A stretch of 64,000 nucleotides of DNA from the NCBI RefSeq assembly GCF_004358445.1, contig NZ_CP037951.1:2862001-2926000 (forward strand), read 5' to 3'. Position numbers and translations under genes: made by a program. Shown in pieces: positions 1 to 64,000 of this stretch. The first letter of the stretch is position 1. Every line of letters starts with the position of its first letter. Below the pieces are notes generated by a model. That model was not told where the DNA came from. It did no database searches and saw only the letters and a list, made by a program, of their open reading frames with translations. Origin of the DNA: Parashewanella tropica. Lineage in GTDB: Bacteria > Pseudomonadota > Gammaproteobacteria > Enterobacterales > Shewanellaceae.

Positions 1-2
1 TT

Positions 3-104
3 CAAGCTTTAGCAAAAGACAAAGAAGACGGTCCAAATATGAAGCACAAATTAGTGCTGTGGATCAAACGCCAACTGCCAGACGATCACCCGTTGTTAAA
101 TTAA
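3..104 (+). CDS. C-terminal end of an unidentified protein (cut by window edge)
   Basis: An open frame runs from the left edge to a TAA at 102-104 and encodes 33 residues ending in DDHPLLN. The composition (Lys-rich, then LVLWIKRQLP) looks protein-like, and the other two forward frames are less convincing: one stops at base 12. A hairpin follows the stop. Too little is present to name the family. Confidence 0.45.
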   Translation, partial: QALAKDKEDGPNMKHKLVLWIKRQLPDDHPLLN

Positions 105-111
105 AACCTTA

Positions 112-144
112 AGGGCATGAACTTGTGAGTTTGATTCATGCCCT
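112..144. terminator. Bidirectional terminator-like hairpin
   Basis: A 10-bp perfect inverted repeat (AGGGCATGAA at 112-121, TTCATGCCCT at 135-144) separates the convergent gene ends at 104 (plus) and 173 (minus). On the minus strand the stem is followed by a T-rich run (AAGGTTTTAA), so it fits best as terminator of the HD-GYP gene. Confidence 0.6.
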
Positions 145-172
145 CAGCTTAAACGCCCTAGACCGAGCAAAT

Positions 173-1966
173 TTAACTAATGTCCAATTCCGTTATTTCA
201 TTTTCTCTATAATGCTCTTTGATCTCTTTAAACTCTTCAAGTGATGCTAAAAAAGGTTTCACAACATCAGGGTCAAAATGCACATTAGCTTCATCACGAA
301 TAAGGGCAATGGCTTTTTCCATTGGCCATGCTTTTTTATAAACTCGCTCACAAGTCAGAGCATCAAACACATCCGCAACAGCAACAATACGTGCTGACAA
401 GGGTATTTTTGTACCTTTGATTTGGTAAGGATAACCCGTTCCATTCCATTTTTCATGATGATAGAGCGCGATATCTCTCGCCATTTTCATTAGAGGTGAA
501 TGATCATCCCCGAGTATTTTCCCACCAGACTCAGGGTGAAGTTTCATAAGTTCCCATTCAGATAAATCAAGCTTCCCAGGCTTTTTAAGGACATTATCAG
601 GTACAGATATTTTACCAATATCGTGCATAGGAGCAGCTTTAACTAGTAACGTTCTCCACTCTGCTGTAGTAGGTAATTTTTCAGCCAGAACTCTTGAATA
701 TTCACTGATACGCTGAATATGTGCAGCCGTGTCATTGTCCTTATATTCAGCAGCAACACCTAATCTAGAGATAATTTCGTCTCTTGACTCACGAATTGCT
801 TGAGTCGCCTTTCTTCCCACAAAAAGAGTAAACACGAGGATGTTAATCATAAAAAAAGTCATAATAACTAAAACAACAACAATGCCATTTTTGAGTTCGT
901 TATTACTTCTCAAGACTTCATCTTTACCAATCATTGCCGCGATACCATAACCTAACTTAGGCTGCCACTCAGCAAGTATAAAATTCTGCTGCCCACCTTT
1001 AGATTGAGCAATATGTAAGTTAGAGCTTGATTCATTTTGAGTTGCTATCGTCTCCAATAATAAAGCTGTCTTGTGATCAATCTCGGTACTGTGTGCTTTT
1101 CCTTGTGCGATCACTTCTCCACGATGATTAAATATAAACAGCCCACCGCTACTACCAAAATGGTAGTTGTCTAAGTTTTTATAAGCGACTTCTTCATTAC
1201 TTAACTCATCAATAGATATTGCGACGATTTTGTTGCTCTTTTTATTAAAAATCGGCGCTAATGAATATACTTTGTATACTCTTTTTTTATGCTCACTTTC
1301 TACAGCTAGTGGCATTGTTGTGATGTATTGACCGTTTAGTGCCCTTTTAAAATTTGAGTTCATTGACTCAGAATAAGCCTGCTTAGGAATGGCATTTCCC
1401 ATACTAAATAGCTTCTTTCCTTCTGGGGATAGAATAAGTTTTCCAGTCCCAGCTCCAAACTTCTCGTACCTGCCAAAGAAGGTTTTTAGCTCACGGTTGA
1501 TATTGGTTTCAATGGCATCACCAGACAATAGTGGCGCAAGTAAACTCTGAAATTTATCTTTTGCCGCAATATGGAAAAACACGCCTTGCCGAATATCATT
1601 AACTGATTTTATATCAAGTACTAACGAGCCGATGACTTGCTTTAAATTAGCCGTTTCGCGTTCTAATATTTCCCTTTTATTAGCACTGACTAGGCTATAA
1701 GAACCAATAGTCGCAATTGCAACTAGCATTGCTAGTAGTATCAACATCCCCATCGTAAACTTACTTGATTCGAACGTAGCGTTTCCATCAAGTTTCGAGC
1801 TATACCGATATAGATATCGAGATAATAAAAACAAACTGCATAGCAATCCTAAAATGATCACTGACATAACTATCGAATTTTGACTATTTATCTCCCCAGC
1901 CCATGATTGAGGGGAGAAAAATAGCAATAGGAAAATTTGGCAAACTAGTAGTAAAAATTTTTTCAT
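173..1966 (-). CDS. Membrane-anchored HD-GYP domain protein, probable cyclic-di-GMP phosphodiesterase
   Basis: 597 residues. Hydrophobic segments lie at about 4-20, 31-52, 71-92 and 360-383. The region between the last two is about 265 residues and is probably a periplasmic Cache-like sensor domain. The C-terminal half is an HD-GYP domain: HD at 448-449 (MHDIGK), then HHEKWNGTGYP at 503-513 with the GYP signature intact, then VADVFDAL. HD-GYP proteins of this kind hydrolyse c-di-GMP at a metal centre, and the metal ligands appear present, so an active enzyme is inferred. The ligand of the sensor part cannot be told. A c-di-GMP enzyme is of interest because this window also encodes a LapA-like adhesin, but the two genes are 30 kb apart and no direct link is shown. 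No strong Shine-Dalgarno precedes the ATG. Confidence 0.9.
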   Translation of the reverse strand: MKKFLLLVCQIFLLLFFSPQSWAGEINSQNSIVMSVIILGLLCSLFLLSRYLYRYSSKLDGNATFESSKFTMGMLILLAMLVAIATIGSYSLVSANKREILERETANLKQVIGSLVLDIKSVNDIRQGVFFHIAAKDKFQSLLAPLLSGDAIETNINRELKTFFGRYEKFGAGTGKLILSPEGKKLFSMGNAIPKQAYSESMNSNFKRALNGQYITTMPLAVESEHKKRVYKVYSLAPIFNKKSNKIVAISIDELSNEEVAYKNLDNYHFGSSGGLFIFNHRGEVIAQGKAHSTEIDHKTALLLETIATQNESSSNLHIAQSKGGQQNFILAEWQPKLGYGIAAMIGKDEVLRSNNELKNGIVVVLVIMTFFMINILVFTLFVGRKATQAIRESRDEIISRLGVAAEYKDNDTAAHIQRISEYSRVLAEKLPTTAEWRTLLVKAAPMHDIGKISVPDNVLKKPGKLDLSEWELMKLHPESGGKILGDDHSPLMKMARDIALYHHEKWNGTGYPYQIKGTKIPLSARIVAVADVFDALTCERVYKKAWPMEKAIALIRDEANVHFDPDVVKPFLASLEEFKEIKEHYRENEITELDIS

Positions 1967-2069
1967 TGTGGACTTAAAGGAAAATAAAACAATCGAGCCA
2001 TTTGGAATTAAAGGTTAAGCAAGCCTTTTACGGAGCGATATATTGTATGATTAATAACAAAAATTAGAC

Positions 2070-2276
2070 GTGACCAAACTCACGATTCAGGAAAATCTAT
2101 GCATTGACTCACTTCAAGAGCTTTCCATTGATGGAAAGGTTTACAAGTTCATAAGAGCTCCACACTCCAGCATCTTTCACTATTACAAGCTTTTATTTAG
2201 CTCTAAAATCTTTAGGAAAACTTACCAAGAGGCTAGAATAACCATATTCTTTCTCATTTCTGTAAATCTAAAATGA
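2070..2276 (+). CDS. Possible 68-residue hypothetical protein, GTG start
   Basis: A short frame starting with GTG. It is Phe/Ser/Lys-rich with a hydrophobic C-terminus (TIFFLISVNLK). No family is recognised. Its stop overlaps the next gene's start as ATGA (2273-2276), which is the classic arrangement for translational coupling, and the next gene lacks a visible ribosome-binding site. That is the main argument that it is translated. No good Shine-Dalgarno precedes the GTG, so it may equally be chance or a decayed gene. Confidence 0.3.
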   Translation: MTKLTIQENLCIDSLQELSIDGKVYKFIRAPHSSIFHYYKLLFSSKIFRKTYQEARITIFFLISVNLK

Positions 2277-2797
2277 TAAACAAACACCTACTTGCAGTTT
2301 TACTGCTCTGTTTCTCTTCTACTTCAGTCGCTAAAGAGAACCCTTCAATTTATTCAGTAATACAATCAAGGCTCAGTCTTTGCCACGATGTAGCCACTTA
2401 CAAAATCCATAACAAAATTGCGGTTGAGAACAAAAAACAAGAGGAGATCGTATTATCAAAAGCAGTGAAGTCTGCAAAACAATTTGCTTTAAGGCCTGAA
2501 CCAGTCATCAAATTTACCCAAGCACTGATGGAATCTTGCAAACAAATTCAACGAGCTGACTTTAACCGTAATCAATCACAACAAATTGAAGTTCCCCCTC
2601 TTAAAAAAATTAGAGAAGAACTCGCCAAGCATAATAAAAGACTATTTACATTATTGGCTACACAGCTACAGGCCCCATCTCAATTAACAAATCTTGATTA
2701 CTCAACATTTTCCAACACTTTATCTACATTACCTTTAAATAAAGTGCAAAAGCGGGATTTGTTTGAGACAATGAAAAAAATTCAATTAGAAAAATAA
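2273..2797 (+). CDS. Exported hypothetical protein
   Basis: 174 residues with a clear signal peptide (MINKHLLAVLLLCFSSTSVA, cleavage before KENPS). The mature part is polar, Lys/Gln-rich, probably helical, with two cysteines (near residues 37 and 89) that could form a disulphide in the periplasm. No family is recognised. The ATG overlaps the stop of the preceding small frame by 4 nt (ATGA). No Shine-Dalgarno is visible. A small membrane protein gene follows 8 nt downstream, so the two are probably co-transcribed. Confidence 0.7.
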   Translation: MINKHLLAVLLLCFSSTSVAKENPSIYSVIQSRLSLCHDVATYKIHNKIAVENKKQEEIVLSKAVKSAKQFALRPEPVIKFTQALMESCKQIQRADFNRNQSQQIEVPPLKKIREELAKHNKRLFTLLATQLQAPSQLTNLDYSTFSNTLSTLPLNKVQKRDLFETMKKIQLEK

Positions 2798-2805
2798 AAA
2801 AATTA

Positions 2806-3012
2806 ATGAATATTAACATCACCTTACTACCCTATCTTTTAATTTTCACAAGCTTAATTCCAGCGCTATTGGCTATACGTCTGGCTAAAAAGCAAAAGCG
2901 CTCCGCGATGACATCAGGAGCAGTTACATTTGCATTTGGCTTTACTTGGATTGGTGGCTGGCTTTATTTGGCAGTAATGAATTTCCTGCCTCCTAAACGC
3001 GTTGAGAAATAG
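2806..3012 (+). CDS. Small inner-membrane protein with two transmembrane segments
   Basis: 68 residues. Two hydrophobic helices (about residues 5-23 and 35-60) are separated by a basic loop (RLAKKQKR), and the C-terminus is basic. The aromatic segment WIGGWLYLAV resembles many small phage-shock or superinfection-type membrane proteins, but no family can be assigned. It starts 8 nt after the stop of the exported protein gene and is probably part of the same transcript. Confidence 0.65.
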   Translation: MNINITLLPYLLIFTSLIPALLAIRLAKKQKRSAMTSGAVTFAFGFTWIGGWLYLAVMNFLPPKRVEK

Positions 3013-3095
3013 TAACATTCCACAAATTAGAATCATTCTTCTGTACAAAGACGTTTCAATTCTAAATTAGAAGTAAATCCGCTTTCATCAGAATC

Positions 3096-3137
3096 AAAAT
3101 CACCTTAACTTATAAATAAATGAATTAAGGTGATTTT
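3096..3137 (+). promoter_or_regulatory. Perfect hairpin enclosing the ribosome-binding site of the next gene
   Basis: AAAATCACCTTAA (3096-3108) and TTAAGGTGATTTT (3125-3137) form a perfect 13-bp stem with a 16-nt AT-rich loop. The right arm contains AAGGTGA (3127-3133), a near-ideal Shine-Dalgarno at 7 nt from the ATG at 3141, fully paired in the hairpin. The arm ends in TTTT, so the same structure could also act as intrinsic terminator for the upstream small genes. Seen directly: the inverted repeat and its position. Inferred: translational control or termination. Confidence 0.6.
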
Positions 3138-3140
3138 ATT

Positions 3141-4310
3141 ATGGCTGTCTATCAAACAGACCCAAACCCATCTTCTTCTGACTCTGTATTCAGTGATGAA
3201 TCAAGCCCAAATAACGATAAATATCACCAAGAAGTTAGTGCGCAAACCCAATACACCAATGATACTCCCAAACCTCTTGGAACCGATGCAATTCACGATA
3301 TGCCCCGAGAGTATGAACTGAACCCTTTGACTTTTTCGGAAGTTCAAGAAAGCCAGCTACAATTTTTCGGCTTAGAGTATGCGAGGTATATCGAGGGACG
3401 CATAAATGAAGGAAGTTTAGTTAAATTGGAATTTGAATGCGGCACCACCTTAATTGGTGGTCATAGACAAAATACAACATTAAAAACGTTTAGATTTACA
3501 AAACTTGATGATGAAAGCCACCAAACCGTATCTATCATCCAGTTTTTATGTATTCATCGTACCACAGAGAATCGATATTCCAGAGCCGTTGAATGTGCCT
3601 ATCGAGAGTTTAAATCTCCTGTAACCAACCCATTACCCTACCAAACAACATTAGATAAAACAGAAAAGACCATCCCAAATTTAAAAACTGGGTACTTTAC
3701 GTTCGATAAGCTTTTAGAAGATATTGCACAAGAAGAGTTACCAAAAAAACCTGTATTTATCCTCGAGGGAGATGCATTTCTGTATAAAGAAACCGTCTCA
3801 GATACGTCAAACAGAAAAGCCACCCACTATATCTTGCGTCATGAACCTGAGCTACTTTTTACTCGATTGAACAGCCTTTCTTCAGCTGCACGTTTTATTT
3901 TAATTTCGGATTCTGGAAGTATGCTTAGCGATCAATTATTCCAATCCAAAAGAGAAAAATGCCTGCCACATATAACCTGCGAAGTAAGTAAAGGACAACT
4001 TTCAGAACTAGAGCAACATCTATTCAAAAGCTCAGAACCAGAGTCAGTATACGTTATTGGACTTGATACTTTCACGATAGAACAAATCAACCACCAATGC
4101 CAAAGCCAACAAGTTGAAGTTAAGGGCAACTTTCAATTGCTGACTCATCTTGCAGAAAAACACAAATGGCTCGCCGTTAACAATGGATTCCCTTCAGTGG
4201 AAGCGTTATATCATCAACACCCTGAGCTACATGAATCACTGCAGCTATTCAACCGTTCTAGAGATAAAGTGTTTGAATGTTATAAACCAAAAGATGAGTC
4301 AAACACTTAA
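3141..4310 (+). CDS. Hypothetical protein, 389 residues
   Basis: Starts with a strong Shine-Dalgarno (AAGGTGA) that is buried in a hairpin. The first ~60 residues are Ser/Asn/Asp/Pro-rich and probably disordered, without a signal peptide. The rest is mixed alpha/beta, with segments such as ARFILISDSGSM and ESVYVIGLD that look like buried strands of a nucleotide-binding or Rossmann-like fold, but no catalytic motif is recognised. A secreted effector or host-interaction protein is possible from the composition but unsupported. It stands alone between small hypothetical genes and a peptidase gene. Confidence 0.75.
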   Translation: MAVYQTDPNPSSSDSVFSDESSPNNDKYHQEVSAQTQYTNDTPKPLGTDAIHDMPREYELNPLTFSEVQESQLQFFGLEYARYIEGRINEGSLVKLEFECGTTLIGGHRQNTTLKTFRFTKLDDESHQTVSIIQFLCIHRTTENRYSRAVECAYREFKSPVTNPLPYQTTLDKTEKTIPNLKTGYFTFDKLLEDIAQEELPKKPVFILEGDAFLYKETVSDTSNRKATHYILRHEPELLFTRLNSLSSAARFILISDSGSMLSDQLFQSKREKCLPHITCEVSKGQLSELEQHLFKSSEPESVYVIGLDTFTIEQINHQCQSQQVEVKGNFQLLTHLAEKHKWLAVNNGFPSVEALYHQHPELHESLQLFNRSRDKVFECYKPKDESNT

Positions 4311-4365
4311 GCGTACTTGCAAATAACATTCTTCCTCTCGTTATTTCCCTACCCAATTGTTAAAA

Positions 4366-4382
4366 GTAACAAGCTTTGTTAC
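4366..4382. promoter_or_regulatory. Inverted repeat upstream of the M3 peptidase gene
   Basis: GTAACAA-GCT-TTGTTAC is a perfect 7-bp inverted repeat, 168 bp upstream of the peptidase ATG. It could be an operator or a short hairpin after the preceding gene. There is no further evidence. Confidence 0.25.
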
Positions 4383-4549
4383 ACAATATTCTGCTCAAGC
4401 GTAGAATTTGAGTTAAAAAATATGGTAAATACACTACCCAATAATATGATCTTAGCCATACAGGCATGAGGTCTTAACTCAATGTTGTCCTGATTTGCTT
4501 AAGGCAGATTACAGGTTGAGCAATACAATAACATTCTGGGGATACCAAA

Positions 4550-6721
4550 ATGAAAGGAACTATCAAACCGTTAGTAGGCGCTATTACACTAGCATTAGCG
4601 TTAACAGCTTGTAATAGCACAGAAACCAAAACTTCTGCACCTTCTACAACTCAAACGGCTGAGCAAATCATTAAACAGAACGCCACTAACCCGTTCTTCA
4701 AGCCTTACAACACGATTCACGGCATACCTGATTTCGCAGCAATTAAAGCGGAGCACTACCTACCTGCGTTTAAAGCGGGGATTGCTCAACAACGCGCAGA
4801 AATGCAAGCCATTGTTGATAACCCAGAAAAGCCAACGTTTGCCAACACCATTGAAGCAATGGAGTTCTCAGGAAACCTTGTCACTAAAGTAGCCAACGTT
4901 TTCTATAACCTAACAGGTGCCGATACCACGCCTGAGCTGCAAAAAATCAGCAAACAAGTATCGCCTATGCTTTCCTCATTAAGTGATGACATTTACTTAA
5001 ATGACAAGCTATTCCAAAAAGTAAAAGCAGTATACGAGCAACGTAACTCACTAAATCTAACTACTGCACAAAAAATCCTACTGGAAGATACATACAAGTC
5101 ATTCTCTCGTGGCGGTGCAAACCTTAACGAAGCTGACAAAGCTAAGCTTCGTGAGTTGAATGCGAAAATCGGCAAGCTAAACCTTCAATTTGGTGACAAC
5201 TTACTTGCTGAAACGAACAGCTTTGAACTTGTAATCGAAAATGAAAAAGATCTTGCAGGTCTTCCAAAAGACGTGATTGCAAGTGCCGCTGGTGTAGCAA
5301 CAAAGCGTGGACATGAAGGCAAGTGGGTATTCACTACTTCTCGCCCATCTTTCACCCCTTTCTTAACTTATGCTGATAACCGTGAACTACGTGAAAAAAT
5401 GTACAAAGGTTATATTGAGCGTGGTAACAACGGCAATGCAAACGACAATAAGCAAGTTCTCGCAAAAATTGCAGCCCTTCGTGCTGAGCGTGCAAAGCTA
5501 TTAGGCTACGAAACTCATGCTCACTATGTACTTGAAGAGCGTACAGCGAAGACCCCTGAAAATGTTTATAAGCTATTAAACCGCGTATGGCCTGCTGCAC
5601 TTTCTCGTGCAGAAGCAGAAGCGGCTGATATGCAAGCGATGATCGACAAAGACGGCGGTAAATTCAAGCTAGCGGCATGGGATTGGTGGTACTACGCTGA
5701 TAAAATTCGTGTTGCTAAATACAGCTTTAACGAGCAACAAACTCGTCCTTACTTCTCACTAGAAAACACAATTCAAGGCGTTTTCTACACTGCAAACCGT
5801 CTATTTGGTATTACAGCTAAAGAACGTACTGATTTACCAAAATACAATGACGAAGTTCGTACTTGGGAAATCTATGACAAAGAAGGCAAGCTGATTGCTG
5901 TCTTCATGGGTGATTACTTCGTCCGTGACAGCAAGCGTGGCGGTGCATGGATGAACTCATACCGTAAGCAATACAACATGAATGGCGTTGAGTCTCTGCC
6001 AATCATCGTTAACGTATTAAACTACCCTCGCCCAGCTGAAGGTGAGCCTGCACTGCTGACCTTTGACGAAGCAAGCACCCTGTTCCATGAATTTGGTCAT
6101 GCGCTGCACGGTATTCTTTCAAACGTTAAGTACCGTTCACAAGCGGGTACTGCAGTACCACGCGATTATGTTGAGTTCCCGTCACAAGTAATGGAAAACT
6201 GGATGACTCAACCAGAAGTTCTTGCTCAATTTGCTAAACACTACAAAACAGGCAAAGTGATCCCACAGGAGCTAGTTAAAAAGATCCAAGCGGCGAGCAA
6301 ATTCAACCAAGGTTTCGCGACCGTTGAATACATGGCTGCAACACTGCTTGATTTAGATTGGCATACTCTAAAAGATTCAAAAGTTCGTGATGCTGCGAAA
6401 TTTGAAGCTGAATCCGTTAAGAAGATGGGCTTAATGAAAGAAATCGCACCGCGTTATCGCAGTACTTATTTCTCTCACATTTTCGCAGGCGGATACAGCG
6501 CGGGTTATTACAGCTACATTTGGTCTGACATTCTAGGTGCTGACGCATTCGAAGCCTTCAAAGAAAACGGCATTTTCGATAAAGCAACGGCTGAAGCATT
6601 CCAGAACAATGTTCTATCGCAAGGCGGTAGTGAAGATCCGATGAAGCTTTACAAAAACTTCCGTGGTAAAGAAGCTGGTATTGAGCCACTGCTTCGTAGC
6701 CGTGGTTTATTAAAAGACTAA
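4550..6721 (+). CDS. dcp: M3-family oligopeptidase / dipeptidyl carboxypeptidase, lipoprotein
   Basis: 723 residues. An N-terminal lipoprotein signal ends in the lipobox LTAC (Cys21), so the enzyme is probably membrane-anchored in the periplasm. The zinc site is HEFGH at 513-517, with the third ligand expected at Glu542 (VEFPSQVMENW). The flanking sequence (FDEASTLFHEFGHALHG, and the C-terminal FAGGYSAGYYSYIW block) is typical of the Dcp branch of family M3, which releases C-terminal dipeptides from oligopeptides. The length fits Dcp (about 680 to 720). The start is preceded by GGGGATA at good spacing. The gene is a single unit closed by a strong terminator. Confidence 0.93.
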   Translation: MKGTIKPLVGAITLALALTACNSTETKTSAPSTTQTAEQIIKQNATNPFFKPYNTIHGIPDFAAIKAEHYLPAFKAGIAQQRAEMQAIVDNPEKPTFANTIEAMEFSGNLVTKVANVFYNLTGADTTPELQKISKQVSPMLSSLSDDIYLNDKLFQKVKAVYEQRNSLNLTTAQKILLEDTYKSFSRGGANLNEADKAKLRELNAKIGKLNLQFGDNLLAETNSFELVIENEKDLAGLPKDVIASAAGVATKRGHEGKWVFTTSRPSFTPFLTYADNRELREKMYKGYIERGNNGNANDNKQVLAKIAALRAERAKLLGYETHAHYVLEERTAKTPENVYKLLNRVWPAALSRAEAEAADMQAMIDKDGGKFKLAAWDWWYYADKIRVAKYSFNEQQTRPYFSLENTIQGVFYTANRLFGITAKERTDLPKYNDEVRTWEIYDKEGKLIAVFMGDYFVRDSKRGGAWMNSYRKQYNMNGVESLPIIVNVLNYPRPAEGEPALLTFDEASTLFHEFGHALHGILSNVKYRSQAGTAVPRDYVEFPSQVMENWMTQPEVLAQFAKHYKTGKVIPQELVKKIQAASKFNQGFATVEYMAATLLDLDWHTLKDSKVRDAAKFEAESVKKMGLMKEIAPRYRSTYFSHIFAGGYSAGYYSYIWSDILGADAFEAFKENGIFDKATAEAFQNNVLSQGGSEDPMKLYKNFRGKEAGIEPLLRSRGLLKD

Positions 6722-6733
6722 CAAACCTTTACA

Positions 6734-6763
6734 ATTACCTCATGCAATTTTGCATGAGGTAAT
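6734..6763. terminator. Bidirectional intrinsic terminator
   Basis: ATTACCTCATGCAA / TTGCATGAGGTAAT form a stem of at least 12 bp with T-rich flanks (AATTTAAT to the right; AATTGTAAAGG on the minus strand). It lies between the convergent ends of the peptidase gene and the Cys-rich protein gene. Confidence 0.8.
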
Positions 6764-6776
6764 TTAATCATTTCTT

Positions 6777-7133
6777 TTACTTTTTCGGCTGTTTTAGGAT
6801 TGGCTCTGCAAGGCTTTTATAGTCTCCCAATACCGCATCTTCGACCTTCTTCTTACAACAATATTTATAACAACCACAGGTTAGACAGTTTAATCTAGAC
6901 TCGGTTTGATCTTTCTCTTTTAGTCCCTCTTTTACCCTTCCTGCGGCTTTTATTCCTTTTGATAAATTATCTTTGGTCATAAATCCTTTAATGTCATTAG
7001 GATCGACATTTTTCTTACAACAGCTAAAGCAGCAACACGCTATGTTCGCAAAGCAACTCTTACTTTCCTTTGTTTCAGGTCGTGGATTACATAACCCAGT
7101 TACCCAACTACAAATACCGGCGCACATTGACAT
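6777..7133 (-). CDS. Cys-rich small protein with duplicated cysteine motif
   Basis: 118 residues from the ATG at 7133; a GTG four codons upstream would give 122. The chosen start (MSMC) matches the start of the related 64-residue protein at 9099-9293 (MSIC). There are 14 cysteines in two clusters: about residues 4-39 and 83-93. Aligned by eye, ANIACCCFSCCKKNVDPND and LNCLTCGCYKYCCKKKVED are internal copies of one motif, and LVTFGCYQYCHKQNDPTD is the third in the paralogue. No signal peptide and no known family. The Cys spacing could bind metal (Fe-S, Zn, Cu) or be lipidated, which is inference. It lies 97 bp downstream of eptA on the same strand. Confidence 0.75.
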   Translation of the reverse strand: MSMCAGICSWVTGLCNPRPETKESKSCFANIACCCFSCCKKNVDPNDIKGFMTKDNLSKGIKAAGRVKEGLKEKDQTESRLNCLTCGCYKYCCKKKVEDAVLGDYKSLAEPILKQPKK

Positions 7134-7242
7134 AAGAAACCACACTGAATAGAAGAGAAGTTAAGCAATTTTAGTCTTCAGCCACTGAATACTGTCTGAC
7201 CTAAGCTATTTAACCTGAGGTTAGGTTATTCTCACACTCGTT

Positions 7243-8913
7243 TTATTTCTGGCAGTCTTTGAATAAATCTAATTTGGGTTGGTATACCAAAGTTTTAACT
7301 TGTAATAATCCAAGCAATGAATGAAATAAATTATCTTGGGATAAGCTACGTTCAGAGCTTTGTTTTAGGCAGTTGATATTTATACCAAAATCATGTTTAA
7401 AACCTTCTGAAAACCAAGTGAGCATTGGTATATGAGTCTGATAATCCGGCGCCATAAAGTACGGTAATCCATGTAAATAGATACCATTTTCTCCTAATGA
7501 CTCACCATGATCAGAAATGTATAGCATGCCTGAATCAATATTATTTTTAACCTTAAGATAATCAATCAGTTGGCTGAGGAAATGATCTGTATACAGAATG
7601 GTATTGTCATAAGCATTGGTGATTTCTTCTGGGCTACACTCCGATAAATCAGAGCTTTCGCAAACAGGAGTAAAACGCTTAAATTTTTCAGGGTATCGTT
7701 TCCAATAGGTTGGTCCATGACTTCCCAATTGATGTAAAACAATCAATGTCTTATCACTTGGATTTTGTTGTAAATAAAGCGACATTTCTGGCAGTAAAAC
7801 TTCATCATGACAACGGCCATCTTCACACCACTTAGGATCAGAAAACTCACTGCTCATTTTCGTTGTTACTCTCGAGCACACTCCTTTACAGCCTGAATTG
7901 TTATCTAGCCAAATGACGTTAAACCCTGCATGCTTGAATACATCAAGTATATTCTCGTTTGAGCGAGCTTCTTTCAAACTATAATCATCACGGTTTAATA
8001 CAGAAAACATACAAGGTACAGAAATCGCTGTCGATGTCCCGCAAGAGCTGACATTATCAAAATAAACGATATCTTGTTTTGTTAGTTCCGGATTAGTGCT
8101 CCTTGTATAGCCATCCAGCGAGAAGTTATGTGCTCTCGCCGTTTCCCCCAAGACTAATACCATAACTACCGGTTTATCAATATTGTCCCATTGTGACGTA
8201 AGCTTGGCATCAGTGCCGAGAGGTTTAACCTCTATTTGATGAGCATTCCCCTCACCGACTAAGTACTTAATTCCATAATAAATGACATTGGTAGGAATTA
8301 TCCGATAACGCACATCGCGATGATTACGAGTAAAAGAAGAAAAATCCTTATATTGAGGCAAAAGAATGCCAACTAATAAAACCAATGAGGAAAGACTAAT
8401 AATAAAAGTACTCAGCAGTTTTGAGCTCAATGGGCGAGGCTTGATTGTTACCTTTAAAATAATCAACGACGGTAATACACCAAGCAACAATAAGTGTAGA
8501 AAGAAGCCTGAATTTACGGTTTCTCTAGCTTCATGGAAATCCGTTTCTGCCACATTTTGGATCATGCTTTTATCTATCACAATGCCGTAATAGGTCATGT
8601 AATAGCTGGCTCCTGCGGATAAAAACAACAGCAGTATCATCACGCTTTTCTGTAAACCACGAAAGAAGCAAAGTGTCAGTACGAAGTTGAGCAAAATAAC
8701 TAAAACAGCAAAAAAAGAAGCAATAAAACCTATGTGTCCGATTTCAGTGCCCATGATAGTTTTATCAAGATAAGCCCATAAACTGGGATTATAAAAACCA
8801 ATTAAGATCACTGAAAACATCAAGCAAAGTGTAAAACCGCTGATTTGAAACTTAGATTTTGCGAATAAAAAAGAAAAGAATGAGCCAATAGAGCTATTTT
8901 GATTTACTGCCAT
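7243..8913 (-). CDS. eptA: Lipid A phosphoethanolamine transferase, EptA/MCR family (copy 1)
   Basis: 556 residues. The first ~190 hold five membrane helices, followed by a periplasmic sulfatase-fold domain. Metal and catalytic motifs are present: LGETARAHN with Glu257, the nucleophile segment SCGTSTA (Thr293 expected), and the ISDHGESLGENG block with Asp468-His469. Six or more periplasmic cysteines (VSSCG, PCMFS, GCKGVC, KWC, GRC, PVC) match the disulphides of EptA/MCR. These enzymes move phosphoethanolamine from phosphatidylethanolamine to lipid A phosphate and lower polymyxin binding. A likely promoter is TTGATT-17-TTTATG, and AGGAG lies upstream of the ATG. A second paralogue lies at 45538-47193. 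Both neighbours on the same strand encode related Cys-rich proteins. Confidence 0.93.
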   Translation of the reverse strand: MAVNQNSSIGSFFSFLFAKSKFQISGFTLCLMFSVILIGFYNPSLWAYLDKTIMGTEIGHIGFIASFFAVLVILLNFVLTLCFFRGLQKSVMILLLFLSAGASYYMTYYGIVIDKSMIQNVAETDFHEARETVNSGFFLHLLLLGVLPSLIILKVTIKPRPLSSKLLSTFIISLSSLVLLVGILLPQYKDFSSFTRNHRDVRYRIIPTNVIYYGIKYLVGEGNAHQIEVKPLGTDAKLTSQWDNIDKPVVMVLVLGETARAHNFSLDGYTRSTNPELTKQDIVYFDNVSSCGTSTAISVPCMFSVLNRDDYSLKEARSNENILDVFKHAGFNVIWLDNNSGCKGVCSRVTTKMSSEFSDPKWCEDGRCHDEVLLPEMSLYLQQNPSDKTLIVLHQLGSHGPTYWKRYPEKFKRFTPVCESSDLSECSPEEITNAYDNTILYTDHFLSQLIDYLKVKNNIDSGMLYISDHGESLGENGIYLHGLPYFMAPDYQTHIPMLTWFSEGFKHDFGININCLKQSSERSLSQDNLFHSLLGLLQVKTLVYQPKLDLFKDCQK

Positions 8914-8990
8914 GTAATACGTACTCCTCTACTACATAATCAAGATTAGTAGAGAGTCATAAATTTACCATCAGTTCCTGAATCAAAATA

Positions 8991-9012
8991 AAAAAGGTGG
9001 CCTTTTACCACC
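8991..9012 (-). terminator. Intrinsic terminator of the 64-residue Cys-rich protein gene
   Basis: Read on the minus strand: GGTGG-TAAAAGG-CCACC followed by TTTTTTATTTT. It lies 87 bp after the small gene's stop and before the eptA start, so the two genes are probably separate transcripts. Confidence 0.65.
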
Positions 9013-9098
9013 CATTATTAACCCATTAACGTATTTATTACCCTAACACAAAATGTTTTACGTAACCGATACACAGCACCTCGCTAGCTAATAAACAG

Positions 9099-9293
9099 CT
9101 ATTGTCTAGGAATATTGGCTCTTGCCTGATCATTGTGGAATTTATAAAAATCAGTGGGGTCGTTTTGTTTATGGCAATATTGATAACATCCAAATGTGAC
9201 CAAATTTAAACAAAACTCAGTAATCGTTGTATCGCCTAATCCTTCATAACAGGCTCGTCCTATCAGGTCACAGGGATAACAACATATTGACAT
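9099..9293 (-). CDS. Cys-rich small protein, 64 residues
   Basis: It has seven cysteines (4, 5, 8, 15, 28, 36, 40). The N-terminal part and the GCYQYCHKQNDPTDFYKF segment align with the 118-residue Cys-rich protein encoded on the other side of eptA, including the shared KxNDPxD tail of the motif. No signal peptide and no known family. The start ATG is preceded by a 9-bp inverted repeat instead of a clear Shine-Dalgarno. A metal-binding or membrane-interface role is possible but not shown. Confidence 0.7.
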   Translation of the reverse strand: MSICCYPCDLIGRACYEGLGDTTITEFCLNLVTFGCYQYCHKQNDPTDFYKFHNDQARANIPRQ

Positions 9294-9294
9294 C

Positions 9295-9336
9295 GCAGAG
9301 GTACCAAAACCAAATATTGATTCATCCTACCTCTGC
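9295..9336 (-). promoter_or_regulatory. Hairpin directly before the Cys-rich small protein gene
   Basis: GCAGAGGTA (9295-9303) and TACCTCTGC (9328-9336) are perfect 9-bp arms separated by 24 nt. The 3' arm in the transcript ends one base before the ATG at 9293. It lies between the symporter stop (9361) and the small gene. It could end symporter transcription, although there is no T-run, or control entry to the small gene. Confidence 0.4.
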
Positions 9337-9360
9337 AAAACTTAATCCTTACTGAATTAA

Positions 9361-10743
9361 CTACCCCAACATAAAATAACTTACACAAGCAATTAAGATA
9401 GCCATCATAAAGCTCAACACAGCACCTTCTCTAACCATCTGCTTAATATCAATTTCCCCCGTTCCATAAACAATAGCGTTTGGCGCCGTTGCAACAGGCA
9501 ACATATAAGCACAACTGGCCACCATGGCGGCAGGGATCATTAATACTTCAGGTTTAACACCAACACCTACCGCAGCAACGGCAAGAATAGGCATCAGTAA
9601 AGTAGCTGTGGCGGTATTACTGGTAATTTCTGTTAAATAAACCACAACTAAACAAATTAAGATCACTAGTGCTAGCACTGAGATATGAGACATAGATGAT
9701 AGCCAATCACCGAGCATCTGACTCAAACCAGATTCAGACATCCCTTTGGCTAACGCAATACCACCAGCAAATAGCAGTAACATCCCCCATGGAATAGTCT
9801 TAGCGGTATCCCAATCAAGTACCTTTTCTCCCTTTCCATTGCCGCTTGGCATCATAAACATCGCAACAACAGCAGCTAATGCGACAGTGCTATCGCCCGC
9901 TAACGGAATATCTAAGTAATTCGCCCACCCACCAAATGGTGCATGACGAGTGATCCAAGCCAAGACGGTGATCCCGAAAATAATTAAGGTGCGCTTTTCT
10001 TCACTACGCCAAATACCTTGATCTGGCAGCTCGATGCTTTGCTCTAGTTTGATACCCCGAGTTAACCACAATGCCATTAATGGAATCGCTAAAATAACTA
10101 TGGGAAGACCTACTTTCATCCACTCGACAAACTCAAAATTTTTGCCCGTAAACTCTTCATAAATCCCCATAAAGATAACATTAGGTGGAGTGCCTATTGG
10201 TGTTGCAATTCCGCCAGTACTCGCAGCGTAAGCAATACCTAAAATTAAGGCAACTGTCAGCTTAGGGTTATTCACTCTAGCTAAAATGGCTAATGCTATT
10301 GGAAGCATGATTAGGGTTGAAGCCGTATTCGATATCCACATACTTAAAAACGCTGTGGCGAGCATGAAGCCAAAAACTAACCTTAGCGCTGAACTCACAC
10401 CGATAAAATTAACCATATAAACGGCAATCCTACGATGCACGCCACTTTTCTCAAGTGCTTTTGAAAGCATAAAGGCTGCCATCAGTAGCAAAATCACATG
10501 GCTACCCAATGCAGAAGCCACTCCTTTATGGCTGACAATGTCGAATAAGGGGAGTAACGCAAAAGGCACCAATGAGGTAGCGGGAATGGGTAAAGCTTCA
10601 GTAACCCACCAAATTACAGTTAGTAAAGTGATACCCGCTGCTGCAGCGGGTAAATAATCCATCCCTGAGAGCGTTAAAAACCAATAAAAAGCCCAAGCTA
10701 ATATTGGGCCAATGAGGATAAAGTGAGATCGTTTAATGTTCAT
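9361..10743 (-). CDS. DASS-family sodium:dicarboxylate/anion symporter
   Basis: 460 residues, with at least eleven hydrophobic segments through the whole chain. The two pseudo-symmetric SNT motifs of the SLC13/DASS family are present: SNTASTLIMLP in the first half and SNTATATLLMP in the second, each followed by a PIGTPPN / TAPNA-type loop. Members import di- or tricarboxylates or sulfate with sodium. The substrate cannot be told from sequence. The gene lies 42 bp after the AIM24-family gene on the same strand. Together with the LysR gene they may be one transcript, next to the tyrosine-degradation genes whose end product fumarate is a dicarboxylate; that link is inference. Confidence 0.88.
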   Translation of the reverse strand: MNIKRSHFILIGPILAWAFYWFLTLSGMDYLPAAAAGITLLTVIWWVTEALPIPATSLVPFALLPLFDIVSHKGVASALGSHVILLLMAAFMLSKALEKSGVHRRIAVYMVNFIGVSSALRLVFGFMLATAFLSMWISNTASTLIMLPIALAILARVNNPKLTVALILGIAYAASTGGIATPIGTPPNVIFMGIYEEFTGKNFEFVEWMKVGLPIVILAIPLMALWLTRGIKLEQSIELPDQGIWRSEEKRTLIIFGITVLAWITRHAPFGGWANYLDIPLAGDSTVALAAVVAMFMMPSGNGKGEKVLDWDTAKTIPWGMLLLFAGGIALAKGMSESGLSQMLGDWLSSMSHISVLALVILICLVVVYLTEITSNTATATLLMPILAVAAVGVGVKPEVLMIPAAMVASCAYMLPVATAPNAIVYGTGEIDIKQMVREGAVLSFMMAILIACVSYFMLG

Positions 10744-10785
10744 ATTATTATTTTTATTTCCATTGTTTATTATTTTGAATTTTTA

Positions 10786-11577
10786 TTAGCGTCCATCTAC
10801 CATACGACCAATACTGCCCAATACCGAGCCTTCTCCTTTATCACTACCACCTGATGAAGGAGCGTTTGCAATAATGCGATCTGCCATGCGAGAAAATGGC
10901 AAGCTTTGCAGCCAAACACTACCATGACCTGATAACGTGGCTAAAAAGATACCTTCTCCACCAAAGAGCATTGATTTCATTGAACCAGCACGCTCAATAT
11001 CGTAATCAATGCCTTGTGAAAATGCGGCAATACAACCAGTATCGACTCTTAGCGTTTCACCATTGAGTTCTTTTCGAATCAAGGTACCACCAGCATGAAC
11101 AAAGACCTTTCCATCACCTTGCAAGCTTTGCAAAATAAAGCCTTCACCACCAAAGAAACCAGCACCTAATTTTCGGTTAAATCGTTGACTGACTTTAGTG
11201 CCCAGAGCAGCTGCTAGAAAGCTGTCTTTTTGGCAGATCAACTCACCACCAATCTCTTGTAAATCAATCGCTAAAATACTCCCCGGATAAGGCGCTGCAA
11301 ATGCCACTCGACGTTTTTGATGCCCTTGGTTGGTGAAGTGAGTCATAAATAATCCCTCACCTGTAAGTACGCGCTTACCGGCACTGAAAAGCTTCCCAAA
11401 AAAGCCCTCATCAGGGTTTGAACCATCACCCATTTTGGCTTCAAACTGAATATCTTGCTCCATATAGGTCATGGCTCCAGCTTCAGCAATAACGGTTTCT
11501 TGCGGATCAAGCTCCACTTCAACCAGTTGCATATCATGACCTATGATTTCGTAATCTATCTCGTGACTGTTTTGCAT
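10786..11577 (-). CDS. AIM24 / TIGR00266 family protein
   Basis: 263 residues, all of the AIM24-like (DUF124) beta-rich domain. Recognised features are the EAGAMTYME segment near the N-terminus, [11 protein letters not shown], and the Gly-rich C-terminal half with [14 protein letters not shown]. Bacterial members are small cytosolic proteins of unknown biochemical role, named for the yeast mitochondrial protein Aim24. The gene has a clear AGGA site 8 nt before the ATG. It lies between the LysR regulator and the symporter gene on the same strand. Confidence 0.88.
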
Positions 11578-11650
11578 TGTGATGTCCTAGTTGATTACTC
11601 GTGACGCTTGAAGATGCAGTTTTACAGGTATCACGAGTATATTTTGTTTA

Positions 11651-12562
11651 TTATCCATTCGATTCTAAAGAAAACTCTTCAAGAATCAACTCGGTAAATA
11701 ATTGCCCTGCTTTACCTAAAGGCCTTTGATGAGTAGAAACTAGCTGAGGAGTAAATGAGTACTGACTTCCACCCACAAAGTTCACTTCTTTAAGATTACC
11801 CTTTTCTAAATCTTCCTTAGCTAAAAAATCGGGTAACCAGCCAAACCCTAAACCTTTTAAAATGGCATCTCGTTTCATGATAAACCCAGAAAGGTAAAAG
11901 ACCTTGTCGCCACCAAATTGCATTTCATCTCTTAAGTGAGTATTGGTAGAAGAATCTTCGATGGTAAGTTCCACATACTCTTGTAATTCACTCAATTCGA
12001 CATTCTTTTTATTGGCAAGAGGGTGTTCTGGTGAAGTTACTAATATATTGGTGATCACTGGTAAAGGTGTTGGACTAAGATCAGGTCCATTTTGATAGTC
12101 TTTAACTAACATCAAATCAGCTTTGTCTCTCTCGAATCGGCTCTGCACACCTCCAAGAAATTCAATATTTAGCTGCACCTTGGTAGGAATATTGTGTTCG
12201 GTCATCCTTTTTAGAGCATTCATAATCGGCTTCATAGGGAGAGCCCCGTCAATCACTAATTCTAAATTTGGCTCCCAGTCATCGCTAAATCTATGAGCAA
12301 GACGCTCAATATTTGATAACTGTTGCAATAACCTCTGCCCTTCTTTTAATATCACCTTACCCTCAGGCGTTAGCTGAGCTCGGTATTGATCCCGATTAAA
12401 CAACTGGACGTTTAGATGCGTTTCCAGCTTTTTTATTTGATAGCTCACGGCAGACTGAGCTTTATGTATGCGATCTGCAGCCTTAGCGAAACTGCCTTCT
12501 TCTACTAATACCTGCATTACACGGAATGCATCAACGTCAATTTTCATATAACCATCTAACAT
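11651..12562 (-). CDS. LysR-family transcriptional regulator, divergent from hmgA
   Basis: 303 residues from the first ATG. A start five codons downstream (MKIDVDAFRVMQ) is equally plausible because neither has a strong Shine-Dalgarno. The N-terminal winged helix-turn-helix is typical (EEGSFAKAADRIHKAQSAVSYQIKKLE), followed by a two-lobed effector domain. The 94-bp gap to hmgA contains a 21-bp near-perfect inverted repeat that could be its operator. The arrangement suggests control of homogentisate or tyrosine degradation and of itself. The effector is unknown. Confidence 0.9.
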   Translation of the reverse strand: MLDGYMKIDVDAFRVMQVLVEEGSFAKAADRIHKAQSAVSYQIKKLETHLNVQLFNRDQYRAQLTPEGKVILKEGQRLLQQLSNIERLAHRFSDDWEPNLELVIDGALPMKPIMNALKRMTEHNIPTKVQLNIEFLGGVQSRFERDKADLMLVKDYQNGPDLSPTPLPVITNILVTSPEHPLANKKNVELSELQEYVELTIEDSSTNTHLRDEMQFGGDKVFYLSGFIMKRDAILKGLGFGWLPDFLAKEDLEKGNLKEVNFVGGSQYSFTPQLVSTHQRPLGKAGQLFTELILEEFSLESNG

Positions 12563-12604
12563 TTAGATTATCTATAACGAAATATTATTCTTTTTTTTGT
12601 TTAA

Positions 12605-12625
12605 GTATGCAATTAAATTGCTTAC
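12605..12625. promoter_or_regulatory. Candidate LysR operator between the regulator and hmgA
   Basis: GTATGCAATT-A-AATTGCTTAC: 9 of 10 arm positions pair around one central base, with a perfect GCAATT-A-AATTGC core. It lies midway in the divergent intergenic region, 31 bp before the hmgA ATG. LysR proteins usually bind such interrupted dyads; assignment to this regulator is inference from position. Confidence 0.5.
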
Positions 12626-12656
12626 AAATAATTAAATAAGCTAATAAGGTGGAAAC

Positions 12657-13817
12657 ATGCCATTTTATGTAAAGCAAGGTGAGATACCCTCAAAGCGACA
12701 CATTACCTTCGAGAAAGAGAACGGTGAGCTCTATCGTGAAGAACTGTTTTCCACTCATGGTTTTTCCAACATCTATTCCAACAAATATCATCACAACATG
12801 CCAACCAAGGCATTAGCTGTAGCGCCATATCATGTTGATCATGGTTTGGGTTGGGAAGATGCACTCATCCAGAACTATAAACTTGACTCTACAGTGGCCG
12901 ATAAAGACGGTAACTTTTTCAGTGCACGTAATAAAATTTTCTACAACGCTGATGTAGCTATGTACACCGCAAAGGTTAGCGCCGACACTAATGAGTTCTA
13001 CCGAAACTCTTATGCGGATGAAGTGGTATTTGTTCATGAAGGTACAGGTACCCTTTACAGTGAATACGGCACCCTAGAGATCAAAAAGTGGGATTACTTG
13101 GTAATACCTCGCGGCACCACATACCAACTCAAATTTGATAGTTACGAGAATGTAAGGCTCTTTGTCGTTGAGTCATACTCTATGGTTGAAATTCCTAAGC
13201 ATTTCCGTAATGACTATGGTCAACTGCTTGAATCAGCTCCTTACTGTGAACGCGATATTCGTACTCCAGAACTGCAAGATGCGATTGTCGAACAAGGCGA
13301 TTTCCCGTTAGTTTGTAAGTTTGGCGATAAATACCAAGTCACCAACCTTGAATGGCACCCTTACGATCTCGTGGGCTGGGATGGTTTTGTTTACCCTTGG
13401 GCCTTCAACATTACTGAATACGCGCCTAAAGTTGGCAAGATCCACTTACCACCTTCAGATCATCTCGTCTTTACCGCTCACAACTTCGTGATCTGTAACT
13501 TTGTACCTCGTTTATACGACTTTCACGAGAAAGCAATTCCAGCACCTTATTACCACAGTAACATCGACAGTGACGAAGTCCTTTACTACGTCGATGGTGA
13601 CTTTATGAGCCGTACAGGTATTGGCGCAGGCTACCTAACACTCCACCAGAAAGGTCTACCACATGGACCACAACCGGGTAAAACCGAAGCCTCTGTTGGT
13701 AAAAAGGAAACCTATGAATATGCGGTGATGGTAGACACCTTTGCACCATTAAAACTGACTGACAATGTTCAGCAGTGTATGAGCCAAGAATACAACCGTT
13801 CTTGGATAGAAGAATAA
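12657..13817 (+). CDS. hmgA: Homogentisate 1,2-dioxygenase
   Basis: 386 residues. It opens the aromatic ring of homogentisate to maleylacetoacetate in tyrosine/phenylalanine degradation. It belongs to the bicupin HmgA family: the N-terminal block is MPFYVKQGEIP, and the iron-site region has YYHSNIDSDEVLYYVDG and the downstream LTLHQKGLPHGPQPG histidines. AAGGTGG precedes the ATG at good spacing. The gene is divergent from a LysR gene and followed by hppD on the same strand, the usual pairing in Shewanella relatives. The 178-bp gap to hppD holds a structured repeat element. Confidence 0.95.
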   Translation: MPFYVKQGEIPSKRHITFEKENGELYREELFSTHGFSNIYSNKYHHNMPTKALAVAPYHVDHGLGWEDALIQNYKLDSTVADKDGNFFSARNKIFYNADVAMYTAKVSADTNEFYRNSYADEVVFVHEGTGTLYSEYGTLEIKKWDYLVIPRGTTYQLKFDSYENVRLFVVESYSMVEIPKHFRNDYGQLLESAPYCERDIRTPELQDAIVEQGDFPLVCKFGDKYQVTNLEWHPYDLVGWDGFVYPWAFNITEYAPKVGKIHLPPSDHLVFTAHNFVICNFVPRLYDFHEKAIPAPYYHSNIDSDEVLYYVDGDFMSRTGIGAGYLTLHQKGLPHGPQPGKTEASVGKKETYEYAVMVDTFAPLKLTDNVQQCMSQEYNRSWIEE

Positions 13818-13829
13818 AAGTAGTTTATA

Positions 13830-13920
13830 AGCAATAGTGAGAACGCCAACAGAAGCGCACGTCCATGTGCTAACGACCGTGACGTCCTGTCACGGACGGT
13901 TGTCTTATCCCACTATTGCT
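13830..13920 (+). repeat. Structured palindromic interspersed element, copy 1
   Basis: A 91-bp element in the hmgA-hppD gap. Its ends are perfect 10-bp inverted repeats (AGCAATAGTG / CACTATTGCT). Inside are two hairpins: GCAC-GTCCAT-GTGC and CCGTGAC-GTCCT-GTCACGG, nested in a CAAC/GTTG stem. The reverse complement of 24432-24526 aligns without gaps over 90 bases (about 84% identical by eye). The stem differences are compensatory. No coding potential, no clear target duplication. It resembles REP/ERIC-like or MITE-like repeats, but I cannot assign a named family. Confidence 0.8.
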
Positions 13921-13995
13921 CATCACTATTAATGAATATTTAGAATTACAGACTGAATTAGAAATAACCCTACACATTAAGTTGAGGAAGAAACA

Positions 13996-15036
13996 ATGGC
14001 AACTGAACTAAACCCATTAGGCCTACAAGGCATCGAGTTCACTGAATATGCAACGCCAGATACTGACTTTATGCATAAAGCATTTTTAGATTTCGGCTTC
14101 TCTAAAATCAAAAAACACAAAGAGAAAGAAATCTATTACTACAACCAGAACAACATCCACTTCTTGCTAAACCAAGAACGTCAAGGTTTCTCGGCTGAGT
14201 TTGCTAAGTCTCACGGTCCAGCGATTACGTCTATGGGCTGGCGTGTAGAAGATGCAGAATTTGCATTTAAAACGGCTGTAGAGCGTGGCGCTAAAGCGGC
14301 CGCTGATGATGCAAAAGATCTGCCTTATCCAGCCATTTATGGTATCGGTGATAGCTTGATTTACTTCATCGATGTATACGGTGATGAAGACAATATCTAT
14401 AAGCAAGATTTTGTTGACCTAGAAAATCCAGATCTAGTTCAAGAAAAAGGCTTTATGGAAGTCGACCACCTAACTAACAATGTTTACAAAGGTACAATGC
14501 AGCATTGGGCGGATTTCTATAAAGACATCTTTGGCTTTACCGAAGTTCGTTATTTCGACATCAACGGTATGCAAACAGGCTTAACCTCTTTTGCATTACG
14601 TTCACCAGATGGAAGCTTCTGTATTCCAATCAACGAAGGTAAAAACGACGATAAAAACCAAATTGATGAATATCTAAAAGAATACGACGGCCCAGGTGTT
14701 CAACACTTAGCCTTTACGTCTCGCGATATCGTTGCTTCTTTGGATGCGATGGAAGGTTCATCAATTAAGACTCTAGATATCATCCCTGAGTATTACGACA
14801 CTATTTTCGACAAACTGCCTCAAATCACTGAAGATCGTGAGCGTATTAAGCATCACCAAATTCTTTGTGATGGTGACGAGAATGGTTACTTACTACAAAT
14901 CTTCACTAAAAATCTATTTGGCCCTATCTTCATTGAAATCATTCAACGTAAGAACAACCTAGGTTTTGGTGAAGGTAACTTCACTGCATTGTTCCAATCA
15001 ATTGAACGCGACCAAATGCGCCGTGGTGTTCTATAA
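13996..15036 (+). CDS. hppD: 4-Hydroxyphenylpyruvate dioxygenase
   Basis: 346 residues. It converts 4-hydroxyphenylpyruvate to homogentisate, the substrate of the upstream hmgA product. The two vicinal-oxygen-chelate domains carry the expected iron ligands: His158 (EVDHLTNNV), His237 (GVQHLAF) and Glu314 (FIEIIQR). The C-terminal FGEGNFTALFQSIERDQ is the conserved lid helix. The Shine-Dalgarno GAGGAAG lies upstream of the ATG. A strong terminator ends the transcript 20 bp after the stop. Confidence 0.96.
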   Translation: MATELNPLGLQGIEFTEYATPDTDFMHKAFLDFGFSKIKKHKEKEIYYYNQNNIHFLLNQERQGFSAEFAKSHGPAITSMGWRVEDAEFAFKTAVERGAKAAADDAKDLPYPAIYGIGDSLIYFIDVYGDEDNIYKQDFVDLENPDLVQEKGFMEVDHLTNNVYKGTMQHWADFYKDIFGFTEVRYFDINGMQTGLTSFALRSPDGSFCIPINEGKNDDKNQIDEYLKEYDGPGVQHLAFTSRDIVASLDAMEGSSIKTLDIIPEYYDTIFDKLPQITEDRERIKHHQILCDGDENGYLLQIFTKNLFGPIFIEIIQRKNNLGFGEGNFTALFQSIERDQMRRGVL

Positions 15037-15056
15037 CACTCTAGTTTAATGATGTT

Positions 15057-15085
15057 AAAAAAGGCGCTATTTCAGCGCCTTTTTT
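15057..15085. terminator. Bidirectional intrinsic terminator between hppD and a TonB-dependent receptor gene
   Basis: AAAAAAGGCGCT-ATTTC-AGCGCCTTTTTT: a 12-bp stem (7 bp GC-containing) with A- and T-runs on the two sides, working for both converging genes. Confidence 0.9.
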
Positions 15086-15103
15086 AGGTCTTTAGACCAT
15101 TAA

Positions 15104-17884
15104 TTAAAACTTACTATCCAATTGTAAATACACAAATCGCCCTACATTATCGTACGTACCTTGGTCATAGAACGGCCAATCATTAGGTGTACTGAATACG
15201 GGTTGACGATTAAACAAGTTTCTAACACCGAAGGTCACTGAGTTATCCGCCATAAAGTGATAGGTACTGCTGAAGTCAAACTGAACATAAGAAGCTATAT
15301 GCTGTGGTTTACCAGGATCAGTAACTACAGTCTTACCGTCCGCATTTTTCTTAGTCTGAACGCCATAATATCCTAAAAGCTGACAGGTACCTTCTAGTGT
15401 ATTACGTTGCTCATAACTATCAAAGCTTGGTAAGAAGCGCATGTTTAGAGATAAATCAACGTCATTCAATCCATAGGTTACATTTCCATTTACACGATAT
15501 TTTCTTGCTGCATCATGTTTAATACTGTCACATAGTGGTTGAGTTGCTGAAGATTGAGACTCTCGTTTTAAATACTGCTCAATATTTAAATTTGCAGTAA
15601 GATCACCAGTATCGAGTTCTGAGCGCCAATTGACGTTATAGCTCAACCCTGTCGTGTTATTTTCACTCAAGTTTTGAAGATTACTCAACACATAGTAATC
15701 ATTAGTTACACCGCTTAAACGTCCGTTAGGAGCACGCTTAACTAACTTAATCGCTGTTGGATTGCCATTTGCTTCTTCATTTAAGATTTCTTGAGTGCTT
15801 AGCGAATCGATAATATCGTTCACTTTCAAGTTCCAATAATCAATTGATGCCGATAATTCATCAGTTATCTGATAAACAGCACCTAGATTATAGGTTTTTG
15901 AAGTTTCAGGTTTTAGGTTTGGATTACCACCGCTACGAGAATTGATCTCTTCCAAAGGACACTTATCAAACGAAATATTGTTATCGTTACAATATTTCGT
16001 ATCTTTAGCGCGGTTCACACCTTGCGAAACAGAAGTGAATAAATCGGCAAGGTTAGGTGCTTTAAAGCCTGTTCCGTATGATGCTCTTAATAATAAGTCA
16101 TCAATAGGACGATAAGAGATTTTGGCAGAATAAGTGGCTTTGTTTGCATCGCTAATTTGCCAATCAGCCTTATCATAGCGAGCTGCAAGATTGACTTCCA
16201 TATTTTCGATAACAGGTAATGAGAACTCAACAAAAGCCGCTTTATTCTCATATTGGCCACCACCATTAGAGCCAGCACCACCAATAACCTGACCATCAAC
16301 AGATGCAGGATCAGATCGATCTTCGTAATTCTCCTTACGCATATCAACACCAACAGCTAAGCCAGCTTCACCACCGGGTAATTCTAGGCCTGTAAGTCCA
16401 CTTAAGGTTAAAGTGGTAAAGTTAATAGAATAATTACCTTTGCGGAAAATCGAAGCTTGTAGGCTGTCACATATTGGTTTCAATGAGTCAGAACTGCAAT
16501 CATTTTGAATAAAGGGATTTAGCTTGGCATTTGCAGAATTGAAAGCGTCTGTGAGTTGTTGTCTGAGTAGCTGACCACCTGCTCCAACTTGTTCATTGGT
16601 TAATCTAGAGTGGCCTACCGTCCAGTCAGCCCCCCAATTATCATTTATGTCATAGTTCGCGGTTAATACGGCTTCAAAAGTTTGGTTGGTATTATCTTTC
16701 TCACGATTTGGGAAATCTAAATAACGGCGACCTACCTGAACCGTTGCATCTCCTGCTTGAACCGCATTCCAAACGGCTTGAGCTTTAGCTGCATCTCCTT
16801 TGTAGCGGTCATTAAACAAAAAGTCTCTTAAGAATGGACTTTTAGAAACATCAAGGATGCCGGGAGCAGGCGCATTCGATGTTAAGGTGTAAGCTCTGGT
16901 ATATCTGAACTCACCGGTCAATGACAAGTTATCGGTAGCATGGTGCGTTATTTGAGTGTATATGGATTGGCGATTTGATTGTGGCTGTAATTGGTAATAG
17001 GGAGCGAAATCAAACTTACACACACCTCCCACTTGGTTCGTAGGCGAACAAGTCGACCATGGCGCATTGCCTAAATCGTCATCTGTAACACCAGGGATTG
17101 TTACTCCATCTTTTGCCCTGATTCGGGTAAAACCAGGAATACCATAACTTGAACGTCCATCTCCCCCTTGTTTACCTGGAATAAATGCTGAGCCCCCCAA
17201 ATCACGGTCTGATGCCTGAATCGGTGATCTTCTTAAGGTTTCTGCTGCAAATAAAATATTTGTATCATCATTGCTCGCACCACCTACGACAGAAGCATTG
17301 AACTCGTTTCCGTCCCAACGATTAGATGCTGCCCCATATTTAACTGAGGTCTGAATTCCTTCCATGTCTTTTTTCGTAATGATATTAATGACTCCAGCAA
17401 CAGCATCTGAACCATAAATGGCAGATGCACCATCAGGAAGAATATCGATGCGTTCAACCGCAGCCAATGGAATTTGGTTTACATCAGTAAAAATGCCACC
17501 AGCCGTATTTTTAGGTAATCGATGACCATTTAACAGGATAAGAGTGTAATCAGAGCTCAACCCTCTAAGCCCTACAGATGAAGCGCCAGCTGCCTGACTT
17601 AATGTGGATGATTCATTAAAACCACCAGCTGCTGCATTGGTTCTAAGAAATTCAGATACTGTTGAAACGCCAGTCCTTTCAATATCAGCAGCTGAAAATT
17701 CTTTTATCGGACTTGCCGTTTCTAAATCTGTTCGTTGAATTCTTGAACCCGTGACTTGAATGCGTTCAACGCTATTGTTGTCATCAGCCGCAGATGCTGA
17801 AATCGCGGTTATGGTCGTAGCGATACCCGCACTTGACAATAAAGCAACATGCACCACTTTGGCTAATTTTGAATTAGCTTGCAT
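15104..17884 (-). CDS. TonB-dependent outer membrane receptor
   Basis: 926 residues with a signal peptide ending at about residue 33 (ISASA, then ADDNN). A TonB-box-like ERIQVTGSRI follows, then the plug domain (EFSAADIERTGVSTVSEFLR, YGSDAVAGVINIITKKD) and a 22-strand-type barrel ending in the aromatic C-terminus VYLQLDSKF. Two short Cys pairs are in extracellular loops (CSPTNQVGGVC, CSSDSLKPIC). Such receptors import substrates with energy from TonB-ExbBD; a TonB2 system is encoded at the other end of the window. The substrate cannot be told. A 263-bp MITE lies 72 bp before the start, in the likely promoter region. Confidence 0.93.
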   Translation of the reverse strand: MQANSKLAKVVHVALLSSAGIATTITAISASAADDNNSVERIQVTGSRIQRTDLETASPIKEFSAADIERTGVSTVSEFLRTNAAAGGFNESSTLSQAAGASSVGLRGLSSDYTLILLNGHRLPKNTAGGIFTDVNQIPLAAVERIDILPDGASAIYGSDAVAGVINIITKKDMEGIQTSVKYGAASNRWDGNEFNASVVGGASNDDTNILFAAETLRRSPIQASDRDLGGSAFIPGKQGGDGRSSYGIPGFTRIRAKDGVTIPGVTDDDLGNAPWSTCSPTNQVGGVCKFDFAPYYQLQPQSNRQSIYTQITHHATDNLSLTGEFRYTRAYTLTSNAPAPGILDVSKSPFLRDFLFNDRYKGDAAKAQAVWNAVQAGDATVQVGRRYLDFPNREKDNTNQTFEAVLTANYDINDNWGADWTVGHSRLTNEQVGAGGQLLRQQLTDAFNSANAKLNPFIQNDCSSDSLKPICDSLQASIFRKGNYSINFTTLTLSGLTGLELPGGEAGLAVGVDMRKENYEDRSDPASVDGQVIGGAGSNGGGQYENKAAFVEFSLPVIENMEVNLAARYDKADWQISDANKATYSAKISYRPIDDLLLRASYGTGFKAPNLADLFTSVSQGVNRAKDTKYCNDNNISFDKCPLEEINSRSGGNPNLKPETSKTYNLGAVYQITDELSASIDYWNLKVNDIIDSLSTQEILNEEANGNPTAIKLVKRAPNGRLSGVTNDYYVLSNLQNLSENNTTGLSYNVNWRSELDTGDLTANLNIEQYLKRESQSSATQPLCDSIKHDAARKYRVNGNVTYGLNDVDLSLNMRFLPSFDSYEQRNTLEGTCQLLGYYGVQTKKNADGKTVVTDPGKPQHIASYVQFDFSSTYHFMADNSVTFGVRNLFNRQPVFSTPNDWPFYDQGTYDNVGRFVYLQLDSKF

Positions 17885-17956
17885 TGTGTTTCTCCCAGAT
17901 ACTACTTAATTAGGTATTTGCCTGTAACTAAGGCATTTAGAAATACCTTTACATTA

Positions 17957-18219
17957 GGGCGTGTTGATCTTTCAGGATTGAATTTTGTGCTATTTGAGCA
18001 CTCTTCTGTTCAAGGCGTGAGCAGTGAGGCTTAGTCATCTAAGTAAGCTGATCACAACACTGAACAGGAAGTGCTCAAAAGCATCGAAGACAGCGTAAAT
18101 TGGTCACTTCTGCTGCGTTATCGTTTGTTTATGTGGAGCAACCACACTTCACAAACTCTACCTTGCATAAGATAACCAATTTATCGCTGCAAAAATAAGC
18201 ACGAAAGATCAACACGCCC
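17957..18219. mobile_element. MITE with 17-bp perfect terminal repeats and TA flanks
   Basis: GGGCGTGTTGATCTTTC (17957-17973) is perfectly repeated in inverse at 18203-18219, and both ends are flanked by TA (17955-17956 and 18220-18221). That is the target duplication of IS630/Tc1-mariner-type elements. The interior has no coding sequence. It contains a long imperfect hairpin (TTTGAGCACT...AAGTGCTCAAA) and a second one (TAAATTGGT...ACCAATTTA). Size and structure fit a non-autonomous element mobilised in trans. Confidence 0.85.
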
Positions 18220-18221
18220 TA

Positions 18222-18792
18222 GTCACAGGCTATAAGTGGTTAGGAGTCACGGATACACGACAAACTGTGACAGCAACCACAGTGGCACTGATATAACCAT
18301 ATAGTTTATAGAGATTCAACATCGGCGAGATTTAACAAAAAACACACAATAACAATGATTTACAAATAAAAATAAACTACAAAAGTTAAATGATATAACT
18401 CAGGGTTAATTGTTTGTCTAAGAAGCAACATGAAATGATTTATCACACCCAACCTTAGGGAATTCAAAATAAAAAAGAATGAGAAGATGGAGCACGACCA
18501 AAAGTGAAGAGTAAAAATAAAGCTAAATTCTTATCTAAACGGTAAATTGAAGACACTTTTTTTTATCAAAAAAAATGCTCGATCATGAAAAATTAACCTT
18601 ATTTCGTATCAATAAACACTGGTGACAAAACTAGGGGTAATTCTCGTAAACAAAAATATCAGCTGAACAAAGATAAGTAACCTCAACCGTTTTCGCTACG
18701 AAACCAGTTGACGTTAACGTAATAATTATCCCAAAAAAAGAACCTATAGCGACTAAAAAGCAGATATATCAGCATATCCACCCACTTTTATA
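18222..18792. other. Non-coding upstream region of the ilv cluster
   Basis: About 570 bp, AT-rich, no open frame with protein-like composition on either strand. It includes a perfect 10-bp palindrome ACGTTAACGT at 18711-18720. It may hold further promoters for the divergent receptor gene or ilvD, but nothing stronger can be supported. Confidence 0.5.
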
Positions 18793-18821
18793 TTGACGAA
18801 AACTTAAAAAACCTGTATCAA
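18793..18821 (+). promoter_or_regulatory. Likely sigma-70 promoter of the ilv operon
   Basis: TTGACG (18793-18798) and TATCAA (18816-18821) are separated by 17 bp. Transcription would begin near 18828, leaving a leader of only about 40 nt before the ilvD ATG. The assignment rests on motif match and position only. Confidence 0.5.
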
Positions 18822-18831
18822 TTTCACTCTA

Positions 18832-18879
18832 ATGTTAATAAATGTGATAATTTGTAAAAAGTGGTTTGAATGGAAGTAA
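18832..18879 (+). CDS. Possible 15-codon upstream peptide rich in Leu/Ile/Val, overlapping the ilvD start
   Basis: ATG at 18832 opens a frame encoding [15 protein letters not shown] and ends with TAA at 18877-18879, ten bases past the start of ilvD (18870). Residues 2-7 include Leu, Ile, Val, Ile, Ile, the products of the operon it precedes. With the predicted start of transcription near 18828 it would be almost leaderless. No Shine-Dalgarno is seen. Because AT-rich DNA gives many ATA/TTA codons by chance, this is only a candidate. Confidence 0.3.
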
Positions 18880-20549
18880 ACAAATACAGTAAGCGCTTAA
18901 CTCAAGATGAGACTCAACCCGCCTCTCAAGCCATGTTATATGGCGTCGGCTTTAGTGAAGAAGACATGAAAAAAGCGCAAGTTGGTATTGTGAGTACTGG
19001 ATACGAGGGAAACCCTTGTAACATGCACCTCAACCAAATCGCTTTATCCATAAAAAATGAAGTTAAAAGCTATAACGATATGCTAGGGCTCATTTTTAAT
19101 ACTATTGGGGTATCCGATGGTATTTCTATGGGAACATCAGGAATGCATTTCTCGCTCCCCTCTCGTGACATTATTGCCGATTCGATCGAAACAGTTGTTC
19201 AAGCTCAAAGTTACGATGCCGTTCTAACTGTGGTTGGTTGTGACAAAAATATGCCGGGCGCAGTCATGGCCATGCTGAGATTGAATCGACCAGCCATTAT
19301 GGTTTATGGCGGAACCATAGCATCGGGTTCTCATAACAATAAGAAACTCAACATAGTATCCGCATTTGAAGCACTCGGTGAAAAAGTGGCAGGCGTCATC
19401 GACGATAGTGAGTACAAACAAATTATCAAAAAAGCGATACCTGGTGCAGGTGCTTGTGGAGGAATGTATACAGCCAATACTATGGCGTCGGCGATTGAAG
19501 CTCTTGGCTTGGCATTGCCTTATAACGCTTCAATACCTGCAGAAAATGAGCAAAAACAAGCCGAAAGTAATCAAACCGCAGAAGCCATACATAACTTATT
19601 AATTAACGATATTAAACCTCTTGATATCGTTAATAAGAAATCACTTGAAAATGCGATAACGGTCGTTAATGCATTAGGTGGTTCAACAAATGCTGTGCTT
19701 CACTTTCTTGCTATTGCCCATGCCGCTGACATTGAGTTCGGCTTAGAGGATATCCAACGGATTTCTGATCGCACTCCGTTGCTTGCTGACTTAAAACCAA
19801 GTGGTCAATTTTTGATGGAAGATGTTCACGGCATCGGTGGTACGCCTGCTGTTTTGAAATATTTGTTAGAGATTGGTTTATTACATGGAGATTGCTTAAC
19901 CGTTACTGGTAAAACCATGGCTGATAACCTTGCTGAAGTTCAAGGGTTATCTTTTGAGCAGAACGTGATTTTACCAAAAGAAAAAGCGTTCAAATCCAGT
20001 GGCAACATTCAAATTCTGTTTGGCAATCTTGCCAGCGAAGGCGCCGTTGCAAAAATTTCAGGCAATGAAGGCTTAAGGTTCAAGGGGCCTGCCAAAGTAT
20101 TTGATAGTGAATCTGAAGCTAATCAAGGCATTCAAGCAGGACTCGTTAAATCAGGGGATGTGGTTGTTATCCGATACGTTGGACCCAAAGGCGGCCCTGG
20201 AATGCCAGAAATGCTTAAACCGACTTCCATGATCATGGGCGCGGGTTTAGGGAAATCTGTTGCATTAATCACTGATGGTCGTTTCTCTGGTGGTACTCAT
20301 GGATTTGTTGTAGGCCACATTACTCCAGAAGCACAAACTGGAGGATTGATTGCCTTGGTTAAAGATGGCGACCTGATAGAAATCAATGCCGTAAACAACA
20401 CTATGGAACTCAAAGTGTCAGAAACGGAAATAAATCACCGTAGAGCCGAGTGGCAAGCACCTGCGTTAAAACACTCCAAAGGAATTTTACGCAAGTATGC
20501 TTCTACAGTCGCCTCTGCTTCAGAAGGTTGTGTGACGGATAAGTACTAG
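18870..20549 (+). CDS. ilvD: Dihydroxy-acid dehydratase (short, Bacteroidota/Bacillus-like type)
   Basis: 559 residues, catalysing 2,3-dihydroxy-isovalerate/-methylvalerate to 2-keto acids. Iron-sulfur cysteines are in [20 protein letters not shown] and [16 protein letters not shown]. The N-terminus ([25 protein letters not shown]) and the length of about 560 match the Bacteroidota/Firmicutes type, not the 616-residue enterobacterial IlvD. It is the first gene of ilvD-B-N-C-A, with 4 bp to ilvB. The start has only a weak ribosome-binding site (AAGTGG) and is overlapped by a short upstream frame. Confidence 0.93.
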
Positions 20550-20553
20550 ACTT

Positions 20554-22287
20554 ATGGCAATGGTTCAACAAATTAACGAAGAGGCAGGAATGCCAGATAC
20601 TGAGACAGTAACAGGTTCAGAAGCGGTGATGAAAACCTTAATCGCTGAAGGGGTTGATTTAATCTACGGCTACCCAGGTGGTGCCATCATGCCTATTTAT
20701 GATGCATTACATGGCTACCAGCCTGAGCTAAAGCATGTATTAACTCGCCACGAACAAGGTGCGACTCATGCCGCTCAAGGCTATGCGAGAGTTACTGGCA
20801 ATGTCGGGGTTGTTTTCGCTACTTCAGGCCCAGGAGCAACCAACTTAGTAACAGGTTTGGCGGACGCTCAAATTGATTCAACCCCTATGGTTTGCATCAC
20901 AGGGCAAGTAGCCTCGCCTTTATTAGGCACTGATGCATTTCAAGAAACTGACATCATCAGTATTTCTACCCCTGTCACAAAGTGGAATTATCAAGTAACC
21001 CAAGCTAAAGAAATCCCAGAGGTTTTGGCTAAGGCTTTTTATATCGCCCGATCTGGTCGGCCGGGTCCTGTGCTCATTGATATCACTAAAGATGCCCAAT
21101 TTGAGACCAGTCAGTTTGTATATCAAGCTTGCAAATCAATCCGCAGTTATAAGCCCACTCCTGATTTGCAACTGGCTCAAGTAAAAAAAGCGGCTGAGGT
21201 AATAAATGCAGCCAAAAAACCTTTGATTGTTTGGGGGCAAGGCGTCATTTTAGGTCAAGCAGAGCAAGAAATGAAAACCTTAATCGAGAAAGCAGGCATT
21301 CCAAGTGCCAGTACTTTATTGGGTTTATCAGCCTTACCTTCTGAGCATCCGCTTCATCAAGGAATGGTAGGAATGCATGGACACTTAGCTCCAAACAAGC
21401 TGACCAATAAATGCGATGTCTTGATTGCGATTGGAATGCGCTTTGACGATAGAGTGACGGGTGATTTAAGTCGTTACGCTAAACAAGCCAATATTGTTCA
21501 TTTTGAAATTGACCCGTCTGAGGTGTGTAAAAATGTTCATGCCGATTATCCCGTTCTCGCCGACGTTAAAGAATCCTTGCAAGCTTTGCTGCCTTTAATC
21601 AATGAAAATGATCATTCAGCATGGCTTCAACAATTTCAGCAATTAAGAGCTATAGAACATCAAGAAGTGATCCAACATCAGTTAGCCCCCTCTAAAGAAG
21701 GGTTAACCATGGGGGAAGTGGTTGACTGTATAAACAAAGCCACTCATAACGATGCCATTGTTGTATCCGATGTAGGACAACATCAAATGATCGCGGCTCG
21801 GTATTCTAAGTTTGTCCAAACTCGCTCGAAAGTAGATTCAGGTGGGTTAGGAACCATGGGCTTTGCCCTACCCGCCGCTATTGGTGCCAAAATGGGTGTA
21901 CCCGACCGTGAGGTCGTTGCCATTATTGGTGACGGAGCATATCAAATGACCATTCAAGAGTTAGGCACCATTATGCAGACTCAGGCTGCTGTAAAAATCG
22001 TGGTACTTAATAATGAGTTTTTGGGCATGGTTCGCCAATGGCAAGAGTTATTTTTTGACAAACGCTATGCCTCTACCGAAATGGCGAATCCAAACTTTGT
22101 CAAAATTGCTGAAGGTTATGGCATTCCAGCTAAAAGTATCTGTAAAAGAGAAGAATTGGATGCGGCCATCGACGAAATGATTGCTTGCGAAACATCATAC
22201 TTCCTTGAAGTTATGGTAGAAAAAGAAGGCAATGTATTTCCTATGCTGCCTACAGGCGCTTCAGTTTCAGATGTTCGTTTATCTTAA
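20554..22287 (+). CDS. ilvB: Acetolactate synthase large subunit
   Basis: 577 residues from the first ATG; an alternative ATG 12 codons downstream follows a GGCAGGA. The three thiamine-diphosphate-enzyme domains are recognisable: YGYPGGAIMPIYDALH with the catalytic Glu in LTRHEQGATHAAQGYAR, the central FAD/nucleotide region, and the C-terminal IIGDGAYQMTIQELGT metal motif. It condenses pyruvate to acetolactate or with 2-ketobutyrate. It is immediately downstream of ilvD and 14 bp before the regulatory subunit gene. Confidence 0.94.
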   Translation: MAMVQQINEEAGMPDTETVTGSEAVMKTLIAEGVDLIYGYPGGAIMPIYDALHGYQPELKHVLTRHEQGATHAAQGYARVTGNVGVVFATSGPGATNLVTGLADAQIDSTPMVCITGQVASPLLGTDAFQETDIISISTPVTKWNYQVTQAKEIPEVLAKAFYIARSGRPGPVLIDITKDAQFETSQFVYQACKSIRSYKPTPDLQLAQVKKAAEVINAAKKPLIVWGQGVILGQAEQEMKTLIEKAGIPSASTLLGLSALPSEHPLHQGMVGMHGHLAPNKLTNKCDVLIAIGMRFDDRVTGDLSRYAKQANIVHFEIDPSEVCKNVHADYPVLADVKESLQALLPLINENDHSAWLQQFQQLRAIEHQEVIQHQLAPSKEGLTMGEVVDCINKATHNDAIVVSDVGQHQMIAARYSKFVQTRSKVDSGGLGTMGFALPAAIGAKMGVPDREVVAIIGDGAYQMTIQELGTIMQTQAAVKIVVLNNEFLGMVRQWQELFFDKRYASTEMANPNFVKIAEGYGIPAKSICKREELDAAIDEMIACETSYFLEVMVEKEGNVFPMLPTGASVSDVRLS

Positions 22288-22301
22288 GGAAGTAATGAGT
22301 T

Positions 22302-22829
22302 ATGGAACAACAGCACATATATACCTTCTCCGTATATACCGAAAATAACCTCGGATTACTGAATAGGATTTCTCAGATATTTTTAAAGCGCCATATCAAT
22401 ATTGAAAGCCTTAATGTATCTGAATCAGAAATCGAAAACGTACATCGTTTTACCATAGTGGTTGAAATAACGGAGGCGCAGGCGATTAAGGTCGTAAAGC
22501 AAATTGACAAGCAAATCGAAGTCATCAAAGCCTTTTTCCATCGTGAAGATGAAACAATATATCGAGAAACTGCACTCTACAAAATGCCGATAAGCTGCCT
22601 TTATGATGGTGGCAAAGTGCAAGAACTGATTGCAGAAACTTACGCCAATATTGTTACTGTTTCAAAAGATTATTTTGTGATTGAAAAAACAGGAAAAAAA
22701 GCTGAAACAGATCGTTTATACAATGAATTGCGAACGCTTGGATTAATGCAATTTTTACGTTCTGGAAGAATATCTGTGACCAAAGAAGTAATGAATATAT
22801 CTTCTGAGTTAACACAATTAGTTTCTTAA
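22302..22829 (+). CDS. ilvN: Acetolactate synthase small (regulatory) subunit
   Basis: 175 residues. The N-terminal ACT domain (YTFSVYTENNLGLLNRISQIFLKRHINIESLNVS) binds valine in this family, and the C-terminal extension is of the IlvN/IlvH type. The wording of the ACT domain and the EIENVHRFTIVV segment resemble Bacteroidota IlvN more than the enterobacterial IlvH or the short IlvM. AAGGAAG precedes the ATG. Fixed position between the large subunit and the reductoisomerase gene. Confidence 0.9.
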   Translation: MEQQHIYTFSVYTENNLGLLNRISQIFLKRHINIESLNVSESEIENVHRFTIVVEITEAQAIKVVKQIDKQIEVIKAFFHREDETIYRETALYKMPISCLYDGGKVQELIAETYANIVTVSKDYFVIEKTGKKAETDRLYNELRTLGLMQFLRSGRISVTKEVMNISSELTQLVS

Positions 22830-22874
22830 AAATACGAATGTTCAACACGCCTAAACTAACGGATTAAACAAATT

Positions 22875-24350
22875 ATGAGCAACTACTTTAATACTTTGAA
22901 CCTAAGACAACAGCTACAACAATTAGCCGTTTGTCACTTTTTAGATTCTTCAGAATTTGCAGCGGGTACAGAAAAACTTCAGAACAAAAAAATCGTTATT
23001 GTAGGGTGTGGTGCTCAGGGACTTAACCAAGGTTTAAACATGAAAGACTCAGGTTTAGATGTCAGCTATGCTCTACGTCCAGAAGCCATTCAACAAAAAC
23101 GAGATTCTTTCATTAATGCAACGGCAAATGGCTTCATTGTTGGTACTTACGAAGAGCTCATTCCTCAAGCTGATGTAGTGGTTAACTTAACTCCAGACAA
23201 GCAGCATACCCCAGTTGTTTCTGCCGTTATGCCTTTAATGAAACAGGGCGCAACTCTATCTTATTCTCATGGTTTTAACATCGTTGAAGAAGGTATGCAG
23301 ATCCGCGAAGACCTGACAGTGATCATGGTCGCCCCTAAGTCACCAGGCTCAGAAGTACGTGAAGAATATAAACGCGGATTCGGTGTACCCACGCTCATTG
23401 CCGTTCACCCGGAAAATGATCCGCAAAACGAAGGCTTGGCCCTAGCGAAAGCTTATGCTGTTGCCATTGGCTCAGATAAAGCTGGTGTACTACTGTCTTC
23501 TTTTGAAGCTGAAGTTAAGTCTGACTTAATGGGTGAACAAACCATTTTATGCGGCCTGCTTCAAACAGGTAGCGTTTTAGCTTTCGACAAAATGGTTGCC
23601 CAAGGTATTGACACTGGCTTTGCTTCAAAACTAATTCAGCATGGCTGGGAAGTGATCACCGAAGCGCTAAAGCATGGTGGCATCACTCATATGATGGATC
23701 GCCTTTCTAACCCAGCCAAAATTGAAGCGTTCCGTCTTTCAGAAGAACTAAAACAACTCATGCGTCCTTTGTTTGAAAAACACATGGATGACATTATGTC
23801 TGGTGAGTTTTCATCAGGAATGATGGCTGATTGGCAAGAGGATGACACTAAACTTCTCACTTGGCGTGCAGCTACCGCTGAAACCGCTTTTGAAAAGTCT
23901 GTAGCAACAGAGGAGTTCATCGAAGAGCAAGCCTACTTTGATCATGCGCTATTATTGGTTGCCTTTGTTAAATCAGGTGTTGAGTTAGCCTATGAAACGA
24001 TGGTGGATGCCGGCATTAAAGAAGAGTCAGCGTACTATGAGTCTTTGCATGAATTGCCGCTAATCGCCAATACCGTTGCCCGTAAAAAGCTCTATGAAAT
24101 GAACCGCATTATTTCTGATACGGCAGAATATGGTTGCTACTTATTTGATCACGCTTGCCGCCCATTACTTGTCAACTTTATGGCAAAAGTAGATACGTCA
24201 GTGATTGGTCAAGATTTCAATGATGTTGCAGGTAAGCAAATTGATAACAAGCAACTTATTGAGATTAATGACGCCATTAGAAACCACTCGATTGAGACAA
24301 TTGGTAAAGAACTACGAGCCTCAATGACCGCCATGGCAGCTTTAGTCTAA
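22875..24350 (+). CDS. ilvC: Ketol-acid reductoisomerase, class II
   Basis: 491 residues, the long class II form with a duplicated C-terminal knotted domain. The NADPH-binding loop is [15 protein letters not shown], and the metal-site residues lie in [15 protein letters not shown]. It converts acetolactate to dihydroxy-isovalerate using NADPH. Class II enzymes occur in both Gammaproteobacteria and Bacteroidota, so this gene alone does not indicate transfer. A strong terminator follows 15 bp after the stop, which separates it from ilvA. Confidence 0.95.
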
Positions 24351-24365
24351 TTGATAGACCTTAGC

Positions 24366-24392
24366 AAAAAAGCTGCCTAAGGCAGCTTTTTT
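24366..24392 (+). terminator. Intrinsic terminator after ilvC
   Basis: AAAAAAGCTGCC-TAA-GGCAGCTTTTTT followed by ATTTTA: a 12-bp stem with T-run. It would end or attenuate ilvDBNC transcription before ilvA. Confidence 0.85.
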
Positions 24393-24431
24393 ATTTTAGA
24401 TGTGAACCTAATAGGATGAAGAAATATAAAA

Positions 24432-24526
24432 GGGGTAATAGCGGGCTAAGACAATCGTCCGTTACAGGATGTAACGGTCGTTAGTACATGGACGTACGCT
24501 TCTATTGTCGTGCACGCTATTGCCCC
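24432..24526 (-). repeat. Structured palindromic interspersed element, copy 2 (inverted)
   Basis: A 95-bp element between ilvC and ilvA, in opposite orientation to the copy at 13830-13920. Terminal arms are GGGGTAATAGCG / CGCTATTGCCCC (one G-U type mismatch). Read in the orientation of copy 1, the inner hairpins are GTAC-GTCCAT-GTAC and CCGTTAC-ATCCT-GTAACGG, inside a GACAAT/ATTGTC stem. Compared with copy 1, paired positions change together. Confidence 0.8.
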
Positions 24527-24582
24527 TTCGCCCCAGAAACGATTTTCGCTTTTTAGTTTTACACCACAACAAAGAGAACACT

Positions 24583-25842
24583 ATGTTAGCCGTTGACAGA
24601 AACATCGTCCCGATAGAGAAAATCTATCGAGCAAAGGAAGTCGTGAAAGAAGTTGTCCAAGAAACTCCTTTGCAATACATGGAAAATTTTTCAAAAAAGT
24701 ATCAGGCTGAAATTTACTTTAAACGTGAAGACTTACAAGTTGTGCGTTCATATAAAATTCGTGGTGCTTACCATAAAATCCGCCAGCTAACGGCTGATGC
24801 ACTAGCAAAAGGCATTGTATGTGCCAGTGCCGGTAATCATGCGCAAGGCGTTGCTCTTGCCTGCCAAAAGTTAGAAGTAAAAGGCACCATCTTCATGCCT
24901 ATTACCACCCCACAGCAAAAAATCGATCAAGTCAGAATGTTCGGTCGTGAATATGCAAACATTCAATTAATTGGCGATACCTATGATGAAAGCTTTCAAG
25001 CGGCTTCCCGCTTTTGTGAACAACAACAAGCGACATTTGTTCACCCCTTTGATGATCTTGATGTTATTGCAGGCCAAGGAACGGTTGGCCTTGAAATAAT
25101 CAATCAACTTTCGTCGATTGATACCATTATTCTTCCTGTTGGTGGCGGTGGTTTGGCATCTGGTGTAGCAAGTGTAATCCAGCAATGTAATCCAAGTATT
25201 CAAGTGATAGGTGTTGAACCTGAAGGCGCACCGTCGTTATCACAGTCACTAAAAAATGGACATAATACCAACCTAGAAACCATTGATAAATTTGTTGATG
25301 GTGCCGCCGTTCAACGTATGGGGGATTTAACATTTGGTCTTTGCCAAGAGTTATTAGACGAAACTCTCACCATTGCTGAAGGTGCAATATGTAGCACTAT
25401 GCTTACCCTTTATAATGAAAATGCCATTGTAGCTGAGCCTGCTGGAGCGTTATCTATTGCGGCTCTAGAATCAGTCAAAGAGCAAATAAAAGGTAAGCGT
25501 GTTGTCTGTGTAGTCAGTGGTGGTAATAACGACATTACTCGTATGGAAGAAATCAAAGAACGAGCCATGTTTTATCAAGGGCTTAAGCACTACTTCATGA
25601 TTAAGTTTCCACAGCGAGCCGGAGCTTTAAAAGAGTTTCTAGTGGAGGTACTTGGGCCAGAGGATGATATTTCCCATTTTGAATACTCAAAAAAACATAA
25701 CCGAGCCAAAGGTCCTGCAGTTGTGGGAATCGAACTATCAAAAAAAGAAGACTTTGAACCATTGATGGAAAGAATGGAAGCAAAGGGCTTTCTTGGTGAA
25801 TACCTCAATGAGAAGCCAGAACTTTTTCAATATATTGTTTGA
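24583..25842 (+). CDS. ilvA: Threonine deaminase (single-regulatory-domain type)
   Basis: 419 residues from the ATG at 24583. The frame is open further upstream to 24505, but that would run through the structured repeat, so the later ATG was chosen. The PLP-binding fold shows RSYKIRGAYHK (Schiff-base Lys), SAGNHAQGVA and the PVGGGGLASG phosphate loop. A C-terminal ACT-like domain of about 80 residues follows (LKHYFMIKFPQRAGALKEFLVEVLG). The length of about 420 with one regulatory domain matches the Bacillus/Bacteroidota type; the E. coli enzyme is 514 residues with two. It makes 2-ketobutyrate for isoleucine synthesis. Confidence 0.93.
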   Translation: MLAVDRNIVPIEKIYRAKEVVKEVVQETPLQYMENFSKKYQAEIYFKREDLQVVRSYKIRGAYHKIRQLTADALAKGIVCASAGNHAQGVALACQKLEVKGTIFMPITTPQQKIDQVRMFGREYANIQLIGDTYDESFQAASRFCEQQQATFVHPFDDLDVIAGQGTVGLEIINQLSSIDTIILPVGGGGLASGVASVIQQCNPSIQVIGVEPEGAPSLSQSLKNGHNTNLETIDKFVDGAAVQRMGDLTFGLCQELLDETLTIAEGAICSTMLTLYNENAIVAEPAGALSIAALESVKEQIKGKRVVCVVSGGNNDITRMEEIKERAMFYQGLKHYFMIKFPQRAGALKEFLVEVLGPEDDISHFEYSKKHNRAKGPAVVGIELSKKEDFEPLMERMEAKGFLGEYLNEKPELFQYIV

Positions 25843-25853
25843 TTCAAAAACAA

Positions 25854-25880
25854 AAAGGGTAGATTCATGATCTACCCTTT
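25854..25880. terminator. Hairpin between convergent ilvA and ribA
   Basis: AAAGGGTAGAT-TCATG-ATCTACCCTTT: an 11-bp perfect stem. A-rich on the left, so a minus-strand transcript (ribA) would get T-rich DNA after it; it probably serves both genes. Confidence 0.75.
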
Positions 25881-25912
25881 CGAGGAAGGCTTGTAGCCTA
25901 AATTAAGGTTAG

Positions 25913-26524
25913 CTAGTCATTTCCGTGAAAATGCACTTCAGACATGAGATGCCCTAAAACGGTGAACTTTGTTTTTAGATAAAATTCATTATATTCATTT
26001 TTACCCACTTGAAGCGGCACGCGCTCAACAACTTCGACACCATATTTTTTCATAGCATCGACTTTTCTAGGGTTGTTGGTCATGAGTTTAACTTGTTGAA
26101 TGCCAACCTTTTCCAGCATAGGCACAATCATATCGTATTGCCTTAAGTCAGCAGCAAAACCCAGCTTCTCATTTGCTTCAACCGTATTCGCACCTTGGTC
26201 TTGCAATTCATAGGCTCGTATTTTATTGATTAAACCAATACCTCGCCCTTCTTGGCGCAAGTACAGTAAAAAGCCTTGCCCTGCTTCAGCAATGTGCTGC
26301 ATGGCTGTTTGTAATTGAAAACCACAATCACATCTTAAACTAAATAAAGCGTCACCAGTTAGACACTCTGAATGAATACGCCCTAATACTGGCTCACCAT
26401 TTTGCCATTCACCAAATGTAAGCGCGACATGCTCTTTGCCGGTTTGAGAGTCTTCAAACCCATGCATATCGAAAATTCCCCAAGGAGTTGGTAATTTAGA
26501 AGAAGCAACATATTTTACTGACAT
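25913..26524 (-). CDS. ribA: GTP cyclohydrolase II
   Basis: 203 residues, stand-alone RibA without a RibB domain. The zinc site is [15 protein letters not shown] (three Cys), followed by [20 protein letters not shown] and the substrate-contact segment [11 protein letters not shown]. It opens GTP to the first riboflavin precursor. AAGGTTG precedes the ATG. A perfect 7-bp inverted repeat lies 20 bp upstream of the start. Confidence 0.95.
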
Positions 26525-26543
26525 GAAACAACCTTATTTAACC

Positions 26544-26559
26544 TTCTACATCTGTAGAA
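26544..26559. promoter_or_regulatory. Inverted repeat upstream of ribA
   Basis: TTCTACA-TC-TGTAGAA, perfect arms of 7 bp, 20 bp before the ribA ATG. Position fits an operator or a 5'-UTR hairpin. It does not resemble the long FMN riboswitch. Confidence 0.35.
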
Positions 26560-26607
26560 TTAAGCTGCAAAATATTACAGCTATATCCATTAAAACCGAT
26601 GAATTCT

Positions 26608-26964
26608 TTAGAATTCTTTTGGTGCAAAACCGGTAACGCTATTGATGCCCATTTCACGCCCTAAGGCCGTCATAGGGTGAACAACAACCAAACCTCTAAC
26701 TGATTTTTTTAACTTACCAAGATCAGCTTGTTCTGCTTTGGTTAAACTACGATGAAAGGCTAGGTTTTGGATCTTACTGCCTTTATTATTTAGCTGGCGT
26801 TGTTGCTGAGATTTAACTGCAGTAATACGCTTAGTTAGTGCAGCAATTTCTTGTTTAAACTGCAATACTATTTTTTCATCACCGCGCTCTTGAGCAGCCG
26901 ATAACTTACGACGTGATTTATCTAATTTATTGGTTAACGTTTGCAGTTCTTCTTTTAAATTCAT
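26608..26964 (-). CDS. yibL: YibL family ribosome-associated protein
   Basis: 118 residues. The N-terminal ~60 are a charged coiled coil (LNKLDKSRRKLSAAQER...). The C-terminal half is the family hallmark GKLKKSVRGLVVVHPMTALGREMG, almost identical to what I recall of E. coli YibL. That protein co-purifies with ribosomes; its exact role is unclear. AAGGTTGTAGA precedes the ATG. A small GAATTC-TTTA-GAATTC repeat overlaps the stop codon. Confidence 0.92.
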   Translation of the reverse strand: MNLKEELQTLTNKLDKSRRKLSAAQERGDEKIVLQFKQEIAALTKRITAVKSQQQRQLNNKGSKIQNLAFHRSLTKAEQADLGKLKKSVRGLVVVHPMTALGREMGINSVTGFAPKEF

Positions 26965-27058
26965 TCTACAACCTTATGCCTTAATATAAGCATATGAATA
27001 TGTTACTCACTTCAAACCCAAGGGCATTAGTGAGAAATGTGCTGCATTATACCAGTAA

Positions 27059-27216
27059 TACCATTCACATCAATTAGCTATGTTTATTAGGAAGCTATAG
27101 CAAAGACAACACAAGGCGCAGTGACGAATCATAGTATAGCTATGGTGAGGAGTTGCAACGATGTAGTGGCGAAGTTATGGCTTTATTTATAACATAGTTA
27201 ATTGGTACGAATGGTA
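27059..27216. mobile_element. MITE-like repeat with ~26-bp imperfect terminal inverted repeats
   Basis: TACCATTCACATCAATTAGC... (27059-27084) and ...TTAATTGGTACGAATGGTA (27191-27216) pair at about 21 of 26 positions. The interior of about 105 bp is non-coding. It lies 6 bp after the nrdG stop. Similar sequences of the TACCATTC-type are, as far as I remember, scattered in Alteromonadales genomes, but I cannot verify this here. Confidence 0.65.
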
Positions 27217-27222
27217 TATCAT

Positions 27223-27693
27223 CTAACATTGCGTAAAGTAATGAATAATTTGGTTGGAGCTTCCTCTAAAACGTAAACTCGGATCGGCTAAAAGCTGTTC
27301 AAATTTACCATCCACCATAACATCGACAAGGTCAATAATTTGCTGTTGCTCTTGTGATAGCTCATCTTTGGTATAACCAGACCATAGCCAAATATCCTTA
27401 TCAGGGCATTCAGACTTTACTCGTTTAACCAAAGCTAAGACCCCTTGGTGATTGGCTGGATGTAGTGGATCCCCGCCAGATAGACTAAGACCTCGGCGCT
27501 TAATACGAGTATCATTTAAGTCATCAATTATCTTTTGCTCCATTGCCTCATCAAAAAGATAACCAGAATTTGGGTTCCATGTACTTTGGTTATAACAACC
27601 TCGACATTGGTGAATACAACCAGAAACAAATAATGTTGCACGCGTGCCCGGCCCGTTGACCACATCAACGGGGTAATATTGAGAATAATTCAT
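27223..27693 (-). CDS. nrdG: Anaerobic ribonucleotide reductase activating protein
   Basis: 156 residues, a radical-SAM enzyme with the CIHQCRGCYN iron-sulfur motif (CxxxCxxC) and the glycine-rich SLSGGDPL SAM loop. It installs the glycyl radical on NrdD. Its ATG overlaps the nrdD stop by one base (TAATG), so translation is coupled. A MITE-like repeat follows directly. Confidence 0.95.
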   Translation of the reverse strand: MNYSQYYPVDVVNGPGTRATLFVSGCIHQCRGCYNQSTWNPNSGYLFDEAMEQKIIDDLNDTRIKRRGLSLSGGDPLHPANHQGVLALVKRVKSECPDKDIWLWSGYTKDELSQEQQQIIDLVDVMVDGKFEQLLADPSLRFRGSSNQIIHYFTQC

Positions 27694-29810
27694 TATAAAT
27701 GCTTAATTCGACGTTTAACTTCTTCTTGCTTACCTGAGTTAAACGGGCGTGCATCTGGGCTTCCTAAGTAACCGCACACTCGTCGAGTTACAGATACTCG
27801 GCTTGGATCATGGTTACCACATTTAGGGCAAGTAAAGCCTTTACTGGTGCATTCAAACTCGCCTAAAAAACCACACTCATAACATTCATCAATTGGAGTA
27901 TTGGTTCCATAGTATGGGACTCGGCTGTAGCTGTAATCCCAGACGTTTTCTAACGCTTCCACATTGTGCTGCATATTTGGGTATTCGCCATAGCAAATAA
28001 AGCCCCCGTTGGCGACTTCTGGATATGGCTGTTCAAAATCAATTTTATCGTATGGATTTACTTTCTTTTCAACATCTAAGTGAAAACTATTGGTGTAATA
28101 TCCCTTATCAGTGACACCTTTTATTAAACCAAATTCTTTAGCATCAATATGATGAAAACGACTGCATAAGTTTTCGCTCGGAGTACTGTATAAACTAAAG
28201 CCATAACCTGTTTCTTGTTTCCAAGCATCGGTTGCAGCTTTAAGATGTTTAACAATATTCAACGCCTTTTCACGAAGAAAACTACTGTCATAAACGTGGA
28301 TATCATCACCATAAATCGCATTAATGGTTTCATGAAGACCAATATAACCTAGGGAAATTGACGCTCGACCATCCTTAAATATTGTGGTAATTTCATCCTC
28401 AGCCTGTAATCTCACACCACAAGCACCTTCCATGTATAAGATTGGCGCAACTTTGGCTTTCACGCCTTTAAGGCGATCAATACGCGTATCTAACGCAAGA
28501 CGGGCAAGCTTTAAACGCTGATCGAGTAATTGATAAAAAGCTTGCTCATCACCTTTGGCTTCAATCGCAATTCTGGGAAGGTTGAGACTGACAACACCTA
28601 AATTATTTCGTCCTTCATGTAACTGCTTACCGTCTTCATGGTATTCGCTTAGAAAACTTCTACACCCCATAGGCGTTTTGAATGAACCAGTAACTTTAAC
28701 CACTTGATCGTAATTTAAAATATCTGGGTACATACGAGCTGCAGCGCACTGAAGCGCTTGTTGCTTGATATCGTAATTTACATCGCCTTGTTTATGATTT
28801 ACGCCATCTTTGATTGCAAAGACTAATTTTGGGAATACTGCTGTTTTCCGATTCTTACCTAACCCAGCAATTCGAACGGCCAAAATAGACTCTTGAATAA
28901 GCCGTGATTCCCAACGAGTACCTAAGCCAAAACCAAAAGTAACAAAGGGAGTTTGACCATTTGCCGTATGTAGGGTGTTAACCTCATACTCAAGTGACTG
29001 AAAGGCATCATGACATTCTTTTACGGTTTGTTCTTTGGCATAAGCCTCAACATCGGCGATATTCCATTCCCTGCCTATGGCTAAATGCTTATCGAAGCTT
29101 TTTTTCACAAACGGAGCCAAGACTTCATCAATTCTGTTAATGGTCGTTCCGCCATAAATATGGCTAGCAACTTGTGCAATGATTTGTGCAGTAACCGCTG
29201 TTGCTGTTGAAATTGATTTTGGCGTTTCAATTTCGGCGTTACCCATTTTAAAGCCATTAGTGAGCATCCCTTCTAGATCAATAAGCATACAATTAAACAT
29301 TGGAAAAAAAGGTGCATAGTCTAAGTCGTGATAATGAAGCTCACCTCTTTCATGAGCCCGTACAACCGCTTTTGGTAACATATGCTTTTTGGCATAATTC
29401 TTAGCGACAATCCCTGCCAATAGGTCTCTTTGCGTTGGAATAACTTTGGCATCTTTATTGGCATTTTCGTTTAATAAATCCGCATTGCTTTGCTCAACCA
29501 GACCTCTGATTTCCTTGTTAAGGGTACTGCTCACTTCACGAGCAACATCACGATCATGGCGATATTCAATATAATGTCTAGCCATCCCTTTATACGGCCC
29601 AGACATGAGTTCATTTTCAACAGTATCTTGTAATTGCTGAATGGCAACTTCTTGCTGACCTACAAACAACTTATGAATTCGTTCTGCAACCAATTGGGCA
29701 TACTTTTGATCAGATATTCCAGCGGCCTCTGCTGCTGCATTTACCGCTAAAAAAATACGTTTAGGGTCAAATACTGTTTTGATCCCATCTCGTTTTATCA
29801 CAAATGGCAT
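27693..29810 (-). CDS. nrdD: Anaerobic (class III) ribonucleoside-triphosphate reductase
   Basis: 705 residues from the ATG at 29810, which has GGAGAG 4 nt upstream; a TTG four codons earlier is less likely. An N-terminal ATP-cone of about 90 residues (FVIKRDGIKTVFDPKRIFLAV) gives allosteric control. The catalytic domain follows, then a zinc ribbon (CYECGFLGEF...CPKCG), and the glycyl-radical loop RRVCGYLGSPDARPFN near the C-terminus. It reduces NTPs without oxygen. Upstream lie two NrdR-type boxes and an FNR-like site. Confidence 0.96.
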   Translation of the reverse strand: MPFVIKRDGIKTVFDPKRIFLAVNAAAEAAGISDQKYAQLVAERIHKLFVGQQEVAIQQLQDTVENELMSGPYKGMARHYIEYRHDRDVAREVSSTLNKEIRGLVEQSNADLLNENANKDAKVIPTQRDLLAGIVAKNYAKKHMLPKAVVRAHERGELHYHDLDYAPFFPMFNCMLIDLEGMLTNGFKMGNAEIETPKSISTATAVTAQIIAQVASHIYGGTTINRIDEVLAPFVKKSFDKHLAIGREWNIADVEAYAKEQTVKECHDAFQSLEYEVNTLHTANGQTPFVTFGFGLGTRWESRLIQESILAVRIAGLGKNRKTAVFPKLVFAIKDGVNHKQGDVNYDIKQQALQCAAARMYPDILNYDQVVKVTGSFKTPMGCRSFLSEYHEDGKQLHEGRNNLGVVSLNLPRIAIEAKGDEQAFYQLLDQRLKLARLALDTRIDRLKGVKAKVAPILYMEGACGVRLQAEDEITTIFKDGRASISLGYIGLHETINAIYGDDIHVYDSSFLREKALNIVKHLKAATDAWKQETGYGFSLYSTPSENLCSRFHHIDAKEFGLIKGVTDKGYYTNSFHLDVEKKVNPYDKIDFEQPYPEVANGGFICYGEYPNMQHNVEALENVWDYSYSRVPYYGTNTPIDECYECGFLGEFECTSKGFTCPKCGNHDPSRVSVTRRVCGYLGSPDARPFNSGKQEEVKRRIKHL

Positions 29811-29856
29811 GCCACTCTCCAATTAACAATGATTGTCACTCCACAGTGTCAACAAC

Positions 29857-29898
29857 ACACTATGTAGTATTAAATATAGACTTAAGCACTATATAGTG
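29857..29898 (-). promoter_or_regulatory. Tandem NrdR boxes upstream of nrdDG
   Basis: Box 1 is ACACTATGTAGTAT (29857-29870) and box 2 holds the perfect palindrome CACTATATAGTG (29887-29898). The centres are about 29 bp apart, close to three helical turns, as usual for the ATP-cone repressor NrdR, whose consensus is roughly ACACWATATMTWGTGT. Confidence 0.75.
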
Positions 29899-29930
29899 TG
29901 CATTAAGCAATATTAAAATTGAAATAGCTA

Positions 29931-29942
29931 TGATCTGGATCA
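29931..29942 (-). promoter_or_regulatory. FNR/EtrA-like site upstream of nrdDG
   Basis: TGAT-CTGG-ATCA, the core of the FNR consensus TTGATNNNNATCAA with both inner half-sites intact and the outermost bases degenerate. It lies about 120 bp before the nrdD start. Oxygen-dependent control of a class III reductase would be expected. Confidence 0.55.
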
Positions 29943-29961
29943 CTTTTGTTGGCTGCAAAAA

Positions 29962-29994
29962 AGCGGGCTGATCATTTCTGCTGACCAGCCCGCT
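29962..29994 (-). terminator. Intrinsic terminator of the OhrR-like regulator gene
   Basis: Read on the minus strand: AGCGGGCTGGTCA...TGATCAGCCCGCT followed by TTTTTTGC. A 13-bp stem with one G-U pair. It lies 35 bp after the regulator stop. Confidence 0.85.
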
Positions 29995-30028
29995 AAAATA
30001 GAATGTCAATCTTGTAATTTATTTTTTT

Positions 30029-30454
30029 CTAGCCTAGGTCCTCAACTATTTTTAAGCATTGCTCTTTTAACAATTTCAATTGTTTTTCAGATAAATTGAC
30101 TCTCTCAAGTAAGGTTTTTTTGAGCTCTAGCGCTTCAGAGCGTATAGCATTACCTTGCTCTGTCAGCACCAATACTTTTTTTCTTTCATCCGCTTGGTTT
30201 TTTTCTTTCGTCAATAGCGACTTCCCTTCTAAACGCTTCACTATGGGAGTTAATGTACCTAGATCCAGCATAGTTGCGTTAGAGAGTTCAGTTAAACTTA
30301 TCCCATCTTCACACCATAACGACTGCATGACCAAGTACTGAGGAAAAGTCAGTTGGTATTGTTCTAACAAAGGTCGGTAGGCTCGAATAATCGCATTGTT
30401 TGCAGAATAAACAGCAAAGCACACGTTATCACTTAATTGTTGTTTTTGATTCAT
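30029..30454 (-). CDS. MarR-family regulator, OhrR-like
   Basis: 141 residues from the ATG at 30454, preceded by AAAGGTGAAGCC, a strong Shine-Dalgarno. A longer frame upstream lacks this support. The winged helix shows LTPIVKRLEGKSLLTKEKNQADERKKVLVLTEQG. The N-terminal NVCFAVYSANNAIIRAYRPLL carries a cysteine (Cys12) at the place of the peroxide-sensing Cys of OhrR, and FPQYLVMQSLW follows as in that branch. It is therefore probably a repressor released by organic hydroperoxide or other electrophiles. It is divergent from an NADP oxidoreductase gene, with two direct repeats between. Confidence 0.88.
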   Translation of the reverse strand: MNQKQQLSDNVCFAVYSANNAIIRAYRPLLEQYQLTFPQYLVMQSLWCEDGISLTELSNATMLDLGTLTPIVKRLEGKSLLTKEKNQADERKKVLVLTEQGNAIRSEALELKKTLLERVNLSEKQLKLLKEQCLKIVEDLG

Positions 30455-30472
30455 GGCTTCACCTTTTAAATA

Positions 30473-30546
30473 TAGTTTGCGCACAAAGCAATTGTTTTTA
30501 AATTTCCTCAAGTGTATAGTTTATCACAATTAGTTAGCGCGCAAAG
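30473..30546. promoter_or_regulatory. Pair of direct repeats, candidate operator of the OhrR-like regulator
   Basis: TAGTTTGCGCACAAAG (30473-30488) and TAGTTAGCGCGCAAAG (30531-30546) match at 14 of 16 positions in the same orientation, 58 bp apart. One is next to the regulator start, the other is 37 bp before the oxidoreductase start. The assignment to this repressor is inferred from position. Confidence 0.5.
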
Positions 30547-30582
30547 TATTTACCCGTCAATAATGAATTATAGGTAAACGTT

Positions 30583-31578
30583 ATGATTACACAAAATATC
30601 CTTCTCCATTCTCGCCCTGAAGGTTTGCCTTCTGCTGAAAACTTTAAATTGGTTGATGTAACTCTTCCCCAACTGCAGCAAGGTGAAGTTCTAGTAGAAA
30701 ATTTATGGATGTCGGTCGACCCCTATATGAGAGGAAGAATGATCGACCGTAAGAGTTACATTGCTCCATTCCAAATTGGTGATGTACTTGAAGGCGGGGC
30801 AATAGGTAAGGTTGTTGAATCAAAAAATGATGATTTTAAAGTTGGCACTCTTGTAAATCATATGATGGGCTGGCGAAAGCATTTTGTATCAACAGCTGAA
30901 CAGCTTACCGCTTTACCACAAACGCCATTTGATCCTTCATATTTTCTTGGTGTGATGGGAATGCCAGGAATGACAGCGTGGACGGGATTAAATCGCATTG
31001 CCAATTTAAAAGCTGGTGAAACTTTATTTGTATCTGCTGCATCTGGTGCGGTAGGTAGTGTAGCTTGTCAGTTAGGCAAACAAATGGGAGCAAAAGTTAT
31101 TGGCTCTGTTGGTAGTGATGAAAAAGCTGAGGCTCTTTTAGCGCTTGGCGTTGATAAGGTGATCAACTATAAGACTACTGACGACTTAAATACAGCTCTG
31201 GCACAAGCCGCACCGGAAGGTATTGATGTGTATTTTGAAAATGTCGGTGGTGACCACTTAGAAGCTGCACTCAACAATATGAAAGATTATGGACGCATTG
31301 CGGTATGCGGTATGATCTCCCAATACAATGATACTAGGCCAACTCCTGGCCCTGTTAATCTGGCTCAAATCATCATTAAAAAACTGCGTATTGAAGGCTT
31401 TATTGTGTTTGACCATTGGGAACACTACGGCGAATTTACTCAGCAAATGGGTCAATGGTTAGCCAAAGGCGATATTAAAGTTGAGCAAACTATTTTTGAA
31501 GGCCTTGAGAATGCCCCTGATGCATTTATTGGATTATTTGAAGGAAAAAACAAAGGTAAAATGCTGGTAAAACTTTAA
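30583..31578 (+). CDS. NADP-dependent oxidoreductase, CurA/alkenal-reductase type (MDR superfamily)
   Basis: 331 residues. Zinc-independent medium-chain dehydrogenase/reductase. N-terminal segment LLHSRPEGLPSAENFKLVD and WMSVDPYMRGRM are typical of the leukotriene B4 12-hydroxydehydrogenase / CurA / YncB group, and the nucleotide loop is AASGAVGSVACQLGK. These enzymes reduce alpha,beta-unsaturated carbonyls with NADPH. The divergent OhrR-like regulator suggests a role in clearing reactive electrophiles, which is inference. AGGTAAAC precedes the ATG. Confidence 0.92.
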   Translation: MITQNILLHSRPEGLPSAENFKLVDVTLPQLQQGEVLVENLWMSVDPYMRGRMIDRKSYIAPFQIGDVLEGGAIGKVVESKNDDFKVGTLVNHMMGWRKHFVSTAEQLTALPQTPFDPSYFLGVMGMPGMTAWTGLNRIANLKAGETLFVSAASGAVGSVACQLGKQMGAKVIGSVGSDEKAEALLALGVDKVINYKTTDDLNTALAQAAPEGIDVYFENVGGDHLEAALNNMKDYGRIAVCGMISQYNDTRPTPGPVNLAQIIIKKLRIEGFIVFDHWEHYGEFTQQMGQWLAKGDIKVEQTIFEGLENAPDAFIGLFEGKNKGKMLVKL

Positions 31579-31593
31579 TGTTGTTTTGAATAC

Positions 31594-31620
31594 ATTTGGC
31601 GGCATAGTTCGCCGCCAAAT
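31594..31620. terminator. Hairpin between convergent oxidoreductase and OmpA-like genes
   Basis: ATTTGGCGGC-ATAGTTC-GCCGCCAAAT, a perfect 10-bp GC-rich stem. No long T-run on either side, so termination may be partial. Confidence 0.7.
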
Positions 31621-31640
31621 TCCCATTAAATCAAAGACTT

Positions 31641-32237
31641 TTATTGTTCAACAGTCCAAATCGTCCATTTATAGGCTGTAGAAGTATCTTCTACAGTGGG
31701 CTCAGCCACTACTCTACGATTACGAGCATGGGCATAAGAATCATCACCGTCAGCGATTGGCCGTTCAAAACTGTAACCTACGGCATTTAGTCTATCCGAT
31801 GGAATTTGATATTCTTCAGCAAGCACTTTCGTTACAGCTTCAGCACGCTTTTGTGAAAGCTCTAGGTTGTGCTCATAGCTGCCTGTTTTGCTGGTATGCC
31901 CTTCAATAGTGACATTTAGGTCTGGGTACTTCCTTAAGAAAGCAGCAATTTCTTCTAATTGACTGAAATACTTAGGTGCCAAGTAAGCAGAATTGTTAGC
32001 AAACTTAATATTCAGCTCTTTTCGCTGTAAATGCTTACTTGTCGTGCCGCAGCCATAGTTGTCAACTTCGGCTCCCGTCTCGGTTTTCAAGCATTTTTCT
32101 CTGGCAATAACGACACCATCATTATCTTTATCGTTTAAATCATAATATTGAGCAGTTGAACCACTCATAGGCTTTATGTCTCTTGTCGCACATCCAGTTG
32201 TAACAAGGGCTATTAGTATCAAAATTAATGTTCTCAT
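31641..32237 (-). CDS. OmpA-family peptidoglycan-binding lipoprotein
   Basis: 198 residues. The lipobox is TTGC (Cys16). After a short Asp/Asn-rich stretch (NDKDNDGV, thrombospondin-3-like) comes a full OmpA C-terminal domain: VTIEGHTSKTGSYEHNLELSQKRA and LNAVGYSFERPIADGDDSYAHARNRRV. Such domains bind diaminopimelate in peptidoglycan. It follows the tolC-type gene by 28 bp with GGAGG before the ATG. The order adhesin-TolC-OmpA lipoprotein recalls the LapA/BpfA loci of Shewanella and Pseudomonas. Confidence 0.92.
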   Translation of the reverse strand: MRTLILILIALVTTGCATRDIKPMSGSTAQYYDLNDKDNDGVVIAREKCLKTETGAEVDNYGCGTTSKHLQRKELNIKFANNSAYLAPKYFSQLEEIAAFLRKYPDLNVTIEGHTSKTGSYEHNLELSQKRAEAVTKVLAEEYQIPSDRLNAVGYSFERPIADGDDSYAHARNRRVVAEPTVEDTSTAYKWTIWTVEQ

Positions 32238-32265
32238 TTGTTTTCCTCCATGAAAATATGAGTTT

Positions 32266-33657
32266 TTACTTACCTTGCCACTCAGGTGGGCGAGTAACTC
32301 TTAATGAATCTAATAATCGTCCTGTGGAATTAAGCACCCTATACTTGGCAACAACCTCATCTAGCTCTGCTCGTAAGTAAGCCTTTCTTGATTCAAATAA
32401 TTCGTTTTCTGTATCAAGTAAGTCCAATAGTGTTCTTTGACCAAGACGAAACTGCTGAACATACGCCTTTTGGGTTTCTTTTGCAGCTTCCACATGTTGT
32501 CTTATATATTGCTTTTGAGGCGTAAGTAAATCCAACGCATTCCAAGAAAGGTTCACTCCTTCTACAACCTCTCGATGAGCTCTTTCTCTTACTTCTTTAG
32601 CTTCACTGATCCGGTATGCGCTTTCATTTTCCTTGGCTAAATCTTTACCACCTGCATATAAGTTATAGCGTAACTTCAGCATCGCAGAATAGTTATTGGT
32701 ATGCCCCCCAACATCCGTTTGGAATGGAGGCTTATTGGTTACCCCATCTTCACCATTGGTATCATTATTAGCCGTTCCATTAAGCTCTAGAGTAATTTTT
32801 GGGTAATAACCAGATTTGGCAGTACTTTGAGCTGATTTCGCCGCATTAATATCACTATTTGCAGCTTTCAACGTTGGGTGATTTTCGTTCGCTAATAATA
32901 AGGTTTCAGCTAAATTTTTTGGTAGCATATCAGCGTCTGGTACTGGAGCAACTATGTCTTTTGGCTGCTGAGATACTACTCTAAAAAACTGAGATTGAGC
33001 ATCTAATAAATTATTCTTAGCTGCCACGACATTGGCATTGGCACGTGCAAGGCGACCAGTAATTTGAGATAAATCTGCCGTAGAACCTAACCCAGAACTG
33101 GTTTTTTGCTTAATTTGATCAAAAATATCTTGATGAGTCGTTAGGTTTTTTTCTGCAAGCGTCAGTATTTCTTGAGCATGAAGAACACCTATGTAAACTT
33201 TAACGACATCCAGTGCGACATCTTCAGCCTTTGAAAACAAACTCCACTGAGCGGCACTTGCTTCAAAATCGGTTCTTTCAGACTCGCTGCTAGTATAAAA
33301 GCCATCAAAAACTAGCTGCCTGATACTGATCCCAAGCTCACCACGATTCAACCTTTCTGTTCTGTCATCGATCTTAGCCCCTAAAGAGCTATCACGTCTT
33401 GTTGAGGGTGAATCCGTATACTCGATGCCATACCCAGCAGTTAAGTCAACGCTTGGAAGGTACCCTGACCAAGCTTGGTTATGGATTTCTTGGTTTGCTT
33501 TGAATCGATTATACGAAATCCGTACTTCTGGATTAGTATCCAAGGCATGAGCAACAGCTTGCTCTAATGACTGTGCATTTGATAGTGAGGGTAGCGCCCA
33601 TAACCCAATTGCTGCTAAAGCAATGGGTGTGAGTTGCCTAATTCCTTTTAGGTCCAT
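32266..33657 (-). CDS. TolC-family outer membrane channel for type I secretion
   Basis: 463 residues from the ATG at 33657, chosen because GGAGAG lies 6 nt upstream; an ATG two codons earlier would sit directly on that site. A signal peptide (to LSNAQS) is followed by two TolC repeat halves, with DLSQITGRLARANANVVAAKNNLLDAQSQF and YVQQFRLGQRTLLDLLDTENELFESRKAYLRA typical of the LapE/AggA type (TIGR01844). It should form the outer-membrane tunnel of a type I exporter. It lies 53 bp after the giant adhesin gene. No ABC transporter or membrane-fusion gene is present in the window. Confidence 0.93.
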   Translation of the reverse strand: MDLKGIRQLTPIALAAIGLWALPSLSNAQSLEQAVAHALDTNPEVRISYNRFKANQEIHNQAWSGYLPSVDLTAGYGIEYTDSPSTRRDSSLGAKIDDRTERLNRGELGISIRQLVFDGFYTSSESERTDFEASAAQWSLFSKAEDVALDVVKVYIGVLHAQEILTLAEKNLTTHQDIFDQIKQKTSSGLGSTADLSQITGRLARANANVVAAKNNLLDAQSQFFRVVSQQPKDIVAPVPDADMLPKNLAETLLLANENHPTLKAANSDINAAKSAQSTAKSGYYPKITLELNGTANNDTNGEDGVTNKPPFQTDVGGHTNNYSAMLKLRYNLYAGGKDLAKENESAYRISEAKEVRERAHREVVEGVNLSWNALDLLTPQKQYIRQHVEAAKETQKAYVQQFRLGQRTLLDLLDTENELFESRKAYLRAELDEVVAKYRVLNSTGRLLDSLRVTRPPEWQGK

Positions 33658-33710
33658 TTTCATCTCTCCGTGTGTTTTATCGAGCGCAGCTAGCGCAGTT
33701 TATTTATTTG

Positions 33711-36700
33711 TTAAGGTAATAGTTCACCGCGAATATCTTGATCATCATAATATTGATATGGTGTATCTACTGCATTACTCTGCCCATCATTGTTCGCTTC
33801 AGACTCGTATACGCTCATTGCCAAGTTATGAGACAAGCCATCCACATCACTTACAGTGCCGATGGCATCAATATCCTCTCCCAACAGAATCGACTGCTGT
33901 TCAAAGCCCTTGTATGCGCTGAAATCGCTTGAATCTTCAGAATACGCATCATTGATTACAGCTTCTTGATTTGTCATTGCATCAAAAATATCATCAGGAC
34001 TTAAAACCTCTAGCTGATCTGGAGTTGAGTTAATGACATTACTATCATTTTGATTGACTATGTTTAAATCAATGATTAACTGAGATTCAGCAGTATCACC
34101 ATCTGCATCTTTTACGGTATACGTAAAGGTTTCAGTTTGATTATCAGGGATATTATCTGCACTTGCCGTTAGTGTATAAGTGTATTGTCCATCCTCAGCA
34201 ATGACTAACTCACCATACTTACCAACAATGGTTATTTCCCCACCATTTATCGCTTGCTGGTTATCTTCAAACGCAATCGCAACAAGTTCAAATCCTTGAT
34301 CTGCACCGCTGACACTGGTTTCAATAATATTGCCAGTTATGTTTGGAGGAGTATATTGATCCCCTTCGACAATTCTAATTGCCAATTCATAACTGGTTTC
34401 AGCATTTTCAGGGGTTTTAATTACTGGATTTACAACCGCATTTCCTTTCTCATCATAACTGACAAAACCCACAACTTGAATGGAATACTTGTTCCCTTCA
34501 TATTCGAAGGTAACAGTCGACTTACCAACAGTAATAATATCGTCAGGCGCGCCTCCATTATTTGGAGTTTCATTATGGTCAAACTCAATTTTCATCTCTA
34601 CCGGTGTAGTGTCACCATTTGAATCCGTAAGAGTAAATGAAAGTTTTAGCAGAGCTTCTGAGATAGAACTGCCTGATTGAATTATTTTGTTGTAGTGAGT
34701 AAACGTACCCAAGATAATGTTTTGGTTTAAAGGTAAGGCATTATTTAAACCAGAATCATTATCTTTAAAGCCATACCCAGATTGCTCTCCATATGTGCTC
34801 CCCCACCTGATTTGATCTTTAGCTAAGTCATTATCATCACCATCATATCTTCGAACCGTACTGTTATAACCATCTAAATGAGCCCATTCAGCTTCAATAT
34901 TACTTGAGGTAAAAGTTTCAACAGAAATATCCAATGTTTGAGTATGATTACTTGCTGAAACACCATCATCTTCAACGGTTACAGTAAGATCTGTGGAAGC
35001 TAACTTATTACCATCATTGTCTTTTATATTGACAGCTAAATTGAAATCAATGCCTTCAATTGTCGCTTCAGGATGATCAATACCTCGCAGGATATTCAAA
35101 TCATAATCCCAAACATTACTGTCGGATTGTTGAGTTAAAATCACTTCGACCACAGGCGTCGAAATAGTTAAACCATCATCCCCAGTAGTGTTAATAGCAC
35201 CAGTTAATGTATTAGTGTTCTTATTCCACAACCAGAATATTGGCTTTCCACCAGAGGTCAATCCATCTGGGCCATCTAGGCTTATGGTGTATGGTGTTCC
35301 ATCAGGGTTATTTATTTCAATCGTACCTTCATCAAAGGCTTGGTTTGTGGTGTCATCCTGCCCATCATTATCAGGAACACCAAGCCCTGCGATTCCCTCT
35401 TCAGATACTAAAACCCCGCTGGCAGTAACTGTCACTTGATCAGGCTCTGGAGTAACAGTCAGGCTTAAAGTAGAAGTATCCTCAACATCTTTACTGTCTG
35501 TAAGTAGATAGGTGATAACCGGAACCGGACCAAAGTAATCTTTAGCGGGTTTAAAGCTGTACTGACCGCTGGTGTTCAGGCTGAACACCCCAACATCTTT
35601 GAGGATTATCACCGCATCCGATGGCGTGTAAGTATTCGTGTCGCCTGCTATGGTGAAGCTCTTCACGGTTACTGGGCCATTGGCACTAATGCCATCGATG
35701 ACATTGCCCATGATAGGGTCACTGTCTTCAGCGAGGCTTCGGGTTTCATTGTCATCGGTGTAACCACTAATGAGTGGATTCACGGTAATGTGGCCTGTAC
35801 TTCGATCTCCATCACCATCAATGATGGTCACAAGGAAGTCCAAATCACCATCGTCAGGCGCTTGGATATGATGATATTGTAATAAATTCCAACTACCTGT
35901 ATTAGGCGTGAAAACAAATTTAAACATCACAGTGTTATCTTCTGTTATGGCTGTAATAACCTTGCCATTATGAACCAACACAATGTTTTGACCATCAAGT
36001 GTTTTCAAACCAGACTCAGTAGCTGGCTGTAGGATCAAACTGCCTTCTCCATCAGCTCCCCACTGAACATTCAGCTTTCCTTTTGCTGTGCCTATGGGCT
36101 GATTTTCCTCTCCAACAAACTCTATACTCTTAATGGCAAAATCGCTGTTTTCACCTATTGGATGACCGTTATCTGTTGCTCTTATTACTACTTTGTCAAA
36201 ACCACCAGGTATCGCATTAAAGTTTGCAGCAAAGTCACTACTACCAGGAACATTGCTAAATGATCTTGTCGCAACTTCATTTCCATTCAAATAGAAGACG
36301 ACCTCTCCCTTTTCCAGTTCACTACCAAATAGCAAACTAAATTCAATGTTCATTTCAAAGGCGATGGTTCCAGGATTCAATTGGATAACAACTTCTTCTG
36401 AAGCGGTCTTTCCTCCACCAAAATCTCTGAACTCTATTTCTCGGTTTAGAGGCAGGTAAGGAGAGCCGTTACTGATCACACTTAACCCTGTATCACCTTG
36501 ACGTAAATCAGCAGCAACTAAATTTGAGTTGCTTGATGAGGTAAAGCCATTACCGGTAATAACAAAATCTGCAAAAATCAATCTATCACTTGTTATAGCG
36601 CTTGATTTCGTTAGATCGAACTCTCCCACTACCTCACGAACTCCGCTCGCAATGACATTGACAGCCTCTTCAGTCACATCCTCCGCGCGGTCGTCCTCAA

Positions 36701-39700
36701 AGGCCACGAAGAAGTTACCGGTATCGACATTGTTTTCACTGTCGGTCACGGTGACACTAAACAGCTTAGATATTGCATCTTCTTTGTAGGGATCACCATG
36801 ATCGATGGCTTGAAGTAAGGTGACATCGTAGGTCCAAGTCCCCCCTGTGGTGTCAGCTGGGGCATTGAGCTTGATGGTCATCACTTGGTTACTGTCTGGG
36901 TTATTGCCCGTGTACCCTATCAAGGTTTGACTGTCCACATCCCACTGCCATTTGATATCAAGCCCGCCTGATTTCAGCCCAGCTGGACCACCTAATTCTA
37001 CGGTTAAGTTGTCCTTGTCAACGTTCCTTAGAACGATTTCACCGCTGTCGGTGGCACTGTTGGTGGTGTCGGGGACGCCTTCGGTGTCGGGTAAGCCATT
37101 GACTAAGCCTTCGTCGGAAACGTAAGCGCCTGTTGTCCAGATAAACACCGAGTCACTTTCAGGGGTGACGGTGATGTCTAAGGTTGTTGAAGCGCCGGTA
37201 CTCACAAAGTAAGTGATGGTCGGGACTTGGCCGTTCCAGTTCGGGACGGGGTCAAAACGATAATCACCATTCGTGTCGATAGTGATGCTGCCTATCGGTA
37301 AGCCAATGGTGCTGCCTGCACTGTAGCTTTTGCCATTGATTTCAAAACGAACCACCGTCAGCGTATCGTCCACATCACTGTCGTTGGTAAGTACATTACC
37401 GATGGCCGGATGGTCTTCAGCCACTGATTTGACATCAGCAGTGAGTTGACTGGGGTCGTCAACGGGGGTGACGGTCAGTGTTAAGGTGGAGCTGTCTTCA
37501 ACGCCTTTGCTGTCCGTCAGTAGATAGGTGATAACCGGAACCGGACCAAAGTAATCTTTAGCGGGTTTAAAGCTGTACTGACCGCTGGTGTTCAGGCTGA
37601 ACACCCCAATGTCTTTGAGGATTATCACCGCATCCGATGCCGTGTAAGTATTCGTGTCGCCTGCTATGGTGAAGCTCTTCACGGTTACTGGGCCATTGGC
37701 ACTAATGCCATCGATGACATTGCCCGTGATAGGGTCACTGTCTTCGGCAAGGCTTCGAGTTTCATTGTCATCGGTGTAACCACTGATGAGTGGATTCACG
37801 GTAATGTGAGCGGTACTTCGATCTCCATCGCCATCAAGGATAGTCACCAGGAAGTCTAAGTCACCATCGGCGGGCGCTTGGATAGGATGGAACTGCTTGA
37901 ACGTCCAACTGCCCGTTTGGGTCAGCTCGAACTTAAAGATTTCGGTGCCATCTTCTGCTTTACCGGTAATGACATTGCCCGAGAGATAGAACAGGATATT
38001 CTGCCCATCAAGGGTTTTTACTCCTTTTTCTGTGGTGGGCTGTAAAATGAGACGACCTTGACCGTCCCCACCCCATTGAACATTCAGCTCGCTGGCGGCA
38101 AGACCTATGGGTTCACCGGGTAAGGCGTTAACTTCTAAAACGTCCACGGATGGAGCGGTGATGTCCGCCGCGCGGTCGTCCTCAAAGGCCACGAAGAAGT
38201 TACCGGTATCGACATTGTTTTCACTGTCGGTCACGGTGACACTAAACAGCTTAGATATTGCATCTTCTTTGTAGGGATCACCATGATCGATGGCTTGAAG
38301 TAAGGTGACATCGTAGGTCCAAGTCCCCCCTGTGGTGTCAGCTGGGGCATTGAGCTTGATGGTCATCACTTGGTTACTGTCTGGGTTATTACCCGTGTAC
38401 CCTATCAAGGTTTGACTGTCCACATCCCACTGCCATTTGATATCAAGCCCGCCTGATTTCAGCCCAGCTGGACCACCTAATTCTACGGTTAAGTTGTCCT
38501 TGTCAACGTTCCTTAGAACGATTTCACCGCTGTCGGTGGCACTGTTGGTGGTGTCGGGGACGCCTTCGGTGTCGGGTAAGCCATTGACTAAGCCTTCGTC
38601 GGAAACGTAAGCGCCTGTTGTCCAGATAAACACCGAGTCACTTTCAGGGGTGACGGTGATGTCTAAGGTTGTTGAAGCGCCGGTACTCACAAAGTAAGTG
38701 ATGGTCGGGACTTGGCCGTTCCAGTTCGGGACGGGGTCAAAACGGTAATCACCATTCGTGTCGATGGTGATGCTGCCTATCGGTAAGCCAATGGTGCTGC
38801 CCGCGCTGTAGCTTTTGCCATTGATTTCAAAACGAACCACCGTCAGCGTATCGTCCACATCACTGTCGTTAGTGAGTACATTACCGATGGCCGGATGGTC
38901 TTCAGCCACTGATTTGACATCAGCAGTGAGTTGACTGGGGTCGTCAACGGGAGTGACGGTGATGTTAAGAGCTGCTTGAGCTGAGTTAGTGTCACTGTGA
39001 GTATTAAGCGTATACGTCACCGTTGGTACTGTGCCATTCCAGTTTTTCGCTGGCACAAAGGTGTAAGTACCATCACTGTTTAGGGTGAACGAACCTTCGG
39101 ATAAAGACACTGTGGTTCCGGCCGTATAGCTGATATCGCCTATCTTGAAGCTCACAACACTTAGGTCATCATCTACATCTGAGTCATTATCAAGTACATT
39201 ACCTGTAGCCGTGGTATCTTCATCAATGACGTTAACATCATCTTTTGCAATCGTTGGATCATCGACCGGGTCGACAGTGATATTGAGATCCGCTTTTGCT
39301 GGATTAGTGCCACTGTGAGTATTAAGCGTATACGTCACCGTTGGTACTGTGCCATTCCAGTCTTTCGCTGGCACAAAGGTGTAAGTACCATCACTGTTTA
39401 GGGTGAAAGCGCCTTCGGCTAAAGCAACAGTTGTCCCTGCTGTATAAGTGCTATCACCTATTTTGAAGCTCACGACACTTAGGTCGTCATCTACATCTGA
39501 GTCATTATCAAGTACATTACCTGTAGCCGTGGTATCTTCATCAATGACGTTAACATCATCTTTTGCAATCGTTGGATCATCGACAGGGTCGACGGTAATA
39601 TTGAGATCCGCTTGCGCAGAGTTAGTGTCACTGTGAGTATTAAGCGTATACGTCACCGTTGGTACTGTGCCATTCCAGTCTTTCGCTGGCACAAAGGTGT

Positions 39701-42700
39701 AAGTACCATCACTGTTTAGGGTGAACGAACCTTCGGATAAAGACACTGTGGTTCCGGCCGTATAGCTGATATCGCCTATCTTGAAGCTCACAACACTTAG
39801 GTCATCATCTACATCTGAGTCATTATCAAGTACATTACCTGTAGCCGTGGTATCTTCATCAATGACGTTAACATCATCTTTTGCAATAGTTGGATCATCG
39901 ACCGGGTCGACAGTGATATTGAGATCCGCTTTTGCTGGATTAGTGCCACTGTGAGTATTAAGCGTATACGTCACCGTTGGTACTGTGCCATTCCAGTCTT
40001 TCGCTGGCACAAAGGTGTAAGTACCATCACTGTTTAGGGTGAAAGCGCCTTCGGCTAAAGCAACAGTTGTCCCTGCTGTATAAGTGCTATCACCTATCTT
40101 GAAGCTCACGACACTTAGGTAATCATCTACATCCGAATCGTTGTCGAGGACATTACCCGTAGCCGTGGTATCTTCATCAATGACGTTAACATCATCTTTT
40201 GCAATCGTTGGATCATCGTCTGGGTTAACGGTGATATTAAGGGTCGCTTGTGCTGGGTTAGTGTCACTGTGAGTATTAAGCGTATACGTCACCGTTGGTA
40301 CTGTGCCATTCCAGTCTTTCGCTGGCACAAAGGTGTAAGTACCATCACTGTTTAGGGTGAAAGCGCCTTCGGCTAAAGCAACAGTTGTCCCTGCTGTATA
40401 AGTGCTATCACCTATTTTGAAGCTCACGACACTTAGGTCGTCATCTACATCTGAGTCATTATCAAGTACATTACCTGTAGCCGTGGTATCTTCATCAATG
40501 ACGTTAACATCATCTTTTGCAATAGTTGGATCATCGACCGGGTCGACAGTGATATTGAGATCCGCTTTTGCTGGATTAGTGCCACTGTGAGTATTAAGCG
40601 TATACGTCACCGTCGGTACTGTGCCATTCCAGTCTTTCGCTGGCACAAAGGTGTAAGTACCATCACTGTTTAGGGTGAAAGCGCCTTCGGCTAAAGCAAC
40701 AGTTGTCCCTGCTGTATAAGTGCTATCACCTATTTTGAAGCTCACGACACTTAGGTCGTCATCTACATCTGAGTCATTATCAAGTACATTACCTGTAGCC
40801 GTGGTATCTTCATCAATGACGTTAACATCATCTTTTGCAATCGTTGGATCATCGACAGGGTCGACGGTAATATTGAGATCCGCTTGCGCAGAGTTAGTGT
40901 CACTGTGAGTATTAAGCGTATACGTCACCGTTGGTACTGTGCCATTCCAGTCTTTCGCTGGCACAAAGGTGTAAGTACCATCACTGTTTAGGGTGAACGA
41001 ACCTTCGGATAAAGACACTGTGGTTCCGGCCGTATAGCTGATATCGCCTATCTTGAAGCTCACAACACTTAGGTCATCATCTACATCTGAGTCATTATCA
41101 AGTACATTACCTGTAGCCGTGGTATCTTCATCAATGACGTTAACATCATCTTTTGCAATAGTTGGATCATCGACCGGGTCGACAGTGATATTGAGATCCG
41201 CTTTTGCTGGATTAGTGTCACTGTGAGTATTAAGCGTATACGTCACCGTTGGTACTGTGCCATTCCAGTCTTTCGCTGGCACAAAGGTGTAAGTACCATC
41301 ACTGTTTAGGGTGAAAGCGCCTTCGGCTAAAGCAACATTTGTCCCTGCTGTATAAGTGCTATCACCTATTTTGAAGCTCACGACACTTAGGTCGTCATCT
41401 ACATCTGAGTCATTATCAAGTACATTACCTGTAGCCGTGGTATCTTCATCAATGACGTTAACATCGTCTTTTGCAATAGTTGGATCATCGACCGGGTCGA
41501 CAGTGATATTGAGATCCGCTTTTGCTGGATTAGTGCCACTGTGAGTATTAAGCGTATACGTCACCGTCGGTACTGTGCCATTCCAGTCTTTCGCTGGCAC
41601 AAAGGTGTAAGTACCATCACTGTTTAGGGTGAAAGCGCCTTCGGCTAAAGCAACATTTGTCCCTGCTGTATAAGTGCTATCACCTATTTTGAAGCTCACG
41701 ACACTTAGGTCGTCATCTACATCTGAGTCATTATCAAGTACATTACCTGTAGCCGTGGTATCTTCATCAATGACGTTAACATCATCTTTTGCAATCGTTG
41801 GATCATCGACAGGGTCGACGGTAATATTGAGATCCGCTTGCGCAGAGTTAGTGTCACTGTGAGTATTAAGCGTATACGTCACCGTTGGTACTGTGCCATT
41901 CCAGTCTTTCGCTGGCACAAAGGTGTAAGTACCATCACTGTTTAGGGTGAACGAACCTTCGGATAAAGACACTGTGGTTCCGGCCGTATAGCTGATATCG
42001 CCTATCTTGAAGCTCACAACACTTAGGTCATCATCTACATCTGAGTCATTATCAAGTACATTACCTGTAGCCGTGGTATCTTCATCAATGACGTTAACAT
42101 CATCTTTTGCAATAGTTGGATCATCGACCGGGTCGACAGTGATATTGAGATCCGCTTTTGCTGGATTAGTGTCACTGTGAGTATTAAGCGTATACGTCAC
42201 CGTTGGTACTGTGCCATTCCAGTCTTTCGCTGGCACAAAGGTGTAAGTACCATCACTGTTTAGGGTGAAAGCGCCTTCGGCTAAAGCAACAGTTGTCCCT
42301 GCTGTATAAGTGCTATCACCTATTTTGAAGCTCACGACACTTAGGCCATTATCTACATCCGAATCGTTGTCGAGGACATTACCTGTAGCAGTGGTGTCTT
42401 CATTTACCACGTTTAAATCGTCTTCGGTCTTTGTGGGATCATCAACTGGCGTGACATTAATCGTAACATTGGCTTCAGCTGTATCACCATCAACATCTCT
42501 AGCCACATAGTTGAAACTAACTTCGCCATTGTAGTTTTCGTTTGGCTCAAAAGTGATAATGCCGTCGGTGCTAATCACCACTTGGCCATTGGGAACTGTG
42601 ATGGTTTGTACGTTACCCGTTAACGCTTCTCCATTAATGGATTGTATTGCTAAGCCACCATCAGGCGCATCATCATTGGCAAGTAAATTTAGTGCTATAG

Positions 42701-43511
42701 AATTGTCTTCAGTAACTGAATAACTATCAGGTTTTGCATCTACATCATCATTAACAGGCGTCACAACTATCGCAAGTGTCGCTGATGCACCAGTATTAGT
42801 CGTATAAGTGATTAACGGTAAGGCGCCATTCCAATTGGCAACTGGCTCGAAGCGGTAATCACCATTAGCATTGACAACCAAGGTTCCATTTTCAAGTTGA
42901 ATAGTTTGCCCTGCATCAAATCTTTCGCCATTGATGAGTACGCTGGAGACAAAAAGAGTAGAGTCTGGGTCAACATCATTTTCTAACACATTCCCTACTG
43001 CAACTTCATCTTCAGCTATGGTATTGGAGTCATTGGCTAATATAGAATCAAATAGAACATTACCTTCACCTTGGTCACTTCTATTGATACTTCCAGCTAT
43101 CAACGCCTGTGTGTCAAATCCTGCTTGCGCTATAGTTTCATCACCTACTCTATCTACAGCAATAAAATCAAAACCACCTTCTTGACGAGTTCCGCCTGCT
43201 GCGGTTTCAATTTCAAGTGAAGGATCACCACCAGCTAAAATAATGGCTTGAATATTTTCAATAGCATTGATATTTGTCACTGGAAGTAAATTATTGGTAA
43301 CGACAGGAGAAATAGAATTATCGGCGTTTGACTGAACTTCGCCATTCTCAAATTTTATCGAAAAGAGTGCGCCATCAAAAACTATAATGCTTGCACCTTT
43401 GGGAATGAAGTCTCCTGCTTTAGCGCGATACTCTATATCGCCCAGTGAAACTCCAATATGACCATTAACAGAGTGAAACTTGCCAGATTGCAAGACGGTA
43501 AACAATTCCAT
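33711..43511 (-). CDS. Giant LapA/BpfA-like repeat adhesin, 3266 residues
   Basis: The N-terminal ~140 residues resemble the LapA-type retention module: VNGHIGVSLGDIEYRAKAGDFIPKGA, IQAIILAGGDPS and then TAAG at 103-106, the motif cut by LapG-type periplasmic proteases. Two or three divergent cadherin-like units are followed by 11 near-identical 106-residue tandem-95-type units, then alternating T1SS-143-type and cadherin-like domains with large internal duplications, a jelly-roll-like insert (REVVGEFDLTKSS...), and a VCBS-like unit near the end (GKYGELVIAEDGQYTYTL). No GGxGxD nonapeptides are visible, unusual for this group. AGGGG lies before the ATG and a good promoter about 65 bp upstream. 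TolC and OmpA-lipoprotein genes follow. Expected role: cell-surface attachment and biofilm formation. Confidence 0.9.
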   Translation of the reverse strand: MELFTVLQSGKFHSVNGHIGVSLGDIEYRAKAGDFIPKGASIIVFDGALFSIKFENGEVQSNADNSISPVVTNNLLPVTNINAIENIQAIILAGGDPSLEIETAAGGTRQEGGFDFIAVDRVGDETIAQAGFDTQALIAGSINRSDQGEGNVLFDSILANDSNTIAEDEVAVGNVLENDVDPDSTLFVSSVLINGERFDAGQTIQLENGTLVVNANGDYRFEPVANWNGALPLITYTTNTGASATLAIVVTPVNDDVDAKPDSYSVTEDNSIALNLLANDDAPDGGLAIQSINGEALTGNVQTITVPNGQVVISTDGIITFEPNENYNGEVSFNYVARDVDGDTAEANVTINVTPVDDPTKTEDDLNVVNEDTTATGNVLDNDSDVDNGLSVVSFKIGDSTYTAGTTVALAEGAFTLNSDGTYTFVPAKDWNGTVPTVTYTLNTHSDTNPAKADLNITVDPVDDPTIAKDDVNVIDEDTTATGNVLDNDSDVDDDLSVVSFKIGDISYTAGTTVSLSEGSFTLNSDGTYTFVPAKDWNGTVPTVTYTLNTHSDTNSAQADLNITVDPVDDPTIAKDDVNVIDEDTTATGNVLDNDSDVDDDLSVVSFKIGDSTYTAGTNVALAEGAFTLNSDGTYTFVPAKDWNGTVPTVTYTLNTHSGTNPAKADLNITVDPVDDPTIAKDDVNVIDEDTTATGNVLDNDSDVDDDLSVVSFKIGDSTYTAGTNVALAEGAFTLNSDGTYTFVPAKDWNGTVPTVTYTLNTHSDTNPAKADLNITVDPVDDPTIAKDDVNVIDEDTTATGNVLDNDSDVDDDLSVVSFKIGDISYTAGTTVSLSEGSFTLNSDGTYTFVPAKDWNGTVPTVTYTLNTHSDTNSAQADLNITVDPVDDPTIAKDDVNVIDEDTTATGNVLDNDSDVDDDLSVVSFKIGDSTYTAGTTVALAEGAFTLNSDGTYTFVPAKDWNGTVPTVTYTLNTHSGTNPAKADLNITVDPVDDPTIAKDDVNVIDEDTTATGNVLDNDSDVDDDLSVVSFKIGDSTYTAGTTVALAEGAFTLNSDGTYTFVPAKDWNGTVPTVTYTLNTHSDTNPAQATLNITVNPDDDPTIAKDDVNVIDEDTTATGNVLDNDSDVDDYLSVVSFKIGDSTYTAGTTVALAEGAFTLNSDGTYTFVPAKDWNGTVPTVTYTLNTHSGTNPAKADLNITVDPVDDPTIAKDDVNVIDEDTTATGNVLDNDSDVDDDLSVVSFKIGDISYTAGTTVSLSEGSFTLNSDGTYTFVPAKDWNGTVPTVTYTLNTHSDTNSAQADLNITVDPVDDPTIAKDDVNVIDEDTTATGNVLDNDSDVDDDLSVVSFKIGDSTYTAGTTVALAEGAFTLNSDGTYTFVPAKDWNGTVPTVTYTLNTHSGTNPAKADLNITVDPVDDPTIAKDDVNVIDEDTTATGNVLDNDSDVDDDLSVVSFKIGDISYTAGTTVSLSEGSFTLNSDGTYTFVPAKNWNGTVPTVTYTLNTHSDTNSAQAALNITVTPVDDPSQLTADVKSVAEDHPAIGNVLTNDSDVDDTLTVVRFEINGKSYSAGSTIGLPIGSITIDTNGDYRFDPVPNWNGQVPTITYFVSTGASTTLDITVTPESDSVFIWTTGAYVSDEGLVNGLPDTEGVPDTTNSATDSGEIVLRNVDKDNLTVELGGPAGLKSGGLDIKWQWDVDSQTLIGYTGNNPDSNQVMTIKLNAPADTTGGTWTYDVTLLQAIDHGDPYKEDAISKLFSVTVTDSENNVDTGNFFVAFEDDRAADITAPSVDVLEVNALPGEPIGLAASELNVQWGGDGQGRLILQPTTEKGVKTLDGQNILFYLSGNVITGKAEDGTEIFKFELTQTGSWTFKQFHPIQAPADGDLDFLVTILDGDGDRSTAHITVNPLISGYTDDNETRSLAEDSDPITGNVIDGISANGPVTVKSFTIAGDTNTYTASDAVIILKDIGVFSLNTSGQYSFKPAKDYFGPVPVITYLLTDSKGVEDSSTLTLTVTPVDDPSQLTADVKSVAEDHPAIGNVLTNDSDVDDTLTVVRFEINGKSYSAGSTIGLPIGSITIDTNGDYRFDPVPNWNGQVPTITYFVSTGASTTLDITVTPESDSVFIWTTGAYVSDEGLVNGLPDTEGVPDTTNSATDSGEIVLRNVDKDNLTVELGGPAGLKSGGLDIKWQWDVDSQTLIGYTGNNPDSNQVMTIKLNAPADTTGGTWTYDVTLLQAIDHGDPYKEDAISKLFSVTVTDSENNVDTGNFFVAFEDDRAEDVTEEAVNVIASGVREVVGEFDLTKSSAITSDRLIFADFVITGNGFTSSSNSNLVAADLRQGDTGLSVISNGSPYLPLNREIEFRDFGGGKTASEEVVIQLNPGTIAFEMNIEFSLLFGSELEKGEVVFYLNGNEVATRSFSNVPGSSDFAANFNAIPGGFDKVVIRATDNGHPIGENSDFAIKSIEFVGEENQPIGTAKGKLNVQWGADGEGSLILQPATESGLKTLDGQNIVLVHNGKVITAITEDNTVMFKFVFTPNTGSWNLLQYHHIQAPDDGDLDFLVTIIDGDGDRSTGHITVNPLISGYTDDNETRSLAEDSDPIMGNVIDGISANGPVTVKSFTIAGDTNTYTPSDAVIILKDVGVFSLNTSGQYSFKPAKDYFGPVPVITYLLTDSKDVEDTSTLSLTVTPEPDQVTVTASGVLVSEEGIAGLGVPDNDGQDDTTNQAFDEGTIEINNPDGTPYTISLDGPDGLTSGGKPIFWLWNKNTNTLTGAINTTGDDGLTISTPVVEVILTQQSDSNVWDYDLNILRGIDHPEATIEGIDFNLAVNIKDNDGNKLASTDLTVTVEDDGVSASNHTQTLDISVETFTSSNIEAEWAHLDGYNSTVRRYDGDDNDLAKDQIRWGSTYGEQSGYGFKDNDSGLNNALPLNQNIILGTFTHYNKIIQSGSSISEALLKLSFTLTDSNGDTTPVEMKIEFDHNETPNNGGAPDDIITVGKSTVTFEYEGNKYSIQVVGFVSYDEKGNAVVNPVIKTPENAETSYELAIRIVEGDQYTPPNITGNIIETSVSGADQGFELVAIAFEDNQQAINGGEITIVGKYGELVIAEDGQYTYTLTASADNIPDNQTETFTYTVKDADGDTAESQLIIDLNIVNQNDSNVINSTPDQLEVLSPDDIFDAMTNQEAVINDAYSEDSSDFSAYKGFEQQSILLGEDIDAIGTVSDVDGLSHNLAMSVYESEANNDGQSNAVDTPYQYYDDQDIRGELLP
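35446..35845 (-). repeat. Second copy of a ~400-bp internal duplication of the adhesin gene
   Basis: Encodes LISGYTDDNETRSLAEDSDP...VITYLLTDSK, almost the same as the segment at about 37461-37860; only a few residues differ (for example T/M, A/P, I/V, G/D). Boundaries are approximate. Confidence 0.75.
36684..37460 (-). repeat. 777-bp internal duplication of the adhesin gene, copy B
   Basis: Encodes 259 residues (DDPSQLTADV...FVAFEDDRA): one cadherin-like unit plus one T1SS-143-type domain. The protein sequence is identical to copy A at 38169-38945, 1485 bp away; only scattered base differences were seen. Confidence 0.9.
38169..38945 (-). repeat. 777-bp internal duplication of the adhesin gene, copy A
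   Basis: Identical at protein level to copy B (36684-37460). It begins exactly where the 318-bp array ends. The few base differences between copies (for example CGCGCTGTAG against TGCACTGTAG) are synonymous. Confidence 0.9.
38946..42443 (-). repeat. Tandem array of eleven 318-bp units in the adhesin gene
   Basis: 3498 bp = 11 x 318 bp, each coding a 106-residue cadherin-like/tandem-95 unit (DDPTIAKDDVNVIDEDTTATGNV...). Two variants alternate: S-type (GDSTYTAGT, ALAEGAF) and I-type (GDISYTAGT, SLSEGSF, always with the SDTNSAQA linker). Order from the N-terminus: S I S S I S S S I S I. Units 2-3, 5-6 and 9-10 are I-S pairs, pointing to growth by multi-unit duplication. Confidence 0.93.
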
Positions 43512-43575
43512 GTTAGCCCCTAAACGCTCATCCTTGAGCGGAGATTTTGATTAATTTTTATACTGCCAAGCGACG

Positions 43576-43604
43576 AATATAAGCTTGACCATTTTTATAG
43601 TCAA
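43576..43604 (-). promoter_or_regulatory. Sigma-70 promoter of the adhesin gene
   Basis: On the minus strand TTGACT - 17 bp - TATATT, a near-consensus promoter. The 5' UTR would be about 57 nt and contains a small hairpin CGCTCA-AGGA-TGAGCG (43525-43540) just upstream of the AGGGG ribosome-binding site. Confidence 0.7.
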
Positions 43605-43694
43605 TAGTTTTTACAACAAATGATTAACATTCATCAAATGTTCATCAGTCTTATTTTTAAGCCCGATATCCCACATAAAATTTTTTTCTTCGGG

Positions 43695-43700
43695 TATAAT
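43695..43700 (+). promoter_or_regulatory. -10 element of the DEAD-box helicase gene
   Basis: Perfect TATAAT, with no convincing -35 element at 17 bp. Transcription would start about 24 nt before the TTG start codon. Confidence 0.45.
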
Positions 43701-43730
43701 GCCAAGCGATATTGATTCTGGAGTATTCTT

Positions 43731-45071
43731 TTGCAATTTACCGAGTTTTCCTTAGACCGTCGTATTCTTGAAACCATCAATCACATGGGCTTCACTAAAG
43801 CGACTCAAATACAACAGCAAGCTATTCCTGTGGCAATGGCTGGTCGAGATATAATGGCCTCATCAAAGACTGGCTCAGGTAAAACGCTGGCATTTTTGCT
43901 CCCTGCGATGCAAAGAGTCATATCAACAAAGGCTTTGACTAAACGAGATCCTAGAGTATTAGTTTTGCTACCGACCCGAGAACTTGCCCAACAAGTTTAT
44001 AGTCAACTTCGATTATTAGTAGCTAATACTCGATATAAAGCTGTGAGTATACTTGGTGGGGAAAACTTCAATGACCAAGCTAAAGCACTTGCAAAAGATC
44101 CTCATTTTATTGTGGGTACTCCGGGACGAATTACAGACCATTTATTCCAAAAGAATTTGTATTTAAACGGCTTAGAGTTTTTAATTTTGGACGAAGCTGA
44201 TCGAATGTTGGATTTGGGTTTTGCAGCACAGCTCAGAGCCATACACAAAGCCGCTGATCATCGTCGTCGCCAAACATTAATGTTCTCAGCGACCCTTGAA
44301 CACGATGAAGTCAATGAAATTGCTGAAGAGCTGCTAAACAACCCAGAGCATCTTGTGGTTGATAGTGGTCATACAGAACATAAAGATATCACCCAAAAAG
44401 TATACTTATGTGACCATTTAGATCACAAAGAATCTTTACTGAATGCGATACTCAAACAAGACGAGCAAAAACAAATCATCATCTTTACGGCTACCAGAGA
44501 TGATACTCAACGACTTGCAGACAAGCTAAATCAAGATGGTTTTAAATCCATTGCATTAAGTGGTGATTTAAACCAAAGTGCCCGTAACAAGATCATGGAT
44601 CAATTCAGCCGTGGGCACTACCAAATACTGGTAACAACTGATGTCGCATCTCGTGGTTTAGACTTATTAAACGTCTCTTTAGTTGTAAACTTCGACATGC
44701 CAAAAATGACCGAAGAGTATGTCCATCGTATTGGTCGAACTGGACGAGCTGGTGCTAAAGGTGACGCAGTATCCCTTGTTGGCCCCAAAGATTGGGAAAG
44801 CTTTTTAAAAGTGCAGCGTTTCCTAAATAAAACCTTTGATTTTTCGAGCATAGAAGGGTTAGAAGGTAAATTTAAAGGCTTAAAACCCAAGCCGAAAGCC
44901 AAGGCTAAAACAGCAAAACCCTATACTAAACCGTCTGCAAAACGCAGGCCGCAAAACAAAAAAACCAAATCCGCTCCTAAAAGAGATAAGCGATTTGCGA
45001 ATTCAATTGATATTGGTGACGCGCCAATGCGCCGTAAGCCGGCAGCTAGCTTACCAATTGACGAAGATTAA
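43731..45071 (+). CDS. DEAD-box ATP-dependent RNA helicase
   Basis: 446 residues with a TTG start, chosen because GGAG is 7 nt upstream and the frame begins with the conserved Q-motif region (MQFTEFSLDRRILETINHMGFTKATQIQQQAIP). Motifs in order: SKTGSGKT (I), PTRELAQQ (Ia), GTPGR, LDEADRML (II, DEAD), FSATL (III, SAT), and HRIGRTGRAG (VI). The C-terminal ~70 residues are Lys/Pro/Arg-rich and probably bind RNA. It is related to SrmB/RhlE-type helicases of ribosome assembly or mRNA decay, but the exact orthologue is not certain. A DUF3010 gene follows 15 bp downstream. Confidence 0.95.
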   Translation: MQFTEFSLDRRILETINHMGFTKATQIQQQAIPVAMAGRDIMASSKTGSGKTLAFLLPAMQRVISTKALTKRDPRVLVLLPTRELAQQVYSQLRLLVANTRYKAVSILGGENFNDQAKALAKDPHFIVGTPGRITDHLFQKNLYLNGLEFLILDEADRMLDLGFAAQLRAIHKAADHRRRQTLMFSATLEHDEVNEIAEELLNNPEHLVVDSGHTEHKDITQKVYLCDHLDHKESLLNAILKQDEQKQIIIFTATRDDTQRLADKLNQDGFKSIALSGDLNQSARNKIMDQFSRGHYQILVTTDVASRGLDLLNVSLVVNFDMPKMTEEYVHRIGRTGRAGAKGDAVSLVGPKDWESFLKVQRFLNKTFDFSSIEGLEGKFKGLKPKPKAKAKTAKPYTKPSAKRRPQNKKTKSAPKRDKRFANSIDIGDAPMRRKPAASLPIDED

Positions 45072-45086
45072 TAATTAGGAAAAACA

Positions 45087-45521
45087 ATGAGAATTTGTGG
45101 TGTAGAACTGACTGGTGGCGAAGCCATTTTATGCTTACTAAGTTATGAGGGTGATACCTTCACGGTACCAGAATGCCGTAAGCGTTCTTTTAGCATATCG
45201 AAATCGAGTGAAACGGATAATATTCGTGACTTCCATTTTGCCTTTAATAAACTAATGGAAGATTACAAAATCGATCGCATCGTAATTTTAGAGCGTCATC
45301 AAAAAGGCAAGTTCGCAGGAAGTGCCACCAGCTTTAAACTTGAAGCGGCAATTCAACTCCAAGATCTTCCTGTAGATTTAATTTCGATTCTTGACGTGAA
45401 AGAGCAGATTAAACGTAACCCACCTCATGTAGATTTTGATACCTTGGGATTGAAAAAATTCCAAAAAACGGCATTTGAAACGGTTTATGCGTTTCAAAAC
45501 CGCTTGATCTATCAAAAATAA
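45087..45521 (+). CDS. DUF3010 family protein
   Basis: 144 residues, start MRICGVELTGGEAILCLLSYEG, recognised as DUF3010, a small gammaproteobacterial family with an RNase-H-like or actin-like N-terminal strand pattern. Function unknown. AGGAAAAACA precedes the ATG. It is probably co-transcribed with the DEAD-box helicase gene, as often seen in relatives, so a link to RNA metabolism is possible but not shown. Confidence 0.85.
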   Translation: MRICGVELTGGEAILCLLSYEGDTFTVPECRKRSFSISKSSETDNIRDFHFAFNKLMEDYKIDRIVILERHQKGKFAGSATSFKLEAAIQLQDLPVDLISILDVKEQIKRNPPHVDFDTLGLKKFQKTAFETVYAFQNRLIYQK

Positions 45522-45531
45522 TTTAGCTAAT

Positions 45532-45549
45532 GCGGAGCTACTGCTCCGC
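45532..45549. terminator. Terminator hairpin overlapping the eptA copy-2 stop
   Basis: GCGGAGC-TACT-GCTCCGC followed by TTTCTC on the plus strand; ends the helicase-DUF3010 transcript. The left arm covers the stop codon of the convergent gene. Confidence 0.75.
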
Positions 45550-47193
45550 TTTCTCTCCTCGACATTCAGAAAAAATATCCATTTTCTTGTTATAAGCCTT
45601 AGTCGATACATCCATTAAACCTAGCAAGGTAGAAAATAGGTTATCTTGGCTATAAGCATTATGAGCATTTTTCCTTAAGCAGTTTCCACTGATATTTTTG
45701 ACCTTAGCAAATTCATCCGACATCCAGAACATCCAAGGCACATGCTTTTGCTCTGTTGGTGCGAACTTATACGGCAAGCCATGCAAATAAATACCGTCTT
45801 CACCCAATGACTCACCATGATCAGACATATACATTAAAGCTACGTTGTGGCTGAACTCAAAGCTCTTTAACAAGCCTATGGCTTTCGCCATTACATAGTC
45901 TGTATACCTGAGTGTATTGTCATATACATTATAAATTTCTTCAGATGAGCAGTTTTCAATATCAGCACGTTGACAGCTTGGCTTATAAAAATCCATTGAT
46001 TTTGGGTAGCGTTCAAAATAGGTTGGCCCATGACTTCCAATCAAGTGGAGAACAATGAACTTATCTCCTTTCATTCGAATGATTTGAGAATATAACCCTT
46101 TTAATAGCGCTTCATCATGACAGCTTGAACCATTGCAAAACTCATCAACTTTAGACGTATCTAGCTTAATTTGAGTCACATTTTTAGCTACATGTTTGTC
46201 GCCACCATCATTTTCTTTCCAGAGTACGTCAATGCCCGCCCTTTGCATGATATCTAATACATCATCTTGATTATCTGCACGCTTAACGTCGAACTCAGTT
46301 CGATTCATATTAGAAAACATACAAGGGACAGAAACTGCTGTAGCCGTGCCACACGAAGCCACTTGAGTAAAAAAATAAGGCTTGTACATTTGGGTATAGG
46401 GTATGGTATTTCTGTGATAGCCATTAAAAGGATAATTTTGCGCCCTTGCCGTCTCACCTAACATGAAAATAACTAAGTTAGGTTTCTTCGACTTATTTCC
46501 TCCAAAAGCCTTAGGATTTAGCTTGGCATCTAAACCTACTTTTTTATAAGGCACTTTAGGACTAAAGTACTTCTGTTTTGTTAATTTGGTTACGCTATAC
46601 AAAAACTCGGTAGGAATAACCAGTTCTTGCAAATTATTGTGGGTTCGACCAAATGAAGCATAATCCTTGTAAAATATGGCCGCAATCGCAAATATTCCCA
46701 CCACAACGACAAACAGCGCCATAAATTTATTAATCACTAACTCTTTTATCGAGATGTCTTTTATTTTAGTAAAACCTAAAACGGCACTTGGTAACACACC
46801 GAGTAAAAACACCCACCCAACCGAATATAGGCTCAAGTATGAAAGTGCCTCTCCTTTATTGGTATCAAGAATATTCACCAACATGTCTTTATCGAAAATC
46901 ACACCATAGTAGAAAGTGGCGTAACTCATCGCGCTAGAAATGATCAGCAATGGAATAAAAAACACTTTGACTACTTTGGGCCAAGCAAATAGATGCAGAA
47001 CCAAATAGATCACGAAAAAAAAGAAAATCGGTATTGAGATAATGAAAGGTATGCTGTGTTGTGAGCCGTCAGAAAAAATGCCGTACAATTTGTGGTATAC
47101 AGGTACATTTAGTACCAAAGTGAAATACAAGGCTAATGTAGCTATGACGCCACCAAACGATCTCTCGCGATAGAAAAATTTTTTTAATGACAT
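45538..47193 (-). CDS. eptA: Lipid A phosphoethanolamine transferase, EptA/MCR family (copy 2)
   Basis: 551 residues from the ATG at 47193; the codon before it in frame is TTG, and GGTGA lies 5 nt upstream of the ATG. Five membrane helices in the first ~190 residues, then the sulfatase-like domain with LGETARAQN, the nucleophile segment SCGTATA, and MSDHGESLGEDG. Same family and layout as the product of 7243-8913, but only moderately similar outside the motifs, so this is an old paralogue and not a recent duplication. Expected to modify lipid A with phosphoethanolamine. No Cys-rich partner genes are next to this copy. Confidence 0.92.
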   Translation of the reverse strand: MSLKKFFYRERSFGGVIATLALYFTLVLNVPVYHKLYGIFSDGSQHSIPFIISIPIFFFFVIYLVLHLFAWPKVVKVFFIPLLIISSAMSYATFYYGVIFDKDMLVNILDTNKGEALSYLSLYSVGWVFLLGVLPSAVLGFTKIKDISIKELVINKFMALFVVVVGIFAIAAIFYKDYASFGRTHNNLQELVIPTEFLYSVTKLTKQKYFSPKVPYKKVGLDAKLNPKAFGGNKSKKPNLVIFMLGETARAQNYPFNGYHRNTIPYTQMYKPYFFTQVASCGTATAVSVPCMFSNMNRTEFDVKRADNQDDVLDIMQRAGIDVLWKENDGGDKHVAKNVTQIKLDTSKVDEFCNGSSCHDEALLKGLYSQIIRMKGDKFIVLHLIGSHGPTYFERYPKSMDFYKPSCQRADIENCSSEEIYNVYDNTLRYTDYVMAKAIGLLKSFEFSHNVALMYMSDHGESLGEDGIYLHGLPYKFAPTEQKHVPWMFWMSDEFAKVKNISGNCLRKNAHNAYSQDNLFSTLLGLMDVSTKAYNKKMDIFSECRGEKAEQ

Positions 47194-47277
47194 CAAATCA
47201 CCCCATAATCACTAACCCATTGTCTTGGTTAAGTTAAGTACAATTTCAATGATTTGCTTTTTTTATAGGACAAAGGA

Positions 47278-47790
47278 GTGCCTCACAAAGTTAAACACCT
47301 ATTGTTGACTGAGAACAATTTTCATTTAGAATGCGTTGTACGATGTGATACTGAGAACACCACAGTGACTAAATTAGAGCGAAAGCAAATTAAGAAGTTC
47401 GACAAATTTCTTAAAAAAGTTTGCAAAAAGCAGGCTAAAAAGTCACTGACAAAAATGGTAGGTGTTTCATCAAAGAAACAGAGAAAAGAGCAACGTAAAA
47501 AGCTAACAGAAAAAGCTTATGAACAACTTAAGCTTCAGTTCCAGCTACCTTCTAAAAAAGAAATTAAGCAACAGGCAAAACAAGCTTTGCTACAACAGCT
47601 CAATACCCAAAGCAGTCAAAATGATGAAAAATACGGTTTAGAGTCAATCCCAGCGATTTCTTTAACCACACCTTTAAAAGCAAAGCCTTGTGGTGGATGC
47701 CCTGCTCTTAAAAATGGTTTATGTAAGTGTGCGATTAAAAAGCAAGATCGCCAATTAAGCCGCAATCACCTTGGCAACGCTGCCTGTTGA
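47278..47790 (+). CDS. Lys-rich hypothetical protein with C-terminal Cys motif
   Basis: 170 residues with a GTG start (AGGA 7 nt upstream; an in-frame stop lies just before). The middle is very Lys/Gln-rich and helical. The C-terminus has KPCGGCPALKNGLCKCAIKKQDR, a CxxC...CxC cluster that could bind a metal. Family not recognised. Its last 36 bp overlap the end of the convergent sbcC gene. Confidence 0.65.
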   Translation: MPHKVKHLLLTENNFHLECVVRCDTENTTVTKLERKQIKKFDKFLKKVCKKQAKKSLTKMVGVSSKKQRKEQRKKLTEKAYEQLKLQFQLPSKKEIKQQAKQALLQQLNTQSSQNDEKYGLESIPAISLTTPLKAKPCGGCPALKNGLCKCAIKKQDRQLSRNHLGNAAC

Positions 47791-50700
47791 GTTTTTCGAA
47801 ATATCAATGCGTTGCTGAATTTGCTCTTTCATCTCAGTAACATGAGAAATCACGCCAATCATTCTTCCTGTCGACTGTAAATCCATTAACGTTCTTACAG
47901 CTAAATCCAGCGAATCTTGATCTAAGCTCCCAAAACCTTCGTCAATAAACAAAGTATCCAATTTGATCCCACCAGCATAAGCCTGTACGACTTCAGATAA
48001 TGCTAATGCCAATGACAAAGCCGCCATAAAGGATTCACCACCACTTAAAGTCGAAACATCTCTCACTTTAGAGGTATAAGCATCTTCCACTTCCAAATCT
48101 AAACCTGAAGCTTTATTACCTTTCGCCTTATTTTCTTTGCGGTAAAGACGATAGCGCCCCTTACTCATCACACTTAAACGCGTGCTGGCATCAAGAAGCA
48201 CGTCATCCAGCAACACGCTGAGAACAAAACGATTCAAGCTAATTTTGTTTCCAGTTTGTCCATTAGCAATATCAGACAAGGTCCCAACAACCGCATACTC
48301 TTGTTCTAAAGATGCAGAGGTTTCATCGACTTCAGCCAATTTCGTTTGGATCTTATGTAACTGTGAACGACTCGATTCAAGCGACTGCCATGCCTGCTCT
48401 TTCTCTGCTAACAGTTGCTGTTTTTGCTGCTGAACTTGCTCTAATAGTGAAGTCTCTGGCTGAGTTTGCCCATCAAGTTCTTTAGTCAATGCTATAAGTT
48501 GCGAATCATTAACCGCACAGTCTTGTTGGTATTGCTCTACTTGTACTTTGAACTGCTCTTGCTGAGATTCTTGTAACACCGCCTTTTTAACAGCTTCACC
48601 ATCTTCAAACCCAGATGCTTTTGATTGCGACTCAAACTCATGTTGGGCTTGAGAATAATTAGTTTCAGACTCTTTAACTCTGTCTTCGATACTGGATAAA
48701 GCAGATCTTGCCGACGCTAACTGCTCTGTGATTTCAATCGATTGTTGTTGAATGGTTTTGATTTGCTGCGCTAAGCCATTAACGTTTTGCTCAGCTTGTG
48801 TTAACGCAGCCACAAGTTGATCATGACTCGTAATATTTTCTGGTAGTTGTTGTTCTATCGAATTAAGTTTAGTTTGTAACTCTGCCTGAGTTTTTTCTTG
48901 CTCGTTGATTTGAGCAAGAAGGTTATCTAACTGCTGGCGAACTTGCACTTCTTGCTGTTCAATCCCCAGCAAGTTTTGCTGAGTTTGAGCAAGATTATTC
49001 TGCGCCTGAACGGCTTGAGTTAATTGAGCCTTTAAAGCATTTAGCTGTTGTTGCCACTCATTGAGAGGTTGAGATAAATAATGTGTCAATTGATCAGCTA
49101 AAGGCTGTAATTGCTCTGTAAGCAATTTTAATTGATCTTTCAAACTTGAGTAATGACTTCTGGCATCGTTCAAATTTTGCAGTGCTTGTTGCTCGGCTTT
49201 GGCAGCAGTATCTAACTCTTGCTCTGTTGGAGGCGTTACATTTGCGATAGCTAGTTGAGGGTGCTCAATACTACCACATACAGGACAAGCATCTCCTTGA
49301 TTCAGCTGACTGGCTAAAACCGCCGCTTGACTTTGATGCCAAGAAAGCTGTAAAGCTTTATGTTCCGATTCCATTTGTTTATAAATCGACTTAAGCTGTA
49401 AACCTTGCTGTTTGGCTTGTTCTAATTGCTGCTTTAGTTGGTCAATTTGAGCTTGTTGATTTTGGTATTGCTGATAATTTTTCAGCGCATTTTCAAGCTC
49501 ATTGACTTGGTTTTGTAACTCAAATTGAGTACTAGCCTGCTGTTGTAATTCATTAACTTGCTGTTGCAGCTTTATTTTTTCTTCAGCTAAATTCTGCAAG
49601 CTTTGTTTGTCATTATCCTCTTGCAGTTTTAAAGCATTTAGCTGCTGTTGTAAGCCTAATAAATTCGTAGCAATACCTTGCTGCTCAGTAATCAAAGGTT
49701 GAAGCAGCTGTAACTGTTCTAACTTAATATGAGCCTGTTTTAAATCTGCTTCTAATTGAGGCTGTAACTGTAATTGCGCTTGAAAAGCTTGCTGTTTTTG
49801 CTCGGCACTTTGTAGCTGACTTTTCGCTTGTTCAAATTGCTGATTTGATTGAGTTAGCTCTTGCTGGCGTTTGTTGTAATTCTCAAAGATAGGTAACAAC
49901 TGACTGGCTTTGTAGGACAACTCTAATTGTTGTTTTATTTGTTCGATATTTTCGGCTTGCTGCTGTAATTGCTGCTGTTGCTCTTTTACTTTATTGAGTT
50001 CAACAAACTTTTGCTTGAGTTGATGCGCTGAATCCAACGACTTGGTCGCCGTTTGTAACTCTAACTGTGCATTATTTTTTTGCTTTTCAGCTTGTTCTAG
50101 TTGAGGTTTTAACGACTCTAATTGCTCGGTAAGCGCTTTATCTGAATCTAAACCCGCAGATTGTAAGATACCTTTTCGCTGATAACGAATATCTTGTACT
50201 TGCTGACGGATTGATGCCGATTGTTGCTTAAGATGATCCTCGATGCGTTTATATATTTGAGTTTGAAACAGCTGCCCAAAAATTTTTTCTCGTGATTTGG
50301 AATCCGCCATCAAGAGTTCACGGAACTTACCTTGTGGCAATACCATCACTTGTCTGAATTGCTCAACATCTAAACCTAACAATTGCTCAATTTTAGTCGT
50401 GGCTTCTGATACCTTGGTTTCAACCATCAAGCGAGTTGAGCCATCATCTTCAACTTGATATAGCTGCGCTTCAGGCTTTTGTTGTGTATAACCATCACCG
50501 CTTTTCTTTTTACGGGCTTGCTCGGGTACTCGCCTGATCCGATAACGGCTTTCACCTAAGCTGAACTGGAAGGTGACTTCAGTTAACACCTCATCTGCTG
50601 CCATATCACAGCGCATTTGCGTGCCTTCACGCTCATTGCCAGTGGTTTTGCCATACAAGGCAAAGCAGATACCATCAAGAATGGTGGTTTTCCCAGCACC

Positions 50701-50811
50701 TGTTGGACCATTTATCAAAAACAAGGCATGTTCAGACAGTGAGTTGAAGTCGATTTCTTGAGTACCTGAGAAAGGTCCAAAAGCCGACATACTCAATAAT
50801 TCAGGCTTCAT
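47755..50811 (-). CDS. sbcC: Exonuclease subunit SbcC (Rad50-like ATPase)
   Basis: 1018 residues. Walker A is in NGPTGAGKTTILDG near residue 40. Two very long Gln-rich coiled coils flank the zinc-hook CPVC at 509-512. The signature LSGGESFMAALSLALALSEV and Walker B LDTLFIDEGFGSLD are near the C-terminus. With SbcD it forms the nuclease that cuts hairpins and long palindromes. Overlaps sbcD by 4 bp (ATGA), so translation is coupled. Length as expected for the family. Confidence 0.96.
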   Translation of the reverse strand: MKPELLSMSAFGPFSGTQEIDFNSLSEHALFLINGPTGAGKTTILDGICFALYGKTTGNEREGTQMRCDMAADEVLTEVTFQFSLGESRYRIRRVPEQARKKKSGDGYTQQKPEAQLYQVEDDGSTRLMVETKVSEATTKIEQLLGLDVEQFRQVMVLPQGKFRELLMADSKSREKIFGQLFQTQIYKRIEDHLKQQSASIRQQVQDIRYQRKGILQSAGLDSDKALTEQLESLKPQLEQAEKQKNNAQLELQTATKSLDSAHQLKQKFVELNKVKEQQQQLQQQAENIEQIKQQLELSYKASQLLPIFENYNKRQQELTQSNQQFEQAKSQLQSAEQKQQAFQAQLQLQPQLEADLKQAHIKLEQLQLLQPLITEQQGIATNLLGLQQQLNALKLQEDNDKQSLQNLAEEKIKLQQQVNELQQQASTQFELQNQVNELENALKNYQQYQNQQAQIDQLKQQLEQAKQQGLQLKSIYKQMESEHKALQLSWHQSQAAVLASQLNQGDACPVCGSIEHPQLAIANVTPPTEQELDTAAKAEQQALQNLNDARSHYSSLKDQLKLLTEQLQPLADQLTHYLSQPLNEWQQQLNALKAQLTQAVQAQNNLAQTQQNLLGIEQQEVQVRQQLDNLLAQINEQEKTQAELQTKLNSIEQQLPENITSHDQLVAALTQAEQNVNGLAQQIKTIQQQSIEITEQLASARSALSSIEDRVKESETNYSQAQHEFESQSKASGFEDGEAVKKAVLQESQQEQFKVQVEQYQQDCAVNDSQLIALTKELDGQTQPETSLLEQVQQQKQQLLAEKEQAWQSLESSRSQLHKIQTKLAEVDETSASLEQEYAVVGTLSDIANGQTGNKISLNRFVLSVLLDDVLLDASTRLSVMSKGRYRLYRKENKAKGNKASGLDLEVEDAYTSKVRDVSTLSGGESFMAALSLALALSEVVQAYAGGIKLDTLFIDEGFGSLDQDSLDLAVRTLMDLQSTGRMIGVISHVTEMKEQIQQRIDISKNSTGSVAKVIAA

Positions 50812-51953
50812 CCGTTATCCTTGTTCTTATGTAAATTATCTAATAATACATTCATCAATTGCTGCTGCGGCTCGGATAATGACTCACCGGTCATTTCTGA
50901 AAAGAAGCTAGAAAACATGTCCATCTCGTTTTGTTTTATATGCTGACGCCTTATCTCCGTTTTTTCAGAGCTAGCTAATAAACCGACTCGCTCGAGATGC
51001 AACACATTCGGGTAAACCGTTCTAAGCTTACCCATGGCATCCAAAATGGCATGCTTGTCTTGTAAACGGATAAGAATGTAATCATCAGAATTTGGATCGG
51101 TTTTACCTTCTTCTAGAATGGTTTCTAGTTCACCATCAATAACTCTAACGTCTCTTGGGCTCGTTAGTGGTAATAAGCTGATTTGTGGTTTGTTAGAATC
51201 ATTGAAAAACTCAACAAGGGTCACGGACTTTTTCTGACTGGTTTCACTAAAAGAATATTTAAGAGGAGAGCCAGAATAACGAACGTGCTCTGCACCTTTA
51301 TACTGTGGACCATGTAAGTGGCCTAAAGCCACATAGTCAAAAGGCTCAAATAATGCCGCACTGATTTTGTCTGCACCACCGACACTCAGTGGACGCTCCG
51401 ACTCTGAGTCTATGCCACCATCAATAAAGCAGTGACTCATCACAACCTTAGGTAAACCCTTACTATCATGATCATGTACTTGCTTCAAAAGTACGTTCAT
51501 TGCTTGTTCATGAGTACTGACGTCACAATCAAATAATTCTCTTACTCGCGATGGTTCAGCGTAAGGAATGGTATAGAAAACAGCATTGCTATTTTTGCCT
51601 TTAAGCTCAATATGACAGAGTTCTTTCGATAATGGTCCAATGATATGTAAACCACTATTCGACATTTGGCTTGAACCAAATCCGAGCCGTTGATGACTGT
51701 CATGGTTTCCTGCAATCATGATCACTTGGATGTCATGTTCAAGAATTTGATTAAGCGCATTATTTAATAACTCAACCGAGGTTGCGGGCGGTACTGAACG
51801 GTCATAAATATCACCTGCAACGATTATGGCGTCTACATCATTGTCGACAGCAAGCTTTGTGATTTGTTCAAGTACTGCCTTCTGCTCTTGATGTAGCGAT
51901 TGATTGTGTAAATAGCGACCGATATGCCAGTCAGAAGTATGAATAAATTTCAT
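50808..51953 (-). CDS. sbcD: Exonuclease subunit SbcD (Mre11-like)
   Basis: 381 residues. Metallophosphoesterase motifs in order: TSDWHIGR, VAGDIYDR, AGNHDSHQRLGF, MSHCFIDGG and GHLHGPQ. The C-terminal part is the SbcD capping domain. It is the nuclease subunit of SbcCD. Lies 10 bp after a TSUP permease gene on the same strand and overlaps sbcC. Confidence 0.96.
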   Translation of the reverse strand: MKFIHTSDWHIGRYLHNQSLHQEQKAVLEQITKLAVDNDVDAIIVAGDIYDRSVPPATSVELLNNALNQILEHDIQVIMIAGNHDSHQRLGFGSSQMSNSGLHIIGPLSKELCHIELKGKNSNAVFYTIPYAEPSRVRELFDCDVSTHEQAMNVLLKQVHDHDSKGLPKVVMSHCFIDGGIDSESERPLSVGGADKISAALFEPFDYVALGHLHGPQYKGAEHVRYSGSPLKYSFSETSQKKSVTLVEFFNDSNKPQISLLPLTSPRDVRVIDGELETILEEGKTDPNSDDYILIRLQDKHAILDAMGKLRTVYPNVLHLERVGLLASSEKTEIRRQHIKQNEMDMFSSFFSEMTGESLSEPQQQLMNVLLDNLHKNKDNG

Positions 51954-51963
51954 TTTAGAACTC

Positions 51964-52731
51964 TTAGCTCGTAAACTGATCCGATAATAACTTGATACTC
52001 ATGGCTAATGACATCGTCACCACCATTGGGCGAATCAATTTAGTCCCTTTTGATAATACCAACCTTGAGCCTAAATTAGCGCCAAGTGCCTGCCCTACCA
52101 TCATGGTAAGCCCCAACAGCCAAACCACATGACCACCGATGATAAAAATTATCAGTGATGCGATATTGGTAGAAAAGTTTAATAACTTAGCATGAGCTGT
52201 GGCTTTACCTAAGCCAAAACCATATAACATAACAAATGCTAGAGCGAAGAAACTTCCTGTCCCGGGACCAAAGAAACCATCATAAAAACCCACACCAATT
52301 GCAGCAGTAAAGGCAAATAAAGTGGGAGTTAGCACTTGGTGTTTATCATCATCCGATAGCTTTTTTGAAAATAAAAAATATAGCCCAATGCCAAAAATTA
52401 AAAATGGAAGGATGACTTTTAAAATTTCCGCATCGATTTGCTGAACAGCAAAAGCCCCAAGTGCAGAGCCGACAAAGGCACACCCAACAGCCAGCCACAT
52501 TGTTTTCAACTTAACGGCACCGTGCCGTATAAAATACCAACTGGCAAAAAAACTGCCAGCGCTCGCCTGTAACTTATTTGTCGCTAGTGCAGCTACAGGT
52601 GGTAAACCCGCCCACATCAGAGCAGGAATGGTTAGCAAGCCTCCTCCCCCGGCAATGGAGTCGATAAACCCTGCTAATGCTGCGACTGTGAATAGTATTA
52701 ATGCAATTTGAATGGTTAGCTCAAAGTCCAT
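51964..52731 (-). CDS. TSUP (TauE/SafE) family membrane permease
   Basis: 255 residues from the ATG at 52731, which has GGGAT 4-5 nt upstream; an ATG ten codons earlier is in frame but less well placed. Eight hydrophobic segments and the family motifs AGFIDSIAGGGGLLTIPAL and GFYDGFFGPGTGSFFALAF. Members export sulfite, sulfoacetate or related organosulfur anions; the substrate here is unknown. Probably co-transcribed with sbcDC, without an obvious functional link. Confidence 0.9.
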   Translation of the reverse strand: MDFELTIQIALILFTVAALAGFIDSIAGGGGLLTIPALMWAGLPPVAALATNKLQASAGSFFASWYFIRHGAVKLKTMWLAVGCAFVGSALGAFAVQQIDAEILKVILPFLIFGIGLYFLFSKKLSDDDKHQVLTPTLFAFTAAIGVGFYDGFFGPGTGSFFALAFVMLYGFGLGKATAHAKLLNFSTNIASLIIFIIGGHVVWLLGLTMMVGQALGANLGSRLVLSKGTKLIRPMVVTMSLAMSIKLLSDQFTS

Positions 52732-52876
52732 GATTATCCCAAGTGATAAATGTATCAGCATTATACGCCTTACCTACTGAAATCAAACGGTAAACTTTTT
52801 GGGCTATTTTCATATACCTACTAAAATTATTTATGACCATGCCACGAGGCAATTTGAGGAAAAGCAAGGTTTCGTT

Positions 52877-53035
52877 ATGAGCAAGGATTATCGCTTCGAT
52901 AAAGATGAGTGGGATGAAAATTCTGACCACGGTGAGGCAAAGCACGAAAAGCGTAAATGGAAAAAAGAGAAAGACTTTAGAGCCAAAAAGAAAAAGTCAA
53001 AGTTTGATGAAGATGACCTCAGCAAAAATTACTGA
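52877..53035 (+). CDS. Small, highly charged hypothetical protein
   Basis: 52 residues from the ATG at 52877, with AAGG 7 nt upstream; an open frame further upstream lacks such a site. Composition is almost entirely Lys, Asp, Glu and Arg (RKWKKEKDFRAKKKKSKFDEDD), likely disordered and nucleic-acid- or protein-binding. No family recognised. Stands alone, divergent from the permease gene, closed by a terminator. Confidence 0.6.
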   Translation: MSKDYRFDKDEWDENSDHGEAKHEKRKWKKEKDFRAKKKKSKFDEDDLSKNY

Positions 53036-53055
53036 GTAGCCTCTGTAAAAATAGA

Positions 53056-53075
53056 ATGCCTGCTTGAGCAGGCAT
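53056..53075. terminator. Bidirectional terminator
   Basis: ATGCCTGCT-TG-AGCAGGCAT, 9-bp perfect stem, with TTCTATTTTT on the minus strand. Between the convergent small charged protein gene and the S4-RraB gene. Confidence 0.8.
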
Positions 53076-53086
53076 ATCAAAACAAA

Positions 53087-53707
53087 CTAGTGAGAACAAC
53101 CTTCTCCGCATTCATGCTCTTCATCAGCGAATTCATCATCCCCTTCTTGATGTTGCATCACGCCCCATCCATCCGAGATCCCATCGTACTCTTCTGCAAA
53201 ATCATGAAGCTCAGATTCAGCAGCAATAATAGCGTCATATTCAGGCATCATGTGAATGGAAACAATCAATTCCCACTTAGTCGACTCCTCATTAAACAGC
53301 AGTTCAACTTCACCTTCGCGATCTGAATTAACAAGATCTTCGAGTGCCGTCTCCGCATCACGCTGCTCGTCAAATACCAAGAAAAAATCGATATCTTGAG
53401 ACTTTGACAAATCCACACCCGCTTCAGCCATAGCAGCCAACATTTGCCCATTATCATCATCAGGAAACTGCATCATTTCATCCTCAGAGGTGATCATTAC
53501 TGATTCACCATTAAAAGTAACTACATCACCCGCAACCACTTTTTTGCGTTTGCGAGTTTCAACTTCACCATTTACTAGAACATAGCCTTCAGAGATAACA
53601 TGCTTAGCTTCGGCACCAGCACTGATCATCCCCTGAATTTTCAGAATTTTATAAAGCTCAATAAACTCATCACCCGAGCGGAGTTCTAGTGTTTCAATAT
53701 CAGACAT
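53087..53707 (-). CDS. Fusion of an S4 RNA-binding domain with an RraB-like RNase E regulator domain
   Basis: 206 residues. Residues ~14-70 form an S4/YbcJ-type RNA-binding domain (LYKILKIQGMISAGAEAKHVISEGYVLVNGEVE). Residues ~82-186 match the RraB fold: DDNGQMLAAMAEAGVDLSK, DIDFFLVFDEQRDAETAL, MMPEYDAIIAAESELHDFAEEYDG and DGWG, then an acidic tail as in E. coli RraB, ending in HECGEGCSH, a possible metal-binding tail. RraB inhibits RNase E by binding its scaffold region. The S4 part would add direct RNA or ribosome binding; this combination is inference from sequence. No frame problem is visible. Confidence 0.8.
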   Translation of the reverse strand: MSDIETLELRSGDEFIELYKILKIQGMISAGAEAKHVISEGYVLVNGEVETRKRKKVVAGDVVTFNGESVMITSEDEMMQFPDDDNGQMLAAMAEAGVDLSKSQDIDFFLVFDEQRDAETALEDLVNSDREGEVELLFNEESTKWELIVSIHMMPEYDAIIAAESELHDFAEEYDGISDGWGVMQHQEGDDEFADEEHECGEGCSH

Positions 53708-53750
53708 GAATTAACCAATGAAAAATAAAAGGGATTATACTGCCTTACCA

Positions 53751-54278
53751 CTAAAATTCCCTAGACAATAATCCGAAAACGCAATCATCCACCCAACGTT
53801 CACCGTTTTTAACATGTTCTCGTAATACGCCCTCTTGCTTAAAGCCTGTTTTTTGCATTACACGTTGAGAGCCAATATTTTCAATATCACAGTAACCTAT
53901 AAATTTCCGAATACCATATTCAGTAATCCCCCACTCAACGACCCGCTTAAGTGCTTCAGTTGCAAACCCTTTACCTTGAGCGCTTGGGCGCAGCATGTAA
54001 CCTACTTCAACATCGTTATATTCTTTATCAATACGGCGAAAACCTGAATAACCAACAAAGTTTCCTTGTCTATCTTCTAAAACCAGTGCTAGCCATTCAT
54101 TTAGCTCATAATTCCAAGTTTTCTTTCTTTGATCGAAAACTTCTCGAATTTGTGCTGCTGGCTCAGGAGGTCTAATGAAGCGGCAAATCTCTTCACTAGA
54201 GTTCATTTCATAGAAATTCGACCAGTCAGAATCGACTAAAGATCTTAATGTCAGGTTATCAGTTTCTAGGTATATCAT
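53751..54278 (-). CDS. GNAT-family acetyltransferase, RimJ/RimL-like
   Basis: 175 residues. Starts LETDNLTLRSLVDSDWSNFYEM, with the acetyl-CoA loop LRPSAQGKGFATEALKRVV and the C-terminal NIGSQRVMQKTGFKQEGVLREHV, all typical of ribosomal-protein or small-molecule N-acetyltransferases of the RimJ/RimL type. The substrate is unknown. AGAGGATGAA precedes the ATG. Same strand as the DUF885 gene downstream of it in the window but separated by a terminator region. Confidence 0.9.
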   Translation of the reverse strand: MIYLETDNLTLRSLVDSDWSNFYEMNSSEEICRFIRPPEPAAQIREVFDQRKKTWNYELNEWLALVLEDRQGNFVGYSGFRRIDKEYNDVEVGYMLRPSAQGKGFATEALKRVVEWGITEYGIRKFIGYCDIENIGSQRVMQKTGFKQEGVLREHVKNGERWVDDCVFGLLSREF

Positions 54279-54298
54279 TTCATCCTCTGAAAAAAGAA

Positions 54299-54318
54299 AG
54301 GCGGCATAATTGCCGCCT
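54299..54318 (-). terminator. Intrinsic terminator of the GNAT/DUF885 intergenic region
   Basis: AGGCGGCA-TAAT-TGCCGCCT, 8-bp GC-rich stem, followed on the minus strand by TTCTTTTTT. It overlaps the upstream side of the GNAT start region and lies 23 bp past the DUF885 stop, so it ends DUF885 transcription. Confidence 0.85.
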
Positions 54319-54340
54319 CTAGATAACTAACTTAAATCAG

Positions 54341-56170
54341 TTACTTCTGTGAAGCAATCCAGCTATCAATTTTATCTTCCATCACAGCCATTGGTAGCGA
54401 ACCTGTCGTCAAAATTTGATCATGGAATGCTTTGATATCAAACTTACTACCAAGTGCTTTTTCAGCTCGTTCACGAAGTTCAATAATCTTTAACTGACCA
54501 ATTTTGTATGACAGCGCTTGGCCTGGAATCGCCATGTAACGCTCAACTTCAGCCACAATGTCTGATTCAGCCATAGGAGAGTTATCTTTCATGTATTGAA
54601 TCGCTTGCTCACGACTCCAGCCTTTGGCGTGTAAACCTGTGTCAACTACTAAGCGCATTGCACGAAGCATTTCATCAGACAACTTGCCAAAGTATTGGTA
54701 AGGGTCTTTAAATAAGCCCATTTCCATACCTAGGTATTCTGCATAAAGCGCCCAGCCTTCTTCAAATGCAGTGTAACCACTGAAGCGTTGGAATTCAGGC
54801 ACACCTTTTAACTCTTGCTTGATAGCAATTTGGAAGTGGTGACCTGGTGCTGCTTCATGTAATGACAGCGTAGTCATGCCCCACTTTGGCTGAGCTTTTA
54901 GGTTATAAGTATTGATATAGAAAATACCCGGACGAGAACCATCTACTGCTGGTGATTGATAAGATGCTCCAGCGGCTGATTGTTCACGGAACGCTTCAAC
55001 AGGCTTAACGATGTAATCAGCTTTAGGCATTACATTGAAGTATTTAGGCAACTCTTTGTTGATGGTATCTTTTAATCCCATATAACCATCAACCAAGTCT
55101 TGGCGCTCGGTGAAGAAATACTTAGGGTCTGATGATAAGTGAGCAAAAAAGGCCTTTAAATCACCTTTAAAACCAACCTGCTCTCTTACTTTATCCATTT
55201 CAGATAAAATACGAGCCACTTCTTTTAAACCAATTTCATGAATCTCATCAACTGGCATTTTGGTGGTCGTGTGTTGGTTGGCCAAGTGTTGATACCAAGC
55301 TTTACCATTAGGCAATCCCCACCAGCCATCACTTGCACGCGTTTTAGGAATATAGGTTTCAACAAAGTAACCTTTTAATGAAGTCAGTGCTGGTACCAGT
55401 TTATCTGAAATCATCAACTTATAAGCTTTAGTCAATTCGGCCTTATGTTCAGCAGTAAAATCTGCTGGCATATTGTTAATTGGTGAGAAAAAGATGCTTT
55501 CTTCTGGATTTGATACAATATGAGCCTCAAGCTGTGGAACGATTTTTTCGGCAAGTACGCGTGGAAGTACGACCTTGCTTTCAGTACCCTCATTCATACG
55601 AGTTTGAGCTTGCTGAGTCCACTCAATAAAGCCATCTAAACGAACTAACCAGTTTTTATAATCTACTACTGTTTTAAATGGCTGAGCGCTTTCACCTGTA
55701 CCAAGCTGAACCATGGTAATCACAGTGTTATAGAACTGGTTCATCGGCAACCAACGCGATGGATAAGTCTCAGAAATGAGTTCCATGTTTCGGTCATAGC
55801 CGAACAAGTCATAACTGAACTGAAGATTTGTCGGTAAGCGATCACGATCAATCTTTTTAAGCTTATCCAAATACCCTTGGTTAAGTTCGTGGCGCGCTTT
55901 TAGATACTCTTCCGTTAAGTTACTACCAAATTGGTCGTTATAATCATTATTACCAACAAAAGTAGCCATTAATGGATTCAGCTTCAGTTGATCCTTAAAG
56001 TAGTTATCAACCAAATCTAGATACACCTTTTCAGCTGTTTGCTGACTTTCAACTGTTACAGATGAGGCTTGTTTTTTAGACGAAACCTGTACTTCTTGAA
56101 CGTCATTGTCTTGACATGCAGGCAGAGTTAACACTGCACTTATCGACATAAAAAGAAGAGACTTTTTCAT
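54341..56170 (-). CDS. DUF885 family lipoprotein, probable metallopeptidase
   Basis: 609 residues. Lipobox LPAC (Cys19). The family signature HEAAPGHHFQIA is present, followed by FEEGWALYAEYLGMEMG, which supply an HExxxH-like zinc site and Glu as in thermolysin-like gluzincins. DUF885 members are extracytoplasmic, probably peptidases, but few are characterised. Length fits the family. Ends with a strong terminator. Confidence 0.9.
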   Translation of the reverse strand: MKKSLLFMSISAVLTLPACQDNDVQEVQVSSKKQASSVTVESQQTAEKVYLDLVDNYFKDQLKLNPLMATFVGNNDYNDQFGSNLTEEYLKARHELNQGYLDKLKKIDRDRLPTNLQFSYDLFGYDRNMELISETYPSRWLPMNQFYNTVITMVQLGTGESAQPFKTVVDYKNWLVRLDGFIEWTQQAQTRMNEGTESKVVLPRVLAEKIVPQLEAHIVSNPEESIFFSPINNMPADFTAEHKAELTKAYKLMISDKLVPALTSLKGYFVETYIPKTRASDGWWGLPNGKAWYQHLANQHTTTKMPVDEIHEIGLKEVARILSEMDKVREQVGFKGDLKAFFAHLSSDPKYFFTERQDLVDGYMGLKDTINKELPKYFNVMPKADYIVKPVEAFREQSAAGASYQSPAVDGSRPGIFYINTYNLKAQPKWGMTTLSLHEAAPGHHFQIAIKQELKGVPEFQRFSGYTAFEEGWALYAEYLGMEMGLFKDPYQYFGKLSDEMLRAMRLVVDTGLHAKGWSREQAIQYMKDNSPMAESDIVAEVERYMAIPGQALSYKIGQLKIIELRERAEKALGSKFDIKAFHDQILTTGSLPMAVMEDKIDSWIASQK

Positions 56171-56276
56171 TTTTCTTTCCCAAAATTAGTTTATTTTTGA
56201 ATGTCACGCAGCGAGTGATATTTCAAAATTGTCATCTATACTTGATGCTATTGCGTGAATGCTTTTAGGAGAAAGC

Positions 56277-56786
56277 ATGTTGTATTCATGGCGGAAGCCA
56301 AGTTTCATGGATCAAGAAACCGGCGTCTATAACCAAGCCTACTTTATTGAAGCTTTTAACCGAGAATGGCAAAAACATCTATCACAACAAAAAGGATTAG
56401 CCTTATTGTATCTATGTCCTAACATGGATGAAACAAGCAATTCCAATACAGTTCTTAAAATTCTGTCTGTAAAACTGCAAAGTAGTTTTATAAGAAGCAA
56501 TGATTTATTAGCGAGAAGTGAAAAAGGCTACTTTACAATCGGGCTATTCGATTTGGATATTGATGGTTTACAGGCTGTGTTAAAAAGAATAAATACAGCT
56601 ATCACAGAAGTTAAGCATGACACTCAAACACGGTTAAATCAGAAATTTGATTGTCGAGTCATTGCGGGGCATTGTACTCCAACTACCAATAAACAATCTG
56701 ATGGTTTAATTAATCAGGTTGAACAAGCGCTCCACTTACAGCCTGTAGACCTAAAGAAACCTGACAAAGTTATATACTGGGAATAA
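56277..56786 (+). CDS. Degenerate GGDEF-like domain protein
   Basis: 169 residues from the ATG at 56277, with AGGAG 5-6 nt upstream; an ATG six codons before lacks this. The fold pattern of a GGDEF domain is recognisable (DQETGVYNQAYFIEAFNREWQK, LALLYLCPNMD, then VLKILSVKLQSSFIRSNDLLARSEKGYFTIGLF). At the signature position, SEKGYF replaces GGDEF, so cyclase activity is unlikely. No sensor domain or membrane segment. It could be a c-di-GMP- or protein-binding remnant. Single gene with its own terminator. Confidence 0.65.
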   Translation: MLYSWRKPSFMDQETGVYNQAYFIEAFNREWQKHLSQQKGLALLYLCPNMDETSNSNTVLKILSVKLQSSFIRSNDLLARSEKGYFTIGLFDLDIDGLQAVLKRINTAITEVKHDTQTRLNQKFDCRVIAGHCTPTTNKQSDGLINQVEQALHLQPVDLKKPDKVIYWE

Positions 56787-56813
56787 AAAACACCTCCAAC
56801 TGGAGGTGTTTTT
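56786..56813. terminator. Bidirectional intrinsic terminator
   Basis: AAAAACACCTCCA-AC-TGGAGGTGTTTTT: perfect 13-bp arms with A/T runs at both ends, shared by the GGDEF-like gene and the TonB2 operon. Confidence 0.92.
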
Positions 56814-56830
56814 ATTTGAGCAATAAGAAG

Positions 56831-58075
56831 TTAAAGCTTAACTTTATTGATTCGCGCTTTTTCGCGAATATACTTCTCGAAAGAAGTCGCATGCTTCTTG
56901 GTTTTCTTATCTTTCTTAGCAAGTAAGATATTCTTAAGCGATGATTTGTATTGCTTAAGATTCAAGTAAGAAAGAGAAAGCTCGTAATATGCTTCACCAG
57001 GATTAGCTAATCCAGCTTTAATTGCATTGTTATAAGCTTTGATAGACGCAGAATAGTTTTGAACGCTAGATAGCATTCTACCTTGTTTCAGATACAATTT
57101 TGCATCGTTATCAATGGCTGCTGCTTGACCGAAGTAATCAGCCGCTTTCTTCATATCTTTCGCATTTTGGAATAATCCAGCGATAACACGAAGAGAGCTC
57201 TTATCCTTTTTAACATCACCAGCTTTTAAATGCTTTTCAAGCAATTTAGCACCGTGATAAGGACCGCCATAACGCGCTTGCAATTGAGCCAAACGAGTAA
57301 TGCCTGAGCCAGCTGTCAAGAAACCAGCCTTATACGTTAAGTCATAAGTATAAAGTGCTTTCTTGTAATTCTCAGTTGCTAGATAAAACTGAGATAGCTG
57401 GCGCCAAAAAGAACCTTCGCCAGGGAAAAGCTCAACAGCCGTTTCAAGAACTTTTACTGCGTTTTTCAACTCTTTCTTGTTGTAGTAAGCGTTTACTTTT
57501 ACGTTGTAAAAATCCTTCTTAGGCTTTTTGGCAACCTTGATAGCAAGATCAGCGTACTTGATCGCATTATCCCAGTCTTTAACTTGAGAATATGAAGCCG
57601 CTAATAAACGATAAACGTCTTCATCTTGCTTACAAGTGAAGTCCAACCATTTTTTAAAGTAGCTAATACCTACGTTAAATTTTTCTGATTGAACCGCCAA
57701 AATACCAACAAGCTTTAGCGTATCAGCATGCTCAGTCCCACCTAAAACATCAAGATCAGCCGCTTCTTTTAACTGAGCGAATGCTTTGTCTAGTTGATTC
57801 TTTTCAGCATAAAAGTTACCCAACATTCGGGCAACAGACGCTTTATCAAAATCTTTTTTCGCTGAAGCTTCTAGCAATACAGCTAACGCTTCATCGATGT
57901 TGCCTTCAGTGTAAGCTTTGTAAGATCGTTGGATCTTTTTACCTACACTTTGGCCAACTGCTTGGTTTTTACGTTTCTCAATTGGGCATTTATCTGCCGC
58001 AACAGCTGAAGTTGCAACAGTTAATGCACCAAAGGAAAGCATAATAGCAGCTGCAAATTTATTTAACTTTGCCAT
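56831..58075 (-). CDS. TPR-repeat periplasmic protein of the TonB2 operon
   Basis: 414 residues with signal peptide (to SAVAADK). At least seven tetratricopeptide-like helical pairs, for example DFDKASVARMLGNFYAEKNQLDKAFAQLKEA and DWDNAIKYADLAIKVAK. Vibrio and Shewanella TonB2 clusters end with such a TPR gene. Its role in TonB function is not established. AAAGGATAATAAC precedes the ATG, 4 bp after the tonB stop. Confidence 0.9.
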   Translation of the reverse strand: MAKLNKFAAAIMLSFGALTVATSAVAADKCPIEKRKNQAVGQSVGKKIQRSYKAYTEGNIDEALAVLLEASAKKDFDKASVARMLGNFYAEKNQLDKAFAQLKEAADLDVLGGTEHADTLKLVGILAVQSEKFNVGISYFKKWLDFTCKQDEDVYRLLAASYSQVKDWDNAIKYADLAIKVAKKPKKDFYNVKVNAYYNKKELKNAVKVLETAVELFPGEGSFWRQLSQFYLATENYKKALYTYDLTYKAGFLTAGSGITRLAQLQARYGGPYHGAKLLEKHLKAGDVKKDKSSLRVIAGLFQNAKDMKKAADYFGQAAAIDNDAKLYLKQGRMLSSVQNYSASIKAYNNAIKAGLANPGEAYYELSLSYLNLKQYKSSLKNILLAKKDKKTKKHATSFEKYIREKARINKVKL

Positions 58076-58079
58076 GTTA

Positions 58080-58694
58080 TTATCCTTTGTCTAACGTAAA
58101 GTCCAAACGGATTTTCATACCAGTACGTTTTTGTGGCTTGCCATCAACGATTTGTGGTTTGTATTTCCATTTTCTCAAAGTACGGCGTGCCGCTTTGTTG
58201 AAGATACGCTTCGGCTTAGCTTCAAGAACTTTAATGTCCTCGATTCCACCAACGGTGTTGATAGAAAAGCCAAGTACTACATAACCTTCTTTACCGTCAC
58301 GAGCCGCTTGAGGTGGATACTCTAGTGCAGTACGTACGATTGGAGTAACGTCACCATCACGAGTCATCATGTTACCAAGTTTAAATCCCCCGCGAGAAGC
58401 ACTTGTAGAAACACCATTCGGGTTAAAGTTCAAACTTGTATCAATGCTGCTTGAAGTATCTGGTGGCGGTACCTCAGGCTTAGGTGGTTGCTCCGGTGGC
58501 GTAGGTGGCTTAGGTTTAACCCTAGGCTTGTCCTGTACCTGAGAGTCCTGCCTCTCCATGCTGATCTGAATCTGTGGTGACTCAGTTTTCTCAGCGTGGC
58601 GACCTGCGCCGCCACCTACTAAGAATGCCATGAAGACAAACAGGCCAAAGGTAACAGCACCACCAATAATGATAGATACTATTCCTCGGAACAT
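58080..58694 (-). CDS. tonB2: Energy transducer TonB (TonB2 type)
   Basis: 204 residues from the ATG at 58694, which has AAGGA upstream and lies one base after the exbD stop (TAA-T-ATG). N-terminal membrane anchor (IVSIIIGGAVTFGLFVFMAFLVGGG), a short Pro/Lys spacer (KPKPPTPPEQPPKPEVPPP), and a C-terminal TonB domain with AARDGKEGYVVLGFSINTVGGIEDIKVLEAKP and the YxP-like KYKPQ. The shorter periplasmic part is typical of TonB2. Couples ExbBD to outer-membrane receptors. Confidence 0.93.
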   Translation of the reverse strand: MFRGIVSIIIGGAVTFGLFVFMAFLVGGGAGRHAEKTESPQIQISMERQDSQVQDKPRVKPKPPTPPEQPPKPEVPPPDTSSSIDTSLNFNPNGVSTSASRGGFKLGNMMTRDGDVTPIVRTALEYPPQAARDGKEGYVVLGFSINTVGGIEDIKVLEAKPKRIFNKAARRTLRKWKYKPQIVDGKPQKRTGMKIRLDFTLDKG

Positions 58695-58695
58695 A

Positions 58696-59100
58696 TTAAT
58701 CCTTCCCTGCTGATACAAACACTTTATCTACACCGGCTTTCTTCACGCTATCAAGGATTTTAACCACGATACCATGTTCAGCTAGCTTGTCGGCTTCAAT
58801 CATTACCGCAGCATCTGGTGTTTCTGCCAGCATACGTTCAACGTTTGCTGTTACACGTTCAATATCTACGTTACGGTTTTCCATTTTAATCACACCAGTC
58901 TTACTTACACCAATGAAGATGTTAGAAGAAGGCTGGCTAGGAGCCGTACTCGCTTCAGGTTTTTCGTAATCAAGACCAGATGGCTTGATGAACGATGTTG
59001 TCACGATGAAGAAAATAAGCATGATGAATACGATGTCCAACATTGGAGTCATATCGATCTGTGCTTCATCTTCTACGCTGGAATGCTTTTTACGTGCCAT
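58696..59100 (-). CDS. exbD2: Biopolymer transport protein ExbD (TonB2 system)
   Basis: 134 residues from the ATG at 59100; two codons upstream is an in-frame TTG with no better support. One membrane helix (DIVFIMLIFFIVTTSFI) with the functional Asp at MTPMLDIVF, then a periplasmic domain. Motor partner of ExbB. One base separates its stop from tonB2. Confidence 0.94.
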   Translation of the reverse strand: MARKKHSSVEDEAQIDMTPMLDIVFIMLIFFIVTTSFIKPSGLDYEKPEASTAPSQPSSNIFIGVSKTGVIKMENRNVDIERVTANVERMLAETPDAAVMIEADKLAEHGIVVKILDSVKKAGVDKVFVSAGKD

Positions 59101-59113
59101 ATTCAATCTCTCT

Positions 59114-59641
59114 CTAGTGGTGTGGCAAGCTATCTTTTAGCTTCTCAATGCTGATTTTCATTTTTGCGTCTAGGCGAGTACTAAAGAATACTCCTGATAA
59201 CGCTGCGACCATTCCTGCCATTGTTGGCATGGTTGCCATTGAAATACCAGCTGCCATCATACGAGCGTTACCCGTACCATGTACTGCCATCACATCGAAT
59301 ACTTGAATCATCCCTGTTACTGTACCTAATAGTCCAATCATAGGACAAATAGCTACTAAGGTTTTGATGATAAGCATTCCCGCGTTTAACTCTTGTTTGG
59401 CTTGGGATACCCAAGCTTCACGTATACGGTGTGCGTACCAAGAGGTAGAATCCTCTCTTTCATCCCATGCTTTGATGATTGCTTTGTGCTTAGCTGGTGA
59501 TACCCAGTTAAGGAACCAGTAGCGTTCAAGCATTAACACCCACATTAGGAATAGTACTGCCGCAACCAGCCAGAGGACGTCGCCTCCAGCGGCCATGAAG
59601 CCCCTGACGGAATCCCAAATGTCCATCAGGAATAGCATCAT
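59114..59641 (-). CDS. exbB2: Biopolymer transport protein ExbB (TonB2 system)
   Basis: 175 residues, MotA/TolQ/ExbB family with three membrane helices. Conserved segment GLLGTVTGMIQVFDVMAVHGTGNARMMAAGISMATMPTMAGMVAAL. It starts with ATGATG; the first ATG overlaps the ttpC stop (TAATG), the second is 3 bp on. Shorter than TtpC, without a periplasmic extension. Confidence 0.94.
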   Translation of the reverse strand: MMLFLMDIWDSVRGFMAAGGDVLWLVAAVLFLMWVLMLERYWFLNWVSPAKHKAIIKAWDEREDSTSWYAHRIREAWVSQAKQELNAGMLIIKTLVAICPMIGLLGTVTGMIQVFDVMAVHGTGNARMMAAGISMATMPTMAGMVAALSGVFFSTRLDAKMKISIEKLKDSLPHH

Positions 59642-60996
59642 TATTGAGCCCTCTTCTCAGCGTGCTCAGCAACTAGGCCAGCACTTTGCTCTTCTAGTAC
59701 TTGTACTACAGACTTGCTCTTCGCGCTAACAATAGCGTGTAGAAGCATTAGAGGTAGTGCAGCAATCAGACCTTGCACAGTCGTGATAAGAGCCATAGAA
59801 ATACCACCAGCCATTAGCTTAGGATCACCAGTTCCGAATAGCTGGATGCTTTGGAAGGTTGCAATCATACCAGTTACTGTACCAAGTAGACCCATCATAG
59901 GCGCGATAGCAGCGAATACTTTAATGATTGAAATACCACTTTCTAGAGAAGGTGTTTCTTTCAGAATGGCTTCGTCAAGTTTCAGCTCTAGAGTTTCAAC
60001 ATCACCAGACTTGTTCGCTTGATAAGCTTGAAGTACGCGACCAAGAGGGTTGTTACCTGGGTTGTTGATGTCTTTACGTTGAGCGTTAACTTTAGCACCA
60101 GTAGCATAAAGAGTAACTAGTTTGAATAGTGCGATCAGAGCACCTACAACTAAAATACCGATGATGATGTAACCAATTGGACCACCTGCTTCGATACGCT
60201 CTTCTAGAGTAGCTTTACCAGTGAATACTTTAAGTAAGTTACCACGTGCTGGGTCAACAAATAGTTTTGTATAACCAGAAGTAGTGCCTAGGAAGTTTTG
60301 TACACTTGATACTTGCTGTCCACCTGGCTGTTGAGCTAGGTCTTGGATGATGCCTAAAGTATCGTTGTAAACCACATATTGGTTATCAGCTAATAGGTTA
60401 AATGGACCAACACGAGTGACTTTAGTGTTAGTAACTTCACCGTTAAGACCAGTAACGTCTGCATTAAAGCTAACAACTTTACCTTGTTGAACCATTTCGA
60501 AAAGTTGGTCTTCCCAGAACTTTTCTAGCTCATTGATTTTTGGAAGCTGCTTACGAGCACCTAAATCAGCAACAAACTTGTCACGTCCAGGGTACTCAGC
60601 AGAGATGTTTGAAGAGGCTAGCTTACCAGCGAAATCACCGGCTTCACCTTTAACAACACCGAACATTTCACCTAAGTCACCTTGGGCTGCAACTAAGTCA
60701 GCTTCAAGTTGAGCAATACGACGCTCGTTGTCTAGGAAACGTTGTTGTAAATCTTTACCACGTTGCTTTTCATTAGCAAGAGCGCGCTTTTCTTTCTTAA
60801 GAAGCGCGGCTTTATCAGCACGTTCAGCACGGAACTCAGCTTCACGCTTTTTGTCTACTTTACCTTTTGCAGCACGGTCAGTTTGAACTTGCTTTAAAAG
60901 TTGGTCTACCGACGTAGGCGCATCAGCAGCGCTTACCATGCCAGCAACTAAAGAAAGGCTAGCAGCCACTAGTGTGGATGTGATTAACTTTTTCAT
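59641..60996 (-). CDS. ttpC: TtpC-like long MotA/TolQ/ExbB-family protein
   Basis: 451 residues. Signal peptide (to VSAAD), a long coiled coil at about 30-115 (KKREAEFRAERADKAALLKKEKRAL...), a periplasmic middle domain, and a C-terminal ExbB-like domain with GLLGTVTGMIATFQSIQLFGTGDPKLMAGGIS. This layout matches TtpC, an added component of the Vibrio TonB2 system. Its ATG overlaps the upstream stop by one base. Confidence 0.92.
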   Translation of the reverse strand: MKKLITSTLVAASLSLVAGMVSAADAPTSVDQLLKQVQTDRAAKGKVDKKREAEFRAERADKAALLKKEKRALANEKQRGKDLQQRFLDNERRIAQLEADLVAAQGDLGEMFGVVKGEAGDFAGKLASSNISAEYPGRDKFVADLGARKQLPKINELEKFWEDQLFEMVQQGKVVSFNADVTGLNGEVTNTKVTRVGPFNLLADNQYVVYNDTLGIIQDLAQQPGGQQVSSVQNFLGTTSGYTKLFVDPARGNLLKVFTGKATLEERIEAGGPIGYIIIGILVVGALIALFKLVTLYATGAKVNAQRKDINNPGNNPLGRVLQAYQANKSGDVETLELKLDEAILKETPSLESGISIIKVFAAIAPMMGLLGTVTGMIATFQSIQLFGTGDPKLMAGGISMALITTVQGLIAALPLMLLHAIVSAKSKSVVQVLEEQSAGLVAEHAEKRAQ

Positions 60997-61778
60997 TATT
61001 TAGCAGCCTCCGCAGCTGGGATTGGTAGAGCGAACATATCAGGTGCAGCTTGACCACGAGCCTGACGAATAGCTTTAGTGATGTTACGTAGGTAACCATC
61101 ATCTAGCTCATCCCATGATTTAGTTTCTTTGTTGTAAACCCAAGCATTCTTTTGGTCGATGCTTTGTGCAACTAGAGAAACACGACCAAATTGTAGGAAG
61201 TCTACTAATACTTCTTTACCACCTAGGTTTAGCTTACCTTCATAAGCACCGGTAGTAGTACCGTATTCACGCTCAATGCTGTATGCGTCTAGAATAAGAC
61301 GGTATTTCTCAGCAAGCGTTACTTCTGCAGAGTCAAGAAGTTCTTTTAGACGTTGAACACGCTCTTCACGTACGTCTGTTTTGAAAGGAAGATCCAGCTT
61401 TACGAATTTGTCTAGTGCATCAACCATCTTAAACATAAGAGGCACTACACCTTGACGTAGAGCATCAACACCGTCGATGTCTTTTTGGATAGAAGCCATA
61501 GTTGCTTCTTGATCCGCTACTAACTTAGCAACGTAATCGTTGTAGTCTTTTAGCGTTTCACGCTCACCCGCAACAGAGTCATACTGGATAAGCAGGTCCT
61601 GCGCCTGATCAAAATACTTATCAACTTTCTTCTGAGAAGCCGCAGCAGCAGTATGGATTTTACCGTCTGCTTTTTGGACATCGCTCAGAGGATTTGCAAC
61701 TACCAGGTTGCTGCTTGCAATCGCTAGTACACCTACTAACGCTGAAGCAATTTTCGTTCTCTTGCTTACCTTGGACAT
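60996..61778 (-). CDS. DUF3450 family exported protein of the TonB2 operon
   Basis: 260 residues from the ATG at 61778, with GGGAA just upstream; an in-frame TTG three codons earlier is less likely. Signal peptide (to VVANPLS), then an extended alpha-helical coiled coil and a conserved C-terminal part (VDFLQFGRVSLVAQSIDQKNAWVYN) known from DUF3450. It is regularly the first gene of TonB2 clusters in Vibrio/Shewanella; its role is undefined. Translation is coupled to ttpC by TAATG. Confidence 0.9.
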   Translation of the reverse strand: MSKVSKRTKIASALVGVLAIASSNLVVANPLSDVQKADGKIHTAAAASQKKVDKYFDQAQDLLIQYDSVAGERETLKDYNDYVAKLVADQEATMASIQKDIDGVDALRQGVVPLMFKMVDALDKFVKLDLPFKTDVREERVQRLKELLDSAEVTLAEKYRLILDAYSIEREYGTTTGAYEGKLNLGGKEVLVDFLQFGRVSLVAQSIDQKNAWVYNKETKSWDELDDGYLRNITKAIRQARGQAAPDMFALPIPAAEAAK

Positions 61779-61950
61779 AGTTCCCAACCAATTTTGTGTT
61801 AATTAAAAAGTGTTAACCTACTGATATTGCTGAGTGTTTGTTTTAATACTTCATGCAATCACGTAAGTACATCTTTCTATTGTGATTGTTGTTATTTTCC
61901 CTTTTTCTATACCCTTAGGCATAGACCCGATGGCATCATTCCATAAAAGG

Positions 61951-61964
61951 TTGACGAGTGTCAA
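61951..61964. promoter_or_regulatory. Inverted repeat upstream of the TonB2 operon
   Basis: TTGAC-GAGT-GTCAA, in the 468-bp gap (61779-62246) between the TonB2 operon and a receptor gene. It is 173 bp upstream of the DUF3450 start and could be an operator or part of a promoter. No convincing Fur box was seen in this gap; the rest is AT-rich and non-coding. Confidence 0.3.
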
Positions 61965-62186
61965 TACTTCTTAAACTATGATGTGAGAATTAAGTAAGAT
62001 AATTGTTTTTGTTAACATTTTTTTTACACAAGCTTGTATAATCGTGAGTGAACTTAAAATTATGATTAACTGAATAGCTGATAACGAAAGACAGTTCAAA
62101 TTGTTTTGACAGGGATCATTTGATAGGTATCAATACTTCATACTCCAAGTATAAATTCAAACAAGGTAGAGCAATGGTTGATAAAA

Positions 62187-62216
62187 ATAAAGCCCTACTT
62201 TTCAGCAGAGCTTTAT
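62187..62216 (-). terminator. Intrinsic terminator of the second TonB-dependent receptor gene
   Basis: On the minus strand ATAAAGCTCTGC...GTAGGGCTTTAT followed by TTTTAT. All 12 positions pair in the minus-strand RNA if two G-U pairs are allowed; the plus-strand RNA would have C-A mismatches, so the signal is orientation-specific. Confidence 0.75.
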
Positions 62217-62246
62217 AGATATCAAATTATGAAAAGTCATTTTAAA

Positions 62247-64000
62247 TTAGAACTTAACACCCGCTCGTAGATATACGAATCGGCCTATTACATCATAAGT
62301 TGAAACATCCGTATTGGCGCCAAATGCAGAGTACACAAATGGAGGCTCTCTATCAAATACATTATCGACGCCTAAAGTAACAGATACATTTTCAGAAACA
62401 TCCCAGTTACCTTGGAAATCGAAAACAATATTTGAGCTCACATCACGCTTAAATGGATCAGTCCACCAACCTTTTTCAGTCTCTTCCACTCCACTGATAT
62501 AGCGTGTGATAAGGTTTACTCCGAACTCATCTTTAGTCCAACCTAAGTTAAAGTTTGCCTTAACTTTTGCGAACATACCGTCATGGTCTGCTTCAAATCT
62601 TCCTACATGATCGATGACTGTACCGTCTGAAAGCTCTTTGTCGTAACTCAACAAATAAGTACCATCAAGACCTAAACGAAAATCCCCCGCACTGGTCTCG
62701 TATAAGTATCTAACGTCGAAATCAACACCAGATGTGGTTATTCCACCTACATTCACCGTGTAGTTATTCACATTTTTAATCAAACCAACTACAGGACTAC
62801 CTGGGCCAAATCGATTGATAGAATCACAGTACTGTCCATTCTTAAAACATCCATCTAATCGCTGCTGAGTACCAACTGTCGAGATAGCATCTGTTAATTC
62901 TATTTTCCAGTAATCTACACTTGCTGAAAAATTCTCTATAACATCAGAGCTATATACAACACCGACGGTCAAGATATCTGCGGTTTCTGGCTTTAAGCTT
63001 ACTGCGCCGTTCCAGTTTTCAGAACCGCCACCTTTAGTAGGGATCTGCTCCACATCACCAGACTTATAACCATCTGTTGGTACACCGCTTGCTATACAGT
63101 TTTTCCAGTTAGGTCCCGCTTTAACTTTCTCATAATCAGCAAGGGTCTTATATGAATCTTGGTCACATGGATCTCGCGCTTCTGGAAAACCAGTTGCAGC
63201 ACCACCAAATAATTCTGCTATGCTCGGAGCTCTGAATGCCTGTGAAGCTGTTGCTCTCACCATCACACTGTCGATAGGCTTATACTTGATACCAACCTTA
63301 CCACTAGTATTTCTGCCGAATGATGAGTATTTTGAGTGACGAACAGCTAACTCCAAATCCAACAATTTTGCCCATGATTCATCTACAGCAATAGGTACAA
63401 TTGCTTCAGCAAACAAAGAATCAACGTTATAGCCGCCTTTTGTGCCAACAGCAGAACCTGCTGTGGTAATACCTTGAAGGATTAATGAATCAGGTGTGTA
63501 AAAACCACTTTCTTTACGATATTCCCACCCCGCAGCAAAACCGACTGCTCCTGAAGGTAACTCAAATAAGTCACCAGTCACAATAGCATTAACAACTTCC
63601 TGCTTTGTTTGACCAATTTCTGTTGTATTGTAGTCACCAGAAATGTACCTAAGCATCTCAGGTGTGATTTCATCTTTAGTCCCTGGTTGACCAAAAATAT
63701 TTAACGGTACACAACCAGCAATAACTTTATTTTCACCATCTAAACAAACCAGTTTCTCACCTGCAGCGTCAACGACAGGTTTGCCATCAGCATCAACTAT
63801 TAGCTTGTTACTGGCATCTAGCCACCCTGTAGGACCAACTGCATCCTTAACTTTTGCAAGGTTAAAGTAGCCTTCTGCTCTTTCTACTGCGTCACTTTGA
63901 CCCCAGCTATAAGAAACTTCCCAATCCCAACCGTTATCTAGAGCACCTTTAAAACCAACTGCGGATCTAAATGTTTTATAGTCTCTAGAGTTAGCACGAC
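62247..64000 (-). CDS. TonB-dependent outer membrane receptor, C-terminal 584 residues (cut by window edge)
   Basis: The frame is open to the right edge of the window, beyond the internal Met at 63656. Barrel-type sequence: DNGWDWEVSYSWGQSDAVERAEGYFN, then the CVPLNIFGQPG segment common in this receptor group, then RATASQAFRAPSIAELFGG and LKPETADILTVGVVY, ending VYLRAGVKF with the terminal Phe recognised by the outer-membrane assembly machine. Plug and signal peptide lie outside the window. Position upstream of, and on the same strand as, the TonB2 operon suggests the partner system. The substrate is unknown. Confidence 0.93.
   Translation of the reverse strand, partial: RANSRDYKTFRSAVGFKGALDNGWDWEVSYSWGQSDAVERAEGYFNLAKVKDAVGPTGWLDASNKLIVDADGKPVVDAAGEKLVCLDGENKVIAGCVPLNIFGQPGTKDEITPEMLRYISGDYNTTEIGQTKQEVVNAIVTGDLFELPSGAVGFAAGWEYRKESGFYTPDSLILQGITTAGSAVGTKGGYNVDSLFAEAIVPIAVDESWAKLLDLELAVRHSKYSSFGRNTSGKVGIKYKPIDSVMVRATASQAFRAPSIAELFGGAATGFPEARDPCDQDSYKTLADYEKVKAGPNWKNCIASGVPTDGYKSGDVEQIPTKGGGSENWNGAVSLKPETADILTVGVVYSSDVIENFSASVDYWKIELTDAISTVGTQQRLDGCFKNGQYCDSINRFGPGSPVVGLIKNVNNYTVNVGGITTSGVDFDVRYLYETSAGDFRLGLDGTYLLSYDKELSDGTVIDHVGRFEADHDGMFAKVKANFNLGWTKDEFGVNLITRYISGVEETEKGWWTDPFKRDVSSNIVFDFQGNWDVSENVSVTLGVDNVFDREPPFVYSAFGANTDVSTYDVIGRFVYLRAGVKF

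Follow-up and report, generated by a model that had tools for sequence, protein, structure and literature searches.

Although YbcJ-type S4 proteins are widespread, little is understood of them, and the physiological role of RraB is still vague. YbcJ of E. coli was purified together with RluB, SrmB, DeaD, RNase E, and RNase R, and cells without it make protein more slowly and less faithfully (PMC2672614); it also associates with the 50S subunit (PMC11066096, citing Jiang 2007). RraB docks on the scaffold of RNase E at residues 694–727 and remodels the degradosome (PMC4435900; PMC10126417). While E. coli YbcJ is a single-domain protein of 70 aa encoded beside folD, the S4 half described here is instead joined to a protein of the RraB family, which we call RraB2. 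A literature search found no paper with both "RraB" and "S4 domain", which bears out the statement of the first-pass annotation of this DNA that no S4–RraB protein was described, and the retrieved passages on RraB and Shewanella held nothing about this gene pair. The architecture, new to the literature searched, combines two known protein families and is limited to a single family of bacteria.

The fusion gene lies at 53087..53707 of the window, the whole 64,000-nucleotide stretch of Parashewanella tropica DNA analysed here, on the minus strand (as do all features given below unless noted), and ORF inspection revealed a single uninterrupted ATG-to-stop frame of 206 aa. Residues 13–72 (53492..53671) match the S4_2 family PF13275 (1.3e-24, 86.3 bits against a gathering cut-off of 24.6), residues 20–63 also match the classical S4 family PF01479 above the Pfam curated cut-off (1.9e-5), and residues 84–183 (53159..53458) match RraB, PF06877 (8.4e-25, 87.7 bits against 23.3). 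Neither half fails profile search, and the proposed order of an S4/YbcJ-type domain ahead of an RraB domain in one frame was upheld with Pfam matches that exceed the curated cut-offs on both sides. The genome groups with Parashewanella and shows 95% protein identity to P. curva; in this comparison the whole frame is under purifying selection (dN 0.029, dS 0.89), as are the S4 half (dN 0.012, dS 0.39) and the RraB2 half (dN 0.037, dS 1.94) taken separately.

The fusion is the sole protein of this genome with an S4_2 match above cut-off, and its S4 half is 46% identical to E. coli YbcJ (PF13275, 1P9K), with which it shares the fold and an ETRKR stretch, here within the basic VETRKRKK. It nevertheless stays below the cut-off of the YbcJ equivalog NF008561 (65.6 vs 95 bits), as does the unfused S4 protein of Shewanella ANA-3 (73.9 bits). 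The S4 half itself is acidic overall (pI 4.7 vs 7.8 for YbcJ), which would weaken its general affinity for RNA. As a separate observation, a basic C-terminal tail that looks disordered and ends in a short motif like (R/K)(R/P)xIxF is present on S4_2 proteins from Ferrimonas and from other families of the order (loci L077, L079, L084, L090, L092, L093, L053, L058, L073, and L074), and this tail is missing in Shewanella and Parashewanella.

An AlphaFold2 model built from 46 relatives (mean pLDDT 84, pTM 0.53) predicts two domains well; the short linker between them, near residues 71–80, is modelled with less confidence, and from residue 186 onwards the chain is a disordered tail (pLDDT <50). By sequence, E. 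coli YbcJ (1p9k; phmmer 1.8e-12) is the nearest solved relative of the S4 half, and this half of the model matches it too (Foldseek E 8e-5, 46% identity), whereas a profile of the back half gave V. cholerae VC0424 (1nxi) as its sole sensible match among solved structures (E 0.008), and the modelled RraB half superposes on the same protein (Z 10.9, 111 residues, rmsd 4.0, 19% identity). The fold search list was dominated by S4 proteins; other matches of the RraB half, such as a permuted S6, were weak hits to common folds and were set aside.

RraB2 resembles the RraB proteins of E. coli and V. cholerae (PF06877, 1NXI) in family, predicted fold, strong acidity (charge −34, vs −25 and −41 for RraB), and the DGWG core common to both, but differs in its Cys/His tail, its linkage to S4, its low identity (21.5% to the RraB of its own genome, 29% to that of E. 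coli), and its failure of the RraB equivalog NCBIfam NF008393 (12.5 bits vs a cut-off of 82). The first-pass identification as RraB thus stands at the level of family and fold and falls at the level of the protein itself: judged by its sequence, RraB2 is a divergent RraB paralog, not RraB. A search for a normal rraB, which the first-pass annotation had advised, located it elsewhere in the genome, encoding a canonical protein of 134 aa that scores 186.5 bits against NF008393. Three proteins of this genome match PF06877, namely canonical RraB, the fusion, and a weaker, divergent third copy of 126 aa (G000:C1:1052113-1052397; L003:1441-1821), vs only two such matches in each of 13 other Shewanellaceae genomes of the order sample. 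Among 274 genomes drawn from the class, an RraB2 profile matched in only five others, and no S4 neighbour of these matches was present in the fetched stretches. The closest RraB2-type relative among phage and plasmid records is a stand-alone Acinetobacter protein (36% over residues 80–186) annotated as "RNase E inhibitor protein" (PF06877-like), which adjoins rluA and, unlike RraB2, is without S4, both in its own frame and among its neighbours in the stretch fetched; no full-length copy of the fusion was found in the plasmids and phages searched.

To place the fusion within its family, 152 Shewanellaceae genomes in the GTDB sense, including apparent Ferrimonas and Paraferrimonas, were compared. 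The S4_2 gene scored above cut-off in 150 of them, and in all 150 RraB2 lay downstream on that strand, its domain match separated from that of S4_2 by 18–129 nt; the two genomes without the pair come from a single genus, in which genomes are small. The S4 frame of most relatives ends after about 70–85 codons and RraB2 is its own gene shortly downstream, typically starting with MQFPDDDNG behind a GGAG-like site. The search for further fusions, likewise advised at first pass, was successful: S4 and RraB2 share one frame in seven genomes in total including the window, comprising all five Parashewanella (207–210 codons) and two of 129 Shewanella, S. mangrovi and its sister (215 and 220 codons). 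The S4–RraB fusion is therefore real, neither an artefact nor unique to the window genome; it is a local joining of a gene pair that is conserved family-wide.

Outside the Shewanellaceae, no S4–RraB neighbours were found in 198 sampled genomes of the order, in which both S4_2 and RraB are common, and profile search of 20 S4_2 neighbourhoods in 19 genomes of the same order, apparent candidates included, detected no RraB. In genomes of the order sample with long RraB frames, S4 is distant or lies on a different contig, and those of one family (f6) with S4_2 also have three to four RraB copies, none of them adjacent. Within the genomes searched, the S4–RraB2 pairing hence looks specific to Shewanellaceae. 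A contig labelled Marinobacter nauticus (L059) bears a Ferrimonas-like S4–RraB2 pair, which the tree places with Ferrimonas balearica; the contig is probably mislabelled or contaminated.

The pair of the window has the same setting as its relatives, with S4_2 directly upstream of RraB2 on the same strand and beside genes for GNAT, DUF885, and TSUP proteins. Across related loci, GNAT recurs in 41 of 57 and DUF885 in 44 of 57, together with the TSUP transporter and often SbcD/SbcC; because these surrounding genes are common to fused and unfused loci, the fusion happened in place. One tree built from S4 plus RraB2 and another from two flanking proteins both require two changes for the fused state; forcing all fused sequences into one clade was not rejected (p-AU 0.10 and 0.34), and two events are favoured because the fused groups sit in different GTDB genera. 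Mainly on this genus placement, the fusion probably arose twice independently.

The GNAT acetyltransferase gene of the window (53751..54278; PF13302, 8.6e-31) lies 43 nt upstream of the fusion on the same strand. A Rho-independent terminator-like hairpin (53056..53075) directly follows the fusion stop codon, a fitting position although the terminator scan found two where 1.4 were expected by chance, and a second precedes the GNAT gene (54297–54320). Since the hairpins enclose both genes, GNAT is probably co-transcribed with the fusion. The NCBIfam model that GNAT matches best, that of the L7/L12 serine acetyltransferase, gives only 42 bits where the cut-off is 184, and a ribosomal substrate is possible as far as such a match can tell. 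Convergent with the fusion, a frame on the plus strand (52799-53035) could encode a lysine-rich, highly charged protein of 78 aa, similar among the 57 loci only to one in P. curva.

A conserved gene pair that became fused in two lineages is classic evidence for joint action, and the S4 protein and RraB2 probably work together because they are separate neighbouring genes across the rest of the family. Our preferred reading, tentative and held at slightly less than an even chance, is that the fusion may be a two-domain regulator of RNA metabolism, in which a YbcJ-type S4 domain and RraB2 would tether RNase E control to the ribosome or pre-50S particle. By analogy with YbcJ, the S4 domain would bind ribosomal RNA or the 50S or pre-50S particle, and by analogy with RraB, the acidic RraB2 would bind the basic RNase E scaffold and dampen or retarget cutting; joining them would localise control of RNase E to the ribosome or its precursor, for instance protecting assembling rRNA or governing decay of nearby mRNA. 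In the unfused relatives, strict adjacency suggests that the same two proteins could act as partners made together. The earlier proposal that such a protein could bring RNase E control to ribosomes is plausible by analogy, which the co-purification of E. coli YbcJ with RNase E supports. The window genome, a 4.22-Mb single contig, encodes both RNase G and an RNase E (1087-aa frame) whose scaffold region is long and basic; within this Parashewanella RNase E, the docking segment can be aligned just loosely and weakly, in a low-complexity region. We counted against the regulator the low identity of RraB2 to RraB, the equivalog failures of both halves, the acidic S4, and the separate canonical RraB.

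How the two genes were joined can be read from the linker TSEDEMM (residues 73–79, 53471..53491), which by comparison with unfused pairs is the old intergenic spacer, now translated and ending at the former RraB2 start codon; across the seven fused genes it reads SEDEM-M, SEDEI-M, GEEL-M, EEQM-M, or EESS-M. All seven retain the old RraB2 ATG with a GAGGA-, GAGG-, or GGAG-like site 7–8 nt upstream, and among the in-frame ATGs compared in five fused genes only that of RraB2 has a GGAG/AGGA-type site at normal distance. In the window, the Shine-Dalgarno-like GAGGA (53481..53485) stands 7 nt before the RraB2 ATG (53473–53471) and serves this and an adjacent second ATG (53476–53474), while the fusion's own S4 start has no ribosome-binding site of note. 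Because every one of the seven fused genes keeps this start codon and its ribosome-binding site, two products are possible, and it is plausible from these signals that internal initiation would also give free RraB2. Less probable, and in our view doubtful as a whole, is the wider proposal that one gene with two starts would yield both tethered S4–RraB2 and free RraB2, and that the two-gene pairing would be a family-wide system explaining the co-purification of YbcJ with RNase E.

The same start signals would also suit a near-neutral fusion, in which loss of the S4 stop merely joined the genes, RraB2 is still made from its internal start, and the two proteins serve the same process with no tether needed. 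This alternative, somewhat unlikely, draws further on the unfused state being functional in >140 species, yet it fits less well with in-frame persistence in five Parashewanella genomes over synonymous-saturating divergence and with a joining that probably arose twice.

The C-terminus offers a further possibility. The short CxxxC-His tail noted at first pass is present as HECGEGCSH (53090..53116), and its motif H-x(1,2)-C-x3-C-x-H occurs in 42 of 57 loci, with variants preserving Cys and His in 10 more; it is absent in Ferrimonas and Paraferrimonas. Such conservation is the pattern expected of metal ligands, and the tail may possibly bind metal. RraB2 could accordingly have left RNase E and become an acidic adaptor or a metal-responsive partner of S4 acting through this tail, with a target such as a ribosomal protein, a helicase, or RNase G, which would agree with the low identity to RraB, the equivalog failure, the separate canonical rraB, and a tail conserved in Shewanella RraB2 but absent from the canonical RraB proteins of Parashewanella. 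We consider this unlikely, and more so than a near-neutral joining, as RraB2 has the fold and DGWG core in common with RraB, and RNase E itself is among the proteins that co-purify with E. coli YbcJ. Finally, an assembly or frameshift artefact joining two genes, to which the separate genes of most relatives could point, is vanishingly improbable: sequencing error is excluded because four further Parashewanella assemblies have the same fusion, and an assembly artefact is ruled out by seven genomes with fused genes, five Parashewanella and two of the S. mangrovi clade, with no internal stop and dN/dS far below 1.

For the Shewanellaceae, a strict gene pair that is fused in two lineages predicts that S4 and RraB2 act together, and the link between the ribosome and RNase E control drawn in our preferred reading of a tethered regulator becomes directly testable in cultivated Shewanella.
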